Origin: a virus
Direction: 5' to 3' (one strand)
Length of the DNA stretch: 43,655 nucleotides
IMG/VR virus record: IMGVR_UViG_3300027754_000176
Location: 1-43,655 of that record
Both the position numbers and the translations under genes were made by a program. How positions within the stretch are numbered: the stretch's first letter is position 1; every line of letters begins with the position of its first letter. The notes under the pieces are model-generated. The model saw only the letters and a program-made list of their open reading frames with translations. It was not told the DNA's origin and ran no database searches. Of the stretch, positions 1 to 43,655 are shown one piece after another.

Positions 1-130
1 CGCCAAACGCACCAGTCATGCCAGTGGTAATGAAATCGCCAGTTGCGTTTTTAGTAACGTAGTTCGACAGATCTACGCTTCCATTAGCGCCAAACGCACC
101 AGTCATGCCAGTGGTAATGAAATCGCCAGT
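1..130. repeat. 43-bp direct repeat inside fibre gene
   Basis: Bases 1-43 are repeated exactly at 88-130, a period of 87 bp or 29 codons, in frame with the fibre gene on the minus strand. It encodes two copies of GDFITTGMTGAFG separated by a linker. The array probably continues beyond the left edge. Confidence 0.85.
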
Positions 131-781
131 ACGTAAGCCAGTTAAAGCTGATGCATCACCATAATATTTACCACCAATTGTACAGATATCATTTACAAAT
201 ACTGTGTTGCTTATACCGCTAACATTAATACAAGATCCTAAAATATGTACTCCAGTTGAGCAGCATACGTAACTGCCAGATGACACTCCAACAAAAGAGT
301 TAGAAGATTTATTTATAATATTGCAGCGTCCGCCAGCTATAACGCTATCTAAAGAGCAAGATATAACATTACAACATCCATCTAAAATTGAAACAGAACA
401 TGAAGAATTAGTTATTTGATTTTTACATCCACCTAATATTGAAGAAGTGGAAGAATCGCATAAGCATTGATTTTTTCCACCCAAAATTGATGACTCATAA
501 GAAGTACGAATTATATTGCAACATCCATTTAAAATTGATGAATTTTCTGACAAACACGCCGCATTACTACATCCACCTAAAATACTAGAAGAATTAGAAT
601 TATTTAAACAATTTAAACAGCCTATGGTAACGCAATTAATGTCAGTTGAAGATATATTTGAAGCAAGAGATGTAGTACTTATTAAATTTCCAGTCATATC
701 ACTACTAACAAAAGCGCCAGATTGACCAGCGCCATTATCATATGTGATAATATTTGTTGTGTGATTGAAATTGATAGCCAT
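1..781 (-). CDS. Tail fibre protein with Cys-rich beta-roll repeats, 3' end cut by window edge
   Basis: The open frame starts at ATG (complement of 779-781) and runs without a stop to the left edge, so at least 260 residues are present and the C-terminus is missing. The N-terminus (MAINFNH) matches that of the fibre at 2286-4016, so the two are paralogues. Residues of about 40-190 form a ladder of short repeats of the type SSILGGCSN, typical of left-handed parallel beta-roll heads of trimeric adhesins (YadA/Hia-like), but with Cys at many turns. The visible C-terminal part then changes to a 29-residue repeat (GDFITTGMTGAFG...). It is probably a receptor-binding fibre. The exact role and partners are inference. 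A GTGTAA motif sits just upstream. Confidence 0.7.
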   Translation of the reverse strand, partial: MAINFNHTTNIITYDNGAGQSGAFVSSDMTGNLISTTSLASNISSTDINCVTIGCLNCLNNSNSSSILGGCSNAACLSENSSILNGCCNIIRTSYESSILGGKNQCLCDSSTSSILGGCKNQITNSSCSVSILDGCCNVISCSLDSVIAGGRCNIINKSSNSFVGVSSGSYVCCSTGVHILGSCINVSGISNTVFVNDICTIGGKYYGDASALTGLRTGDFITTGMTGAFGANGSVDLSNYVTKNATGDFITTGMTGAFG

Positions 782-796
782 ATTAAAAAATTACAC
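782..796 (-). promoter_or_regulatory. Putative phage late-type promoter motif GTGTAA
   Basis: Read on the minus strand, GTGTAA is followed by nine A/T bases and then the ATG of the fibre gene at 781. The same hexamer lies 8-9 bases before four other starts (2227, 27048, 30680, 34042). The position suggests a -10-type element with transcription starting at or near the ATG. The function is inferred from recurrence. Confidence 0.45.
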
Positions 797-818
797 GATA
801 TTAAAAAAATAAATTAAA

Positions 819-1502
819 TTAAACTGAGCCGCCATCCACATTATCCACATTAGCATCTTCTCCATCTATACCACCATCAAAATTAATAGAATTGTTTGAA
901 GAGAGAGCAAAAGATGAATTATCTGGCATAGAACCTGCAGTTAATTGAGCCAATGCGGCATTAAGATTAAATTGTGCTTTTTCTTTATTTATATTTTGTA
1001 TTGCTTCTATTTTAGAAACCCATTTCATTTTTGTATGAGAACTATCCATATATTTATATTTTATTCCATCATTGGTTGGTAAAACTTGAATATTAAAATC
1101 ATTTTGACTTTTAATTAAAAATGTGCAGTTAGAATTTATAACATCAAAATTAGAATTTCCTTCTGAAAAAACAAAAGAATTTAATTCTGCATTTAAATAT
1201 TCGCATTGAGAACCATCAGCGTGTTGACCAATAGCAACAATACTATTTTTTATAAACCATCCTTGTGTTGAATATTGATTTTTTAAATTTAAATATAAAT
1301 ATCCAGTACCATTTGCATAACCAGTAAAATCAAAACCTTCTGTATTGTTCTCACAAACCATGTATAAAAATTGATTCGCTCCTGTTTGAGATTCAGAATT
1401 CGAAAAAATGAATTGACCACAACATGCAGATTCTGGATTTACTCCAAAAGAAGGAAATCCAGTCAAAGAACTTGCAGAAGATCGTCTTTTATATAGAGGC
1501 AT
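819..1502 (-). CDS. Hypothetical structural protein, 227 aa
   Basis: I do not recognise a family. The protein begins MPLYKRRSSASS and is rich in Asn, Ser and aromatic residues. It ends in an Asp/Gly-rich acidic tail after a short alpha-helical stretch (EAIQNINKEKAQFNLNAA), which could be an oligomerisation segment. It starts one base after the stop of the gene at 1504-1977 (start complement at 1500-1502) and belongs to the same minus-strand fibre operon. That context suggests a fibre-associated or baseplate decoration protein. There are five Cys residues, in keeping with the Cys-rich neighbours. Confidence 0.55.
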   Translation of the reverse strand: MPLYKRRSSASSLTGFPSFGVNPESACCGQFIFSNSESQTGANQFLYMVCENNTEGFDFTGYANGTGYLYLNLKNQYSTQGWFIKNSIVAIGQHADGSQCEYLNAELNSFVFSEGNSNFDVINSNCTFLIKSQNDFNIQVLPTNDGIKYKYMDSSHTKMKWVSKIEAIQNINKEKAQFNLNAALAQLTAGSMPDNSSFALSSNNSINFDGGIDGEDANVDNVDGGSV

Positions 1503-1503
1503 T

Positions 1504-1977
1504 TTAAGTTCTGTAATAAATATTGGCCATTAATCCATTTCCATTATTACCCTGCCATGCGTCATTTCCCTGTTTATCTGTAGATATATAAGTAATAATA
1601 CCTTGAAATTCACCTATTGAATAGGTGAAATTTTGATCTAATGTAGATTGAGCATATATTGGATAGGTTAAAACTGGAGAATTACCATATCCAGAAAATT
1701 GGATATACAAAGGTTCGTCATTTAAATTGTTGTCTACAAAAAAACCAACAAGTTTACTTGCAGACTGACTAACTTCAACATGCTCGCCAGAAAGATTAAG
1801 AATTCTATATCCAGAAGATGTGGGAGGTGTAAATTCAAAAGATGCTCCCCCTGCGCCAGCAAGATCAGCTGGTGTCATTGGACGCCATTCAGCATAACTT
1901 CCATCGTAAATATAACTCAAATGAGGAGTTATTTTACCATGAGTAATTGATGAAGATGGGAAAACAGGATTGGGCAT
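1504..1977 (-). CDS. Hypothetical structural protein, 157 aa
   Basis: No family recognised. The N-terminal part contains WRPMTPADLAGAGG, a Gly/Ala stretch often seen where a phage virion protein links a short anchor to a beta-rich domain. The rest (about residues 48-157) is beta-rich and Tyr/Gly/Asn-rich, as in small head or tail decoration proteins. It is packed tightly between two other short structural genes, starting one base after the stop of the 1979-2227 gene, so co-translation is likely. The structural role is inferred from operon position. Confidence 0.55.
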   Translation of the reverse strand: MPNPVFPSSSITHGKITPHLSYIYDGSYAEWRPMTPADLAGAGGASFEFTPPTSSGYRILNLSGEHVEVSQSASKLVGFFVDNNLNDEPLYIQFSGYGNSPVLTYPIYAQSTLDQNFTYSIGEFQGIITYISTDKQGNDAWQGNNGNGLMANIYYRT

Positions 1978-1978
1978 A

Positions 1979-2227
1979 CTAACTATACAAAATTACACCA
2001 GTAGTATTACTTGCAAACATTTTTACAGTAGAAAACGGCACTCCAACAGGAAATGTAATACCATCATCGCTTGGTATATGCATTATATGAGTATTATCTA
2101 CAACAACAGACGCAATACCATTAGTTCCATTATATAATCCATGTAGAAAACTAGCTCCAGTGATTGTGGTTGAATTTGTTGTATTTAATGTATAGAATTT
2201 TCCTATTTTTTGATAATTGTCAGCCAT
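1979..2227 (-). CDS. Small hypothetical structural protein, 82 aa
   Basis: A short beta-rich protein (MADNYQKIGKFYTLN...) of unknown family. It is the first gene of a sub-operon that reads on through 1504-1977 and 819-1502. Its own GTGTAA motif lies eight bases upstream of the ATG, which supports this start. The length and the Ser/Thr/Asn/Gly composition resemble minor tail or fibre-tip proteins. No signal peptide or membrane segment is visible. Confidence 0.55.
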   Translation of the reverse strand: MADNYQKIGKFYTLNTTNSTTITGASFLHGLYNGTNGIASVVVDNTHIMHIPSDDGITFPVGVPFSTVKMFASNTTGVILYS

Positions 2228-2241
2228 ATTTAATTTTACAC
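2228..2241 (-). promoter_or_regulatory. Putative late-type promoter motif GTGTAA
   Basis: On the minus strand GTGTAAAATTAAAT runs directly into the ATG at 2227. This is one of the closest matches to the shared pattern GTGTAA-N8/9-ATG and nearly identical to the element before the gene at 30680. Confidence 0.5.
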
Positions 2242-2285
2242 TTTCTAAATATTATAATTTTTTATTGAATTAATTATATTGGTTA

Positions 2286-4016
2286 TTATGCCTGAGATAC
2301 TATAGTAGTAGCATATGGTTGTTGAGTTATGGTAGATTTATATTTATTATTATAATATAATCCTAACGCTGCAATACAAGAATACATATTATTTGCGTTT
2401 GCATAAATACCATTACCATCTATTGCATAATATCCTACAGTACTTGCGCCTGCAGATAAAATAGAAAAAGCATTACCGAATGAACCAACAGTAGTAGTAG
2501 CACCACCTATAAATATACCATTTCCAGTTGGTGAAAAATTAGTAATACTACTTGTGCCAATAACAGTTAATCCATTATCAACCCTAATTACAGGTGCGCC
2601 AGAAATATATCCAGAAGATTGAATTTGACTATCTCTTATTTCAAGATAAGGATTTGGTGTCGCCATGCCAGCACCTGTGATTTTAATTGCAGTATTTGCC
2701 GCAGCATAAATAGAAGAACCATTTTTTATATAAGCATTAGCGCAATGTAGATATAATGTAGAATTAAAATTCAATGCAAAACAAATTGCAGTGGAATTTG
2801 AAACAGTAACAGAGGCTACGTTTGAACTATTAAAATATAAAACTGATCCACTTGAAGCATAAACCACATTTTTTGATACTAATCCAGTATAACTATCTTG
2901 AATATAAACATTATTAAAACAAACTTCATTTCTAACGCCAGTTGAATAAATGCAAAATGTAGGCAAAACTCCAGAATTAGAAAATGTAAGGTTATCAAGT
3001 GCAAGTCTATTATTTCCAATAGCAGTCGAACTTCCTGTGAATATATGAGATCCACAAATAACAGTACTTTGAGAATTAGATAGTCCCCCTGCAATTCCAT
3101 AAAGACTAACATTTCCTTTAAGAATTAAATTTTCACGCCAATATCTACCAGTATTTGGAGGAATAATTACAATATAATTGTTATCAAAACAAGCGTCAGT
3201 TATTGAATCAATTGTTTGTTGAATAGTAGGATAATCTACTCCAACTACTTTAACATTATTACCAAAAACACCTTTTAAACAAGTCAATCCACATCCATTT
3301 CCATAATATTGTCCACCTGAAGAGCAAATATTATTAACATAAACTGTGTTTATTGCACCATTTGCACAAATGCCACTACCTAAAATATGCGCTCCAGTAG
3401 AAAATAAAATACAATTATTTAAACTACCCAAAATAGAAGAAAATGAAGACGCACAAATTTTATTGTTATTGCCTCCAAGAATGTTAGAATGCAGAGAAGA
3501 GCCATCTCCACATATTGTATTTAACGATCCACCAACAATTGAACTATCACACATCTGGCATATAAAATTAGAATCTCCGCCACCAATAAATGTATAATGA
3601 GAATTTTGAGAGATACAGTTTGAAGATCCGCCACCAACAAAAGCAAAATTAGAAGAAGCAATTCTATTGAAAGTACCCCCAACAACTGTAGAACAATTAG
3701 AGCTATTCACGCAATTACTTGCTCCGCCCAAAATAATAGCTGCACAAGCATCATTCATGCAATGGTTTTTTCCAGCTCCTATAAATGAGTATGGAGAAGT
3801 TCCATATATACAGTTTGAAGATCCAGCTCCAATAAAAGCATAAATTGAATTTGCCGAAACAATAGAATTATTTAAATTAGAAGCTAATACACCATTGGAA
3901 GATCCACCCCCACCCCCACCAAAATTACCAGTCATAGCATCTGTAATAAAAAATCCAGTGGAATTATTTACGCAAAAATATATGCAATTTTGTTCGTGAT
4001 TGAAATTAAGAGCCAT
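2286..4016 (-). CDS. Tail fibre/spike: Cys-rich beta-roll head plus pectin-lyase-like beta-helix
   Basis: A 576-residue fibre protein. Residues 1-20 (MALNFNH...) match the paralogue at 1-781. After a poly-Gly hinge near residue 33, residues of about 45-230 carry repeats such as FIGAGSSNC, ILGGASNC and VVGGTFN, the S/G/N pattern of a left-handed beta-roll, with a Cys in most turns (over 20 Cys in about 240 residues). From about residue 255 the pattern changes to DYPTIQQTID, IVIIPPNTG and VSLYGIAGG. This is typical of the capping and first coils of a right-handed parallel beta-helix of the pectin-lyase superfamily, as in phage tailspikes and depolymerases. Catalytic residues cannot be assigned by eye. 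It is probably the receptor-binding or polysaccharide-degrading spike and is the first gene of the minus-strand fibre cluster. Confidence 0.7.
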   Translation of the reverse strand: MALNFNHEQNCIYFCVNNSTGFFITDAMTGNFGGGGGGSSNGVLASNLNNSIVSANSIYAFIGAGSSNCIYGTSPYSFIGAGKNHCMNDACAAIILGGASNCVNSSNCSTVVGGTFNRIASSNFAFVGGGSSNCISQNSHYTFIGGGDSNFICQMCDSSIVGGSLNTICGDGSSLHSNILGGNNNKICASSFSSILGSLNNCILFSTGAHILGSGICANGAINTVYVNNICSSGGQYYGNGCGLTCLKGVFGNNVKVVGVDYPTIQQTIDSITDACFDNNYIVIIPPNTGRYWRENLILKGNVSLYGIAGGLSNSQSTVICGSHIFTGSSTAIGNNRLALDNLTFSNSGVLPTFCIYSTGVRNEVCFNNVYIQDSYTGLVSKNVVYASSGSVLYFNSSNVASVTVSNSTAICFALNFNSTLYLHCANAYIKNGSSIYAAANTAIKITGAGMATPNPYLEIRDSQIQSSGYISGAPVIRVDNGLTVIGTSSITNFSPTGNGIFIGGATTTVGSFGNAFSILSAGASTVGYYAIDGNGIYANANNMYSCIAALGLYYNNKYKSTITQQPYATTIVSQA

Positions 4017-4069
4017 ATGTGTAAATTTATATCTTTTTACACTCTTTTAGAAACGTGGCTTTTTATTAT

Positions 4070-4075
4070 TATAAT
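4070..4075 (+). promoter_or_regulatory. -10 box TATAAT five bases before ATG
   Basis: A perfect TATAAT lies five bases before the ATG at 4081, in the 64-bp divergent interval between the fibre gene and the plus-strand operon. No good -35 box is seen. The position implies a leaderless or nearly leaderless transcript. Confidence 0.45.
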
Positions 4076-4080
4076 CTAGT

Positions 4081-4554
4081 ATGAAATTTAGTTTATATAA
4101 GCCTAATTCAAAAGTTACTGGATGCGCTTTTCAATTTAAAATTGGACAGGGTAAAAATGAAGAAAAGACACTTTATGTCAGCGCAATTCAACAAGCTTCG
4201 TGGAATGAAAATACAAAAACTGGATCATTTTCAGACAATGCAAAAAATCCAGAAAAAACATTGAATATTAAATTAAATGAAAATGAAATTGGAGGATTGC
4301 TTTATGCAATTAGACAATATACAGACTTTTCAGCATTTCATACATTTGATGAAAATAAAACTCAAATCAGCTTCAAACCATATACAAAAAATAATGATGC
4401 AAAAACAAAAGCATTTTCATTCACAATCTCAAGAAATGGAAATCAAAAATTTGGAATTGGAATTGAATTAGGTGAGGCAGAAGCTTTATCTGAATTTTTA
4501 AAATTTACTTTATCTGAAATCTACTATAGCAGAAATTTTTCAAAATCTGAATAA
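4081..4554 (+). CDS. Hypothetical protein, possible PC4/Whirly-like ssDNA-binding protein
   Basis: 157 residues, with no confident family. The N-terminal half alternates beta-strand-like segments (CAFQFKIGQG, KTLYVSAIQQASW) with an Asn/Lys-rich loop. It continues with ISFKPYTKNND and a FSFTISRNGN strand and ends in an amphipathic helix. This strand-rich layout with a C-terminal helix is reminiscent of PC4/Whirly-type single-strand DNA-binding domains, but the resemblance is by eye only. It opens the plus-strand operon and its stop overlaps the start of the glycosyltransferase (TAATG). Confidence 0.4.
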   Translation: MKFSLYKPNSKVTGCAFQFKIGQGKNEEKTLYVSAIQQASWNENTKTGSFSDNAKNPEKTLNIKLNENEIGGLLYAIRQYTDFSAFHTFDENKTQISFKPYTKNNDAKTKAFSFTISRNGNQKFGIGIELGEAEALSEFLKFTLSEIYYSRNFSKSE

Positions 4555-6452
4555 TGAAGAAAAAGATCGTCTTTCATTCAAATTTTTCTAAAGCTTTTAC
4601 TGGTTTTGGCAAAAATGCAAAAAATATATTAAAATATTTACATTCCACAAATAAATACGAAATTGTTGAAGCTGCAAATGGAATGATGCATGGATCTCCA
4701 GAAACTCAAAAACAACCTTGGAAAGCGTATGGAATGGTTCCCCAGCAGCAAAAAGCAGAACAATTAAAAGCTCAATTTCCAGGCATTGAAAATGCATTTG
4801 GTTATGGTAGTGGAATGATTGATGAAGTTATTCAAACTGAAAAACCAGATATTTATGTTGGAGTTGAAGATATTTGGGGATTTTTAAGCTATTGGGATAA
4901 ACCTTGGTGGAATAAAATTAATTCAATGATTTGGACTACTTTGGATAGTTTGCCAATTTTACCAGATGCAATTAATGCAGCACCAAAGATTAAAAATTAT
5001 TATGTTTGGGCTTCTTTTGCTGAAAAGGCAATGAAGTCAATTGGATATGATCATGTAAAAACATTAAGAGGGTGCTTAGATACTTCTAAATATTATAAAT
5101 TACAACAAGATCAAAGGCAAAATTTGAGAAGTAAATGGGGACTTTCAGATTCTTTTGTTATTGGTTTTGTATTCAGGAATCAGCTTAGAAAATCTGTGCC
5201 AAATTTATTGGATGGATTTAATTTATTTAGACATAGTAATCCAAAATCAAATGCAAAATTACTTTTGCATACGCATTGGTCTGAAGGTTGGGATATTCCA
5301 AGATTAATAAGAGAAAAAAATATTCCAAATGAATTAATATATACTACATATTATTGTTCCGAATGTGGAGAATATGAGGTTAAACCATTTTTGAAGCAAA
5401 ACTTACCTTGTAAATTTTGTGGAGCGCAATCTTCGCAAAATACAACAAATACTGGAGCAGGAGTTTCAGAAAATCAATTAAATGAGATTTATAACTTAAT
5501 GGATGTATATTGCCATGCATTTACAAGTGGTGGGCAAGAAATTCCAATTCAAGAAGCAAAATTAACAGAATTAATTACATTGGTTACAAATTATTCTTGT
5601 GGTGAAGATTCATGTTCGCATGAAAGTGGAGGAATTCCATTAGAATGGACTGAATATAGAGAGCCAGGTACTCAATTTATTAAAGCTTCAACATTGCCAA
5701 CTAGTATTTCTGAAAAGCTAACTGAAGTATTTTTTCTACATCCAGATAAAAAAGAAAAAATAGGACAAAAATCAAGGCAGTGGGTTATAGATAATTTCTC
5801 AGTAGAAGTAATAGGAAAAAAGCTGGAAGACATTTTTGATTCCTTTGAAGATATTGATTATGATTTTAATTTTATAGATAAACAAGTTAATTCAAATTAT
5901 CCCATTCCAAGCATTGAAAACAATGAAGATTTTGTTATTGATTTGTATAAAAATATTTTAAATGAAATTATTGATAAAAATAGCTCTGCATGTATTGAAA
6001 TGTGCAATCATTTAAAATTAGGCGCACCAAAACAAGATATTTATAATCATATTTTAAATCAAGCAAAAACCGCTTTAAATAAACCAAAGCAGATTTCTTT
6101 TGAAGATTTATTGGATAAAGATGATGATGGTAAAAGATTAGCAGTAGTAATTCCTCAATCTGGAGGAGATGTTTTAATGGTTAATGCGCTTCTTGAAAAT
6201 TTAAAAACATTATATCCTGAATATAATATTTATATTTTTACTGATCCTAGATTTAATAATTTAATTATAGACAATCCAGCAGTTCATAAAGTTTTACCAT
6301 TTCATCCAATGTGTGAAAATCTTCTTTATTTAGAAGGTCAAGGGCAACATAAAGGATTTTTTGAATTGGCGTTTTTACCGCACATAACTACTCAAAAAGT
6401 TTTTGGTTATCAACATAACGGAAAAGACAAATTACAATTTTCATTAGTATAA
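4554..6452 (+). CDS. Glycosyltransferase (GT4-like) with zinc ribbon, fused to N-terminal half of GT9 heptosyltransferase
   Basis: 632 residues in two parts. Residues of about 1-430 look like a GT-B glycosyltransferase of the GT4 group: an N-terminal KIVFHSNFSKAFTGFG segment, a central IGFVFRNQLRKSVPNLLDGF, and a late GQEIPIQEAKL stretch corresponding to the donor-binding ExxxxxE region. A four-Cys zinc ribbon (CSEC...CKFC, about residues 266-290) is inserted between them, which is unusual. From about residue 530 (RLAVVIPQSGGDVLMVNALL) the protein changes to the N-terminal domain of a GT9 heptosyltransferase. It stops where the C-terminal domain should begin, and that domain is the next gene. 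It may glycosylate phage DNA, virion or host surface; the substrate is unknown. Confidence 0.65.
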   Translation: MKKKIVFHSNFSKAFTGFGKNAKNILKYLHSTNKYEIVEAANGMMHGSPETQKQPWKAYGMVPQQQKAEQLKAQFPGIENAFGYGSGMIDEVIQTEKPDIYVGVEDIWGFLSYWDKPWWNKINSMIWTTLDSLPILPDAINAAPKIKNYYVWASFAEKAMKSIGYDHVKTLRGCLDTSKYYKLQQDQRQNLRSKWGLSDSFVIGFVFRNQLRKSVPNLLDGFNLFRHSNPKSNAKLLLHTHWSEGWDIPRLIREKNIPNELIYTTYYCSECGEYEVKPFLKQNLPCKFCGAQSSQNTTNTGAGVSENQLNEIYNLMDVYCHAFTSGGQEIPIQEAKLTELITLVTNYSCGEDSCSHESGGIPLEWTEYREPGTQFIKASTLPTSISEKLTEVFFLHPDKKEKIGQKSRQWVIDNFSVEVIGKKLEDIFDSFEDIDYDFNFIDKQVNSNYPIPSIENNEDFVIDLYKNILNEIIDKNSSACIEMCNHLKLGAPKQDIYNHILNQAKTALNKPKQISFEDLLDKDDDGKRLAVVIPQSGGDVLMVNALLENLKTLYPEYNIYIFTDPRFNNLIIDNPAVHKVLPFHPMCENLLYLEGQGQHKGFFELAFLPHITTQKVFGYQHNGKDKLQFSLV

Positions 6453-6453
6453 T

Positions 6454-7620
6454 ATGGGGCACTTAATAGAAGAATACGCAAAAAATTTAGGAGTAAAAAT
6501 TGGAAAACCAATTTTACAAAATCATTATTATCCTATTTTAGCTGAAAAATATATAACAATTCATTGTGATAACAAGATTGATTCAAAAAATTATGAATAC
6601 TTTCCACAAGCACTAACTTTATTAAAGCCAATTTTACGTCATAATGGTTATAAAATTTTTCAAATTGGTGGACCAGAAGATCCAAAATTAAAAGATGTAG
6701 ATGGGCATTTATTAAATTTAACATTTCAACAATCTTCTAATGTTATAAAAAATTCTCAGTTGCATATTGGTATTGATAGTTTACCAGTACATATTGCTAG
6801 TATGTATGATATACCAATAGTTGCAATTTATTCTCACATCTATCCAGCAAATGCTTATCCATATTGGAGTTCTAAAGAAAAAGTGATTATTTTGGAATCT
6901 GACAAAAATGGATATAAACCATCTTTTTCTTATCAAGAAAACCCAAAAACTATTAGATCAATTAAACCAGAGCAAGTTGCTCAATCAGCATTAAATTTAC
7001 TTGGATTAAATTTTGAAATTAATTTTGATACTTTATATATTGGAAGTCATTATCATATTCCAATCGTAGAAGTTATCCCAAATTTTAAAGCAAATATTGA
7101 AGATCAAAAAAATAATACAATTTATATAAGATCGGATCTGCATTTAGATATTGATAATCTTGCATTTTGGTGCGCAAATTATAAAGTTAAAATCATTGCA
7201 AAAGAAATATTACCATTAGATTTATTAAAACATTTTTCTAAAAATATCGATACTATATTTTTTAAAATATCTGATTTATCAATATCTAATGAATATTTTG
7301 AATCACTTAAAAGATTAAAAATTAAATTTAATATTTGCACATTAGATAAAGAAAATTTATCTAAATTTAGAAGTAATTATTTTGATTTTGGAATTGAATT
7401 TGACAATGAAAAAGAAAGAATTTCAAATTTTAAAAAAATAAATTCAAATTTTTTAACTTCCAAAGTAATTCTTTCAAATGGCAAGACATACGCTAGTGAA
7501 ATGCATGTAGCAGAAGATAAACCGCTTGACAAAGAAGTGAGTGTATCCTATGATGATGATCGCTTCTGGAAAGACTCAGAGCATTTTTACTTCTATGAAC
7601 AAAACAGAATTCAAGTATAA
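6454..7620 (+). CDS. C-terminal half of a GT9 heptosyltransferase plus extra domain
   Basis: 388 residues. Residues of about 1-190 form the C-terminal Rossmann domain of a GT9 (ADP-heptose:LPS heptosyltransferase) enzyme: FQIGGPEDPK, then SQLHIGIDSLPVHIAS and PIVAIYSHIYPANAYPYW, which bind the nucleotide-sugar. The matching N-terminal half is fused to the end of the preceding protein, which stops in a different frame one base before this ATG. Residues of about 195-388 form a second alpha/beta domain (LYIGSHYHIPIVEVIPNF...) that I do not recognise. The two halves could reconstitute one enzyme in trans, or a recent +1 frameshift could have split it. Expression probably depends on coupling (TAATATG, no Shine-Dalgarno). 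Confidence 0.6.
   Translation: MGHLIEEYAKNLGVKIGKPILQNHYYPILAEKYITIHCDNKIDSKNYEYFPQALTLLKPILRHNGYKIFQIGGPEDPKLKDVDGHLLNLTFQQSSNVIKNSQLHIGIDSLPVHIASMYDIPIVAIYSHIYPANAYPYWSSKEKVIILESDKNGYKPSFSYQENPKTIRSIKPEQVAQSALNLLGLNFEINFDTLYIGSHYHIPIVEVIPNFKANIEDQKNNTIYIRSDLHLDIDNLAFWCANYKVKIIAKEILPLDLLKHFSKNIDTIFFKISDLSISNEYFESLKRLKIKFNICTLDKENLSKFRSNYFDFGIEFDNEKERISNFKKINSNFLTSKVILSNGKTYASEMHVAEDKPLDKEVSVSYDDDRFWKDSEHFYFYEQNRIQV
7526..7554 (+). promoter_or_regulatory. Putative sigma-70-type promoter inside preceding gene
   Basis: TTGACA (7526-7531), a 17-base spacer and TATGAT (7549-7554) lie in the 3' end of the upstream gene. Transcription would begin near 7561, about 34 bases before the chosen start of the Rad52-like gene, so unlike the other promoters here it would leave a short leader. 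Confidence 0.4.
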
Positions 7621-8308
7621 CGAAAACGGAACAATTAATTGGCGAGCAATGGTCAAGCCAGAACATCTTTATCCAAATAAAGATTGGTTTGAACTGCGTA
7701 ATAAGCCAGTACCAGAATCAATTGAGGGATTAGCTGACAATCAGCTTCTAATTAAACTTGGGGGTCTTAAAGAGCTTGCAAAACTCAGGGGCTACAATCA
7801 AGTTTCATACGAAGTGATTAAATGCGAAAGAGATTACGTGGTTGTTAAGTGCAAAATCCACTGGAAAGCTTTAATGGATGCTGTTCCATCGATGGTTATT
7901 CTAGAAGATCCTTGCGCTTTTGAAGATATGGCTAATGCCACTCTTGAAAATACAAACGATTTCTGTGCAAAATTCCTAGAAACAATTGCTACAAATCGCG
8001 CATTTGTTCGTTGTGTTCGCAATTATTTAGGAATTAATATTGTTGGTGATGATGAAATTGATAAATCAAAAAATAAAATTTCTTCATACGAAGGTTCAGA
8101 ATCTACAATTGTAAACATTACTCCACAAGGTTTGTTAAAAAAGCAAGCAAAAGATAAATTAAATTGCGAATCATTTGAAGAATTTAAAACTTTTTTAAGA
8201 AAGCTTTGGAGTGAAAAATTATGGCAAAATGAAAATGTTTCAGATTGGAAAGATTTTGCTGATGTACCAGCAAAAGAATGCCGCAAACTTAGCTCTCTTA
8301 TTAAATAA
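7595..8308 (+). CDS. Putative Rad52/ERF-like single-strand annealing protein
   Basis: 237 residues from the ATG at 7595 (MNKTEFKYNENG). This start is preferred over in-frame starts further upstream because the preceding residues are low-complexity MMM sequence inside the previous gene. The core has an NQLLIKLGGLKELAKLRGY segment, beta strands (YVVVKCKIHW), and then ETIATNRAFVRCVRNYLGINIVGDDE. The final motif resembles the signature of Rad52/ERF-type recombinases, where AxxKAxxRAxRxxLG precedes an acidic patch. If correct, it anneals ssDNA during phage recombination-dependent replication. A divergent helix-rich C-terminus (about 180-237) is probably a protein-interaction tail. Family assignment is tentative. 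Confidence 0.45.
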   Translation: MNKTEFKYNENGTINWRAMVKPEHLYPNKDWFELRNKPVPESIEGLADNQLLIKLGGLKELAKLRGYNQVSYEVIKCERDYVVVKCKIHWKALMDAVPSMVILEDPCAFEDMANATLENTNDFCAKFLETIATNRAFVRCVRNYLGINIVGDDEIDKSKNKISSYEGSESTIVNITPQGLLKKQAKDKLNCESFEEFKTFLRKLWSEKLWQNENVSDWKDFADVPAKECRKLSSLIK

Positions 8309-8772
8309 TGAACTCTTTTATTAAAAAAATAACATCAGTAAAAGAATGGCAAGAAATGATGAAAGATATTGTAGAAATTTTTACCATCGATGATGAAACA
8401 GCCCATCAATTTGGATTAAAACATGATACTCAATTAATGATAAAATCTTTTTCTCATGAAACTTTATTAATATGGAATATGCATGTGTGGGCACATTTTA
8501 ATGGACAAAAGTGGGATGCAATATTTATCGGTTCAATTCATAAATCAGAAAAATTTGGGAAAAAAATCATGGATGAATATCTTTGGTTAGCTAAAAATTC
8601 AAATAAAGGATATTCACTATATAAAATAGCAGAAAAATTTGCAAAACAACAAAAATGCGAATATATCACAATGAATGTCACAGACTTGCATCCAAAATCA
8701 AATAAAATTAAAAATTTCTATACGAAAATTGGATACAAAAAAGATTCAGAAACTTACATTAAAAAAATTTAA
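8308..8772 (+). CDS. GNAT-family N-acetyltransferase
   Basis: 154 residues. The middle segment AIFIGSIHKSEKFGKKIMDEYLW and the tail (YSLYKIAEKFAKQQKCEYITMNV, then NKIKNFYTKIGYKKDSETYIKK) show the strand-helix-strand layout and the FYxKxGYK closing motif of GNAT acetyltransferases. The acetyl-CoA-binding R/Q-x-x-G-x-G/A loop is not canonical, so the substrate and even activity are uncertain. The start overlaps the upstream stop (TAATG). The stop overlaps the convergent tail gene J by four bases. Confidence 0.6.
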   Translation: MNSFIKKITSVKEWQEMMKDIVEIFTIDDETAHQFGLKHDTQLMIKSFSHETLLIWNMHVWAHFNGQKWDAIFIGSIHKSEKFGKKIMDEYLWLAKNSNKGYSLYKIAEKFAKQQKCEYITMNVTDLHPKSNKIKNFYTKIGYKKDSETYIKKI

Positions 8773-11700
8773 TAGTTTAAAATCACAATGGATCTGCTAG
8801 TTATTGGGGAAATTTTCTTCATATTTTGTAATTCATTAAAATTTACTGATTGAATATTAAATACATAAGTTCCGACATCGCCATTTTCAGGAATCGGCCA
8901 ATCATATATAAATGAATTAATTTCAGTTTTAAAATTTGAAATTGGAACTGTCGCAGCAAAATTGCTAGTAGTAATAGAAGGAGTTCTTATTAAAATATTA
9001 AATTCAGTTGCATTAACAACTGAATTCCATTGTATTCTAATATGATTTTTTCCATTGACAACTACTTGCGTTAAAGATGTTATAACTGGAGATAATAAAT
9101 TATAATTTGCTTTTTCTAAAATACTAGCCTGTTCAATACCTAAAAAATTAAAACTCGCTCTTAAATCATCAATATTTGAATTTTCTTCAATTTCTTTAAA
9201 CTTATCTAAATTATACTCATACGCAACAACATTATATTCATTTATATAATTTTCAATAATAGATGTAATTTTAAATGCTTTATTATTTTTATTATTTAAT
9301 AATAAAGAATAAGGAGATCCAGTTACTAATTTGCATAAATTATTTATAGTTGAATCTTTGTAGGTGCTATTATCATCTTCTGTTCTAATAAGTTTAGATC
9401 CAGTTATTTCAGTCCAACAACTTTCATTATTTATACCTACAGTATATCCCACAATACTAAATGAATCTATAGATGGCCTATCATACTCAATTACATTTTT
9501 AAAACTTATTTTTGGATCTTTATATTTTGAAAGATTAAAGCTATAACAATGCGTACCAACAAGATTTTTTGGACTATTTAAAGTGAAATTTGTGCTTCCA
9601 TCAATCATGGAAAATTGTTCAGATGATTGTTCAGATAAAAAATCTGAAATTAAATATTTGCCAGAATTAAAATGCTGGAAAAAATAATTTTTATATGGTA
9701 ATTGATATTTTAATTCTTCATTATTAATTATATCAAATCTAATATCATTTCCATTATTAGAGTTTAAAGAAGTTGAGAATTTCCAATGCCCATACTTTGA
9801 TGCTTCACAATTCATATTTTGATTTTCAATATAATTCAAACAACCTATTATTGAACATGTCTTTTTGCCTTTATTCACATTTGAAACATAAATATCATAT
9901 ATTTTATTAACACTACCTGTAAAAGATTTTACAGTGCTTGTTGTATCACAAGTAGACATATTAAATGTAAATTTAGTTTTATTTGGATTTTTTAAAATAT
10001 AATTACTGTAAGTAGTTCCATTATCACTTGTGATGTCACCTATCCAACCAGTTTCTTCAGGAGCATTTAAAATGGGAGATTCAATTGTAAAACATAAATC
10101 ATCTGGAACATATTGAGCATTTGCATAAAAATCATCATATTTTGGTTTTGCAACTGGTATATGTAATGTTATACATTTATCGTTATAAATGTTTGGATCT
10201 AAACATTTATCAATAACTATTTTAAATAAAGTGGGATCAGTTAAATTTTCAAAACATTTAACAATACCAAAATTTTTATATGAATTAAATAATTCATCAT
10301 GAATATTAATTAAATCTCCAGGTCTATATAATAATATTCTATTATCTGTAGTAAAATTAACGATTGAATTTTCTTTTGATGTTTGAAATAAAAAATGACA
10401 TCCAAATCTTCTAGCTTGACTTTTTGATGTAATTCCAAAAGCATTTATTTGCTTTTTTAATATACCTCTTTGCCGTACTCCATTAGAATCTTCGACATAT
10501 TCAATTTTTGGTTTATAATTATCTTTTTCATCAACATACGCAACATCTACAGCAGTAAATTCATCATCTTTTTTATGATTTGAGTAAGTGAATAAACCAT
10601 CTTTTACATCTGAATTATTAAATTCTCCTATAATCGGCTTTAATCTATCGTCACTAAAAGTAATTAAAGAATTCATATAGTAGACGTGACCTCTAAAAAT
10701 AGAGGCAACTTGATTTATCATATCGAATATATTAAATTTTTCAGTTATTAAAGCATTAAAAGAATGCCTTGGTTCAACGCCTCCGTAAGCATCTGGAACT
10801 CCATAATAATAACCATTATCATCTACGGCATCACACCATCTTGCTATTTTATACAACTCCCAAATATCCACTTGTTCAGATTCAATATAATTACCTAATC
10901 CATATCGTTTATTAATTAATAAATCCATTAAGATCCAAGCGGGATTATTTGACCAAAATAATTTAAATGTACCATCCCAATCACCATCATATATTTTTTC
11001 AAGATTATTTGTATTTAAATATCTAACATCTTCATTATTCTCATTATTTGGAAAATAATTACTTGGAACTAATATTTTTTTTAATTTGCAATGGAAAGTC
11101 CTATTAGGAATTTGAGCAAATGCTCTTGCATCCATTTTTGTTCCAACAATAGCTGAAAATGGATATGAAAATTTATGTGGAACAATTTCTGTAACTTTAC
11201 GAACTCCAATTCTTTTAGAAACTAAAGTGGATAATGTTTCATGAGATTTTTTTGTAATTTTTATATATCTTTTTATTGGATTCCCATTAGAATCTTTTAA
11301 GGGTTTTGGTAATTGAATAATTGTTCCAATATCAGCTGAGAGAGTATTTTTTTGATTATAGTAAATATTTGAAGTTGATATACTATATGCTTGTAAGCTC
11401 ATTTTTGAATTTTCACAAATAGCGTATGAAGGCTGTTGATAAGAAATAAATCTCATATCATTTGCAATATATCCATCATCAATTAAAATTTGTTCTACAT
11501 CTTGTATTTTTAATGATGAAGCGTAACTAGTGCAAAAAGCATAAAGAACATATTTTTTACCAGAAGTCTCTTCTGTTAAAATTCTTTTTTTTCTATCAGA
11601 TGGAGCGGTAGGTGAGATAACATTCTCTGCAACAGTAAGCGTTTTTACAGACCACTCAGTTCTTATATTATTCCCACGAATACCTACAAATTTTGGTAAA

Positions 11701-14700
11701 AATGATATATCTAAATTTGGAAATACAATATCTTCATCAAAAGCATTAGTATAAATTAATTTATTAGTGACCTTATCAAGACCTATATAATAAGTCATTT
11801 TTGGAAAGGAAGAATTAACAGCTGGTTGACTATTAGGTATAAAACGGAGTTTATTTGATCTCGCATTAGGGTCGTATTGAAAAGCACTAGGATATGACTC
11901 CCATACATCGAAAGATTTTGGCGGCCATGGCCAAACCCTAAAACCTGGCCAACCTTTTTTATAAATTTCCCATCTAACAATGTTATTAGTTATTGGTACA
12001 ATTGTGGTATTATTAACTTGACTAGTTCTTAACCTTTGAATACCTGAAACATCTAAATAATGTGGCCGACCTAAATGGCCTTCATATGTGTTATACTGTT
12101 GATTAAGATTAGATGTATCATAAAAAATTGTAGCTCTCAATCCAGAAGGCGCAGAATAAAACCATCTTATAGATATTTTTTGTGTAGTTATGTAATTAAA
12201 TAATATTTCATTAGGGTTATTATCCGATACATAATCTACATACCATTCATTTTGAAATACTATTTCTTTAGCATCTGAATAAACTTCGCTAAGAGGAAAA
12301 TCTGGAATAGTCTTTAATTCACTATAACCAGCGTCTCTACTTGGAAGATAAAAAGCTAAATAAGATATATTGGTATTTTTTGCATAAAAAATCCAAAATT
12401 TAGCATCTATTTGAATATTATTCACAAGACCAGAAGCTTGCAAAGATAATCTTTTATCAATTGATTTTAATGATATAAAATCACTATTTTGTACTTCGAT
12501 TTGATTATTATTTAATGTCCAATTTATATTTTTAATTTGTGCAGAAGAAGTGAATTTTGTTGAATATTTAAATTTTGATTTATTTAAATTATTTAATAAG
12601 TCACTAGAAGATAAATATTCAAGATTTGAAATTATATTCTTTTTTATTAATTTAGAATTTATATAATCATTATTTTCTATAATAGTATTTATAATATAAT
12701 CATCAATATTAGTTTCAGAAATTGCCTGATTAGTAATACTTAATTTTGAACTATTGTATGAATTAATAGCAGTAGATAATTCTTTATTTAATTGCTCTAT
12801 TGTTTTATTGTATGTATTATTTGCATCAGGAATAACTCGTGAATCTGGAGCAATAAATCTTATAAAAAATTCATTATAATTATCATTTTCATTTGAATTA
12901 AAAGATAAAATTAAATCATTTGGATAAGTTTTTTCTAATATTAAAAAATTACTTTGATCACCAATATATGTAGAATTATTTAAGATGTTTTTATAAATAA
13001 TAAGTTTTAAATCTTTTGTTTTTGAGAGTTTATTGTTTTCTGAACCTGGACCTTGATAATCAATATATCCAAGGTCTGATCTAGGAATCCAAGTAGGTTC
13101 TATAGTTATTTTTTGAAAATATGTATATTTATAATTAAATATACATACGTCTAAATAATCAGTGCTATTGCAAAATAATGTATATTGATCGTATTTACAC
13201 GAAGGATTTCCATATTTATTAAACGAATCTGCAGAAAGACTTAATAATAATGCATCTGTAAATAATATATTTGAATTTAAAAATGTTGAAGATAAACCTA
13301 AATCTAAATTAGTATAATTTTGATTTAAAAACTTACCAACATCATCAGCAGACAAATTATATTTTAAATTATTTTTAATGTATTCAAAATTTGAATCTAA
13401 ATTATAGCTTGAAGATTTTGTTGAATCATATATTTGACAAAGTCCATATTGAGTAGAATTAAAATTTAACTTAGATATATTATATTTTGAAAGTTCTAAA
13501 TCAGCAATATTAACATTTGAAAGTAAATTCATATTTCCAACATAAAAATTTATTTTATCGCTTAGATAAAAACAATTTATTAAAGCAGAGCCATTACATC
13601 TTGTTACTTTAATAAAGTATAAATCTTGATTATTTAAATAATAAGTTCTATATTTCGTTAGGTATCCTCCTTGATCAGAGCTTCTTTTGCAAGCGTTTAC
13701 AAAATCATAACTTTTTCTACCTAGATCTACAAGAGCGGGATCAGAAGACATTCCATATATATTATATCTATATGAAAAAAATTCACCAGCATTTTTAAAA
13801 GTATTATTTTCTTTAGATTCGTATCCAGATTCAATATCAACAACAACTATTGCTGGCAATTTTGTGCCTGCTGTAATATTTTGTTTTGCTGTTTGATAAG
13901 TTGGGTTTTTTTGTGCTTCATTCTCAATTTGTATCATGGTGGTTGTTCCCTCCGTTCGATTCCATTTACCATACCAATTTGTTATATCAGCTCCATTATT
14001 ATTAGAAGTATAATTAAGAGCATTATCTAAATTTTTAAATAAATCATAGTAAAACACTGAATCATTAGCATCAATAGAAGAATACTCATCCCTAAAAATA
14101 TTAAGATTATTAATATTATAATTTGTCGCTGATGCTGGTGGATTATTTAACAAATTCTTTAAATAAGAATCTCCATTTTTAGGATCAAAATATTCTATGT
14201 CTTTATAATCAACTCTTGTATAAGAGTATACAAGAGTTGAACCTATTAAATTTCCATTTTTAAATTTCGAAATTATATTTTGCAACTTAGAGGTTGAATT
14301 ATAATTTGTTACTTTTGTTTTACTTGCAGAAATTGATACGTCAAAATAATAATCTTCAATGAGTTGATCTAAAATATATTCTTTTAAATATGTTAAAGAA
14401 GCATCTTTAAAAAAATTAATTTGACTTTTTAAATAAGAACCGTTAATTCCAATTAAAAAAATTCTAGAAGGGGGTGCGTTTAGAATTTTTGGATTTATTA
14501 TATATTTATATATATTTGGATAACGAATTTCAGATAAATCAGGATTTGCTGTATTGTTTATTATTAAATAATTAAAATCTATATATTTATATATATCTGT
14601 AGAAATAATTGCATTTGAATCAAATCCAATAGCATCAAAATTAGGATATCTATAATTAACGCGACTTATGAAAAAAGAATAATCAGGATCAATTTCGATC

Positions 14701-16841
14701 TTTAAATTTGGATCATTTAATGGCTCAAAGGTCCAATTATTATCTAATAAATATTCTTTTTCATCTAATCCGTAATCATAATATGCCTCATTATTAGAAT
14801 TTAAAGTTTTAAGTTTAGCTTCCAAACTAAGACGTGATGTTGGAAACGCGAATGACGCAAGAGTGTAATTATATTGCTTGGGTATTTGATAATCAAATAA
14901 TTTATTAGTAACAAGTGCCCCCCACCTTACATTATTTGTATTTATTGTTGGCGTAATTAAAGTTTCAATATCTGGAATAATAGGACTTAATGCTGAAATA
15001 GTTTTATAAAAATTAGTACCAGCGACACTTTTTTGCAATCTAAATAAATCATCAAAAAGCGTTCTTAAAAATGACTGTATGTCTCTACTAGAGAAAACAG
15101 TAGGATTATATGCAGTAGGGTATTGTGTAAAATTTCCTCTTGTATAATCAAGAACTTTTCCATATGTATTTGATATATCATACCCATATTTAATTGCATT
15201 TATTATACGTTTTTCTCCAGTGCCATCTTTTTTACCATAAGATAAAAAAATTATAGATGCTGTTGAATTTGTTAAATCTTTTTTTAATCCTAATGCATTT
15301 TCATATGTGTTTATTCCCAATCCAGGCCGATCAGTTTGATAATATTTTCCAATATTACTGCAACCATTACCATCTTGTCCAAAAGCTGAAATATTTTCAG
15401 AAACTAAATCTACATGATTTGTGTCATAAAGAGAATCTATAGAAATGGTGACGTAAGCACATTCAGTATTATCGTTTGTAACATAATGAGTTATTGGAAC
15501 TGCTTCTTGAGAAGTTCTAGATGCACTCACTTTATTAAAATTTGTATAATTTAGTACAACATTTCCTAATACAAAAGGAGAACTTTTACAATCATAGTCG
15601 ATTGGCCAATATTTAACATATCTTATATCGTCACTTGTTTCACTATCAATGTCTATATTTAATCCAGGTAATACAAAAGGACTTGATTCGCTATAACTAG
15701 TAATTCTTTGAACGCCACCAAAACCATCTGCTTTAGCGGGTTTTTGATCGTTAGTTACGCAATATGGTCCAACTAATTCTTTTGAATAATCAAAATCAAT
15801 TTGGATATTTGAAAAATATTTTAATGGAGCTTGAATTTCGGCTCCATTTTTAAATTCACTTTGAACTAAATTATAATTAAATAATGAAGAATTATTTTGG
15901 AATATATATAATTTTTTAAAATACTTATTTAAAATGTTATCGATTTGTTTTATTCCTGTATCTTCACTATAAATAGACCAAATATAAATATTTATATCAT
16001 ACCCTTCAAATCCATAAACTGAAGTATCTAAAATTTTATTTTTTGAAAATGTTTTTTTGCCAGCTAATGTTGAAACATTATTATTTACATAACTTCTAGG
16101 AAGTTCAAAATAATTAAACGAATTTAGAGTTTCACTTCCAATTGAAAAATAAATATAATTAGATAAATCATTTATTCCAATTTTTAATGGAGATGCGGAA
16201 TTCGCACCACCTTCTTCAGGATCAAATTGATCTTTTGGTAAAAAGAATTTAAATGATGGAATATTAATTATAGTTAAAAAAGGTTTTTCATTTATAATTG
16301 GAGATAAATCAAAAGATTTTTGAATTAATGGAATAGCATCAAATGAGCCATTTAAAGATTTTACAAATTCATATATAGATGAGGCTGGATGAAATGATGT
16401 AAATGTTATATCTTTATTAAAATTTTGGTCTTCTATTGAATTTGCATATAAAATATTTTTATTCGGAGATGTTGTATTTAAAGTTGATTGCTTCCAATGC
16501 GTTATTAGAAAATCTTTTATAAAATTAATATTAATTTCAACTGTATATTCAGAAGATGTTTCTTTAATTGGAGTATCGTCAAGATAAATCGCTTCAAAGA
16601 TATTTTCATCATAAACTTTTTTTCCATTTTTGTTTATTAAGCCCTCGATAGGTCCATCCGAAATTAAATCAACCATTTCCGCATAAGAAAAAGATGATAT
16701 AGTATCTATATTTTTGAACTGTGGAGGAGCTAAAACTGAAGGATATTGAGTAACTTGAGGTGGTGGATAATCTGGCGTTTTAGGGCCACCACCACCAGCA
16801 CCTTGTAGTGTTAATTTTTTCTTAAAAAGTAAATTTTTCAT
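8769..16841 (-). CDS. J: Central tail-tip protein, lambda gpJ family, giant (2690 aa)
   Basis: The N-terminus (FSYAEMVDLISDGPIEGLIN, about residues 50-70, then IYLDDTPI) matches the start of lambda gpJ. The conserved hub resumes only near residue 1910: RTFHCKLKKILVPSNYFP, YDGDWDGTFKLFWSNNPAW, RYGLGNYIESEQVDIWELY, ASIFRGHVYYMN and NYKPKIEYVEDSNGVRQRG follow in the same order as in lambda J. In lambda the two blocks are about 200 residues apart; here about 1,800. The insertion is Asn/Ser/Tyr-rich and beta-rich and I recognise no catalytic domain in it. The C-terminus (about 2590-2690) is a fibronectin-III-like module. It forms the tail tip hub and probably contacts the receptor. Its stop overlaps the convergent GNAT gene. 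Confidence 0.9.
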   Translation of the reverse strand: MKNLLFKKKLTLQGAGGGGPKTPDYPPPQVTQYPSVLAPPQFKNIDTISSFSYAEMVDLISDGPIEGLINKNGKKVYDENIFEAIYLDDTPIKETSSEYTVEININFIKDFLITHWKQSTLNTTSPNKNILYANSIEDQNFNKDITFTSFHPASSIYEFVKSLNGSFDAIPLIQKSFDLSPIINEKPFLTIINIPSFKFFLPKDQFDPEEGGANSASPLKIGINDLSNYIYFSIGSETLNSFNYFELPRSYVNNNVSTLAGKKTFSKNKILDTSVYGFEGYDINIYIWSIYSEDTGIKQIDNILNKYFKKLYIFQNNSSLFNYNLVQSEFKNGAEIQAPLKYFSNIQIDFDYSKELVGPYCVTNDQKPAKADGFGGVQRITSYSESSPFVLPGLNIDIDSETSDDIRYVKYWPIDYDCKSSPFVLGNVVLNYTNFNKVSASRTSQEAVPITHYVTNDNTECAYVTISIDSLYDTNHVDLVSENISAFGQDGNGCSNIGKYYQTDRPGLGINTYENALGLKKDLTNSTASIIFLSYGKKDGTGEKRIINAIKYGYDISNTYGKVLDYTRGNFTQYPTAYNPTVFSSRDIQSFLRTLFDDLFRLQKSVAGTNFYKTISALSPIIPDIETLITPTINTNNVRWGALVTNKLFDYQIPKQYNYTLASFAFPTSRLSLEAKLKTLNSNNEAYYDYGLDEKEYLLDNNWTFEPLNDPNLKIEIDPDYSFFISRVNYRYPNFDAIGFDSNAIISTDIYKYIDFNYLIINNTANPDLSEIRYPNIYKYIINPKILNAPPSRIFLIGINGSYLKSQINFFKDASLTYLKEYILDQLIEDYYFDVSISASKTKVTNYNSTSKLQNIISKFKNGNLIGSTLVYSYTRVDYKDIEYFDPKNGDSYLKNLLNNPPASATNYNINNLNIFRDEYSSIDANDSVFYYDLFKNLDNALNYTSNNNGADITNWYGKWNRTEGTTTMIQIENEAQKNPTYQTAKQNITAGTKLPAIVVVDIESGYESKENNTFKNAGEFFSYRYNIYGMSSDPALVDLGRKSYDFVNACKRSSDQGGYLTKYRTYYLNNQDLYFIKVTRCNGSALINCFYLSDKINFYVGNMNLLSNVNIADLELSKYNISKLNFNSTQYGLCQIYDSTKSSSYNLDSNFEYIKNNLKYNLSADDVGKFLNQNYTNLDLGLSSTFLNSNILFTDALLLSLSADSFNKYGNPSCKYDQYTLFCNSTDYLDVCIFNYKYTYFQKITIEPTWIPRSDLGYIDYQGPGSENNKLSKTKDLKLIIYKNILNNSTYIGDQSNFLILEKTYPNDLILSFNSNENDNYNEFFIRFIAPDSRVIPDANNTYNKTIEQLNKELSTAINSYNSSKLSITNQAISETNIDDYIINTIIENNDYINSKLIKKNIISNLEYLSSSDLLNNLNKSKFKYSTKFTSSAQIKNINWTLNNNQIEVQNSDFISLKSIDKRLSLQASGLVNNIQIDAKFWIFYAKNTNISYLAFYLPSRDAGYSELKTIPDFPLSEVYSDAKEIVFQNEWYVDYVSDNNPNEILFNYITTQKISIRWFYSAPSGLRATIFYDTSNLNQQYNTYEGHLGRPHYLDVSGIQRLRTSQVNNTTIVPITNNIVRWEIYKKGWPGFRVWPWPPKSFDVWESYPSAFQYDPNARSNKLRFIPNSQPAVNSSFPKMTYYIGLDKVTNKLIYTNAFDEDIVFPNLDISFLPKFVGIRGNNIRTEWSVKTLTVAENVISPTAPSDRKKRILTEETSGKKYVLYAFCTSYASSLKIQDVEQILIDDGYIANDMRFISYQQPSYAICENSKMSLQAYSISTSNIYYNQKNTLSADIGTIIQLPKPLKDSNGNPIKRYIKITKKSHETLSTLVSKRIGVRKVTEIVPHKFSYPFSAIVGTKMDARAFAQIPNRTFHCKLKKILVPSNYFPNNENNEDVRYLNTNNLEKIYDGDWDGTFKLFWSNNPAWILMDLLINKRYGLGNYIESEQVDIWELYKIARWCDAVDDNGYYYGVPDAYGGVEPRHSFNALITEKFNIFDMINQVASIFRGHVYYMNSLITFSDDRLKPIIGEFNNSDVKDGLFTYSNHKKDDEFTAVDVAYVDEKDNYKPKIEYVEDSNGVRQRGILKKQINAFGITSKSQARRFGCHFLFQTSKENSIVNFTTDNRILLYRPGDLINIHDELFNSYKNFGIVKCFENLTDPTLFKIVIDKCLDPNIYNDKCITLHIPVAKPKYDDFYANAQYVPDDLCFTIESPILNAPEETGWIGDITSDNGTTYSNYILKNPNKTKFTFNMSTCDTTSTVKSFTGSVNKIYDIYVSNVNKGKKTCSIIGCLNYIENQNMNCEASKYGHWKFSTSLNSNNGNDIRFDIINNEELKYQLPYKNYFFQHFNSGKYLISDFLSEQSSEQFSMIDGSTNFTLNSPKNLVGTHCYSFNLSKYKDPKISFKNVIEYDRPSIDSFSIVGYTVGINNESCWTEITGSKLIRTEDDNSTYKDSTINNLCKLVTGSPYSLLLNNKNNKAFKITSIIENYINEYNVVAYEYNLDKFKEIEENSNIDDLRASFNFLGIEQASILEKANYNLLSPVITSLTQVVVNGKNHIRIQWNSVVNATEFNILIRTPSITTSNFAATVPISNFKTEINSFIYDWPIPENGDVGTYVFNIQSVNFNELQNMKKISPITSRSIVILNY

Positions 16842-16842
16842 T

Positions 16843-17496
16843 TTAATTTGTCAAATAATCCAAGAATACAGAAGAATTTTCATTAGTTTTAAATTCAGAG
16901 TCAATAGTCTGATTTGTGGAATAGTTTTTTATAGAAATCATTAAAACATTAGATGAATGTTTTATTTTTCCATAACCAATTGGTATAGAAGCCCCTTGAG
17001 AAGCACGATTCCTGTCATTTGAAAAAATATAAGACTTTCCTAAAGCTTCAATTTGAGCTGTAGCGCCACCAACGGCTAATTTTTTTTGTGGAGGAGCGCC
17101 TTGATTATTAATACTGGCCATGATAGCTGAAACAGCAAGTGAAATAGCAGTTGCAATAACAACATTTACCAAAACAGTAACCACAGCAAAAGCAAAACTT
17201 TCAACAGCAAGACCCATTCCAGCTGCAACAAAACTTCCAGAACCAGTAATTGCAGGAATTATAAAATATTTTCCAATTTTTCTTTTTTCAATAAACTGAT
17301 TTTCATTTTCAATTAAATGACCATCACAAATTATAAAATAATTATAATTATTTTTACTTAATGAAAATATTTCTTTTAAAAAGCCAACTCTATTGCAATC
17401 AATAGCTTTTAAAGCAGATTGAATGCTTGAAATATTAATTTTAAAAAATGAACCAAATTTTATTGATAATAAACCTTTTAGATGAATTTTAGTCAT
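16843..17496 (-). CDS. I: Tail assembly protein, lambda gpI family (copy 1)
   Basis: 217 residues directly upstream of J. The N-terminal part (IHLKGLLSIKFGSFFKINISS) is the small beta-grasp-like domain of the family. Residues of about 78-130 form a long Ala/Gly/Val hydrophobic stretch with membrane-like character. The C-terminal part carries ATAQIEALGKSYIFSNDRNRASQGASIPIGYGKI, where an IPIGYG-like motif is the hallmark of gpI. The neighbour at 17504-18136 is a diverged second copy. In lambda, gpI is needed for tail-tip assembly with L, K and J. It starts seven bases after the stop of the upstream copy. Confidence 0.8.
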   Translation of the reverse strand: MTKIHLKGLLSIKFGSFFKINISSIQSALKAIDCNRVGFLKEIFSLSKNNYNYFIICDGHLIENENQFIEKRKIGKYFIIPAITGSGSFVAAGMGLAVESFAFAVVTVLVNVVIATAISLAVSAIMASINNQGAPPQKKLAVGGATAQIEALGKSYIFSNDRNRASQGASIPIGYGKIKHSSNVLMISIKNYSTNQTIDSEFKTNENSSVFLDYLTN

Positions 17497-17503
17497 GATA
17501 TTT

Positions 17504-18136
17504 TTATTTTTTTAATGGATCAAATTCAGCAGAAAATCTTGAATCACTAGGTTCATTATAAGAAAAATTATTTTCTGATTCAAAAGTTTCATCAGTTCTA
17601 AAATTTTTAACACTAATATTTATTAAACTAGATCCAGATAAAAATTTTCCATAACCAAATTGAACAATAGATCCTTGTGTTGATATATTTCTCAGATTTG
17701 AAAATACATAACTTTTACCTGATTCTGAGCCAGTATAAACCCCGCCTCCAGTAGAACCTTTTGTATCTATAGATCTACGCTTGGGATCTTTCGCCATTAA
17801 CAGAGGAATTGCGAAAGAAGCTATTTCAAAAGCGCCAAGGAAATCTCCTGTAAAGTAGAAGTAAACAATAGCAATGATTATTATTACAATTGCAACAATT
17901 ATTCTTACAAGTTTACTCGATCCACCTATTAAAGGAATAATATTAATTTCATTAGAATTTTTTTCAATACAGTAATTAAAACCTTTTGAATGTAATTCTA
18001 TTATTTTTTTTCTAAAACCACTTTTTACACAATCTATAGCATCAATTATGGTTCTAAATTTATTTATATTTAAATAAATTTTAAACGAAGATCCAAATAT
18101 TTTTGACAATAATCCATGAAATTTTATTGTATTCAT
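17504..18136 (-). CDS. Tail assembly protein, lambda gpI family (copy 2)
   Basis: 210 residues with the same architecture as the gene at 16843-17496. It has an IKFHGLLSKIFGSSFKIYLN N-terminus, a hydrophobic central segment (IIVAIVIIIIAIVYFYFTG, about residues 75-95), and a C-terminal block ESGKSYVFSNLRNISTQGS followed by VQFGYGKFLSGSSLINISV. Lambda has only one such gene, so this is a tandem duplication that diverged. The start overlaps the stop of the JAB gene by four bases (ATGA). Both copies keep the diagnostic C-terminal block, so both are probably functional in tail-tip assembly. Confidence 0.75.
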   Translation of the reverse strand: MNTIKFHGLLSKIFGSSFKIYLNINKFRTIIDAIDCVKSGFRKKIIELHSKGFNYCIEKNSNEINIIPLIGGSSKLVRIIVAIVIIIIAIVYFYFTGDFLGAFEIASFAIPLLMAKDPKRRSIDTKGSTGGGVYTGSESGKSYVFSNLRNISTQGSIVQFGYGKFLSGSSLINISVKNFRTDETFESENNFSYNEPSDSRFSAEFDPLKK

Positions 18137-18540
18137 ATTAATTCCTTTAACCTTTGTATAATATTTACATCATAATCTTTATATTCGGGTTCATAAATAA
18201 AAAATTTTTCAGTTACTACTGAATAAATTAAAAAAGGATAACAACAATTTTCAGAAGTTTTTTCGTCAAAATTAGAAGATTTTTCATCGCCAAGCAAATG
18301 AGAATGAAAAATTAATAAGCATTTGTATTTATTTAAGAAGCATAAATAATCATAGGGATCTATCATAAAATACGATAGTGGATCTTTTGATCTATTTTGC
18401 ATTTGTTTATAAATAATATTATTTTCTTCATCAATACCTACAATACAACACAATTCCGCCAATAAAGAACATTCAGATTCAGCCTTTAAAAAAGATACTA
18501 ATTCTCTTAAATTTTTAAATTTACAATCAATATTACTCAT
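18133..18540 (-). CDS. JAB/MPN-domain tail protein, lambda gpK-like N-terminal domain only
   Basis: 135 residues from the ATG at 18538-18540, which overlaps the end of the L gene by eight bases. An in-frame ATG further upstream would overlap L much more. The JAMM metal motif is complete: H79-S-H81, seven residues, S89, two residues, D92, with a plausible catalytic Glu29. In lambda, gpK joins this Mov34/JAB domain to an NlpC/P60 peptidoglycan hydrolase domain. Here the second domain is absent and no NlpC/P60 motif is seen in the neighbouring genes. Position between L and I supports a tail-tip role. Confidence 0.75.
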   Translation of the reverse strand: MSNIDCKFKNLRELVSFLKAESECSLLAELCCIVGIDEENNIIYKQMQNRSKDPLSYFMIDPYDYLCFLNKYKCLLIFHSHLLGDEKSSNFDEKTSENCCYPFLIYSVVTEKFFIYEPEYKDYDVNIIQRLKELI

Positions 18541-19570
18541 AACTAAATGTATCAGTACCTGGAAATCCACCAAATGGAAGAATTTGATTTACAGTATCGC
18601 TATCATTATATGCTGTAGTTCCATTTGATGAAAGATAAAAAGGATCTGAAAATCTTTTTTTACATGCTTTTAAGGTTTTAGAGCACCCATCTTTTTCCCA
18701 ATAATTAGCAGATTTATTGGGTATGATAAATTTAGAAGCTGTATGAGAGACTATGCAAACAAACCAAGTTCTTGGCGGGTCTTTAAATCCACTAAAGTCA
18801 ATATTATCAATATATACTATATCTCCTTTATTATAAAAAGTACCAAGTTCCCATTTAAAATTTTTAATTGTATCAGCAAAAGTAAAATCTTTAAATGTTC
18901 CAGCTTCATTTTTTATAAATTGATTCTCCGATCTATCAAATCCAACTGAAAAATCTTCGTCATTTTCTTTACAAATTAAATCTCCTTGATAATTACATCC
19001 CATTCCTCTATATTGCCAATAACAGTATCTTCCATAAATTGCTCTAGTTGCAGTTTCTAAACTCTGCAAATCAAAAGGAGTAATTAATTCAAATTGAATT
19101 ATCTGCTTATTTTCCATAATTTTTTGAGATACCAGGTATTTCTCTTTAGATATATAAGCTAGAGGATCTGGATAGCCAAATGGATTTTCATTTTCTTCAA
19201 AATTTGCATTATCTAAATGTTTTAAAAATAATTTAATTCTTACAAATTTACCATTTCTAAAGTCTGAATAATCTCGAAGAATATTAGATATTATATATTC
19301 AGAATTAGATACTGAAACTTTTGGCCTAGGCAACCTACCCATTATATTCGCCTCGAAACCTTCAACTTCAATTGCTGAAGAATAATATTTATTATTATTC
19401 CATATAATATCACTTGTTAAATTATTAGTACCAGCGTGAAATCTAAAAGGCTCTTCATTAATAGAGAAATATAATTCATATAATTCAATAATTGCCGAAG
19501 GTTCAAGATCTAGTAAAGATCTACCTAATTCATATCTAGCATTTAGTGCCAATTCATCTCTTGTTGCCAT
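18533..19570 (-). CDS. L: Minor tail protein, lambda gpL family with iron-sulphur Cys pattern
   Basis: 345 residues, the first gene of the tail-tip operon. The N-terminal half (MATRDELALNARYELG... IELYELYF) and RAIYGRYCYWQYRGMGC match the gpL family. Four cysteines keep the spacing of the lambda gpL [4Fe-4S] ligands: C183 and C192 nine apart, C296 and C303 seven apart. The insertion between the pairs (about residues 205-290) is longer than in lambda and contains two extra Cys (C200, C272). The LPFGGFPG motif near the C-terminus is also typical. It joins the tail tube to the J hub. TATAAT lies four bases before the ATG. Confidence 0.85.
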   Translation of the reverse strand: MATRDELALNARYELGRSLLDLEPSAIIELYELYFSINEEPFRFHAGTNNLTSDIIWNNNKYYSSAIEVEGFEANIMGRLPRPKVSVSNSEYIISNILRDYSDFRNGKFVRIKLFLKHLDNANFEENENPFGYPDPLAYISKEKYLVSQKIMENKQIIQFELITPFDLQSLETATRAIYGRYCYWQYRGMGCNYQGDLICKENDEDFSVGFDRSENQFIKNEAGTFKDFTFADTIKNFKWELGTFYNKGDIVYIDNIDFSGFKDPPRTWFVCIVSHTASKFIIPNKSANYWEKDGCSKTLKACKKRFSDPFYLSSNGTTAYNDSDTVNQILPFGGFPGTDTFSYE

Positions 19571-19574
19571 ACTT

Positions 19575-19580
19575 ATTATA
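19575..19580 (-). promoter_or_regulatory. -10 box TATAAT four bases before gpL start
   Basis: On the minus strand TATAAT is followed by AAGT and then the ATG at 19570. No convincing -35 is visible. This is probably the promoter of the L-K-I-I-J operon with a leaderless start. Confidence 0.45.
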
Positions 19581-19600
19581 AATTTAACTTATAAAAACTC

Positions 19601-19628
19601 TTGACTTTAGTTTGATTAAATTTACACT
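19601..19628 (+). promoter_or_regulatory. Sigma-70-type promoter for nuclease operon, leaderless geometry
   Basis: TTGACT (19601-19606), a 16-base spacer and TACACT (19623-19628) end eight bases before the ATG at 19637. It lies in the divergent interval with the tail-tip operon. Confidence 0.5.
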
Positions 19629-19636
19629 GTATATAT

Positions 19637-20152
19637 ATGGGATATAGAAATCAGTTTGATTATTCTGGTGAAAATCAGATTTCAGGTGAAACTGCAGAAA
19701 ATTTATTTGAATTAATAGCCAAAAAAAAGAATTTTTCAATTCAAAAAGCTACCTTAAAACAGCAATACTCTCATATTGATTTTATTTTAAAAAATAAAGA
19801 TAAAACTTATTTAATTGATGTAAAAGCAAGAAAAAAAATAAATAGACATCAAAAAGATTTTCAAGATGATTTAATTTGGATTGAGTTTAAAAATGTATTA
19901 GGAAATATTGGTTGGCTTTATGGAGCTGCAGATTTCATAGCCTTTGAAAGAGAGAAGGATTTTGTTTTAGTTGCTAGAAAAAATCTCATTACTTTATGCG
20001 AAAGCATGGTTAAATCTCAAAGAGTTTCAAATCCAGCGGATGCGCTTTATAAAATCTTTTCAAGAAAAACAAGAAAAGATGAATTGACACTAATTAAAAT
20101 GGAAGATATTTTATCTAAAACTAAAACTTATATATGGGTAAAGGAACAATAG
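19637..20152 (+). CDS. PD-(D/E)XK-type nuclease-like protein
   Basis: 171 residues. Residues of about 20-75 contain GETAENLFELIAKKK, then SHIDFILKNKD followed by TYLIDVKARKK. The spacing of an Asp in a first strand, a short turn and D-V-K in the next strand is the catalytic core of PD-(D/E)XK nucleases; the Glu in the leading helix (E21) fits as well. Such enzymes in phages include Holliday-junction resolvases and restriction-like endonucleases. The specific class cannot be settled by eye. First gene of a plus-strand operon with its own promoter. Its last 19 bases overlap the next gene. Confidence 0.5.
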   Translation: MGYRNQFDYSGENQISGETAENLFELIAKKKNFSIQKATLKQQYSHIDFILKNKDKTYLIDVKARKKINRHQKDFQDDLIWIEFKNVLGNIGWLYGAADFIAFEREKDFVLVARKNLITLCESMVKSQRVSNPADALYKIFSRKTRKDELTLIKMEDILSKTKTYIWVKEQ

Positions 20153-20412
20153 AATTTATAGCGACAGCAGGCATTCATAAAGAGTGGTTAGAAAAAAAAT
20201 TTATTGATACAAGCATTAACACAAATAATGCTGGTGCAGTAGTTTTTCAAACTAAAAATGGTGATCAAATTTTTTTAAACCCTAATTTTCAAATTAGATT
20301 TGTATACAAAGGCATTGAATTAGAAGGATATTTTTTAATTGGCAACTGTTTAGGAAATGCAGTTATTTTAATTTCAGATTATAAATCAAATGAAGCAAGC
20401 TCTATCATATAA
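20134..20412 (+). CDS. Hypothetical protein, 92 aa
   Basis: An unrecognised small, beta-rich protein (MGKGTIEFIATAGIHKEW...). The pattern of alternating hydrophobic strands (QIFLNPNFQIRFVYKG, ELEGYFLIGN, AVILISDYKS) suggests an SH3-like or OB-like barrel. It overlaps the nuclease gene by 19 bases and the GMP reductase-like gene by 23 bases, so the three are translationally linked. No membrane segment or zinc motif is seen. Confidence 0.5.
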   Translation: MGKGTIEFIATAGIHKEWLEKKFIDTSINTNNAGAVVFQTKNGDQIFLNPNFQIRFVYKGIELEGYFLIGNCLGNAVILISDYKSNEASSII

Positions 20413-21364
20413 GGACGTAGTTTTACTGCCTAAATATTCAGAAGTTTTATCTAGAGATGAAATTTCTACAAAAGTTATTTTTTGTAATAAAGAATTTAAT
20501 TGTCCAGTATTGCCAGCAAATATGGCTTGCACAATTAATTTTAAAATTGCATCTGAACTTTCTGAAGCTGGATATTTTTATATTTTACATAGATTTTATG
20601 ATTATAATGAAATTTTTAAATGGGTAATAGAAAATCAAAATTTAAAAACAATAAGTTTAAGCGTTGGAGTTAAAGATAAAGACTACGATTTTCTTGAAAA
20701 ATTATCTGAAGAATCGAATTGTAATGTTGATTTTATTACTATTGACGTAGCTCATGGACATCATTTAAATGTTAAAAAAATCTGTAAATTTTTTCACTCA
20801 TTACCTTGGAGTAAAAAACCAAAATTAATTGTTGGAAATATTGGAACGGTAGAAGCTGCAAGAGATTTAATTGAATGGGGTGCAGATGCACTTAAAATTG
20901 GTTTGAGCATGGGTAAAGCATGTACAACTTATAATTCAACTGGAGTGGGAACTCCAATGTATTCAGCAGTTAAAGATATTTGTTATGCCTTAAAATTTGA
21001 TGAATTGAAAAGTGTTTCAGTTATTGCTGATGGACAAATTAGAGATATTGGGGATGCTGCAAGAGCGATTCATGCTGGAGCTAAAATGGTAATGGTCGGA
21101 TCTATTTTTGCTGCATGTCAAGATAGTCCCGCTGAATTTAATTTTTACAAAACACATAAAATATTTTATGGTTCAGCTTCCGCAAAAAATAAAGGTTCTG
21201 AAAAATATGTAGAGGGTAAAGAAGAAATATCTTTACCTGTTTCAGATTTAATTTTAAATGTTTTAAATAAATTTGAACAAGGTCTTAGGTCAACAATGTC
21301 CTACGCTGGAGTTGAAGATGTATCAAAAATACATCTTATGGGTGTAAGACAAATATATGTCTGA
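20390..21364 (+). CDS. GMP reductase / IMP dehydrogenase family enzyme
   Basis: 324 residues, the size of GMP reductase and without a CBS insert. The fold signature is complete: SYKDVVLLPKYSEVLSR at the N-terminus, IDVAHGHH (about 118-125), a phosphate-binding IVGNIGTVEAA (147-157), and the catalytic loop LKIGLSMGKACTTYNSTGVGTP with Cys178. IADGQIRDIGDAARAIHAGA (phosphate site) and VMVGSIFA follow. GMP reductase converts GMP to IMP with NADPH, while IMPDH runs the opposite way with NAD. The short length favours GMP reductase but motif reading cannot separate them. It may reshape the purine pool during infection together with the dCMP deaminase and ThyX of this window. Confidence 0.75.
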   Translation: MKQALSYKDVVLLPKYSEVLSRDEISTKVIFCNKEFNCPVLPANMACTINFKIASELSEAGYFYILHRFYDYNEIFKWVIENQNLKTISLSVGVKDKDYDFLEKLSEESNCNVDFITIDVAHGHHLNVKKICKFFHSLPWSKKPKLIVGNIGTVEAARDLIEWGADALKIGLSMGKACTTYNSTGVGTPMYSAVKDICYALKFDELKSVSVIADGQIRDIGDAARAIHAGAKMVMVGSIFAACQDSPAEFNFYKTHKIFYGSASAKNKGSEKYVEGKEEISLPVSDLILNVLNKFEQGLRSTMSYAGVEDVSKIHLMGVRQIYV

Positions 21365-22022
21365 CACAAAGAATAAAATTCAAAAAATAGTAAATGTTTT
21401 CGAAAGCGGTAAAGCAGATGGCGATTATGGATGTATATCTTTATATGAAGATGGCCCAAATGGAATTAAACAAGTTACATATGGAAAAAGTCAAACAACT
21501 GAATGGGGAAATTTACGAGACTTGGTTAAAATGTACATCGACAATAATGGTCAATACTCCGATGTGCTTCACGTTTTTCTCGATGACATTGGACGCTCTT
21601 CTCTTGTTAATGATAAAAATTTCATTCATATCTTAAAACAAGCTTCTAAAGATGAAGTTATGAAACAAACTCAAGATGCTTTTTTTGATAAGCATTATTG
21701 GCAACCAGCAAAAGCTTGGTATGAAAAAAATGGATTCAAAACAAATCTATCGATGCTTGTAATCTACGATTCTTTTATTCATTCTGGTTCTATTCTTAAA
21801 TTTTTAAGAGAAAAATTTTCAGAAAAAGTTCCAGCAAATGGCGGAGACGAAAAAGCATGGATTAAGTCTTATTCTGAAGCGAGATTAAATTGGTTAAAAA
21901 ATCATTCAAATCCAATTTTACGAAAAACAGTTTACAGAGTAGAAAATTTTCTAACTGCAATAAAAGAAGAAAACTGGGATCTTTGCAAAACTTTTGTGGC
22001 AAATGGTGAAAAAATAGCTTGA
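21357..22022 (+). CDS. Probable endolysin, chitosanase (GH46)-like lysozyme fold
   Basis: 221 residues with no signal peptide. The N-terminal block (KIVNVFESGKADGDYGCISLYEDGPNG, then TYGKSQTTEW) places a Glu and an Asp about 16 residues apart, followed by a YG-x(2)-Q turn. This is the layout of the catalytic region of GH46 chitosanase-like enzymes in the lysozyme superfamily. The C-terminal helical part (LVIYDSFIHSGSILKFLREKF, EARLNWLKNH) also fits. In phages this fold acts as a peptidoglycan-cutting lysin. Export would need a holin; candidates are at 30413 and 30680. It overlaps the GMP reductase gene by eight bases. Confidence 0.55.
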   Translation: MSDTKNKIQKIVNVFESGKADGDYGCISLYEDGPNGIKQVTYGKSQTTEWGNLRDLVKMYIDNNGQYSDVLHVFLDDIGRSSLVNDKNFIHILKQASKDEVMKQTQDAFFDKHYWQPAKAWYEKNGFKTNLSMLVIYDSFIHSGSILKFLREKFSEKVPANGGDEKAWIKSYSEARLNWLKNHSNPILRKTVYRVENFLTAIKEENWDLCKTFVANGEKIA

Positions 22023-22046
22023 CTTTGTTTAGAAATTCCTTACTAT
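22019..22046 (+). promoter_or_regulatory. Promoter of the stable-RNA operon
   Basis: TTGACT (22019-22024), 16 bases, TACTAT (22041-22046), then seven bases to the ATG at 22054. It is the nearest clear promoter upstream of two small genes, the tRNAs, the structured RNA and the tmRNA. Confidence 0.6.
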
Positions 22047-22053
22047 GTAATAT

Positions 22054-22323
22054 ATGCAAACAACAGAAATTCCCACAATCGCACAAGCAATTAAAAATGC
22101 CAATTCTGCTCAGGTTGACTGTCTTTGGGCAATTTTAAAGTATAAAGAAATTGGTATTCTTAGGAAAGTAAAATGTATGTCAGAAGTTTTAAATTTTGAT
22201 ATTGATAAAGCTTGTGGAGAACTTCCAATTAACGATAATGGATATATCGTAGATTACAAAACTAGACATCTTATCCACGATGTTCTTTTACAAAAATCTA
22301 AAAATGTCAACACCCCTGAATAA
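22054..22323 (+). CDS. Hypothetical protein, 89 aa
   Basis: Unrecognised helical protein (MQTTEIPTIAQAIKNANSAQVDCLWAIL...). The length and alternating charged/hydrophobic helices resemble small phage regulatory or inhibitor proteins, but nothing specific can be claimed. It has a leaderless-type promoter directly before the ATG and overlaps the next gene by 20 bases. It sits at the head of the transcript that runs into the tRNA-tmRNA cluster. Confidence 0.5.
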   Translation: MQTTEIPTIAQAIKNANSAQVDCLWAILKYKEIGILRKVKCMSEVLNFDIDKACGELPINDNGYIVDYKTRHLIHDVLLQKSKNVNTPE

Positions 22324-22540
22324 AGAATTTATTCAATCTACCATTCAAAGCGAAGTAGTCTCTTATGAGATTGTTGATAGTCAAAATGACTATATAACAT
22401 CTTATAGCGCAGATTTAAAAAAGAATACAAATGGTAAATTAGATGGCTTGAAACTTGCAAAAGATGCTGTTAAATACAAGTCAGATTATAAAATTTTAGA
22501 AGTCTATGACAATGGTTATAGAAAATTATTGGAAATTTAA
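22304..22540 (+). CDS. Hypothetical protein, 78 aa
   Basis: Starts at the ATG at 22304 (MSTPLNKEFIQ); an earlier in-frame ATG would only lengthen the overlap with the previous gene. The sequence has a VVSYEIVDSQNDYITSYSADLKKNTN... KYKSDYKILEVYDNG pattern, beta-alpha-beta like, with no recognised domain. Its stop codon (22538-22540) is separated by a single base from the first base of tRNA-fMet, so mRNA and tRNA must be released by RNase cleavage. Confidence 0.5.
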   Translation: MSTPLNKEFIQSTIQSEVVSYEIVDSQNDYITSYSADLKKNTNGKLDGLKLAKDAVKYKSDYKILEVYDNGYRKLLEI

Positions 22541-22541
22541 T

Positions 22542-22617
22542 CGCAGAGTGGACAAGGGGTTAAGTCGTTTGGCTCATAACCAAAAGATCGAAGGTTCGAA
22601 TCCTTCCTCTGCAACCA
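22542..22617 (+). tRNA. Initiator tRNA-fMet (CAT)
   Basis: 76 nt including encoded CCA. Anticodon loop CTCATAA has CAT. The acceptor stem has a C1:A72 mismatch and the D stem an A11:U24 pair, two hallmarks of bacterial initiator tRNA. The variable loop AGATCG matches the typical initiator sequence. The anticodon stem has only two G:C pairs next to the loop (U29:A41, G30:C40, G31:C39) rather than the usual three. It starts one base after the upstream stop codon. Confidence 0.9.
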
Positions 22618-22621
22618 TTTC

Positions 22622-22697
22622 CGTAATGTCGCCTAGTGGCTATGGCACTTGGTTTGGGTCCAAGTTATCGAAGGTTCGAGTCCTTCCATTACGACCA
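22622..22697 (+). tRNA. tRNA-Pro (TGG)
   Basis: 76 nt with encoded CCA. Acceptor CGTAATG/CATTACG has the C1:G72 pair typical of bacterial tRNA-Pro. The D stem is GCC/GGC, the anticodon stem CTTGG/CCAAG with loop TTTGGGT, and the T stem GAAGG/CCTTC, identical to that of the adjacent initiator tRNA. Confidence 0.93.
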
Positions 22698-23004
22698 ATT
22701 TTTCAGTAACCACGAACCCAATGGTATATAGGTCTTGTTGTAATTGGAATGTAGCAACATAGAAATCCTGCTGAAAAGCGACACATGCCTCCCTGTGAAT
22801 GCGGGGTGCGTGGACTGGGAATTCCTAGTCGAAGAGTTGTGTGACTAATCGGAGAGACGATTCCTTGAGTTCCCCCAATTGGGGTGCGACACCTGCCAGT
22901 GGCTCCATGCCGCTGAGATCTGATTTAGCATAGCACCTGATGCTTACGCTAGTTGGGTTAGTGGTGTGACACTGGGAGAGACTAGAGATCTTTTAAATTT
23001 AAAT
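22698..23004 (+). ncRNA. Unidentified structured RNA between tRNA-Pro and tmRNA
   Basis: About 300 bases without an ORF and visibly richer in G+C than the flanks. Strong helices: 22700-22706/22771-22777; 22736-22740/22755-22759; 22784-22788/22808-22812; 22813-22819/22824-22830 with AATT loop; 22847-22851/22858-22862; 22873-22876/22881-22884, again with AATT loop; 22897-22903/22909-22915; 22926-22929/22948-22951 enclosing 22932-22935/22941-22944. Pairing of 22889-22893 with 22963-22967 closes the last two hairpins into a three-way junction. I see no RNase P, SRP, 6S or group I intron signatures. The strand is inferred from the neighbouring RNAs. Confidence 0.6.
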
Positions 23005-23431
23005 GGGGACGTATTGGTTTCGACTATTATGACTCTAGTAATTAACATGCAATGGGTGAATTGATCATTTTAAAACAATTCAAAAAAAACAAACGCCGAA
23101 GATAATACTGAAGCATTGTTGGCAGAAGCAAACTACATCATCAATAATTTTGATGAATTCCTCGTTGAGGAAGAAGTAGAAGCTGCTGTTTAACAGACAG
23201 AAATGGACTCCGTTAAAATTTCTGTAAAACGCAACGGGTAGGGTAAAATCGTGAAGCCCTGAAAAATAAATCGAGAGTTGCTGGTAGACTTCGCGCCAGC
23301 AGGTAGACTTAAAAAGTAGGTGATGCGCCATGACAACCTTTAGTCATCAAATGTCGAACGTATCTAAGCATGTAAGTAGTTAGTTATTAGTTAATATTAG
23401 GACAGCAGTTCAACTCTGCTCGTCTCCACCA
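23005..23431 (+). ncRNA. ssrA: tmRNA (transfer-messenger RNA)
   Basis: A 427-nt single-piece tmRNA. The 5' end GGGGACG pairs with CGTCTCC near the 3' end, followed by A and CCA. TTCGAC follows the 5' stem, and the T arm near 23401-23420 has the loop TTCAACT. PK1 is visible as AATGG/TCATT crossed by GAATTG/CAATTC (23051-23081). PK2 is CAGAAAT/ATTTCTG crossed by CCGTT/AACGG after the tag stop, and a PK4-like GCTGG/CCAGC hairpin follows. With host or phage SmpB it would rescue stalled ribosomes and tag the nascent peptides. Its presence on a phage next to tRNAs suggests support of translation late in infection. No smpB is seen in the window. Confidence 0.95.
23089..23193 (+). other. tmRNA tag reading frame, about 34 residues
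   Basis: Placing the resume codon at 23089 by alignment of AAACGCCGAA with the E. coli tag start (GCAAACGACGAA) gives T-N-A-E-D-N at the start and E-V-E-A-A-V before TAA at 23191-23193. Typical tags have about 10-15 residues and end in ALAA-like sequences. This one is long, acidic and ends in AAV. The A-rich run before it makes the exact resume codon uncertain by one or two codons. Confidence 0.7.
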
Positions 23432-23436
23432 ATTTC

Positions 23437-23520
23437 GGGTAGTTATACTGCTAAGGACGCAGCTCTGACTGTAAATCAGGTACATTTTATGTTGGCTAGG
23501 ATCGTTACCTAGACTACCCA
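23437..23520 (+). tRNA. tRNA-Tyr (GTA)
   Basis: 84 nt class II tRNA. Acceptor GGGTAGT/ACTACCC, discriminator A, anticodon loop CTGTAAA with GTA, long variable arm with an ACAT/ATGT stem, and T stem CTAGG/CCTAG. The T loop reads ATCGTTA, without the usual TTC. The CCA end is not encoded. It starts five bases after the tmRNA end. Confidence 0.85.
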
Positions 23521-23566
23521 CATTTTAGAAAAATCATAATATATTTTTATTATGAAGTAGTTTAAT

Positions 23567-23650
23567 TCCTTGGTAGGCGAATTGGTAAAGCCAAGAAGCT
23601 GTTAACTTCTCGCGAAAGCACTGTACGTTCAAGTCGTACCCAAGGAGCCA
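23567..23650 (+). tRNA. tRNA-Asn (GTT) with class II-like variable arm
   Basis: 84 nt with encoded CCA. Acceptor TCCTTGG/CCAAGGA with G73 matches bacterial tRNA-Asn, and the anticodon loop CTGTTAA carries GTT. The variable region is 12 nt (a GC-GAAA-GC mini-hairpin) instead of about five, and the D arm has only three pairs with an AATTGGTAAA loop, as in tRNA-Leu and tRNA-Ser. Asn identity elements on a class II body are unusual. Confidence 0.8.
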
Positions 23651-23678
23651 AACTATTTTTTGATATATTACATATTCA

Positions 23679-23693
23679 TTGTAATATATTAAA
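23679..23693 (+). promoter_or_regulatory. TTGTAATATATT element before HNH gene
   Basis: TTGTAA plus nine bases leads into the ATG at 23694, nearly the same as the element before the GIY-YIG gene (GTGTAATATATTGC). It also forms one arm of a 9-bp inverted repeat, ATATATTAC (23664-23672) and GTAATATAT (23681-23689). Confidence 0.4.
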
Positions 23694-24263
23694 ATGAGTA
23701 ATACTTCAGACGCAGTTAAACTTTGGAGACAAAGAACAAAAAATAGAATAGTAAAATCTTTTGGGGGCAAATGTAATGTTTGCGATTATGATAGATGTCC
23801 TACAGCTTTAGAATTACATCATTTAGATCCTTCAAAAAAGAATTTTTCTTTCGGATCTGTAAGAGCAGATCCTAAAAAATGGTCTATAATAGTTGAAGAA
23901 TTAAGAAAATGCATAATGCTTTGTGCCAATTGTCATAGAGAAGTGCATTCTGGTTTTATTGATTTACCAGAAAATTTAATTTTCTTTAATGAAGATTTTG
24001 TAAATTACGAAAGCGTATATAAAAAAGCTGATTTAAATGAATGCCCAATTTGTAAAAATTTAAAAAATAAAAGATTAACTACTTGTTCAAAAAGTTGTTC
24101 AGCAAAACTTTCTTTTAGTATTGACTGGGATAAATTTGATTTATATGATTTGCATGTAGTAAAAAAAATGCATAACACTCATATAGCTAAAATGGTTGGT
24201 TGTAGTGATGCCGCAGTCATTAAAAGACTTAAAAAATTAAGAATTTATAAATTGTGCTGGTAA
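23694..24263 (+). CDS. HNH homing endonuclease
   Basis: 189 residues. The zinc-HNH core is clear: CNVCDYDRC (about 28-36), ELHHLDPSKKNFSFGS (about 41-56, with the HH of the motif), and CIMLCANCHREVHSG (about 80-94). A second CPICKN/CSKSCS zinc-knuckle pair (about 117-136) and a C-terminal helix-turn-helix (HIAKMVGCSDAAVIKRLKKL) should provide DNA recognition. The gene lies between tRNA-Asn and a degenerate tRNA-Thr, a common landing site for free-standing homing endonucleases. It probably spreads itself at the expense of related phages. Confidence 0.85.
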   Translation: MSNTSDAVKLWRQRTKNRIVKSFGGKCNVCDYDRCPTALELHHLDPSKKNFSFGSVRADPKKWSIIVEELRKCIMLCANCHREVHSGFIDLPENLIFFNEDFVNYESVYKKADLNECPICKNLKNKRLTTCSKSCSAKLSFSIDWDKFDLYDLHVVKKMHNTHIAKMVGCSDAAVIKRLKKLRIYKLCW

Positions 24264-24269
24264 TTTTAT

Positions 24270-24346
24270 GCCTCTATAGCTCAGTTGGCTAGAGCAGGGC
24301 TTTTGTAAAGCTCAGGTCATCAGTTCAATTCCAAGAGTAGGTGTCA
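24270..24346 (+). tRNA. tRNA-Thr (TGT), apparently degenerate
   Basis: D stem GCTC/GAGC and anticodon stem GGGCT/AGCTC with loop TTTGTAA (anticodon TGT) are intact, and the variable loop AGGTC is standard. The T stem (ATCAG/CCAAG) hardly pairs, the acceptor stem has two or more mismatches, and the end reads GTCA instead of NCCA. It is probably a decaying gene lying seven bases after the HNH gene, or a tRNA needing repair or editing. Confidence 0.5.
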
Positions 24347-24401
24347 CTTTTTTATCGTTAGCACATAAAAACAAGTTATTCCTTCTTGATAAAAAGGAAT
24401 T

Positions 24402-24476
24402 CCTCCGTTACCCAAATGGCTAAGGGAACAGTCTGCAAAACTGTGAATTTTGGTTCGATTCCAAAACGGAGGTCCA
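24402..24476 (+). tRNA. tRNA-Cys (GCA)
   Basis: 75 nt with encoded CCA. Acceptor CCTCCGT/ACGGAGG, discriminator T as in tRNA-Cys, D stem CCC/GGG, anticodon stem ACAGT/ACTGT with GCA, T stem TTTGG/CCAAA. Cys-rich fibre proteins in the same window give a plausible reason to carry it. Confidence 0.92.
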
Positions 24477-24480
24477 ATTT

Positions 24481-24497
24481 GTGTAAATATAATTACT
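24481..24497 (+). promoter_or_regulatory. GTGTAA/TATAAT element before small gene
   Basis: GTGTAAATATAATTACT sits between the tRNA-Cys 3' end and the ATG at 24498. It contains both the GTGTAA hexamer (11 bases from the ATG) and a TATAAT four bases from the ATG. Confidence 0.45.
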
Positions 24498-24689
24498 ATG
24501 TCATTAGAAAAAGCAATTCAACATGGTAAGGAAAAAAGGAAAAAATATAGGGATTCAAGAAGGTTCGACTGGAGTTGTCGAAATCATGGTAAATGCGATT
24601 GGTGCAAAAACGGAAGGCTACATTCTTTTAAATTAAAAGAATTAACAGCAATAGAAGAATTAAAAGAATGGCAACTTCAAACAGAATAG
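24498..24689 (+). CDS. Hypothetical small protein with Cys motif, 63 aa
   Basis: Start at 24498; an in-frame ATG at 24450 lies inside tRNA-Cys and is rejected. The sequence is basic and has CRNHGKCDWCKNGRLH (about residues 27-42), a compact three-Cys/two-His cluster that could bind zinc, followed by a helix. I do not recognise a named family. It overlaps the deaminase gene by 22 bases. Confidence 0.6.
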   Translation: MSLEKAIQHGKEKRKKYRDSRRFDWSCRNHGKCDWCKNGRLHSFKLKELTAIEELKEWQLQTE

Positions 24690-25090
24690 ATAAAGTTACT
24701 TGGTGGTTATTATTGGCTGAACTTGCGAGCGCAAGAAGCGAAGACCCATTTTGTAAAGTTGGTGCAATTGGAGTTCGTGAAGATGGTTCTATAGCTGGAG
24801 TATCTTATAATGGTGCTCCTCCAAAAGTAGAAATAGATTGGTCAGATCGTGATAAACGTAGAAATTACGTTATTCACGCTGAAACTAATTTATTAAGATA
24901 TATAAAACCAAATGAATGCCCAATTGTCGCAACGACAATTTCTCCTTGTTACGATTGCCTTAAAAATTTAGCAAGTTATGGAGTCAAAAAAATTTATTTT
25001 AAAGAATTTTATGATAAATGCGACAAAGATACCTTGACAGATATCGCTGAACTATTTAACATTGAATTGTATCGATGCAAGGAACAGTAA
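24668..25090 (+). CDS. Deoxycytidylate deaminase family enzyme
   Basis: 140 residues. The zinc site is intact: H70-A-E72 and P93-C94-x-x-C97 (HAETNLLRY, SPCYDC), with an upstream SEDPFCKVGAIGV segment typical of dCMP deaminases. It deaminates dCMP to dUMP, the substrate of the ThyX encoded at 29705. The activity could also be on another cytidine nucleotide. Together with ThyX it would supply dTMP for an AT-rich phage genome. The start overlaps the preceding gene. Confidence 0.8.
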   Translation: MATSNRIDKVTWWLLLAELASARSEDPFCKVGAIGVREDGSIAGVSYNGAPPKVEIDWSDRDKRRNYVIHAETNLLRYIKPNECPIVATTISPCYDCLKNLASYGVKKIYFKEFYDKCDKDTLTDIAELFNIELYRCKEQ

Positions 25091-25179
25091 AATTACAAAT
25101 TGCACAGTTCATTTTTCAATTAATTATTGGATTTGGGTTATTAATCCAAGGTTATATTTTAATAAAGCGAAGCAAATAG
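25075..25179 (+). CDS. 34-residue single-pass membrane peptide
   Basis: An ORF between two known genes: it starts inside the last codons of the deaminase gene (16-base overlap) and its TAG lies one base before the next ATG. The product (MQGTVKLQ, then FIFQLIIGFGLLIQGYILI, then KRSK) is one hydrophobic helix flanked by basic residues, so it would insert with the C-terminus in the cytoplasm. The exact fit between neighbours makes it a likely real gene. The function is unknown. Confidence 0.55.
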   Translation: MQGTVKLQIAQFIFQLIIGFGLLIQGYILIKRSK

Positions 25180-25180
25180 C

Positions 25181-26110
25181 ATGAAAACATTAATAATTGA
25201 TTCCCACAAAGGCACTTTAAATTCAAAAAATTTACATTTAGTAAATGCGCATCAAATTGCGCAAAAATTAAATGCAGATCTTATTTGTTCTTACAAAGGA
25301 GTAAATGATGAAATTAAATCAGGTTACGATGCTATTATCTTCAATCACGCATCTCAGTATTCTTTTGTTGATTATGCATGGCTCGAAGCTAATCCAAATG
25401 CTAAATTATTTTATATCACAAACGAGTATAATCTTGGTGAACCTCGCATTTTGTGGATGGCTGTAAAAAGAGCAAATAGAAAATACACAGTCATTGCAAA
25501 TCATCCAGCAGCGGCAAGTAAAGTAGTAACAAAATACACAGATGATTGGTTAATTACTAATTTAAATTCTCTTGTTTACGAGCATGAAAATAAATGCAGC
25601 CTACAAGACAAAACAAAAGATATAATTTATTATGGCTCATTTAGAAGTGATAGGTGCAAATACTTTAGCAAATATTTTAGTGACGATCTCGTTGTTTCTT
25701 CTCACATTAAAAATGTGGAAAAGTTCAAAGCAAAAGGAATAAATGCAGACTTTATTCCACGCATTGATTGGAATAAAGAGGGATTAAAAGATTATCATTG
25801 CTCATTATATATTGAGGATGAAACAACGCATACTCATTACAATCATTTAGCAAATAGATTTTATGAAGCATTAAATTATAATGTAGTACCAATTTTTTCT
25901 GAAGAATGTCTTGGCACTATTCATAAATCTGGCTATCCAATTACTACTGATTTAATCTTCTCAAATGTAGAGGGAATGAAAAAAGTAATACAATTTGTTA
26001 AAAATAATCCAGATACAATAGTTCAATATATTGCTCATTATTGCATGAGAGCAAACGAAGAAAAACAGAGAACATTGGAAAAAATTAAACAAATAGTGCA
26101 TGAAAGCTAA
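25181..26110 (+). CDS. GT-B-type glycosyltransferase-like protein
   Basis: 309 residues. The first half has Rossmann-like strands (KTLIIDSHKGTLNSKN, NADLICSYKG, YDAIIFNHAS, AKLFYITNEYN). The second half has DIIYYGSFRSDRCKYFSKYF and later LANRFYEALNYNVVPIFSEEC, which resembles the donor-sugar site of GT-B glycosyltransferases where a conserved acidic residue follows an R/K-x-x-E-A-L helix. The target may be phage DNA, protein or host surface. The family cannot be fixed by eye. It starts one base after the membrane peptide and overlaps the next gene by 11 bases. Confidence 0.45.
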   Translation: MKTLIIDSHKGTLNSKNLHLVNAHQIAQKLNADLICSYKGVNDEIKSGYDAIIFNHASQYSFVDYAWLEANPNAKLFYITNEYNLGEPRILWMAVKRANRKYTVIANHPAAASKVVTKYTDDWLITNLNSLVYEHENKCSLQDKTKDIIYYGSFRSDRCKYFSKYFSDDLVVSSHIKNVEKFKAKGINADFIPRIDWNKEGLKDYHCSLYIEDETTHTHYNHLANRFYEALNYNVVPIFSEECLGTIHKSGYPITTDLIFSNVEGMKKVIQFVKNNPDTIVQYIAHYCMRANEEKQRTLEKIKQIVHES

Positions 26111-26318
26111 TGTAGTTTTATCAAATGAAGAAATTCAATTAATTTTTGAAGCTTTAGATCATCTTTATTACGAAAGCCAAAGAGCTTCACAAGAAAGACA
26201 TGTAGATCATTTGCCAAAATTAAAAGATCACTTTTTAAATAAAAAAAATAAAACAAAAAAGTTACGCAAACGAATTGCCAACTGCACTGGTAAAATAAAT
26301 TATTTAACTTCTATTTAA
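26100..26318 (+). CDS. Hypothetical basic helical protein, 72 aa
   Basis: Unrecognised. The sequence is helical and rich in Lys/His/Glu (SNEEIQLIFEALDHLYYESQ, KKNKTKKLRKRI), with no zinc or membrane motif. It starts inside the last codons of the glycosyltransferase gene and ends eight bases into the convergent GIY-YIG gene. It may be a small nucleic-acid-binding protein, judged only from charge. Confidence 0.5.
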   Translation: MKANVVLSNEEIQLIFEALDHLYYESQRASQERHVDHLPKLKDHFLNKKNKTKKLRKRIANCTGKINYLTSI

Positions 26319-27048
26319 TTTTTCTACCTTTTTTCCATCCTTTCTGTAGAAAGAAATCAATTTCTTCATTATTTACTTTAATACATTTTTTTGTTTCTAT
26401 ATTTATGATCATTTTTTTTCCCCTACATTTTTGACCTCTATCAAATAAAATCCAATTAGCATTTAAATATTCATTCAATAATTCTTTTTTAATAAATTTT
26501 CTCTGCTTTGTTAAAGTATTTTCCATTAAATAACTATTTTTTTTAGTTTCTGAATTTTTCTTTCGTTGATCTTCACTTTGAATTTTTTTCTTACCAGATT
26601 TTGACATTTTCTCTAAACTTTCTGGTAAAAATCCCAATTCCCAACCATCTACAAGATATTGCGGTAGATTAACTAAATCTACTTTTGTTGTTTGTTTTGT
26701 TAATTTATTATGAATAATTTTTTTTCCAAGGCATGATGTGTGTTTTTTTTGCTGTTTTATAAAATCAAAACCTCCATCTCCTCCAATTTTTAAATTATAA
26801 CACATTGAATTTTTAATTAAATCATCTGTAACAAGTTCTTTTTCTTTAGCATAAGCATCTTTTCTTTTTGTAAAAATATGTAATATTATTTTTTCAAAAT
26901 TTTCAATTCCATATTTTTTTATTGCCGCTTTAATATTGAATCCAGATCCATAATAATTATCATTAATATCTTTAGTCTTGTGAACTCCAATATAAAATTT
27001 ATTATTAATTTTATTTACTATCTTATAAATAACATAAAAATGATCCAT
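26311..27048 (-). CDS. GIY-YIG homing endonuclease
   Basis: 245 residues from the ATG at 27046-27048 (MDHFYVIYKIVNKINNKFYIG). This start is chosen because a GTGTAA element precedes it directly. The GIY-YIG variant FYVIYKIVN...NKFYIGVHKT is followed by YGSG, a helix with KYGIENFEK and Glu71-region KEKELV, and N-rich YNLKIGGDGG, all typical. The C-terminal two thirds hold three repeats ending in GWELG, NWILF and GWKKGRK, NUMOD-like DNA-binding modules. It is inserted on the minus strand between plus-strand genes, overlapping its convergent neighbour by eight bases. A mobile element. Confidence 0.85.
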   Translation of the reverse strand: MDHFYVIYKIVNKINNKFYIGVHKTKDINDNYYGSGFNIKAAIKKYGIENFEKIILHIFTKRKDAYAKEKELVTDDLIKNSMCYNLKIGGDGGFDFIKQQKKHTSCLGKKIIHNKLTKQTTKVDLVNLPQYLVDGWELGFLPESLEKMSKSGKKKIQSEDQRKKNSETKKNSYLMENTLTKQRKFIKKELLNEYLNANWILFDRGQKCRGKKMIINIETKKCIKVNNEEIDFFLQKGWKKGRKIK

Positions 27049-27062
27049 GCAATATATTACAC
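27049..27062 (-). promoter_or_regulatory. GTGTAA element before GIY-YIG gene
   Basis: On the minus strand GTGTAATATATTGC abuts the ATG at 27048. Homing endonuclease genes in T4-like phages also often carry their own late promoters. Confidence 0.5.
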
Positions 27063-27112
27063 GCAAACATTATCAAACATTAAAGTAGAAAGGCAGGGTT
27101 AATCCAATCGGA

Positions 27113-27742
27113 ATGTTTGATACTATTCACGCGCACGAAACCCTTATTTATCCATTAATAAGTCAATATGGCTTTGAATTGGAAATGAGTAAATATAAAG
27201 ATTTTTTTCATTTTCAAACAAAAGATTTAGATAATTTTTTAACTAATTTTTATATTGATGAGAATGGATGTTTTTATTGGGAAAAATTAAATCAAGAATA
27301 TATTCCTCCAGCTGAAACAGATATAAAGAAAAAAGGATTTAATTTTGGAGAATGGAAACAAATTTCACCTCCAGAAAAAATTGAAGACACTAGAACTGCT
27401 TATGTTGAATTTTATGATTTATTTACTTTTCAAGAAGAGCGAATTTTTATCACTTTTTTAGCTCATGTTAAAAAAGGAAAACTTGTTGAACCAATTTCAA
27501 TCAAATCAATTGAAAGAACAGATTTAAAAAAAGAAGCGAAAGAAACAAAAATTCATCAAGAAAAATGGGAAAATATAAGATCAACTTGGCAGTGGAAGAC
27601 TGCATCATTCTTACAAGATGCAAGATGGAAAATTAAAAGATTCTTCTTGCCTTTGTTTAATTCTCTCGATAAGCTTGAAAAGAATTTAAGAAAAGAAGCT
27701 GAAAAAAAATTTTTAGATGAAAAAGACATTAATAATTGGTGA
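27113..27742 (+). CDS. Hypothetical protein, 209 aa
   Basis: No family recognised. The N-terminal half reads FDTIHAHETLIYPLISQYGFELEM... NGCFYWEKLNQEY, and the centre has strands TRTAYVEFYDLFTF and IFITFLAHVKKGKLV, a small alpha/beta fold. The C-terminus is a long, highly charged helix (KLEKNLRKEAEKKFLDEKD), probably a coiled coil. It overlaps the phosphoesterase gene by 26 bases. No clear promoter or Shine-Dalgarno precedes the ATG. Confidence 0.5.
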   Translation: MFDTIHAHETLIYPLISQYGFELEMSKYKDFFHFQTKDLDNFLTNFYIDENGCFYWEKLNQEYIPPAETDIKKKGFNFGEWKQISPPEKIEDTRTAYVEFYDLFTFQEERIFITFLAHVKKGKLVEPISIKSIERTDLKKEAKETKIHQEKWENIRSTWQWKTASFLQDARWKIKRFFLPLFNSLDKLEKNLRKEAEKKFLDEKDINNW

Positions 27743-28451
27743 TATTCATCTTCGCCATAAAACAATAATCCAAATTTTAAATGTTTGGAGTGGTCCAATT
27801 ATCCAAGTTGGAGACTGGTTTGATAATTTTGGTGAAAAAGAAAAAGATACTATAGCGACAGCAAAACTATTTAAGCATTTTGTTCATCGTCCAGATACAA
27901 TTACCTTAATGGGTAATCATGACATCCAATATAGAATTAAAGATAAAAATGGAATATACTGTTCTGGATACGAACCTTGGAAATACGATGTAATTAATGA
28001 TATTGTTTCTGAAGAAGATTGGTGTAAATTAAAATACTTTCATTATGAACAGGACTTCTGGTTTTCTCATGCTGGCATCACTGATTATTGGTTTCAGCAT
28101 CCTTTGGTCGGAACGACCACAGAAACCATTGAACAAAAAATAAATAAAGCTATTCTAGCTTTAGAAGCTCGATCATATTCTGAAATTGGTTGTTTATATG
28201 CAGCTGATTATAGTAGGGGCGGAAATCATCATGTTGGAGGATTACTCTGGAATGATTGGCAAAATATCCAAAAACATGATGGAATTGTTGAAATTGTAGG
28301 ACACACCCCAAATAATAAAATTCGATCAAAAAAACATGATCAAATTAGTATGAGTATAAATGTTGATTCATTTTTAAATGAATTATTAATTATTCATGAA
28401 GATGGAGAATTAGAAGTCGTTAACACACAAAGATTTATTAATAAACAATGA
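27717..28451 (+). CDS. Calcineurin-like metallophosphoesterase
   Basis: 244 residues with all metal-binding blocks: GDIH (8-11), GDWFDN (32-37), GNHD (66-69), SHAG (about 117) and GHTP (about 199). The spacing fits the PPP-type Ser/Thr phosphatase / diadenosine tetraphosphatase group, as in lambda NinI-type protein phosphatases. Substrates could be phosphoproteins or dinucleotides. It starts inside the previous gene and its stop overlaps the cupin start (ATGA). Confidence 0.8.
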   Translation: MKKTLIIGDIHLRHKTIIQILNVWSGPIIQVGDWFDNFGEKEKDTIATAKLFKHFVHRPDTITLMGNHDIQYRIKDKNGIYCSGYEPWKYDVINDIVSEEDWCKLKYFHYEQDFWFSHAGITDYWFQHPLVGTTTETIEQKINKAILALEARSYSEIGCLYAADYSRGGNHHVGGLLWNDWQNIQKHDGIVEIVGHTPNNKIRSKKHDQISMSINVDSFLNELLIIHEDGELEVVNTQRFINKQ

Positions 28452-28831
28452 GTGCATATTCAGAAAAAGAATTCAACTACAATAGAACACACACTTTTAT
28501 TCCTAAAGGTTGGGGCTATGAATTATGGATAACTAATACCGAAAAGTATTGCGGTAAACTTTTACATATCGTAAAAGGAAAAAAATTATCTTGGCATTAC
28601 CACAAATTAAAAGACGAAGTAATGTATGTACAGTCTGGATGTATATCGATAATTTATGGCAAAAGCGAAGATATGAATGATGCTGATGAAGTAGTATTGT
28701 TAGCGGGAGATAGCTTTCACATTCCTGTTGGAATAATTCATAGAATTATTGCAATTGATACATCGGAAGTGTTTGAGTTTTCTACACAACACTTTGATGA
28801 AGATTCAATTCGCATAGAGAAAGGAGATTAA
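28448..28831 (+). CDS. Cupin, mannose-6-phosphate isomerase type II-like
   Basis: 127 residues forming a single cupin barrel: PKGWGYELWI, GKLLHIVKGKKLSWHYHKLKDEVMYV (metal ligands in HYH...E), LLAGDSFHIPVGIIHRI (third His), then VFEFSTQHFDEDSIRI. The order and spacing match the C-terminal isomerase domain of type II phosphomannose isomerase / GDP-mannose pyrophosphorylase. A sugar-phosphate isomerase role would fit with the nucleotidyltransferase at 34387 and the glycosyltransferases. It overlaps the phosphatase gene by four bases. Confidence 0.65.
   Translation: MSAYSEKEFNYNRTHTFIPKGWGYELWITNTEKYCGKLLHIVKGKKLSWHYHKLKDEVMYVQSGCISIIYGKSEDMNDADEVVLLAGDSFHIPVGIIHRIIAIDTSEVFEFSTQHFDEDSIRIEKGD
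28821..28826 (+). promoter_or_regulatory. Strong Shine-Dalgarno (AAGGAG), exceptional in this window
   Basis: AAGGAG lies six bases before the ATG at 28833. Nearly every other gene here has no purine-rich site in this position. Confidence 0.7.
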
Positions 28832-28832
28832 T

Positions 28833-29108
28833 ATGTTATTATCACTAATCGCTAATTTAATTAAAGCAATATCAGCATATTTAGAACTTAAAAACAAATC
28901 TTTTTATTATGACATCCTCGAAAAATCAAGAAATCGTCAAACGCAACTCCGCAAAGAAATCGAAAATCTTAGGGCTGAAGGCACTAACGATTCTAACGAT
29001 ATCGCTGATGCTGTGTTCATGCAACTCTGTGCCGAACAAAAGTACTGCAAACATTTATCAGCCACTTATTCTCCGATTGAAAGCAAAGCAAACGATACAA
29101 ACAAGTGA
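28833..29108 (+). CDS. Putative inner-membrane spanin (Rz-like)
   Basis: 91 residues. The N-terminus is a hydrophobic amphipathic segment (LLSLIANLIKAISAYLEL) followed by a charged, heptad-like helix (ILEKSRNRQTQLRKEIENLRAEG) and a Cys-containing tail. This matches the general plan of an inner spanin: N-terminal anchor plus periplasmic coiled coil. A lipoprotein gene is nested in the +1 frame, as Rz1 in Rz. The anchor is shorter and less hydrophobic than usual, which lowers confidence. It has its own strong Shine-Dalgarno, suggesting dosage control. Confidence 0.5.
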   Translation: MLLSLIANLIKAISAYLELKNKSFYYDILEKSRNRQTQLRKEIENLRAEGTNDSNDIADAVFMQLCAEQKYCKHLSATYSPIESKANDTNK

Positions 29109-29193
29109 TGGTTTATATACGCCAGATACTGATGAAGTTTGGCATAGCGATTATCGTTTTCGTAAATTGGAGCGTCAAGTTACAATGCAATAA
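28909..29193 (+). CDS. Putative outer-membrane spanin lipoprotein (Rz1-like), overlapping frame
   Basis: 94 residues, starting 76 bases inside the preceding gene in another frame and ending 85 bases beyond it. A basic N-terminus (KRNSAKKSK) leads into a hydrophobic stretch (LGLKALTILTISLML) and LCSC, an acceptable lipobox with the second Cys as the lipidated residue. After that come NSVPNKSTANIYQP and a conserved-looking tail (IQTSDGLYTPDTDEVWHSD). The nested arrangement and signal-peptidase-II motif suggest an outer spanin that acts with the inner one to disrupt the outer membrane. It implies a diderm host. It could alternatively be an unrelated lipoprotein. Confidence 0.55.
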   Translation: MTSSKNQEIVKRNSAKKSKILGLKALTILTISLMLCSCNSVPNKSTANIYQPLILRLKAKQTIQTSDGLYTPDTDEVWHSDYRFRKLERQVTMQ

Positions 29194-29708
29194 TGGAATT
29201 ATCAAAAACAAATTTAGCTACAATTTTTGCTTGTAAAAAAGGTTATAAAATTTTAAATGGCAAAGTTTTTACTCCAAAAGGTAAAGAATTAAAATTAGCG
29301 GATAATTATAAAGGTTATCCTAAAATAGCTATTCGTCTAAATAAAAAATCTTATACAGTACCTATTCATAAAATAGTTGCATATCAAAAATTTGGAAATG
29401 CAATGTTTGATAAAGGTGTACAAGTTAGACATTTAAATGGAAATAAATGGGATTTTTCATTTGATAATATTGAAATAGGAACACAGTCTGATAATAGGCA
29501 AGATATTCCAGCTGAAAAAAGAAAAGAAATTGGATATAAAGTAAATTTTGAAAGAAGAAAATTATCCAAAGAACAAGCGGACGAAATAAGAAAAACTTAT
29601 CTATTCCCAAATGGAAAAAGAAAATCTATGCTTAAAATAGCTATCGAATATGGAGTTAGCAGATCTGCAATCAAAAATTTAATTCATAACGAAACATATC
29701 TTAGATGA
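29193..29708 (+). CDS. HNH homing endonuclease with C-terminal HTH
   Basis: 171 residues. The core VPIHKIVAYQKFGN... KGVQVRHLNGNKWDFSFDNIEIGTQSDN is an HNH_3 domain (H of IHKIV, H of RHLNGNK, N of DNIEI). The C-terminal segment LSKEQADEIRKTYL... MLKIAIEYGVSRSAIKNLIHNETY is a helix-turn-helix DNA-binding module common in such enzymes. It overlaps the lipoprotein stop by one base and the thyX start by four (ATGA). It is a mobile element inserted just before thyX. Confidence 0.85.
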   Translation: MELSKTNLATIFACKKGYKILNGKVFTPKGKELKLADNYKGYPKIAIRLNKKSYTVPIHKIVAYQKFGNAMFDKGVQVRHLNGNKWDFSFDNIEIGTQSDNRQDIPAEKRKEIGYKVNFERRKLSKEQADEIRKTYLFPNGKRKSMLKIAIEYGVSRSAIKNLIHNETYLR

Positions 29709-30406
29709 AGGTAGATTTTATAGATAAAATGGGTAGTGACTTAACAGTCGCTAATGCAGCAAGAGTTTCATTTGATAAACAATCAACTTGGGATTATGAT
29801 TATGAAGAGGACGTTGATCCTGACATCAGAACTATTTCGGATCAATATACCCCATGCTTAAAAGAAGGAGATAAAAAATTAATTAATTTTCTTGCTCGCG
29901 AGAATCATTGGACTCCTTTTGGACATTGTTCTCTTCAGTTTAGGATTAAAGCTCCAATTTTTGTTTCCCGCCAGCTTGGAAAGCATCAAGTTGGACTTGT
30001 ATGGAATGAAATCTCTCGTCGTTATGTAGATAGCGATCCAGAATTCTATTTTCCAGAAAAGTGGAGAAAAAAGAATCCAGATAAGAAACAAGGCAGCTAT
30101 GAAGATGAATTTGTTAATTTAACATTCGCTGAAGAATGTCAGCCCAAAGCAGTAGTAAACATGGCTAGAGAATTGTATCACGCCATGATTGATATGGGCG
30201 TTTGTGCTGAACAAGCACGAATGATTCTTCCTCAGAATATGTATACTGAATGGTATTGGTCAGGAACATTGTTTGCTTTTGCTAGAGTATGCAAACTTCG
30301 CCTAAAGAAAGACACTCAAAAAGAAACAAGAGATATTGCAGACCAGATTAATAATTTGGCCGAAAAGCACTTCCCAGTCTCATGGAAAGCTCTTATGTGT
30401 AAATAA
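29705..30406 (+). CDS. thyX: Flavin-dependent thymidylate synthase
   Basis: 233 residues. ANAARVSF, the HWTPFGHCSLQFRI block and VSRQLGKHQ...WNEISRRYV (about 88-108) identify ThyX. The signature is the phage-type variant: the canonical RHR is replaced by KHQ and one extra residue separates it from NExSxRY. The C-terminus (CAEQARMILPQNMYTEWYWSGTL) with the catalytic-site Arg/Ser surroundings is intact. It makes dTMP from dUMP with FADH2 and methylene-THF, next in pathway to the dCMP deaminase at 24668. Base composition is less AT-rich than its neighbours. Confidence 0.9.
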   Translation: MKVDFIDKMGSDLTVANAARVSFDKQSTWDYDYEEDVDPDIRTISDQYTPCLKEGDKKLINFLARENHWTPFGHCSLQFRIKAPIFVSRQLGKHQVGLVWNEISRRYVDSDPEFYFPEKWRKKNPDKKQGSYEDEFVNLTFAEECQPKAVVNMARELYHAMIDMGVCAEQARMILPQNMYTEWYWSGTLFAFARVCKLRLKKDTQKETRDIADQINNLAEKHFPVSWKALMCK

Positions 30407-30412
30407 GAGTAT

Positions 30413-30613
30413 ATGATACAAATAATCACATGGGTAACAAGCCATTCTGATCAAATTATTGGTGCTCTTACATCGATTGTAACTGGAGCTTCCGCTTTAG
30501 CTGCACTCACTCCAACTCCAAAAGATGATACTTTTATTGGAAAAGTCTATAAATTGATTGATTTTTTAGCATTAAATATAGGTAAAGCTAAAGATAAAGG
30601 CGACAAAAAGTAA
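30413..30613 (+). CDS. Small membrane-associated protein, possible holin
   Basis: 66 residues: a moderately hydrophobic N-terminal half (MIQIITWVTSHSDQIIGALTSIVTGASALAAL), then TPTPKDDTFIGKVYKLIDFLALNIGKAKDKGDKK. The TPTPKDD-GKVYKLIDFLALN arrangement is a conserved pattern in small phage proteins near lysis genes. A holin or holin-accessory role is plausible but unproven. A strong terminator follows 20 bases after the stop, so this gene closes an operon. Confidence 0.5.
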   Translation: MIQIITWVTSHSDQIIGALTSIVTGASALAALTPTPKDDTFIGKVYKLIDFLALNIGKAKDKGDKK

Positions 30614-30632
30614 TAATATTTAAAATTAATTT

Positions 30633-30662
30633 AAAACCCGATTCGAAAGAATCGGGTTTTTT
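30633..30662 (+). terminator. Rho-independent terminator
   Basis: A 12-bp stem (30633-30644 with 30649-30660), GAAA tetraloop and a run of six T ending at 30662. It is the clearest terminator in the window and lies directly upstream of a GTGTAA promoter element. Confidence 0.9.
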
Positions 30663-30665
30663 ATT

Positions 30666-30679
30666 GTGTAAATTAAGAT
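30666..30679 (+). promoter_or_regulatory. GTGTAA late-type element before holin candidate
   Basis: GTGTAAATTAAGAT abuts the ATG at 30680, three bases after the terminator. It is almost identical to the element before the structural gene at 2227. Confidence 0.55.
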
Positions 30680-31108
30680 ATGGATGACGTACAGTCTTCA
30701 ACTGAATTAGTGCAACTCCTTCATTCTTTTATAGATGGAGGTTGGTTAGTATTGGTTGTTGGGATTGCAGGCATGATGGCTAGATTGGCACTGGCATCTG
30801 GAAAGGTAACTATAATACAGTGTATTAAAAATTTAATAGCTGCAATGTTTTGCAGTACTATAACTTGGGTAATCTTAGAGGAAATTAAAATGCATTTTAT
30901 GTATAAAGCCATCATATATACTTTAGCTGGATTAGATGCTCCAGAATTACTAAAAGGAGCAGTAAAATTAGCTCATGGATTCGCTCAAGATCCTCATTCA
31001 TTTTTAGTACAGTTAAAGAAAGGTAATTTTTATGGCGGAAAAAAGCACGACTCAACAAATAACGGATCACATAACAAATCACATAGAACTAGAAGTAAAC
31101 AGAAATAA
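30680..31108 (+). CDS. Putative holin (LydA-like membrane protein)
   Basis: 142 residues. Three hydrophobic segments are visible: WLVLVVGIAGMMARLAL (about 22-38), IIQCIKNLIAAMFCSTITWVIL (about 45-66) and YKAIIYTLAGLDAPELL (about 75-91). A polar basic tail rich in His/Ser/Lys follows. The IAGMMARL, mid-helix and LAGLDAPELLKG pattern resembles LydA-type phage holins. If correct, it times lysis by releasing the lysin. It has its own late-type promoter after a terminator, consistent with a late gene. Its 3' end overlaps the next ORF by 77 bases. Confidence 0.5.
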   Translation: MDDVQSSTELVQLLHSFIDGGWLVLVVGIAGMMARLALASGKVTIIQCIKNLIAAMFCSTITWVILEEIKMHFMYKAIIYTLAGLDAPELLKGAVKLAHGFAQDPHSFLVQLKKGNFYGGKKHDSTNNGSHNKSHRTRSKQK

Positions 31109-31814
31109 AATTTTTGTTATTCTTCTTGGCGGATTAATTCTTTGCATGGCATTTTTTGGAAAGATAATTAATGATAGCGCAAATGATGCTTTTGATAAGG
31201 TGGAACAGCATTTTACATTATGTAACGATTATTTATCACCTATATTTGACACTTACTCTTGTGTTACTGTAGATGGCGTAGTTAAAGTTGCACATAAAAT
31301 TACAACTCCAAAAGACGAACTTGAAGAAATGAAACATAGATTTCCAGAAGCAAAAATAAAATTACAGTACTATTTTGAAAATACACCCTGCCATAAAAAA
31401 GAGTTGATAGAAAAATTACAAATAAAAACATTGGAAGCTGATAAATATTGGGAAAAAATTATTAAAAATTTTGAATCTGAAAATGCAGTAGATTTTGCAA
31501 TGGATACGTTAGACAGTGGTGAATTATATAAAAATACAGATGAAATTTTAACCATTATTAATTCTTTGCTTGATTGCCATTTAGAAACTTCAAAAAAAGA
31601 GAACGATAAGTGTCAAAAATCCTTGAAATCCTTTAAAAGAATCTGTATAGTGAGTTCATCCATTGGTTTAACTATAATAATGGCAGTAATTATAAAATTC
31701 TTCTCTGAAAAAAATGAAATTCAAAAAAGGCATAGCAACGATATCAGTAGAAAAAGTGTGGGACCAAAAAGAAAATACACACCTCGTAAAAAAACAATTC
31801 CAAACAAAAAATAA
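31032..31814 (+). CDS. Two-pass membrane protein of unknown function
   Basis: 260 residues with transmembrane segments at about 27-46 (IFVILLGGLILCMAFFG) and about 205-223 (ICIVSSSIGLTIIMAVIIKFF), enclosing a charged, helical loop of about 160 residues with six Cys. The basic C-terminus (KRKYTPRKKTIPNKK) should lie in the cytoplasm, placing the loop in the periplasm. It starts 77 bases inside the holin-like gene and ends 101 bases inside the kinase-like gene, unusually deep overlaps on both sides. Position suggests lysis control or superinfection exclusion, but nothing specific is recognised. Confidence 0.55.
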   Translation: MAEKSTTQQITDHITNHIELEVNRNKIFVILLGGLILCMAFFGKIINDSANDAFDKVEQHFTLCNDYLSPIFDTYSCVTVDGVVKVAHKITTPKDELEEMKHRFPEAKIKLQYYFENTPCHKKELIEKLQIKTLEADKYWEKIIKNFESENAVDFAMDTLDSGELYKNTDEILTIINSLLDCHLETSKKENDKCQKSLKSFKRICIVSSSIGLTIIMAVIIKFFSEKNEIQKRHSNDISRKSVGPKRKYTPRKKTIPNKK

Positions 31815-32151
31815 ATATGAAAGGGAACGAGATTTTTATATTAATTTTAACCATGTATTGTCTTATATTCCACGTTTGGTTCGATGGAACGATGTAGAAA
31901 AAACTATTTGGACAGAATATTGCGGCATTTCTTTAAATTTAAAATATCCACCTAAAGAAAGATATAAATTTAAGCATCAAATTCGTTTTATGGTTGACGA
32001 ATTGAAATCTGTGGGTTATTACCATAACGACATCCGTTGGAAAAATATTGTAGAAAATGAAAATGGCAGACTGTTTTTGATTGACTTTGAAGTAGTTTCG
32101 ATTGACAATAAAGAAAGAGATCCAGAGTGGATTCTCAGAGATAAAAATTAA
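31714..32151 (+). CDS. Small protein-kinase-fold protein
   Basis: 145 residues. The catalytic block is recognisable: YYHNDIRWKNIVENENGRLFLIDFEVVS, equal to HxD...N and the DF(E/G) of the BUD32/RIO/KdkA-type kinases. An upstream HLVKKQF Lys and a KYERERDFY helix Glu are also present. The normal Gly-rich loop and most of the C-lobe are absent, as in minimal phage and RIO-like kinases, so activity is uncertain. It starts within the preceding membrane-protein gene in another frame. Confidence 0.6.
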   Translation: MKFKKGIATISVEKVWDQKENTHLVKKQFQTKNKYERERDFYINFNHVLSYIPRLVRWNDVEKTIWTEYCGISLNLKYPPKERYKFKHQIRFMVDELKSVGYYHNDIRWKNIVENENGRLFLIDFEVVSIDNKERDPEWILRDKN

Positions 32152-32158
32152 AATAAAA

Positions 32159-32557
32159 ATGAAAAAATTACCAACTGTTCACGAACTGCGGCAACAAGGA
32201 TTTAAAGTTAGAGTAACTCATATTAGAAAATTTCATCGTTTTGATCCACGAAGCGGCAAGAAGACTGAATTTTTTGCTCCATTTCAAAGTTCAAAAAATA
32301 AAAAAAGAAATGCCCCACATCCTGATTCGATAGAAAAATTAACAGAAGAATTTTTCCTTTCTGGAAAAGGAGGTGAAACAGTCATTGAGATCGCTTCAAA
32401 AGATCATAAAGAATTGGGTAAAGGAACTTCAGTATGCTCAGAACAAGATTCTTATATAAAATCTACTGGAATCAAAAAAGCTATCGCACTAGCACTCAGA
32501 AATATGGAGGCAAATAAAGATCCTTATTTTCATATAAGACAATTTTTTAATAAATGA
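32159..32557 (+). CDS. Hypothetical basic protein, 132 aa
   Basis: Start at 32159 (MKKLPTVHELRQQGFKVRVTH), seven bases after the kinase stop, preferred to an upstream in-frame ATG that overlaps the kinase gene. The N-terminal half is basic with RKFHRFDPRSGKK, and the centre carries GGETVIEIASKDHKELGKGTSVCS. I do not recognise a domain. The TGA stop overlaps the next ATG (ATGA). Confidence 0.55.
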   Translation: MKKLPTVHELRQQGFKVRVTHIRKFHRFDPRSGKKTEFFAPFQSSKNKKRNAPHPDSIEKLTEEFFLSGKGGETVIEIASKDHKELGKGTSVCSEQDSYIKSTGIKKAIALALRNMEANKDPYFHIRQFFNK

Positions 32558-32727
32558 TTTTTTTCTGGAAAATTTACTGCTTGTTTTTTTATTACTTAGG
32601 AGATTTGGCTTGCAAGTTTGATGATTATAAATTATATCAATTTTTAATGCTTAAGTCTCTACAAATAAATGAGAAACATGACTTGAAAATTTGGAAAGAA
32701 GTTCGCAAATCCCTTGACGAAAGTTGA
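32554..32727 (+). CDS. Small protein with hydrophobic N-terminus, 57 aa
   Basis: An ATGA overlap with the previous stop gives MIFFWKIYCLFFYYLGDLACKFDDYK and a polar helical tail ending KEVRKSLDES. The first 20 residues form a short membrane-seeking segment. The stop lies inside the promoter that drives the next gene (-35 TTGACG overlaps the final codons), so the ORF is fully framed by neighbours. The function is unknown. Confidence 0.55.
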   Translation: MIFFWKIYCLFFYYLGDLACKFDDYKLYQFLMLKSLQINEKHDLKIWKEVRKSLDES

Positions 32728-32742
32728 GGGATTTGTTATTTT
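32714..32742 (+). promoter_or_regulatory. Sigma-70-type promoter, leaderless geometry
   Basis: TTGACG (32714-32719), 17 bases, TATTTT (32737-32742), then six bases to the ATG at 32749. Confidence 0.6.
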
Positions 32743-32748
32743 GTACGC

Positions 32749-33267
32749 ATGAACTTATTTTGCCTAGATTCAAACCCAACAACAGCCGCACAATACAACT
32801 GCGATCAACATTGCAATAAAATTGTACTTGAATGCGCTCAAATGATGGCTAACTGCTTCACCTTAGATGCTCTTAAATCTGCTCCACCTAATAGTCTTGG
32901 TCAACCTCGCAAGCATTCTTATTTCAATCATCCTGTATCTAAGTGGATGCGGGAAAGCTTGGCTAATCTCTTCTGGAGCATTGATCATGCTTTTTCCCTT
33001 GAATCTGAGCGTATTTATCGTGGCTACAATCCACACTTTTCTATGGGTTTTATTCGGTGGGTAGCTGATAACTTCGACAAGTCTACTATTGCAGATGGCA
33101 CTCAGACAGAATTTGCAGTAGCTATTGCTCCAACAATGCAGTGTCGCCAGCATCCTGACTTTAATTCGCTTGACTCCGTTGGTAAATATCGTCTATATTA
33201 CCAGCACGACAAGCCCTTTGTTACATGGACTCGTCGCTCACAACCCGATTGGTTTGCTAAAAAATAA
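32749..33267 (+). CDS. Conserved phage protein with CDxHxxK motif, 172 aa
   Basis: MNLFCLDSNPTTAAQYNCDQHCNKIVLECAQMM at the N-terminus is a pattern I associate with a conserved phage family of unknown role (LDxxPxxAAxxxCDxHxxKxxLE). Further blocks are HSYFNHPVSKWMRES, NLFWSIDHAFSLESERIYRGYNPHFS and the C-terminal YYQHDKPFVTWTRRSQPDWF. Conserved His, Cys and Asp suggest an enzyme, possibly metal-dependent. The gene has its own leaderless promoter and noticeably less AT-rich, codon-optimised sequence than its neighbours, as for an early, highly expressed gene. Confidence 0.6.
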   Translation: MNLFCLDSNPTTAAQYNCDQHCNKIVLECAQMMANCFTLDALKSAPPNSLGQPRKHSYFNHPVSKWMRESLANLFWSIDHAFSLESERIYRGYNPHFSMGFIRWVADNFDKSTIADGTQTEFAVAIAPTMQCRQHPDFNSLDSVGKYRLYYQHDKPFVTWTRRSQPDWFAKK

Positions 33268-33269
33268 TT

Positions 33270-33644
33270 ATGAAATTTCAAACTGCAGCAATAATACTTG
33301 GATTAACAATCTCTAGCGCAACTTTTACTGTGCTATCAAGATCTTATCATGATGAACTTGCATACAATAAAGGTTATGCAGATTCAACTTCTTACTACAA
33401 GCAAATGCTTTTAGATGAAGGGTTTGCTGAGTATGATAGAAAAACAGCAGAATGGCATTTGCTAGATCCATCAACAATTCAAGGCAATTTAATTCCAATT
33501 CAAAAAAGATTTTTATATACTTCTGTTGAAGAGCAAATTCAATCTTATGAAGACGAATTAAAAGTCCTTAAAAAGCAAAAAGAGGCAATTTCAAAGAAAA
33601 AGCCCCATGCCCAAGTAACAAAATTAGATATGAAAAAACTTTAA
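33270..33644 (+). CDS. Membrane-anchored hypothetical protein, 124 aa
   Basis: An N-terminal hydrophobic helix (AAIILGLTISSATFTVLS) anchors or exports a polar domain containing YADSTSYYKQMLLDEGFAEYDRKTAEWHLLDP. It is followed by a C-terminal coiled coil (EEQIQSYEDELKVLKKQKEAISKKK). The EYDxKTAxWxLLDP motif recurs in small phage exported proteins of unknown function. It begins three bases after the previous stop and is convergent with the Dps-like gene (four-base overlap). Confidence 0.55.
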   Translation: MKFQTAAIILGLTISSATFTVLSRSYHDELAYNKGYADSTSYYKQMLLDEGFAEYDRKTAEWHLLDPSTIQGNLIPIQKRFLYTSVEEQIQSYEDELKVLKKQKEAISKKKPHAQVTKLDMKKL

Positions 33645-34042
33645 TCCAAAGTAATCAAATACTTTAATTGATTAAGAGTACCTAACATATCATCACGAAT
33701 ATTTAATAAATCTGTTTTATTTCCAATATCAGAGTCATTACTAAAAGATTTTAAATATGCAATCCATTGATCTATTTTCCCTTGAAGACCTACAGTTTCA
33801 GGAACTTCTTCTGTTGGACTGCTTACTGTCTGAAGATTCTCTAACTCAAGAAGAAACGAGCCAGATGCAGATTTTACTCGACCAAAAATTCCTTGATATT
33901 TCTCAATAAATTCATCAATAGATTCTTCAAATTGTTCATAAGCCATATCCAACGCCTTGTGTTCAGAAAAACTATTAGTTTGCCAATGGTAAACTTTAAT
34001 TTGATTTAAAATAGTCAATAAGGGAGATACTACTGATAACAT
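33641..34042 (-). CDS. Dps/ferritin-like helical protein (DUF5856-like)
   Basis: 133 residues, almost all helical. LLTILNQIKVYHWQTNSFSEHKALDMAYEQFEESIDEFIEKYQG keeps the H-W...H...D...E pattern of the ferroxidase region of Dps-like proteins, as in the DUF5856 family found in large viruses. A second helix pair follows. It may bind iron or DNA, but phage roles are not established. Transcribed on the minus strand from its own GTGTAA element, opposite to its neighbours. Confidence 0.6.
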   Translation of the reverse strand: MLSVVSPLLTILNQIKVYHWQTNSFSEHKALDMAYEQFEESIDEFIEKYQGIFGRVKSASGSFLLELENLQTVSSPTEEVPETVGLQGKIDQWIAYLKSFSNDSDIGNKTDLLNIRDDMLGTLNQLKYLITLD

Positions 34043-34057
34043 ATAATATGATTACAC
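34043..34057 (-). promoter_or_regulatory. GTGTAA element before Dps-like gene
   Basis: On the minus strand GTGTAA, then nine bases (TCATATTAT), then the ATG at 34042. Confidence 0.45.
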
Positions 34058-34075
34058 GAATCATGAAAAATTTAA

Positions 34076-34103
34076 TTGACATTAGATATTTGTAGAATAT
34101 TAT
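34076..34103 (+). promoter_or_regulatory. Sigma-70-type promoter, leaderless geometry
   Basis: TTGACA (34076-34081), 16 bases, TATTAT (34098-34103), then six bases to the ATG at 34110. Divergent from the Dps-like gene. Confidence 0.6.
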
Positions 34104-34109
34104 CTTTAT

Positions 34110-34397
34110 ATGCAGGGTTCTACATTTATATCAGTACCTATTGACAAATTTAATGAATTTATTGTTGAAGCACTAACAGAACATAAAGCGTCAAAATCTT
34201 TAATTGATCAAGTTGCATATCATAAATTTCATCAACTGAATTCTTTTTCTAAACAATTTATTAATGAAATTATTAATAATTATTATGGAATTCATTATGT
34301 AGGATTAATTCCTGATTCTCAACATGATCTTATTTATAAACTTCAAGTTATTGATAAAAAACTTTGTACATTTTTTCTTTTAAAATATGCTAGTTAA
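34110..34397 (+). CDS. Hypothetical protein, 95 aa
   Basis: Unrecognised. The first part reads STFISVPIDKFNEFIVEALTEHKASKSLIDQ and the rest is rich in aromatic and His residues (YHKFHQLNSFSKQFINEIINNYYG). It heads an operon with a leaderless-type promoter and overlaps the nucleotidyltransferase gene by 11 bases. No membrane or metal motif is evident. Confidence 0.5.
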   Translation: MQGSTFISVPIDKFNEFIVEALTEHKASKSLIDQVAYHKFHQLNSFSKQFINEIINNYYGIHYVGLIPDSQHDLIYKLQVIDKKLCTFFLLKYAS

Positions 34398-34830
34398 TAC
34401 TAAAACAGTAGTTATTGTTTCTGGTGGATTTGATCCAATTCATTCTGGACATATTCAATACATAAATGAAGCAAAAAAATTAGGTGACATTTTGTATGTT
34501 GCTCCAAATACTGACGAATGGCTTACGAAGAAAAAAGGGAAACCTTTTTTGAATTGGACTGAAAGAGCTACAATTTTATCAAATTTAAAAGCTGTTGATT
34601 TTATAATTGAATTTGATGATTCAGACGGTTCTGCAAAAGATGCGATTCTTCATGTTAGAGAAAGAAATCCACTTACAAAAATTATTTTTGCAAATGGAGG
34701 AGATAGAACTAAAAACAATATTCCAGAAATGGATTTGAAAGATGATAATTTGGAATTTGTATTCGGAGTTGGCGGCGAAACAAAAGCTAACTCTAGTTCT
34801 TGGATTTTAAAGAATTGGCAAAATGAGTGA
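34387..34830 (+). CDS. Cytidylyltransferase-like nucleotidyltransferase (HldE/TagD type)
   Basis: 147 residues. The HxGH signature is intact (GGFDPIHSGHIQYI, His19 and His22), followed by AKKLGDILYVAPNTDEW, a WTERATIL helix and IIFANGGDRTKNN, then the GVGGETKANSSSWIL tail corresponding to the ISSTxL motif of the fold. The NGGDRTxxNIPE pattern is closest to the ADP-heptose synthase (HldE C-terminal) group. This could supply nucleotide-heptose for the split GT9 enzyme at 4554-7620. Other sugar- or glycerol-phosphate substrates remain possible. Confidence 0.75.
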   Translation: MLVNTKTVVIVSGGFDPIHSGHIQYINEAKKLGDILYVAPNTDEWLTKKKGKPFLNWTERATILSNLKAVDFIIEFDDSDGSAKDAILHVRERNPLTKIIFANGGDRTKNNIPEMDLKDDNLEFVFGVGGETKANSSSWILKNWQNE

Positions 34831-35251
34831 TTCAAGCGCAGAACAAAAATTAAAAGGAGCCATGATCTTCAAATACTTGAAGACTGGTAAAATGCCCAAG
34901 CGTAAAGGTTTATTTAGAATTCTATTTTATTTAGCTGGACAGCATAAACACTTTGTTGGAATCAACATGACATCTTCAAGTATTACAAATAAAAGACCAA
35001 ATGTTGACAGAACAATAGAAATTAAAATTCTTCCTTCAAAATTAAATGAAGATTTATTGAATAAAGCTCTTAAAAAGTATTTAGTAGAATACGAATTAAA
35101 ATTTCATCTATTTTATGCGACAATATATTATTCATCAAGTCAGATTCAGTGGTCATTGATCGACGAAGAACTTAGAACAAACCATTCAGAAAATATAATT
35201 GAAAAAGACGGCTTTCCAAGAATTAAAGATTATCAATATGAAAAAAAATAA
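34823..35251 (+). CDS. Hypothetical protein, 142 aa
   Basis: No family recognised. A basic N-terminal third (KLKGAMIFKYLKTGKMPKRKGLFRILFYLAG) precedes an alpha/beta region (TIEIKILPSKLNEDLLNKALKKYLVEYELKFHLFYATIYYSS). It overlaps the nucleotidyltransferase gene by eight bases and the next gene by 14, so it belongs to the same translationally coupled set. Confidence 0.5.
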   Translation: MSDSSAEQKLKGAMIFKYLKTGKMPKRKGLFRILFYLAGQHKHFVGINMTSSSITNKRPNVDRTIEIKILPSKLNEDLLNKALKKYLVEYELKFHLFYATIYYSSSQIQWSLIDEELRTNHSENIIEKDGFPRIKDYQYEKK

Positions 35252-35519
35252 ATACCAATTAATTGATCAAGATTCATTTTATCGAGCATTTAAACAATGG
35301 CTTGAATCTGGAAGTGAGCCTTTTAATTTAAAAAATGAAGATCAAATGAATGAAAAATGGCTTAAATTTGCAGATGATCTTGGAATTTATTTAGGACAAA
35401 AAAATGGAGATAAATTGTTTGCTGAAATTGTAGACAATATTTGTTGGAAAGAAGCAAAAAAATATTATTCAATAATTTCGTATGAAACCAATGTTGAAAC
35501 TGACGAAGTGTCAGTATGA
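35238..35519 (+). CDS. Hypothetical acidic protein, 93 aa
   Basis: Start at 35238 (MKKNKYQLIDQDSFYRAF), inside the last codons of the previous gene. Helical and aromatic, with WLESGSEPFNLKNEDQMNEKW and a C-terminal YYSIISYETNVETDEVSV. Nothing specific is recognised. It overlaps the following phosphoesterase gene by up to 38 bases. Confidence 0.5.
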   Translation: MKKNKYQLIDQDSFYRAFKQWLESGSEPFNLKNEDQMNEKWLKFADDLGIYLGQKNGDKLFAEIVDNICWKEAKKYYSIISYETNVETDEVSV

Positions 35520-36069
35520 TAATTTGTTTGTAACTTCCGATCTTCATTTTGGACATAAACAAAAATTTGTTTATGCAGATAGAGGCTACGTCTCTTCAGA
35601 AGAAATGGATGAAGATATCATTGCGGTAATAAATGAAAAAGTCGGCAAGAATGGAATCTTATTGCATCTTGGAGATCTATCATTAAATACTTCAGAATCA
35701 AGATTGCTTGAAATTTTTTCAAAATTAAAAATAAAAGAATTCTGGAATCTTTGGGGAAACCATAACCAACCCCTTTTTTCTTTAAAAAGACAAATATATG
35801 ATTTTATTTTTTTAAATTTTGAATATTATTTAACAATGAGATATGAAAAAAAAGAATTTGTATGTTTTCATTTTCCAATAATGGCATGGGACAACATGTT
35901 TAAAGGATCGATGCATCTTTGCGGACATTCTCATGGCAAAAATCCATCCTCAAGAATAGAAACAAAACAATCTAAGATTTTAGATTGTGGATGGGACATT
36001 CACTCAAAACCTCTTTCAATGTTCGAAATAGAAAAAATAATGGAAAAAAAATCAATACCTCAAAGATAA
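35482..36069 (+). CDS. Metallophosphoesterase (calcineurin-like)
   Basis: 195 residues with SDLHFGH (19-25), LHLGDLS (61-67), WGNHN (91-95), CFHFP and CGHSHG (about 142-147). All metal ligands are present, though GNHN replaces the usual GNHD. The compact size and SDLHFGH/GNH pattern match a phage and bacterial family of small phosphoesterases of unknown substrate. A start three codons downstream (35491) is also possible. This is the second such enzyme in the window, only distantly like the one at 27717. Confidence 0.75.
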   Translation: MKPMLKLTKCQYDNLFVTSDLHFGHKQKFVYADRGYVSSEEMDEDIIAVINEKVGKNGILLHLGDLSLNTSESRLLEIFSKLKIKEFWNLWGNHNQPLFSLKRQIYDFIFLNFEYYLTMRYEKKEFVCFHFPIMAWDNMFKGSMHLCGHSHGKNPSSRIETKQSKILDCGWDIHSKPLSMFEIEKIMEKKSIPQR

Positions 36070-36070
36070 T

Positions 36071-36262
36071 ATGACATATAAATTTCAAAATAACTACGGA
36101 ACCAGTCGAATAATTAAATTAGCAATAATTTGTATTGTATTAAGTAATATTGGAGGATTTTGTTTGGGATACGTAACTGGACAAACTCAGAAAGAAAAAT
36201 CATTGAGAAGCAAAAACTTCATAATTGAAAAATTAAAAGAGATACCCACAATAAATTCATGA
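36071..36262 (+). CDS. Single-pass membrane protein, 63 aa
   Basis: One transmembrane helix (IIKLAIICIVLSNIGGFCLGYVTG, about residues 14-37) is followed by a basic cytoplasmic or periplasmic tail (QKEKSLRSKNFIIEKLKE). It overlaps the next, exported protein by four bases (ATGA). The function is unknown; it may act with that neighbour at the membrane. Confidence 0.55.
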   Translation: MTYKFQNNYGTSRIIKLAIICIVLSNIGGFCLGYVTGQTQKEKSLRSKNFIIEKLKEIPTINS

Positions 36263-36681
36263 AAATATTCTTATTATTCATAATGCTAACATCGACATGT
36301 TTAGCAATCAAAAAAGATGATAACCCTTTTTCATTAAAAATAGATCAAGAAACTTCTTTAACTACAGATAAAGGAGTTTTCAATCCAAGATCAATCATAA
36401 CATTGAAACCAGGTGATGCCGTTAAACTTTATCTTATTGATGGTAAGATTATAAATGGTTTAATTAAATCTACCGAATTATTAAATAATAAAATATTTAA
36501 AGTTTTTGGTGACGTGTTAAATGAGAAAGATGCTGGATTTGGATTTGTTTTAACGGATGATGGAATCTTTGCGGGTGCATTAGTATATAGAGATAAAAAA
36601 ATAACTTATAAAGTTCAGTATCTAGAATCTGAAAAGGTTTACATTCTTGTTGAGGACAAATCAGCAAAAATAGGCTCTTGA
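36259..36681 (+). CDS. Exported hypothetical protein, 140 aa
   Basis: A short signal peptide (MKIFLLFIMLTSTCLA) is followed by a mature domain with LKIDQETSLTTDKGVFNPRSIITLKPGDAVKLYLIDG and beta-rich VYRDKKITYKVQYLESEKVYILVE. The Cys at position 14 does not sit in a good lipobox, so signal peptidase I cleavage is more likely. The function is unknown. The 3' end holds the -35 box of the sigma-factor promoter. Confidence 0.55.
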   Translation: MKIFLLFIMLTSTCLAIKKDDNPFSLKIDQETSLTTDKGVFNPRSIITLKPGDAVKLYLIDGKIINGLIKSTELLNNKIFKVFGDVLNEKDAGFGFVLTDDGIFAGALVYRDKKITYKVQYLESEKVYILVEDKSAKIGS

Positions 36682-36705
36682 CTTTTGAAATAAGCAGTTC
36701 ATAAT
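36678..36705 (+). promoter_or_regulatory. Promoter of the sigma-factor gene, leaderless geometry
   Basis: TTGACT (36678-36683), 16 bases, CATAAT (36700-36705), then six bases to the ATG at 36712. Confidence 0.6.
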
Positions 36706-36711
36706 TTCACC

Positions 36712-37203
36712 ATGAATACGATTGAAGAACTTTACAAAGAATATCAACCAAGATTGGCTGCCTATTCTTATAAAATACTTAAAAACAATGAAAATGCAAA
36801 AGATTGCGTACAAGAAGTTTTTAAGCGTTTGGCAAAACAAGACATGGGAAAAATTAAAGATCATATTCATCAATGGCTTTTTGTTGTATGTAGAAACTGT
36901 TCTTTAAAAATACTTAAAAGACAAAATTTTGTTCTTCTTGATGAAAATCATGATCAAGTATTTAGTGAAGATAAAAATCCTTTTGAGAGTTTAGATTCGA
37001 AAGAAAAAATTAAAAAATTACTTTGGATGGTGGAACAATTGCCAAAAAAGCGAAAAGATATTTTAAAATTAAGATTTGTTCATGATTTAAAATATGAAGA
37101 AATTGCCAAAAAATTAAAAACAACTAGTGGCAATGTAGGCTTCATGCTTTCAACCACACTTTGCGATTTGCGCGAAAAATTTTCAAAAACTATTGACAAA
37201 TAA
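36712..37203 (+). CDS. ECF-type RNA polymerase sigma factor
   Basis: 163 residues with the two-domain plan of ECF sigma factors. Region 2 is residues of about 5-65: LYKEYQPRLAAYSYKIL, then NAKDCVQEVFKRLA, then HIHQWLFVVCRNCSLKILKR. Region 4 is about 100-155: VEQLPKKRKDILKLRFVHDLKYEEIAKKLKTTSGNVGFMLSTTL, with the helix-turn-helix. It should redirect host RNA polymerase to phage promoters, and the GTGTAA elements are the obvious candidates. It is expressed from a host-type promoter, as expected for an early or middle regulator. The TTGACA of the next promoter overlaps its last codons. A second, partial relative starts at 43482. Confidence 0.85.
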   Translation: MNTIEELYKEYQPRLAAYSYKILKNNENAKDCVQEVFKRLAKQDMGKIKDHIHQWLFVVCRNCSLKILKRQNFVLLDENHDQVFSEDKNPFESLDSKEKIKKLLWMVEQLPKKRKDILKLRFVHDLKYEEIAKKLKTTSGNVGFMLSTTLCDLREKFSKTIDK

Positions 37204-37221
37204 AACTAGCCCAACTAGCAT
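37193..37221 (+). promoter_or_regulatory. Promoter of the MoxR operon
   Basis: TTGACA (37193-37198), 17 bases, TAGCAT (37216-37221), then eight bases to the ATG at 37230. Confidence 0.55.
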
Positions 37222-37229
37222 ACCTACAA

Positions 37230-38321
37230 ATGCAAACTCAAACTGCCGCAACAATTAATACAATTTCTTTGTCTCCAACCGAATTAAAAGAAGCAATCTA
37301 TGACTGCTTTGAAGTTCGTCAACCAGTAATGATTTGGGGGCCACCAGGGATTGGTAAATCAGACATCATTCATGAAATTGGTGAAGAAACTAATCGCAGA
37401 GTAATTGATATTCGTCTTGCTTTATGGGAGCCAACAGATATTCGTGGCATTCCTTATTTCGATAGCGAATCTAAGGAAATGAAATGGGCAGCACCATCAG
37501 AATTACCAAAGGTAGTTACTGACAATTCTATTGTTTTTCTTGATGAAATGCCTAGTGCAGTTCCAACTGTGCAAGCAGGTGCATACCAACTCATTCTTAA
37601 TCGTAAGATTGGAGAGTATCAACTACCTCCAGCAGTTGACATTGTTGCTGCTGGAAATAGAGAGAATGATCGGGGTATCTCATATAAGATGCCTGCGCCA
37701 CTGGCAAATCGCTTCACTCACGTTGAATTAAAACCTAATTTTAATTGTTGGCTGAATTGGGCTATTAAGAATGACATTGACTCTTCAATCGTAGGATATC
37801 TATCTTGGTCTAAGAAAGATTTATATGATTTTAATCCTAAGTCTGCCTCCAAAGCATTTGCAACTCCTCGTAGTTGGACTTTTGCTAACAAGTTTATTAC
37901 TAAAGGCAAGCGTTCAAAATCTTCAGAGAGTTTACTGACTGCGCTTCTGGCGGGAACAATCGGAGAAGGTCTTGCAATTTCTTTCATGACGTTTAAGAAG
38001 ACTACTGCAAAACTTCCAAAGGTAGAAGATATTCTATCTGGTAAATTAAAGAAGTTTTCTTATAAGAAAGATATTTCTTTGTTGTACTCTATAATTGCAA
38101 ATTGTTGTTTGGAATTAAAAGAAACTATTAATGATAAAAATTGGCTAACTCATGTTGATAATTTCTACCGATTCATGCTTGACAACTTTCCACAAGAAGT
38201 TATTGTGATGGGAGTTAAAACATCGATTAGAAATTATAAATTACCAATCGATCCCGAAAAACTTACGACGTATAAGGATTTCGTAGAAAAAGTAGAAAAA
38301 TATATCTTCATACAAGAATAA
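37230..38321 (+). CDS. MoxR-type AAA+ ATPase
   Basis: 363 residues. Walker A GPPGIGKS (37-44), Walker B IVFLDEMPS (101-109), an arginine-finger region (RFTHVELKPN) and sensor motifs identify a MoxR-family AAA+ ATPase. MoxR proteins act as chaperones or remodelers with a VWA-domain partner, and that partner is the next gene, four bases downstream. The first two thirds are less AT-rich than the surroundings, as for a highly expressed gene. The client in phage infection is unknown. Confidence 0.85.
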   Translation: MQTQTAATINTISLSPTELKEAIYDCFEVRQPVMIWGPPGIGKSDIIHEIGEETNRRVIDIRLALWEPTDIRGIPYFDSESKEMKWAAPSELPKVVTDNSIVFLDEMPSAVPTVQAGAYQLILNRKIGEYQLPPAVDIVAAGNRENDRGISYKMPAPLANRFTHVELKPNFNCWLNWAIKNDIDSSIVGYLSWSKKDLYDFNPKSASKAFATPRSWTFANKFITKGKRSKSSESLLTALLAGTIGEGLAISFMTFKKTTAKLPKVEDILSGKLKKFSYKKDISLLYSIIANCCLELKETINDKNWLTHVDNFYRFMLDNFPQEVIVMGVKTSIRNYKLPIDPEKLTTYKDFVEKVEKYIFIQE

Positions 38322-38325
38322 AATT

Positions 38326-39516
38326 ATGAGCCTCTTCAATAAAGAACAAGATCTATCAATTGAAGAGAAGTTGATCGCCTCAAAGGTGCAGATGCTTATG
38401 CGTCTGCCCTTTTTTGGCAGTCTAGCTTCTGGATTAAATGTCAAAGTTGTTGACTGGGAATTTGAAAAAGGAGTTCCCATGACTGCCGCAACAGATGGAA
38501 GCAATTTCTTTTATAATCCAGAGGGTATTAAAGATTTTACAATTGCTGAATTAATGTGGCTGTACGCTCACGAAGTGAGTCATGTATGTTGGCAGCATTT
38601 CATTCGCATGGGAGAAAGAAATAAAACTCTTTGGAATATTGCCACTGATTATGTAATCAATGGTTTATTGAGAATAAATAAAATAGGCAAAGCTCCAAAA
38701 AATCATTTAGATGATAAAAAATTTGATGGAATGACTGCGGAGCAGGTATATAATATTCTTTATAAAGAAACTCCCAAATTAAATATTGATCAGCTATCCA
38801 AGATGCTTGCAGATAAACATATGGATATGGATAGAAACGAAGATGGCTCACCAAAAAGCGAAGAGGAAAAAAAACAGTTAGTTAGTAAAATAAAAGAAGA
38901 TTTAATTAAAGCTTCTCAAACCATGGATGCTGGATCAATTCCAGCTGGATTTGATAGACTTATTAATGGTATTACTTGCCCTCAACTTCCTTGGCAAGAC
39001 ATACTTAGAGATAGAATTAAATCAAAAATAAAAACAGATTTCTCTTTCATGCGACCTAATCGTAGAAGCGGAAATATGGATGGAATTATCTTTCCAAGTA
39101 TGACTGTTGAAGATGAAATTGATATTTGTATTGCAATGGATATGTCGGGATCTATTGGTGATGATATCGCAGCAGAATTTATGGGTGAAATTAGCGGTAT
39201 TATTTCTGAATTTAATTCATGGAATATTAAGATTTGGTCTTTTGATACAAAAGTATATAATGAAAAAGATTATTCATCTTACGATGATTCAAATATTTTG
39301 GAATACAAACCAAAAGGTGGCGGAGGTACTGATTTTGAATGCAATTGGGAATACATGAAAAAGTTTGACATTGAACCAAAACTATTTATTATGTTTACTG
39401 ACTTATATCCATGCGGTGGATGGGGTGATGCAAATTATTGCGACACTTTATTCGTTGGTTATGGTTCATGTAGAGCAGTAGCTCCATTTGGAGAAACAAT
39501 TTACATACAACAATAA
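38326..39516 (+). CDS. VWA-domain metalloprotein (DUF2201-like), MoxR partner
   Basis: 396 residues. The N-terminal zincin-like domain has HEVSH (82-86) followed by a second His (HFIRMGERN) and a helical DYVINGLL, as in DUF2201_N putative metallopeptidases. The C-terminal VWA-like domain carries the MIDAS motif DMSGSIGDD (about 271-279), with GGGGTDF near 328 and FTDLYPCG near 358. The ATPase-VWA pairing is like RavA-ViaA or the MoxR-CoxE sets: the ATPase remodels a client held by the VWA protein. It may process or assemble virion proteins or act on host complexes. Confidence 0.8.
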   Translation: MSLFNKEQDLSIEEKLIASKVQMLMRLPFFGSLASGLNVKVVDWEFEKGVPMTAATDGSNFFYNPEGIKDFTIAELMWLYAHEVSHVCWQHFIRMGERNKTLWNIATDYVINGLLRINKIGKAPKNHLDDKKFDGMTAEQVYNILYKETPKLNIDQLSKMLADKHMDMDRNEDGSPKSEEEKKQLVSKIKEDLIKASQTMDAGSIPAGFDRLINGITCPQLPWQDILRDRIKSKIKTDFSFMRPNRRSGNMDGIIFPSMTVEDEIDICIAMDMSGSIGDDIAAEFMGEISGIISEFNSWNIKIWSFDTKVYNEKDYSSYDDSNILEYKPKGGGGTDFECNWEYMKKFDIEPKLFIMFTDLYPCGGWGDANYCDTLFVGYGSCRAVAPFGETIYIQQ

Positions 39517-39517
39517 T

Positions 39518-40312
39518 ATGACAAATCAAATACCTCAAAGACAAACAGCATTTATATTAACATCAACAATTCAAGGAACTTATATTGTAAATAAAAATGA
39601 TTATGCAGGAGTTGATGATAGAAAATATGGAGTTGGACACGACTTATTAGAGTATGGGCATTATGATATTAATGATATATCATTAGCTATTAATCTATTG
39701 ACGCATAGAGCTGAAAAGTTTGGTCAAGGTGTCGTTGCAATTGATTGTGGAGCAAATATTGGCGTGCATACAATAGAATGGGCAAAAGTAATGACAGGTT
39801 GGGGATTTGTATTTTCTTTTGAACCTCAAGAACATATTTATTATGCATTAGCGGGTAATATTATTCTTAATAATTGTTTTAATGTAAAAGCAATTAATAT
39901 TGCAATTGGAGAAGAAGATAAAATGATTTCTATTCCAAAAATTAATTATTTAAAAAATGCAAGTTATGGCAGTTTTGAAATTAAAAAATCACATAATAAT
40001 GAATTTATTGGACAAGATTTAGATTATGAAAATAATTTAAATACAATTGAACAAGTAGCAATTGATTCATTTAAATTTGATCGTGTTGATTTTATAAAAA
40101 TTGATGTAGAAGGAATGGAAATAAATGTTTTAAATGGAGCATTACAAACCATTAAAGATCATAAACCTTATCTTTTAATTGAAAGAATTAAAACCAATGA
40201 ATCTGAACTAAAAATATTTTTAGAAAATTTAGATTATGAAATTTTAGAGTTTGGTAAAAACTTTTTAGCAGTTCAAAAAAATGATTCAATTTTAGATAAA
40301 TTCAAAAAATGA
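39518..40312 (+). CDS. FkbM-family SAM-dependent methyltransferase
   Basis: 264 residues from the ATG at 39518 (an earlier in-frame ATG overlaps the VWA gene). The SAM site VVAIDCGANIGVHTIEWA (about 72-89) is followed by VFSFEPQEHIYYAL and later VDFIKIDVEGMEINVLNGAL, the FkbM signature. FkbM enzymes O-methylate sugars or small molecules. Here the likely target is a glycan made with the window's glycosyltransferases, which is inference. It overlaps the next gene by four bases (ATGA). Confidence 0.8.
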   Translation: MTNQIPQRQTAFILTSTIQGTYIVNKNDYAGVDDRKYGVGHDLLEYGHYDINDISLAINLLTHRAEKFGQGVVAIDCGANIGVHTIEWAKVMTGWGFVFSFEPQEHIYYALAGNIILNNCFNVKAINIAIGEEDKMISIPKINYLKNASYGSFEIKKSHNNEFIGQDLDYENNLNTIEQVAIDSFKFDRVDFIKIDVEGMEINVLNGALQTIKDHKPYLLIERIKTNESELKIFLENLDYEILEFGKNFLAVQKNDSILDKFKK

Positions 40313-40692
40313 CCTTATACGAAAAAAGAGGAAAAAAATATTATCCAGTTCGAGATAGCGAAGGTTACAATGGCCTTGAAAATGGCTGTTGGCTAGTAAT
40401 GGTAGAGAATGGCTGTACGACCACTAAGAAAACTGTAGAACCTGCTACAGCCGCATTACAGTTTGCTACACTCATGGCCTCAAATAAAGTCGCTAGATTT
40501 TTATCTGAAGCATCTCAAGCTAGACCAAGCATAACCGAATATACAGAAAAACAAAAAGAAGCATTTAACATCATAAATGAAATACTTCCAGAAAAAGATA
40601 AATTTTTTTATTGGAACTATGATTCAATGAGTGGAATGGCAGAAAAAATTATAGATTTAATTTTACAAGATTATGCTAAAAATAGTAAATAA
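40309..40692 (+). CDS. Hypothetical conserved protein, 127 aa
   Basis: MTLYEKRGKKYYPVRDSEGYNGLENGCWLVMVENG is followed by TTTKKTVEPATAALQFATLMASNKVARFLSEASQARP. It looks like a small phage protein with an N-terminal beta module and a C-terminal helical part. No catalytic motif is visible. It overlaps the next membrane peptide by 20 bases. The function is unknown. Confidence 0.5.
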   Translation: MTLYEKRGKKYYPVRDSEGYNGLENGCWLVMVENGCTTTKKTVEPATAALQFATLMASNKVARFLSEASQARPSITEYTEKQKEAFNIINEILPEKDKFFYWNYDSMSGMAEKIIDLILQDYAKNSK

Positions 40693-40825
40693 TTTTTTAA
40701 ATTTTTTTGAAAATTTTATTAAAAGATTATTTATTGTAACAATTGCAACAATAGCATTACCTTTTATTTTACTTAGTTTTTTATTTGGATTTTGGGATTT
40801 TAAAATTAACGAAGAAGATGAATAG
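40673..40825 (+). CDS. 50-residue single-pass membrane protein
   Basis: Starts inside the preceding gene and ends eight bases into the next. The product (MLKIVNNFLNFFENFIKRLF, then IVTIATIALPFILLSFLFGF, then WDFKINEEDE) has one strong transmembrane helix with a basic residue before it and an acidic tail. The exact tiling between neighbours supports a real gene. The function is unknown. Confidence 0.5.
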   Translation: MLKIVNNFLNFFENFIKRLFIVTIATIALPFILLSFLFGFWDFKINEEDE

Positions 40826-41012
40826 CGTCGAAACAAACAAAAAATTAGAAACAATGGAAATTAATTTAGCTGATTATGATAAAGACACTTTAATTAGATT
40901 TATTATTTATTCTCACATAAATAACTTGACATTCAATGAAGCTTTAAATAAGATTCTTGTAGATAATTTACCAAAACTTGAAGAAGATGAAAATCAAATG
41001 CCCTTACTGTAA
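40818..41012 (+). CDS. Small conserved phage protein, 64 aa
   Basis: Start at 40818 (MNSVETNKKLETMEINL). The pattern METINLADYDKDTLIRFIIYSHINNLTFNEALNKIL resembles a short helix-strand-helix protein widespread in phages, with a TFNEALxxIL tail. It may be an RHH-like dimer or adaptor; the role is unknown. It overlaps the membrane peptide by eight bases and the zinc-ribbon gene by 26. Confidence 0.5.
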   Translation: MNSVETNKKLETMEINLADYDKDTLIRFIIYSHINNLTFNEALNKILVDNLPKLEEDENQMPLL

Positions 41013-41181
41013 AGCAAGTCGAGCGCCAGAATCAGGTATCTGGGATTTTTTTGGATGCGGAACTGATATAGATTCATCTGGAAAAGATAGACAGTCTGTA
41101 CAGTGTTTAAGAAATCAAAGAGATCAACTATTAGAAAAGATCTCAGCTCTGGAAGACGAATTAAAATTTTTAAAAAAATGA
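40987..41181 (+). CDS. Small zinc-ribbon/coiled-coil protein, 64 aa
   Basis: Start at 40987 (MKIKCPYCKASRAPES). An N-terminal CPYC knuckle, WDFFGCGTD and a further Cys (QCLRNQ) form a probable zinc site, followed by a coiled-coil helix (DQLLEKISALEDELKFLKK). This short CPxC plus heptad layout recurs in phage genomes without known function. It overlaps the next gene by four bases (ATGA). Confidence 0.55.
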   Translation: MKIKCPYCKASRAPESGIWDFFGCGTDIDSSGKDRQSVQCLRNQRDQLLEKISALEDELKFLKK

Positions 41182-41474
41182 AACAAATAATTCTAAGTTT
41201 ATTAATTAGTTCATCAATTTTTGGTTATCTCTACGCAGACTCAGCAAAAACAACAAATAAAATGAATAAAACATATCCATATATTAATGCAGAATGTCAA
41301 TCTTGTCAAAGAGGTCATTTAGAAGATTCAAATCAAGGCGTGATTTTTGAATTGTCTGAAAAGGGAATCGAGCCTGTTTTTGATGCACATTTTTTAAAGT
41401 GTGATCACTGCCAAATCTTGTTGCAAACTAAGGAATTTAAAAATGGTTATTTTTCCATTCCTGCTCCAAAATAA
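41178..41474 (+). CDS. Exported zinc-ribbon protein, 98 aa
   Basis: Start at 41178 in an ATGA overlap. The signal peptide MKQIILSLLISSSIFGYLYADS is followed by INAECQSCQRGHLEDS and FDAHFLKCDHCQILLQ, two CxxC knuckles about 40 residues apart, so the mature periplasmic protein should bind one zinc. It has the same plan as the gene at 41543. The function is unknown. A 68-bp intergenic region with an inverted repeat follows. Confidence 0.6.
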   Translation: MKQIILSLLISSSIFGYLYADSAKTTNKMNKTYPYINAECQSCQRGHLEDSNQGVIFELSEKGIEPVFDAHFLKCDHCQILLQTKEFKNGYFSIPAPK

Positions 41475-41492
41475 TAGCTAACGCACACATTC

Positions 41493-41527
41493 TTAGCACT
41501 CTACACTTGACAACTGTAGAGTGCTAA
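41493..41527. promoter_or_regulatory. CIRCE-like inverted-repeat operator
   Basis: A perfect 13-bp inverted repeat, TTAGCACTCTACA (41493-41505) and TGTAGAGTGCTAA (41515-41527), is separated by nine bases. The outer nine bases of each arm equal the CIRCE half-sites TTAGCACTC and GAGTGCTAA bound by HrcA. Here they are 17 bases apart instead of nine. The -35 box of the promoter lies in the loop, so a bound repressor would block transcription. As RNA it could also fold into a terminator-like hairpin. Confidence 0.65.
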
Positions 41528-41535
41528 TTTATTGT
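41507..41535 (+). promoter_or_regulatory. Promoter TTGACA-N17-TATTGT inside the operator
   Basis: TTGACA (41507-41512), 17 bases, TATTGT (41530-41535), then seven bases to the ATG at 41543. It drives the exported zinc-ribbon gene and probably the paralogue array beyond it. Confidence 0.65.
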
Positions 41536-41542
41536 AGGGTAT

Positions 41543-41848
41543 ATGAAAAAAATACTGTTCCTTGTTCCTCTAATATTCGTCGGTGCTAAAGTAAGTTCCG
41601 AACAATTAATCAAGCCAGCAAAAGAAGAAATTACTTTTGAAATTAAAAAACCCGCTCAATTAATCAATTGTCCACCAGCGGCCTGCGCAGGCTTTTCTCC
41701 AGAAAATATAATTACTACCGTTTCTCAAAACGATGTAGCGCCATACGTACATTGTACTAGTTGTAGAATGGGAGTATTTCTTGGCAATGAAAACGAAGAA
41801 AAGAAATGCACTTACTGTGGCGTAAAAGAACATTATGAACCCAGATGA
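41543..41848 (+). CDS. Exported zinc-ribbon protein under CIRCE-like control, 101 aa
   Basis: Signal peptide MKKILFLVPLIFVGAKVSS, then a Pro/Cys segment (LINCPPAACAGFSP) and a zinc ribbon with CTSC and CTYC knuckles (about residues 75-95). It has the same architecture as the gene at 41178: exported, C-terminal CxxC pair. The promoter lies within the inverted repeat at 41493-41527, so it may be induced by heat or envelope stress if host HrcA binds. Its TGA overlaps the first member of the tandem array (ATGA). Confidence 0.6.
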   Translation: MKKILFLVPLIFVGAKVSSEQLIKPAKEEITFEIKKPAQLINCPPAACAGFSPENIITTVSQNDVAPYVHCTSCRMGVFLGNENEEKKCTYCGVKEHYEPR

Positions 41849-41937
41849 ATATATTGAAGATACTGCCGATAGAGCTATTTCTTGAATTAGAAAAAGAATA
41901 TCCCTATTTATCAGGTCCATATGATTATGGAAATTAA
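41845..41937 (+). CDS. Truncated first member of the tandem paralogue array, 30 aa
   Basis: An ATGA overlap with the preceding gene starts MNILKILPIELFLELEKEY, and it ends YDYGN-stop. Its last 11 bases overlap the next gene's start (TATGGAAATTAA), the same 11-base overlap seen between all later members. The C-terminal Tyr-Gly corresponds to the LKYG ending of the paralogues. It is probably a deletion remnant of a full 79-residue member, still keeping the coupling junction. Confidence 0.5.
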   Translation: MNILKILPIELFLELEKEYPYLSGPYDYGN

Positions 41938-42178
41938 TGAAATAGTTACAATTCGCGCCGATAAATATTGGGAAATATTTAATGATATTTGCAATCAAAC
42001 ACCAGAAGACGAATGGTGGCTTGTTAATAGAGACGTATTAGATGAAAGATTTTTTGGATTACGCAATTGCAAAACTCCACGCGAACATCAGTCCGTCGTA
42101 CCTTGGGAGTTGGATAAAACATTTATAATTATAAATAAACAAAAATTTCTTTGGATTAAATTGAAGTATGGAATATAA
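41927..42178 (+). CDS. Tandem paralogue 1, 83 aa
   Basis: Start at 41927 is fixed by the conserved 11-base overlap with the upstream member. The N-terminal part is unique (MEINEIVTIRADKYWEIFND... FFGLRNCKTP). The C-terminal FIIINKQKFLWIKLKYGI is the family signature. The fold is unknown: a short helix-rich N-terminus followed by a strand-turn-helix. It has no membrane segment. Expression probably depends on termination-reinitiation from the upstream member. Confidence 0.6.
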   Translation: MEINEIVTIRADKYWEIFNDICNQTPEDEWWLVNRDVLDERFFGLRNCKTPREHQSVVPWELDKTFIIINKQKFLWIKLKYGI

Positions 42179-42407
42179 GATTTCATCTAATAATTTTTGG
42201 AATAAACTAAGATGCCATTATCCTGTATATAAAAATTGGCATCTTAAAGATCCAAGAATTCAAAAAATAAGTAAATCTCTACTTGGTCTTAAATTCATAA
42301 ACACAGAATTTTCTGATCAAATTGACAAGCCATACAATACTTATTTTAAATTTGAAATAATTAATAAAGAAAAATTTCTTTGGGCGCAATTAAAATATGA
42401 TTTATAA
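42168..42407 (+). CDS. Tandem paralogue 2, 79 aa
   Basis: MEYKISSNNFWNKLRCHY opens a variable N-terminal half. LLGLKFINTEF and FKFEIINKEKFLWAQLKYDL are the shared C-terminal blocks. It overlaps the previous member by 11 bases (its ATG lies in the Tyr-Gly codons of that member). Its central LGLKFxxTE block is also found in paralogue 5 (LGIK... LSFLKTE), which supports common descent despite low identity. Confidence 0.6.
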   Translation: MEYKISSNNFWNKLRCHYPVYKNWHLKDPRIQKISKSLLGLKFINTEFSDQIDKPYNTYFKFEIINKEKFLWAQLKYDL

Positions 42408-42636
42408 AAAAACAAAATTCTCAAAATTATATTTGGATCATGGATTATCTGAAGAGGAAGTTCAAAGGATGCATTTTACTTGGAGGGAAGAGCGATACGA
42501 AGAAGAATACTTAACAATGACATGGAGAAATTTCCTAGAAACTATTGGTTTATCTTTCGAGAGAGATCGAGTACCCAATTGGAAAATTAAAAACAAAGAA
42601 AAATGGCTTTGGGCTAAATTAAAATATGGAATCTGA
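42397..42636 (+). CDS. Tandem paralogue 3, 79 aa
   Basis: N-terminal MIYKKTKFSKLYLDHGLSEE, an acidic/basic helical centre (REERYEEEYLTMTW), then FLETIGLSFERD and the family signature WKIKNKEKWLWAKLKYGI. The 11-base overlaps on both sides are retained. It is the most charged member. Confidence 0.6.
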   Translation: MIYKKTKFSKLYLDHGLSEEEVQRMHFTWREERYEEEYLTMTWRNFLETIGLSFERDRVPNWKIKNKEKWLWAKLKYGI

Positions 42637-42850
42637 AATGTTACCACTTGATTTAACTTTGAAATTAAGGGAATTGTATTTAAGTCAACATTTTGTTGAT
42701 CTTTCTGCAAATTGGCGTAGACTTCCAGCAAAGCTTGGTTTAGCTTCAATTGATGACGAAGGTTATTGGTCAAATGATGAAAAAGAAGGCTATTTAAAAA
42801 TAGTAAATAAAGAAAAATTTCTTTGGGCACGATTAAAATATGGATTCTAA
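42626..42850 (+). CDS. Tandem paralogue 4, 74 aa
   Basis: MESEMLPLDLTLKLRELYLSQ, then ANWRRLPAKLGLASI and the signature YLKIVNKEKFLWARLKYGF. Slightly shorter than the others because of a deletion between the LGL block and the signature. The 11-base junctions are the same. Confidence 0.6.
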   Translation: MESEMLPLDLTLKLRELYLSQHFVDLSANWRRLPAKLGLASIDDEGYWSNDEKEGYLKIVNKEKFLWARLKYGF

Positions 42851-43079
42851 TATAGCATCAATTCATATTAAAAATTTTGAAGAAGTTTTTACTGCTTTTC
42901 ATGGAATTTCAACTGAATATGCAATTGAAATATTAGGAATTAAAGATTATGAAGTAATGAATCAAGAACTTGATAGAGCATTTGGATTAAGTTTTCTCAA
43001 AACAGAAGGTCCAAATTATATATTTAGAGTTGAAGATAAAAATAAATATTTAATGGCTAAAATTTTATACGGGGCTTAA
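42840..43079 (+). CDS. Tandem paralogue 5, 79 aa, most diverged
   Basis: MDSNIASIHIKNFEEVFTAF, a middle region (LDRAFGLSFLKTEGPNY) close to the LGLxFxxTE block, and a diverged signature FRVEDKNKYLMAKILYGA. Its stop is followed one base later by the next ATG, so the array's 11-base overlap ends here. It is the last member of the array. Confidence 0.55.
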   Translation: MDSNIASIHIKNFEEVFTAFHGISTEYAIEILGIKDYEVMNQELDRAFGLSFLKTEGPNYIFRVEDKNKYLMAKILYGA

Positions 43080-43080
43080 T

Positions 43081-43434
43081 ATGGGATTAGATTCACACTG
43101 TTATGCAGTAAAACTAGGGGATGTAATTGATGATTTTTCTTTTAAAGAAAATAGTCAAAAAGAAGAAATCATGTATTGGAGAAAGCATTTCCCTCTACAT
43201 AGGTGGGCTACTAGACTATTTAAAAGAAAAGGCGGAGATACGTCTCAGCACCAATTCAATTGTGAGTACGTGAGAATTACTTTAGAAGATTTGGAATTTT
43301 TAAAAGATGACATGGATTGGCTAGACGAATATCCATTTCAAAAAGCTGATTATGATGATTTTGCTTTTATTGAGAAAGCTACTTTTTATTTAAAGAGTTT
43401 AAAAAAAGCATTGTACTTTACAAGTTGGTATTGA
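43081..43434 (+). CDS. Conserved phage protein beginning MGLDSHCYA, 117 aa
   Basis: The MGLDxxxYA start and the acidic, aromatic body (EEIMYWRKHFPLHRWATRLF, CEYVRITLEDLEFLKDDMDWLDEYPFQ) belong to a small-protein type common in phages, whose role is unknown to me. It follows the paralogue array by one base and precedes a new promoter. There is no metal or membrane motif. Confidence 0.6.
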   Translation: MGLDSHCYAVKLGDVIDDFSFKENSQKEEIMYWRKHFPLHRWATRLFKRKGGDTSQHQFNCEYVRITLEDLEFLKDDMDWLDEYPFQKADYDDFAFIEKATFYLKSLKKALYFTSWY

Positions 43435-43447
43435 TTTTAGAAACTAC

Positions 43448-43475
43448 TTGCTTTCTACATCTCAGCAGTTATACT
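43448..43475 (+). promoter_or_regulatory. Promoter of second sigma-like gene, leaderless geometry
   Basis: TTGCTT (43448-43453), 16 bases, TATACT (43470-43475), then six bases to the ATG at 43482. Confidence 0.6.
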
Positions 43476-43481
43476 TGAGTT

Positions 43482-43655
43482 ATGAATAAGATTGAAATAT
43501 ACGAAAGAATGTATAATAGTTTAATTAATATTGCATGTGGCTTGGCAAAATATCATGATGCTTGCGATGTTCTACAAAAAGTTTATATTTATTTAAATAA
43601 TAAAGACGTTAATAGCTTTACAGATGAAAAGCATATTGAGCACTGGTTGATCTGG
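43482..43655 (+). CDS. Second ECF sigma-like gene, cut by window edge
   Basis: 58 codons are visible. YERMYNSLINIACGLAKYHDACDVLQKVYIYL, then HIEHWLIW, follows the region-2 pattern of ECF sigma factors and matches the same part of the sigma factor at 36712 (NAKDCVQEVFKRL, HIHQWLF). The rest, including region 4, lies beyond the right edge. Its promoter has the leaderless geometry described for the window. It may be a second sigma factor or an anti-host decoy lacking region 4. Confidence 0.5.
   Translation, partial: MNKIEIYERMYNSLINIACGLAKYHDACDVLQKVYIYLNNKDVNSFTDEKHIEHWLIW

Follow-up and report, generated by a model that had tools for sequence, protein, structure and literature searches.

Small paralogous phage genes whose tail codons probably double as the start of the next gene

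Introduction

Translationally coupled overlapping gene pairs (PMC6728339, PMC10666635) resemble the array reported here in that the genes lie on the same strand, the overlap is short and the second gene begins within the tail of the first. Overlaps of 11 bases are rarer than overlaps of 4, 1 or 8, and an overlap of 8 bases is reportedly enough to lower the efficiency of reinitiation (PMC10666635). Initiation without Shine-Dalgarno (SD) sites offers a second comparison; A at position -3 raises initiation in Flavobacterium johnsoniae and Escherichia coli and is a positive determinant in SD-less bacteria (PMC6847099). No relevant literature was found on phage gene arrays of the present kind. We analysed an uncultured virus record of 43,655 bases in IMG/VR (the whole stretch, hereafter the window) and its relatives. 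The main new points are a wider protein family, variation of the array by single genes, and an explanation of the overlap in which a C-terminal motif doubles as a start site.

Results

Five full-length ORFs lay head to tail on the plus strand at 41927-43079, with lengths of 83, 79, 79, 74 and 79 codons, and both the ORFs and their order agreed with the preliminary description of a tandem array of small genes. Each was recovered by a leave-one-out profile, i.e., one built without the tested member and without its orthologues: w1 at 41927-42178 (83 aa; E 4.5e-10), w2 at 42168-42407 (79 aa; 3.4e-11), w3 at 42397-42636 (79 aa; 8.5e-7), w4 at 42626-42850 (74 aa; 1.7e-9) and w5 at 42840-43079 (79 aa; 2.1e-6). 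The 30-codon ORF0 (MNILKILPIELFLELEKEYPYLSGPYDYGN; plus strand, 41845-41937) came before w1 and overlapped its own preceding gene by 4 bases and w1 by 11 bases. An overlap of exactly 11 bases was present at all five array junctions including ORF0-w1, as originally claimed. These were, with the percentile of the start context among gene starts, ORF0-w1 at 41927-41937 (ATGGAAATTAA; 0.07, a poor context), w1-w2 at 42168-42178 (ATGGAATATAA; 0.73), w2-w3 at 42397-42407 (ATGATTTATAA; 0.74), w3-w4 at 42626-42636 (ATGGAATCTGA; 0.83) and w4-w5 at 42840-42850 (ATGGATTCTAA; 0.48), all on the plus strand.

The junction had been described as a Tyr-Gly motif and the next start codon at once. The ATG stood at all five junctions, and the exact string TATGGnnnnTAA matched only three of them; w2 ended in TATGATTTATAA (Tyr-Asp) and the stop codon of w3 was TGA. 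His replaced the motif Tyr in some relatives (CATGG), and Ala replaced Gly in the dispersed member w0, indicating that the position of the ATG is kept and not the Tyr-Gly pair. The C-terminal signature was likewise confirmed as similarity among the C-terminal halves, but w5 diverged from it (DKNKYLMAKILYG). In w5 the Tyr codon was TAC; TAATATGGG followed, and there was no long overlap with the neighbouring gene. ORF0 could not be upheld as a truncated copy. Against the family profile, 4322 of 5000 shuffles scored as high as ORF0 itself, and its match to w4 was weak (7 of 500 shuffles as high, the best of 35 comparisons). A full member, p1, occupied the slot of ORF0 in the related phage L094, and ORF0 is a possible remnant of a first member.

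Leave-one-out profiles recovered every family member (E 4e-4 to 1e-13), and no non-member fell below an E of 0.007; the similarity was far above chance and the array genes are paralogous, as first proposed. When the proteins were split at the conserved Gly-Leu and each half was compared with 2000 shuffles in 14 groups, no shuffle reached the score of the C-terminal halves in any group. The w0 and m3 types alone had N-terminal halves with a clear signal, and those of w2 and l7 gave a weak one; the N-terminal halves of the array genes were near noise, the best being w2 (38 of 2000 shuffles). At the level of sequence, the strong N-terminal difference noted earlier was therefore correct. Searches with the family alignment and with neighbouring genes yielded 35 members of 66-105 aa in six related IMG/VR phage records: the window, 3300010158_000067 (L004/L014), 3300034104_006814 (L094), 3300032287_004273 (L005), 3300032235_001069 (L073) and 3300044624_003683 (L074). 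Most deep forks of the family tree were without resolution. A weak and distant 36th candidate was seen on the minus strand of L066 (G019; ORF 1155-1439, E ~0.003); it ended K-Y-D-stop, and the following ORF started inside that end with an 8-base overlap.

No match to the array family above noise was obtained in Pfam, PHROG, NCBIfam, PADLOC or PDB sequences. The best match to a described family (E 0.002) was a PHROG of unknown function with half the protein covered, and the scans as a whole would be expected to give about 0.06 matches of this strength by chance. In cultured phages, tblastn with w2, m3 and m1 found no relative and only weak partial matches (E at least 4), and a pattern search of bacterial genomes (GTDB contigs) gave no family relative. 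The array genes are an undescribed family of small single-domain proteins in related uncultured tailed phages. Another small protein family, represented at 35238-35519, resembled the array family in the apparent order of its elements and had CWKEAKKYYSIISY as a C-terminal motif. In profile searches it was repeatedly one of the best non-members, but was rejected as kin of the array family when the profile-profile comparison was not significant.

The array locus lay between two plus-strand syntenic markers that held the same place in L014 and L094: a small zinc-ribbon-like protein with an N-terminal hydrophobic segment (41543-41848) and an MGLDS-type protein of 117 aa (43081-43434). Between them the gene order was ORF0-w1-w2-w3-w4-w5 in the window, w2-w3-w5 types in L014 and p1-p2-w2-w3-w5 types in L094. 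Copy number therefore varied as expected from the preliminary description, with 5 genes (plus ORF0), 3 genes and 5 genes between the same flanks, and all internal junctions of this first array were 11 bases in the three phages. L014 and L094 were sisters (AAA protein 90% identical, each 85% identical to the window). Both lacked an orthologue of w4, so that w4 was either gained in the line of the window or lost in the other line. The p1 and p2 genes were present in L094 and absent from its sister; p1 had no ordinary start codon near its apparent beginning. The orthologues of w2, w3, w5 and w0 were retained in the same order in all three phages; their frames were intact and their core was conserved.

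Family members also occurred singly and, further on, in a second array of 4 genes in L014 and 5 in L094 (L014 18394-19373; L107 808-2093), in which the overlaps were 4, 20 and 23 bases and not 11. The dispersed sixth member of the window, w0 (plus strand, 34110-34397; 95 aa), lay outside the array and overlapped an unrelated nucleotidyltransferase gene (34387-34830) by 11 bases (ATGCTAGTTAA); its orthologues in L014 and L094 also had an 11-base overlap with the next gene. Among the accessory genes of the window, those at 26311-27066, 23694-24263 and 29193-29708 may encode homing-type endonucleases, looking GIY-YIG-like and HNH-like by eye. Unequal recombination would be a plausible source of array growth. 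Recent gene conversion of the 3' ends found no support outside w2/w4; synonymous codons there agreed no more often than expected from codon usage, the exception being w2/w4, which shared 10 of 11 synonymous codons (P = 0.024, the best paralogue pair among about 46 pairs tested).

The earlier reading of the 11-base overlap as a mark of array growth was not supported, because the same overlap joined single members to unrelated genes and the second array used other lengths. Besides w0/l0/p0 with the nucleotidyltransferase gene, m1/n1 overlapped a 71-73-codon ORF and m2/n2/o2 a sigma-factor-like gene by 11 bases. With a codon-usage gene caller, 11-base overlaps followed 12 of 16 member genes and 4 of 88 non-member same-strand pairs (Fisher P = 1.6e-9, a value that is optimistic since the records are related); counted by orthologue group, they were present in 9 of 16 (P = 2e-6). 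Twenty-one members ended in the motif plus one residue. When the Tyr/His codon was TAT or CAT, the next gene started at the resulting ATG in 15 of 15 cases; when it was TAC (share in the genome 0.20), the next gene started elsewhere in 6 of 6 cases from two orthologue groups. This indicates that the overlap depends mostly on the tail. Genes of the m2 type ended I-Y-E-N, yet reached the 11-base overlap another way.

Start contexts were analysed in the whole window, L014, L005 and L073. No SD excess was observed upstream of genes (matches of at least 4 bases in 7% vs 10% in shuffles). Start sites were rich in A from -11 to -8; 58% had A at -3 and 46% had T at -1, and TTAAAAT-ATG, from the L-K-Y codons, fitted this favoured context. 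Most array genes ended with the codons of L-K-Y-G-x-stop (TTAAAATATGGnnnnTAA), and the 11-base overlap arises because the K-Y-G-x-stop codons give an ATG in the favoured A-rich context. Junctions after w1-w4, l1, l2 and m1/n1 ranked at percentile 0.48-0.98 of real starts, and those after w1-w4, l1 and m1/n1 outranked at least 91% of other ATGs. Start contexts at the ORF0-w1 and m2-type junctions were poor, showing that the context rule is not universal. Alternative starts existed for w1 (41921), w4 (42638) and the gene after m1. The absent SD excess and the A-rich starts hint at an SD-less host. Bacteroidota-type promoters were rejected as host evidence: TANNTTTG occurred at chance level (82 vs 81.6), and the two-box form, slightly above chance (8 vs 3.3), did not lie at the beginnings of operons. 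The idea that the tail forms a conserved RNA hairpin (AAAGAAAAATTTCTTT in w2 and w4) was also discarded, the hairpin being broken by eye in w1, w3 and relatives.

AlphaFold2 models made with 24 members in the alignment predicted a compact beta-alpha-alpha-beta-beta-alpha domain for w2 (pLDDT 84.6, pTM 0.70) and the same order of elements for m1 (pLDDT 79.7, pTM 0.66), and this single fold is predicted for the family proteins. The motif formed the end of strand 3 and the C-terminal helix 3, and in the models it is therefore part of the core and not a tail. The suggestion that the common C-terminus serves as a docking site is disfavored by its place in the core of the w2 model. A fold search of the PDB gave no convincing match (VIA-align Z at most 4.6, no Foldseek E below 0.1, no family singled out); in the comparison with ferredoxin-like and related alpha-beta folds, the best VIA-align Z was 4.6. 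A similar predicted fold was found in two uncharacterised proteins of 75-76 aa, A0A6J5LH00 of an uncultured phage and A0A411B7T6 of Aeromonas phage Asswx_1 (best Foldseek probability 0.98 each, TM ~0.5). However, E was 0.03-0.08, identity was 10-17% and no sequence link tied them to the array family.

Between the window and L014, the identity of w2, w3 and w5 was 0.36-0.53, that of several small neighbours 0.49-0.58 and that of the AAA and vWA proteins 0.80-0.85. In w5 the N-terminal half was 0.14 identical and the C-terminal half 0.61; the respective values were 0.43 and 0.69 in w3, and the halves hardly differed in w2 (0.41 and 0.45). dN/dS was about 0.5-1.3 in the N-terminal halves of w2, w3 and w5, near saturation of dS, so that diversifying selection and relaxed constraint were inseparable; the fast N-terminal change may come from relaxed constraint and not from diversifying selection. 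Conserved single members (w0/l0/p0 and m3/n3/o3) changed more slowly. At 37230-39516 of the window, a MoxR-type AAA ATPase adjoined a vWA/metallopeptidase-like protein; relatives of the latter occurred in 778 records of cultured phages, among which jumbo phages ranked best.

An inverted repeat with perfect 13-bp arms and a 9-nt loop lay around a TTGACA box on the plus strand at 41493-41527, upstream of the zinc-ribbon gene and about 320 bases before ORF0. It was a strong predicted hairpin (z -3.8). The box belonged to a promoter-like site, and such sites were at chance level in the window. The repeat occurred only once in the window, and its core with 10-bp arms had no match in any other viral contig. 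CIRCE operators have 9-bp arms separated by 9 bases. The repeat was similar in its half-sites, TTAGCACTC and GAGTGCTAA, but these were 17 bases apart and the 13-bp arms were longer; the idea that the array stands behind a CIRCE-like operator fails on this spacing.

Discussion

The whole is best explained, and we think probably, by a family of accessory proteins whose tail codons double as the start of the next gene. In these AT-rich phages without SD signal, the L-K-Y-G-x-stop codons would supply both an A-rich start context and an ATG. This tail ATG would start whichever gene comes next, paralogue or unrelated, 11 bases before the stop, and each such gene would span from the ATG in the tail of its predecessor to the ATG in its own tail. 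Single genes could then be inserted or lost with both neighbours left intact; that relatives differ by having or lacking single genes was observed directly, and insertion or loss by this route is what we infer from it. Reading of the array would be coupled by termination and reinitiation, or ribosomes would initiate directly at the A-rich site. Termination-reinitiation calls for a stop that overlaps the next start or is only a few bases away from it, and the 11-base overlaps place them so. One predicted fold would combine a C-terminal core that stays constant with an N-terminal part that changes fast, and the proteins are most likely fast-evolving, host-interacting accessory proteins, each with its own partner. 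Against this explanation, the second array, with overlaps of 4, 20 and 23 bases, does without the 11-base seam, which is therefore not needed in an array. A stronger version, in which the C-terminal codons are a universal seam (core, start and exchange site at once) through which phages shuffle inhibitor cassettes with different N-terminal targets, is unlikely.

Other functions were weighed against the same data. A multi-inhibitor or anti-defence set, in which every paralogue would use its variable N-terminal part to block a host defence or host protein of its own, is a tentative possibility with somewhat less than an even chance. Array size and content differed among relatives, N-terminal halves diverged fastest in w5 and w3, and the proteins were small with no enzymatic family match, all consistent with such a set. 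However, nothing known matched above noise, PADLOC (which holds defence proteins, not their inhibitors) gave hits at E 0.004-0.014 and no better, dispersed members stood beside nucleotidyltransferase and sigma-factor-like genes and formed no recognisable anti-defence island, and the conserved singles were slower to change. The proteins could instead be subunits of one heteromeric complex, with coupled translation fixing their stoichiometry, since short overlaps are enriched among subunits of such complexes (PMC10666635), and a fixed overlap with a common core could support hetero-oligomers. An obligate fixed complex predicts neither three copies in one relative against five in the others nor singletons of the family, and we regard this reading as rather unlikely.

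It is quite unlikely that the paralogues are nearly neutral duplicates produced by small-gene churn of a large phage genome and lacking separate functions. Gain and loss of single genes and the N-terminal dN/dS values would fit such duplicates, but conserved order, intact frames and the kept core argue otherwise. It is very unlikely that the 3' end is retained for a signal in the RNA, either a start region or a recombination seam, and not for the protein. The junction DNA was alike in w1, w2, w3 and w4, and the w2/w4 codon sharing would agree with a signal of this kind; however, the motif was kept in members without the overlap or with C-terminal extensions (w5, l4-l7, m4) and with other codons, and synonymous identity was at the level that codon usage predicts.

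Paralogue arrays and overlapping genes are already known; what is new in the favored reading of tail codons as start site is a conserved C-terminus that doubles as the start of whatever gene follows. It gives a testable picture of how gene-dense phages without SD signals could swap small genes and leave the operon unbroken, and it brings to light a new, fast-evolving family that could target host proteins.

Compared with known systems, coupled overlapping pairs usually overlap by 4, 1 or 8 bases, whereas the phage array overlaps by 11, a length that comes from a conserved C-terminal protein motif. Unlike in the usual coupled pairs, this overlap recurs at paralogous and unrelated junctions alike, in phages without SD sites, where translation may be coupled. 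The start sites resemble the Kozak-like context of F. johnsoniae (PMC6847099) in the A at -3, the A-rich upstream stretch and the lack of SD excess. They differ in that the A-rich stretch lies further upstream in F. johnsoniae, whereas in the phages it is strongest from -11 to -8 and comes from the coding end of the preceding gene.
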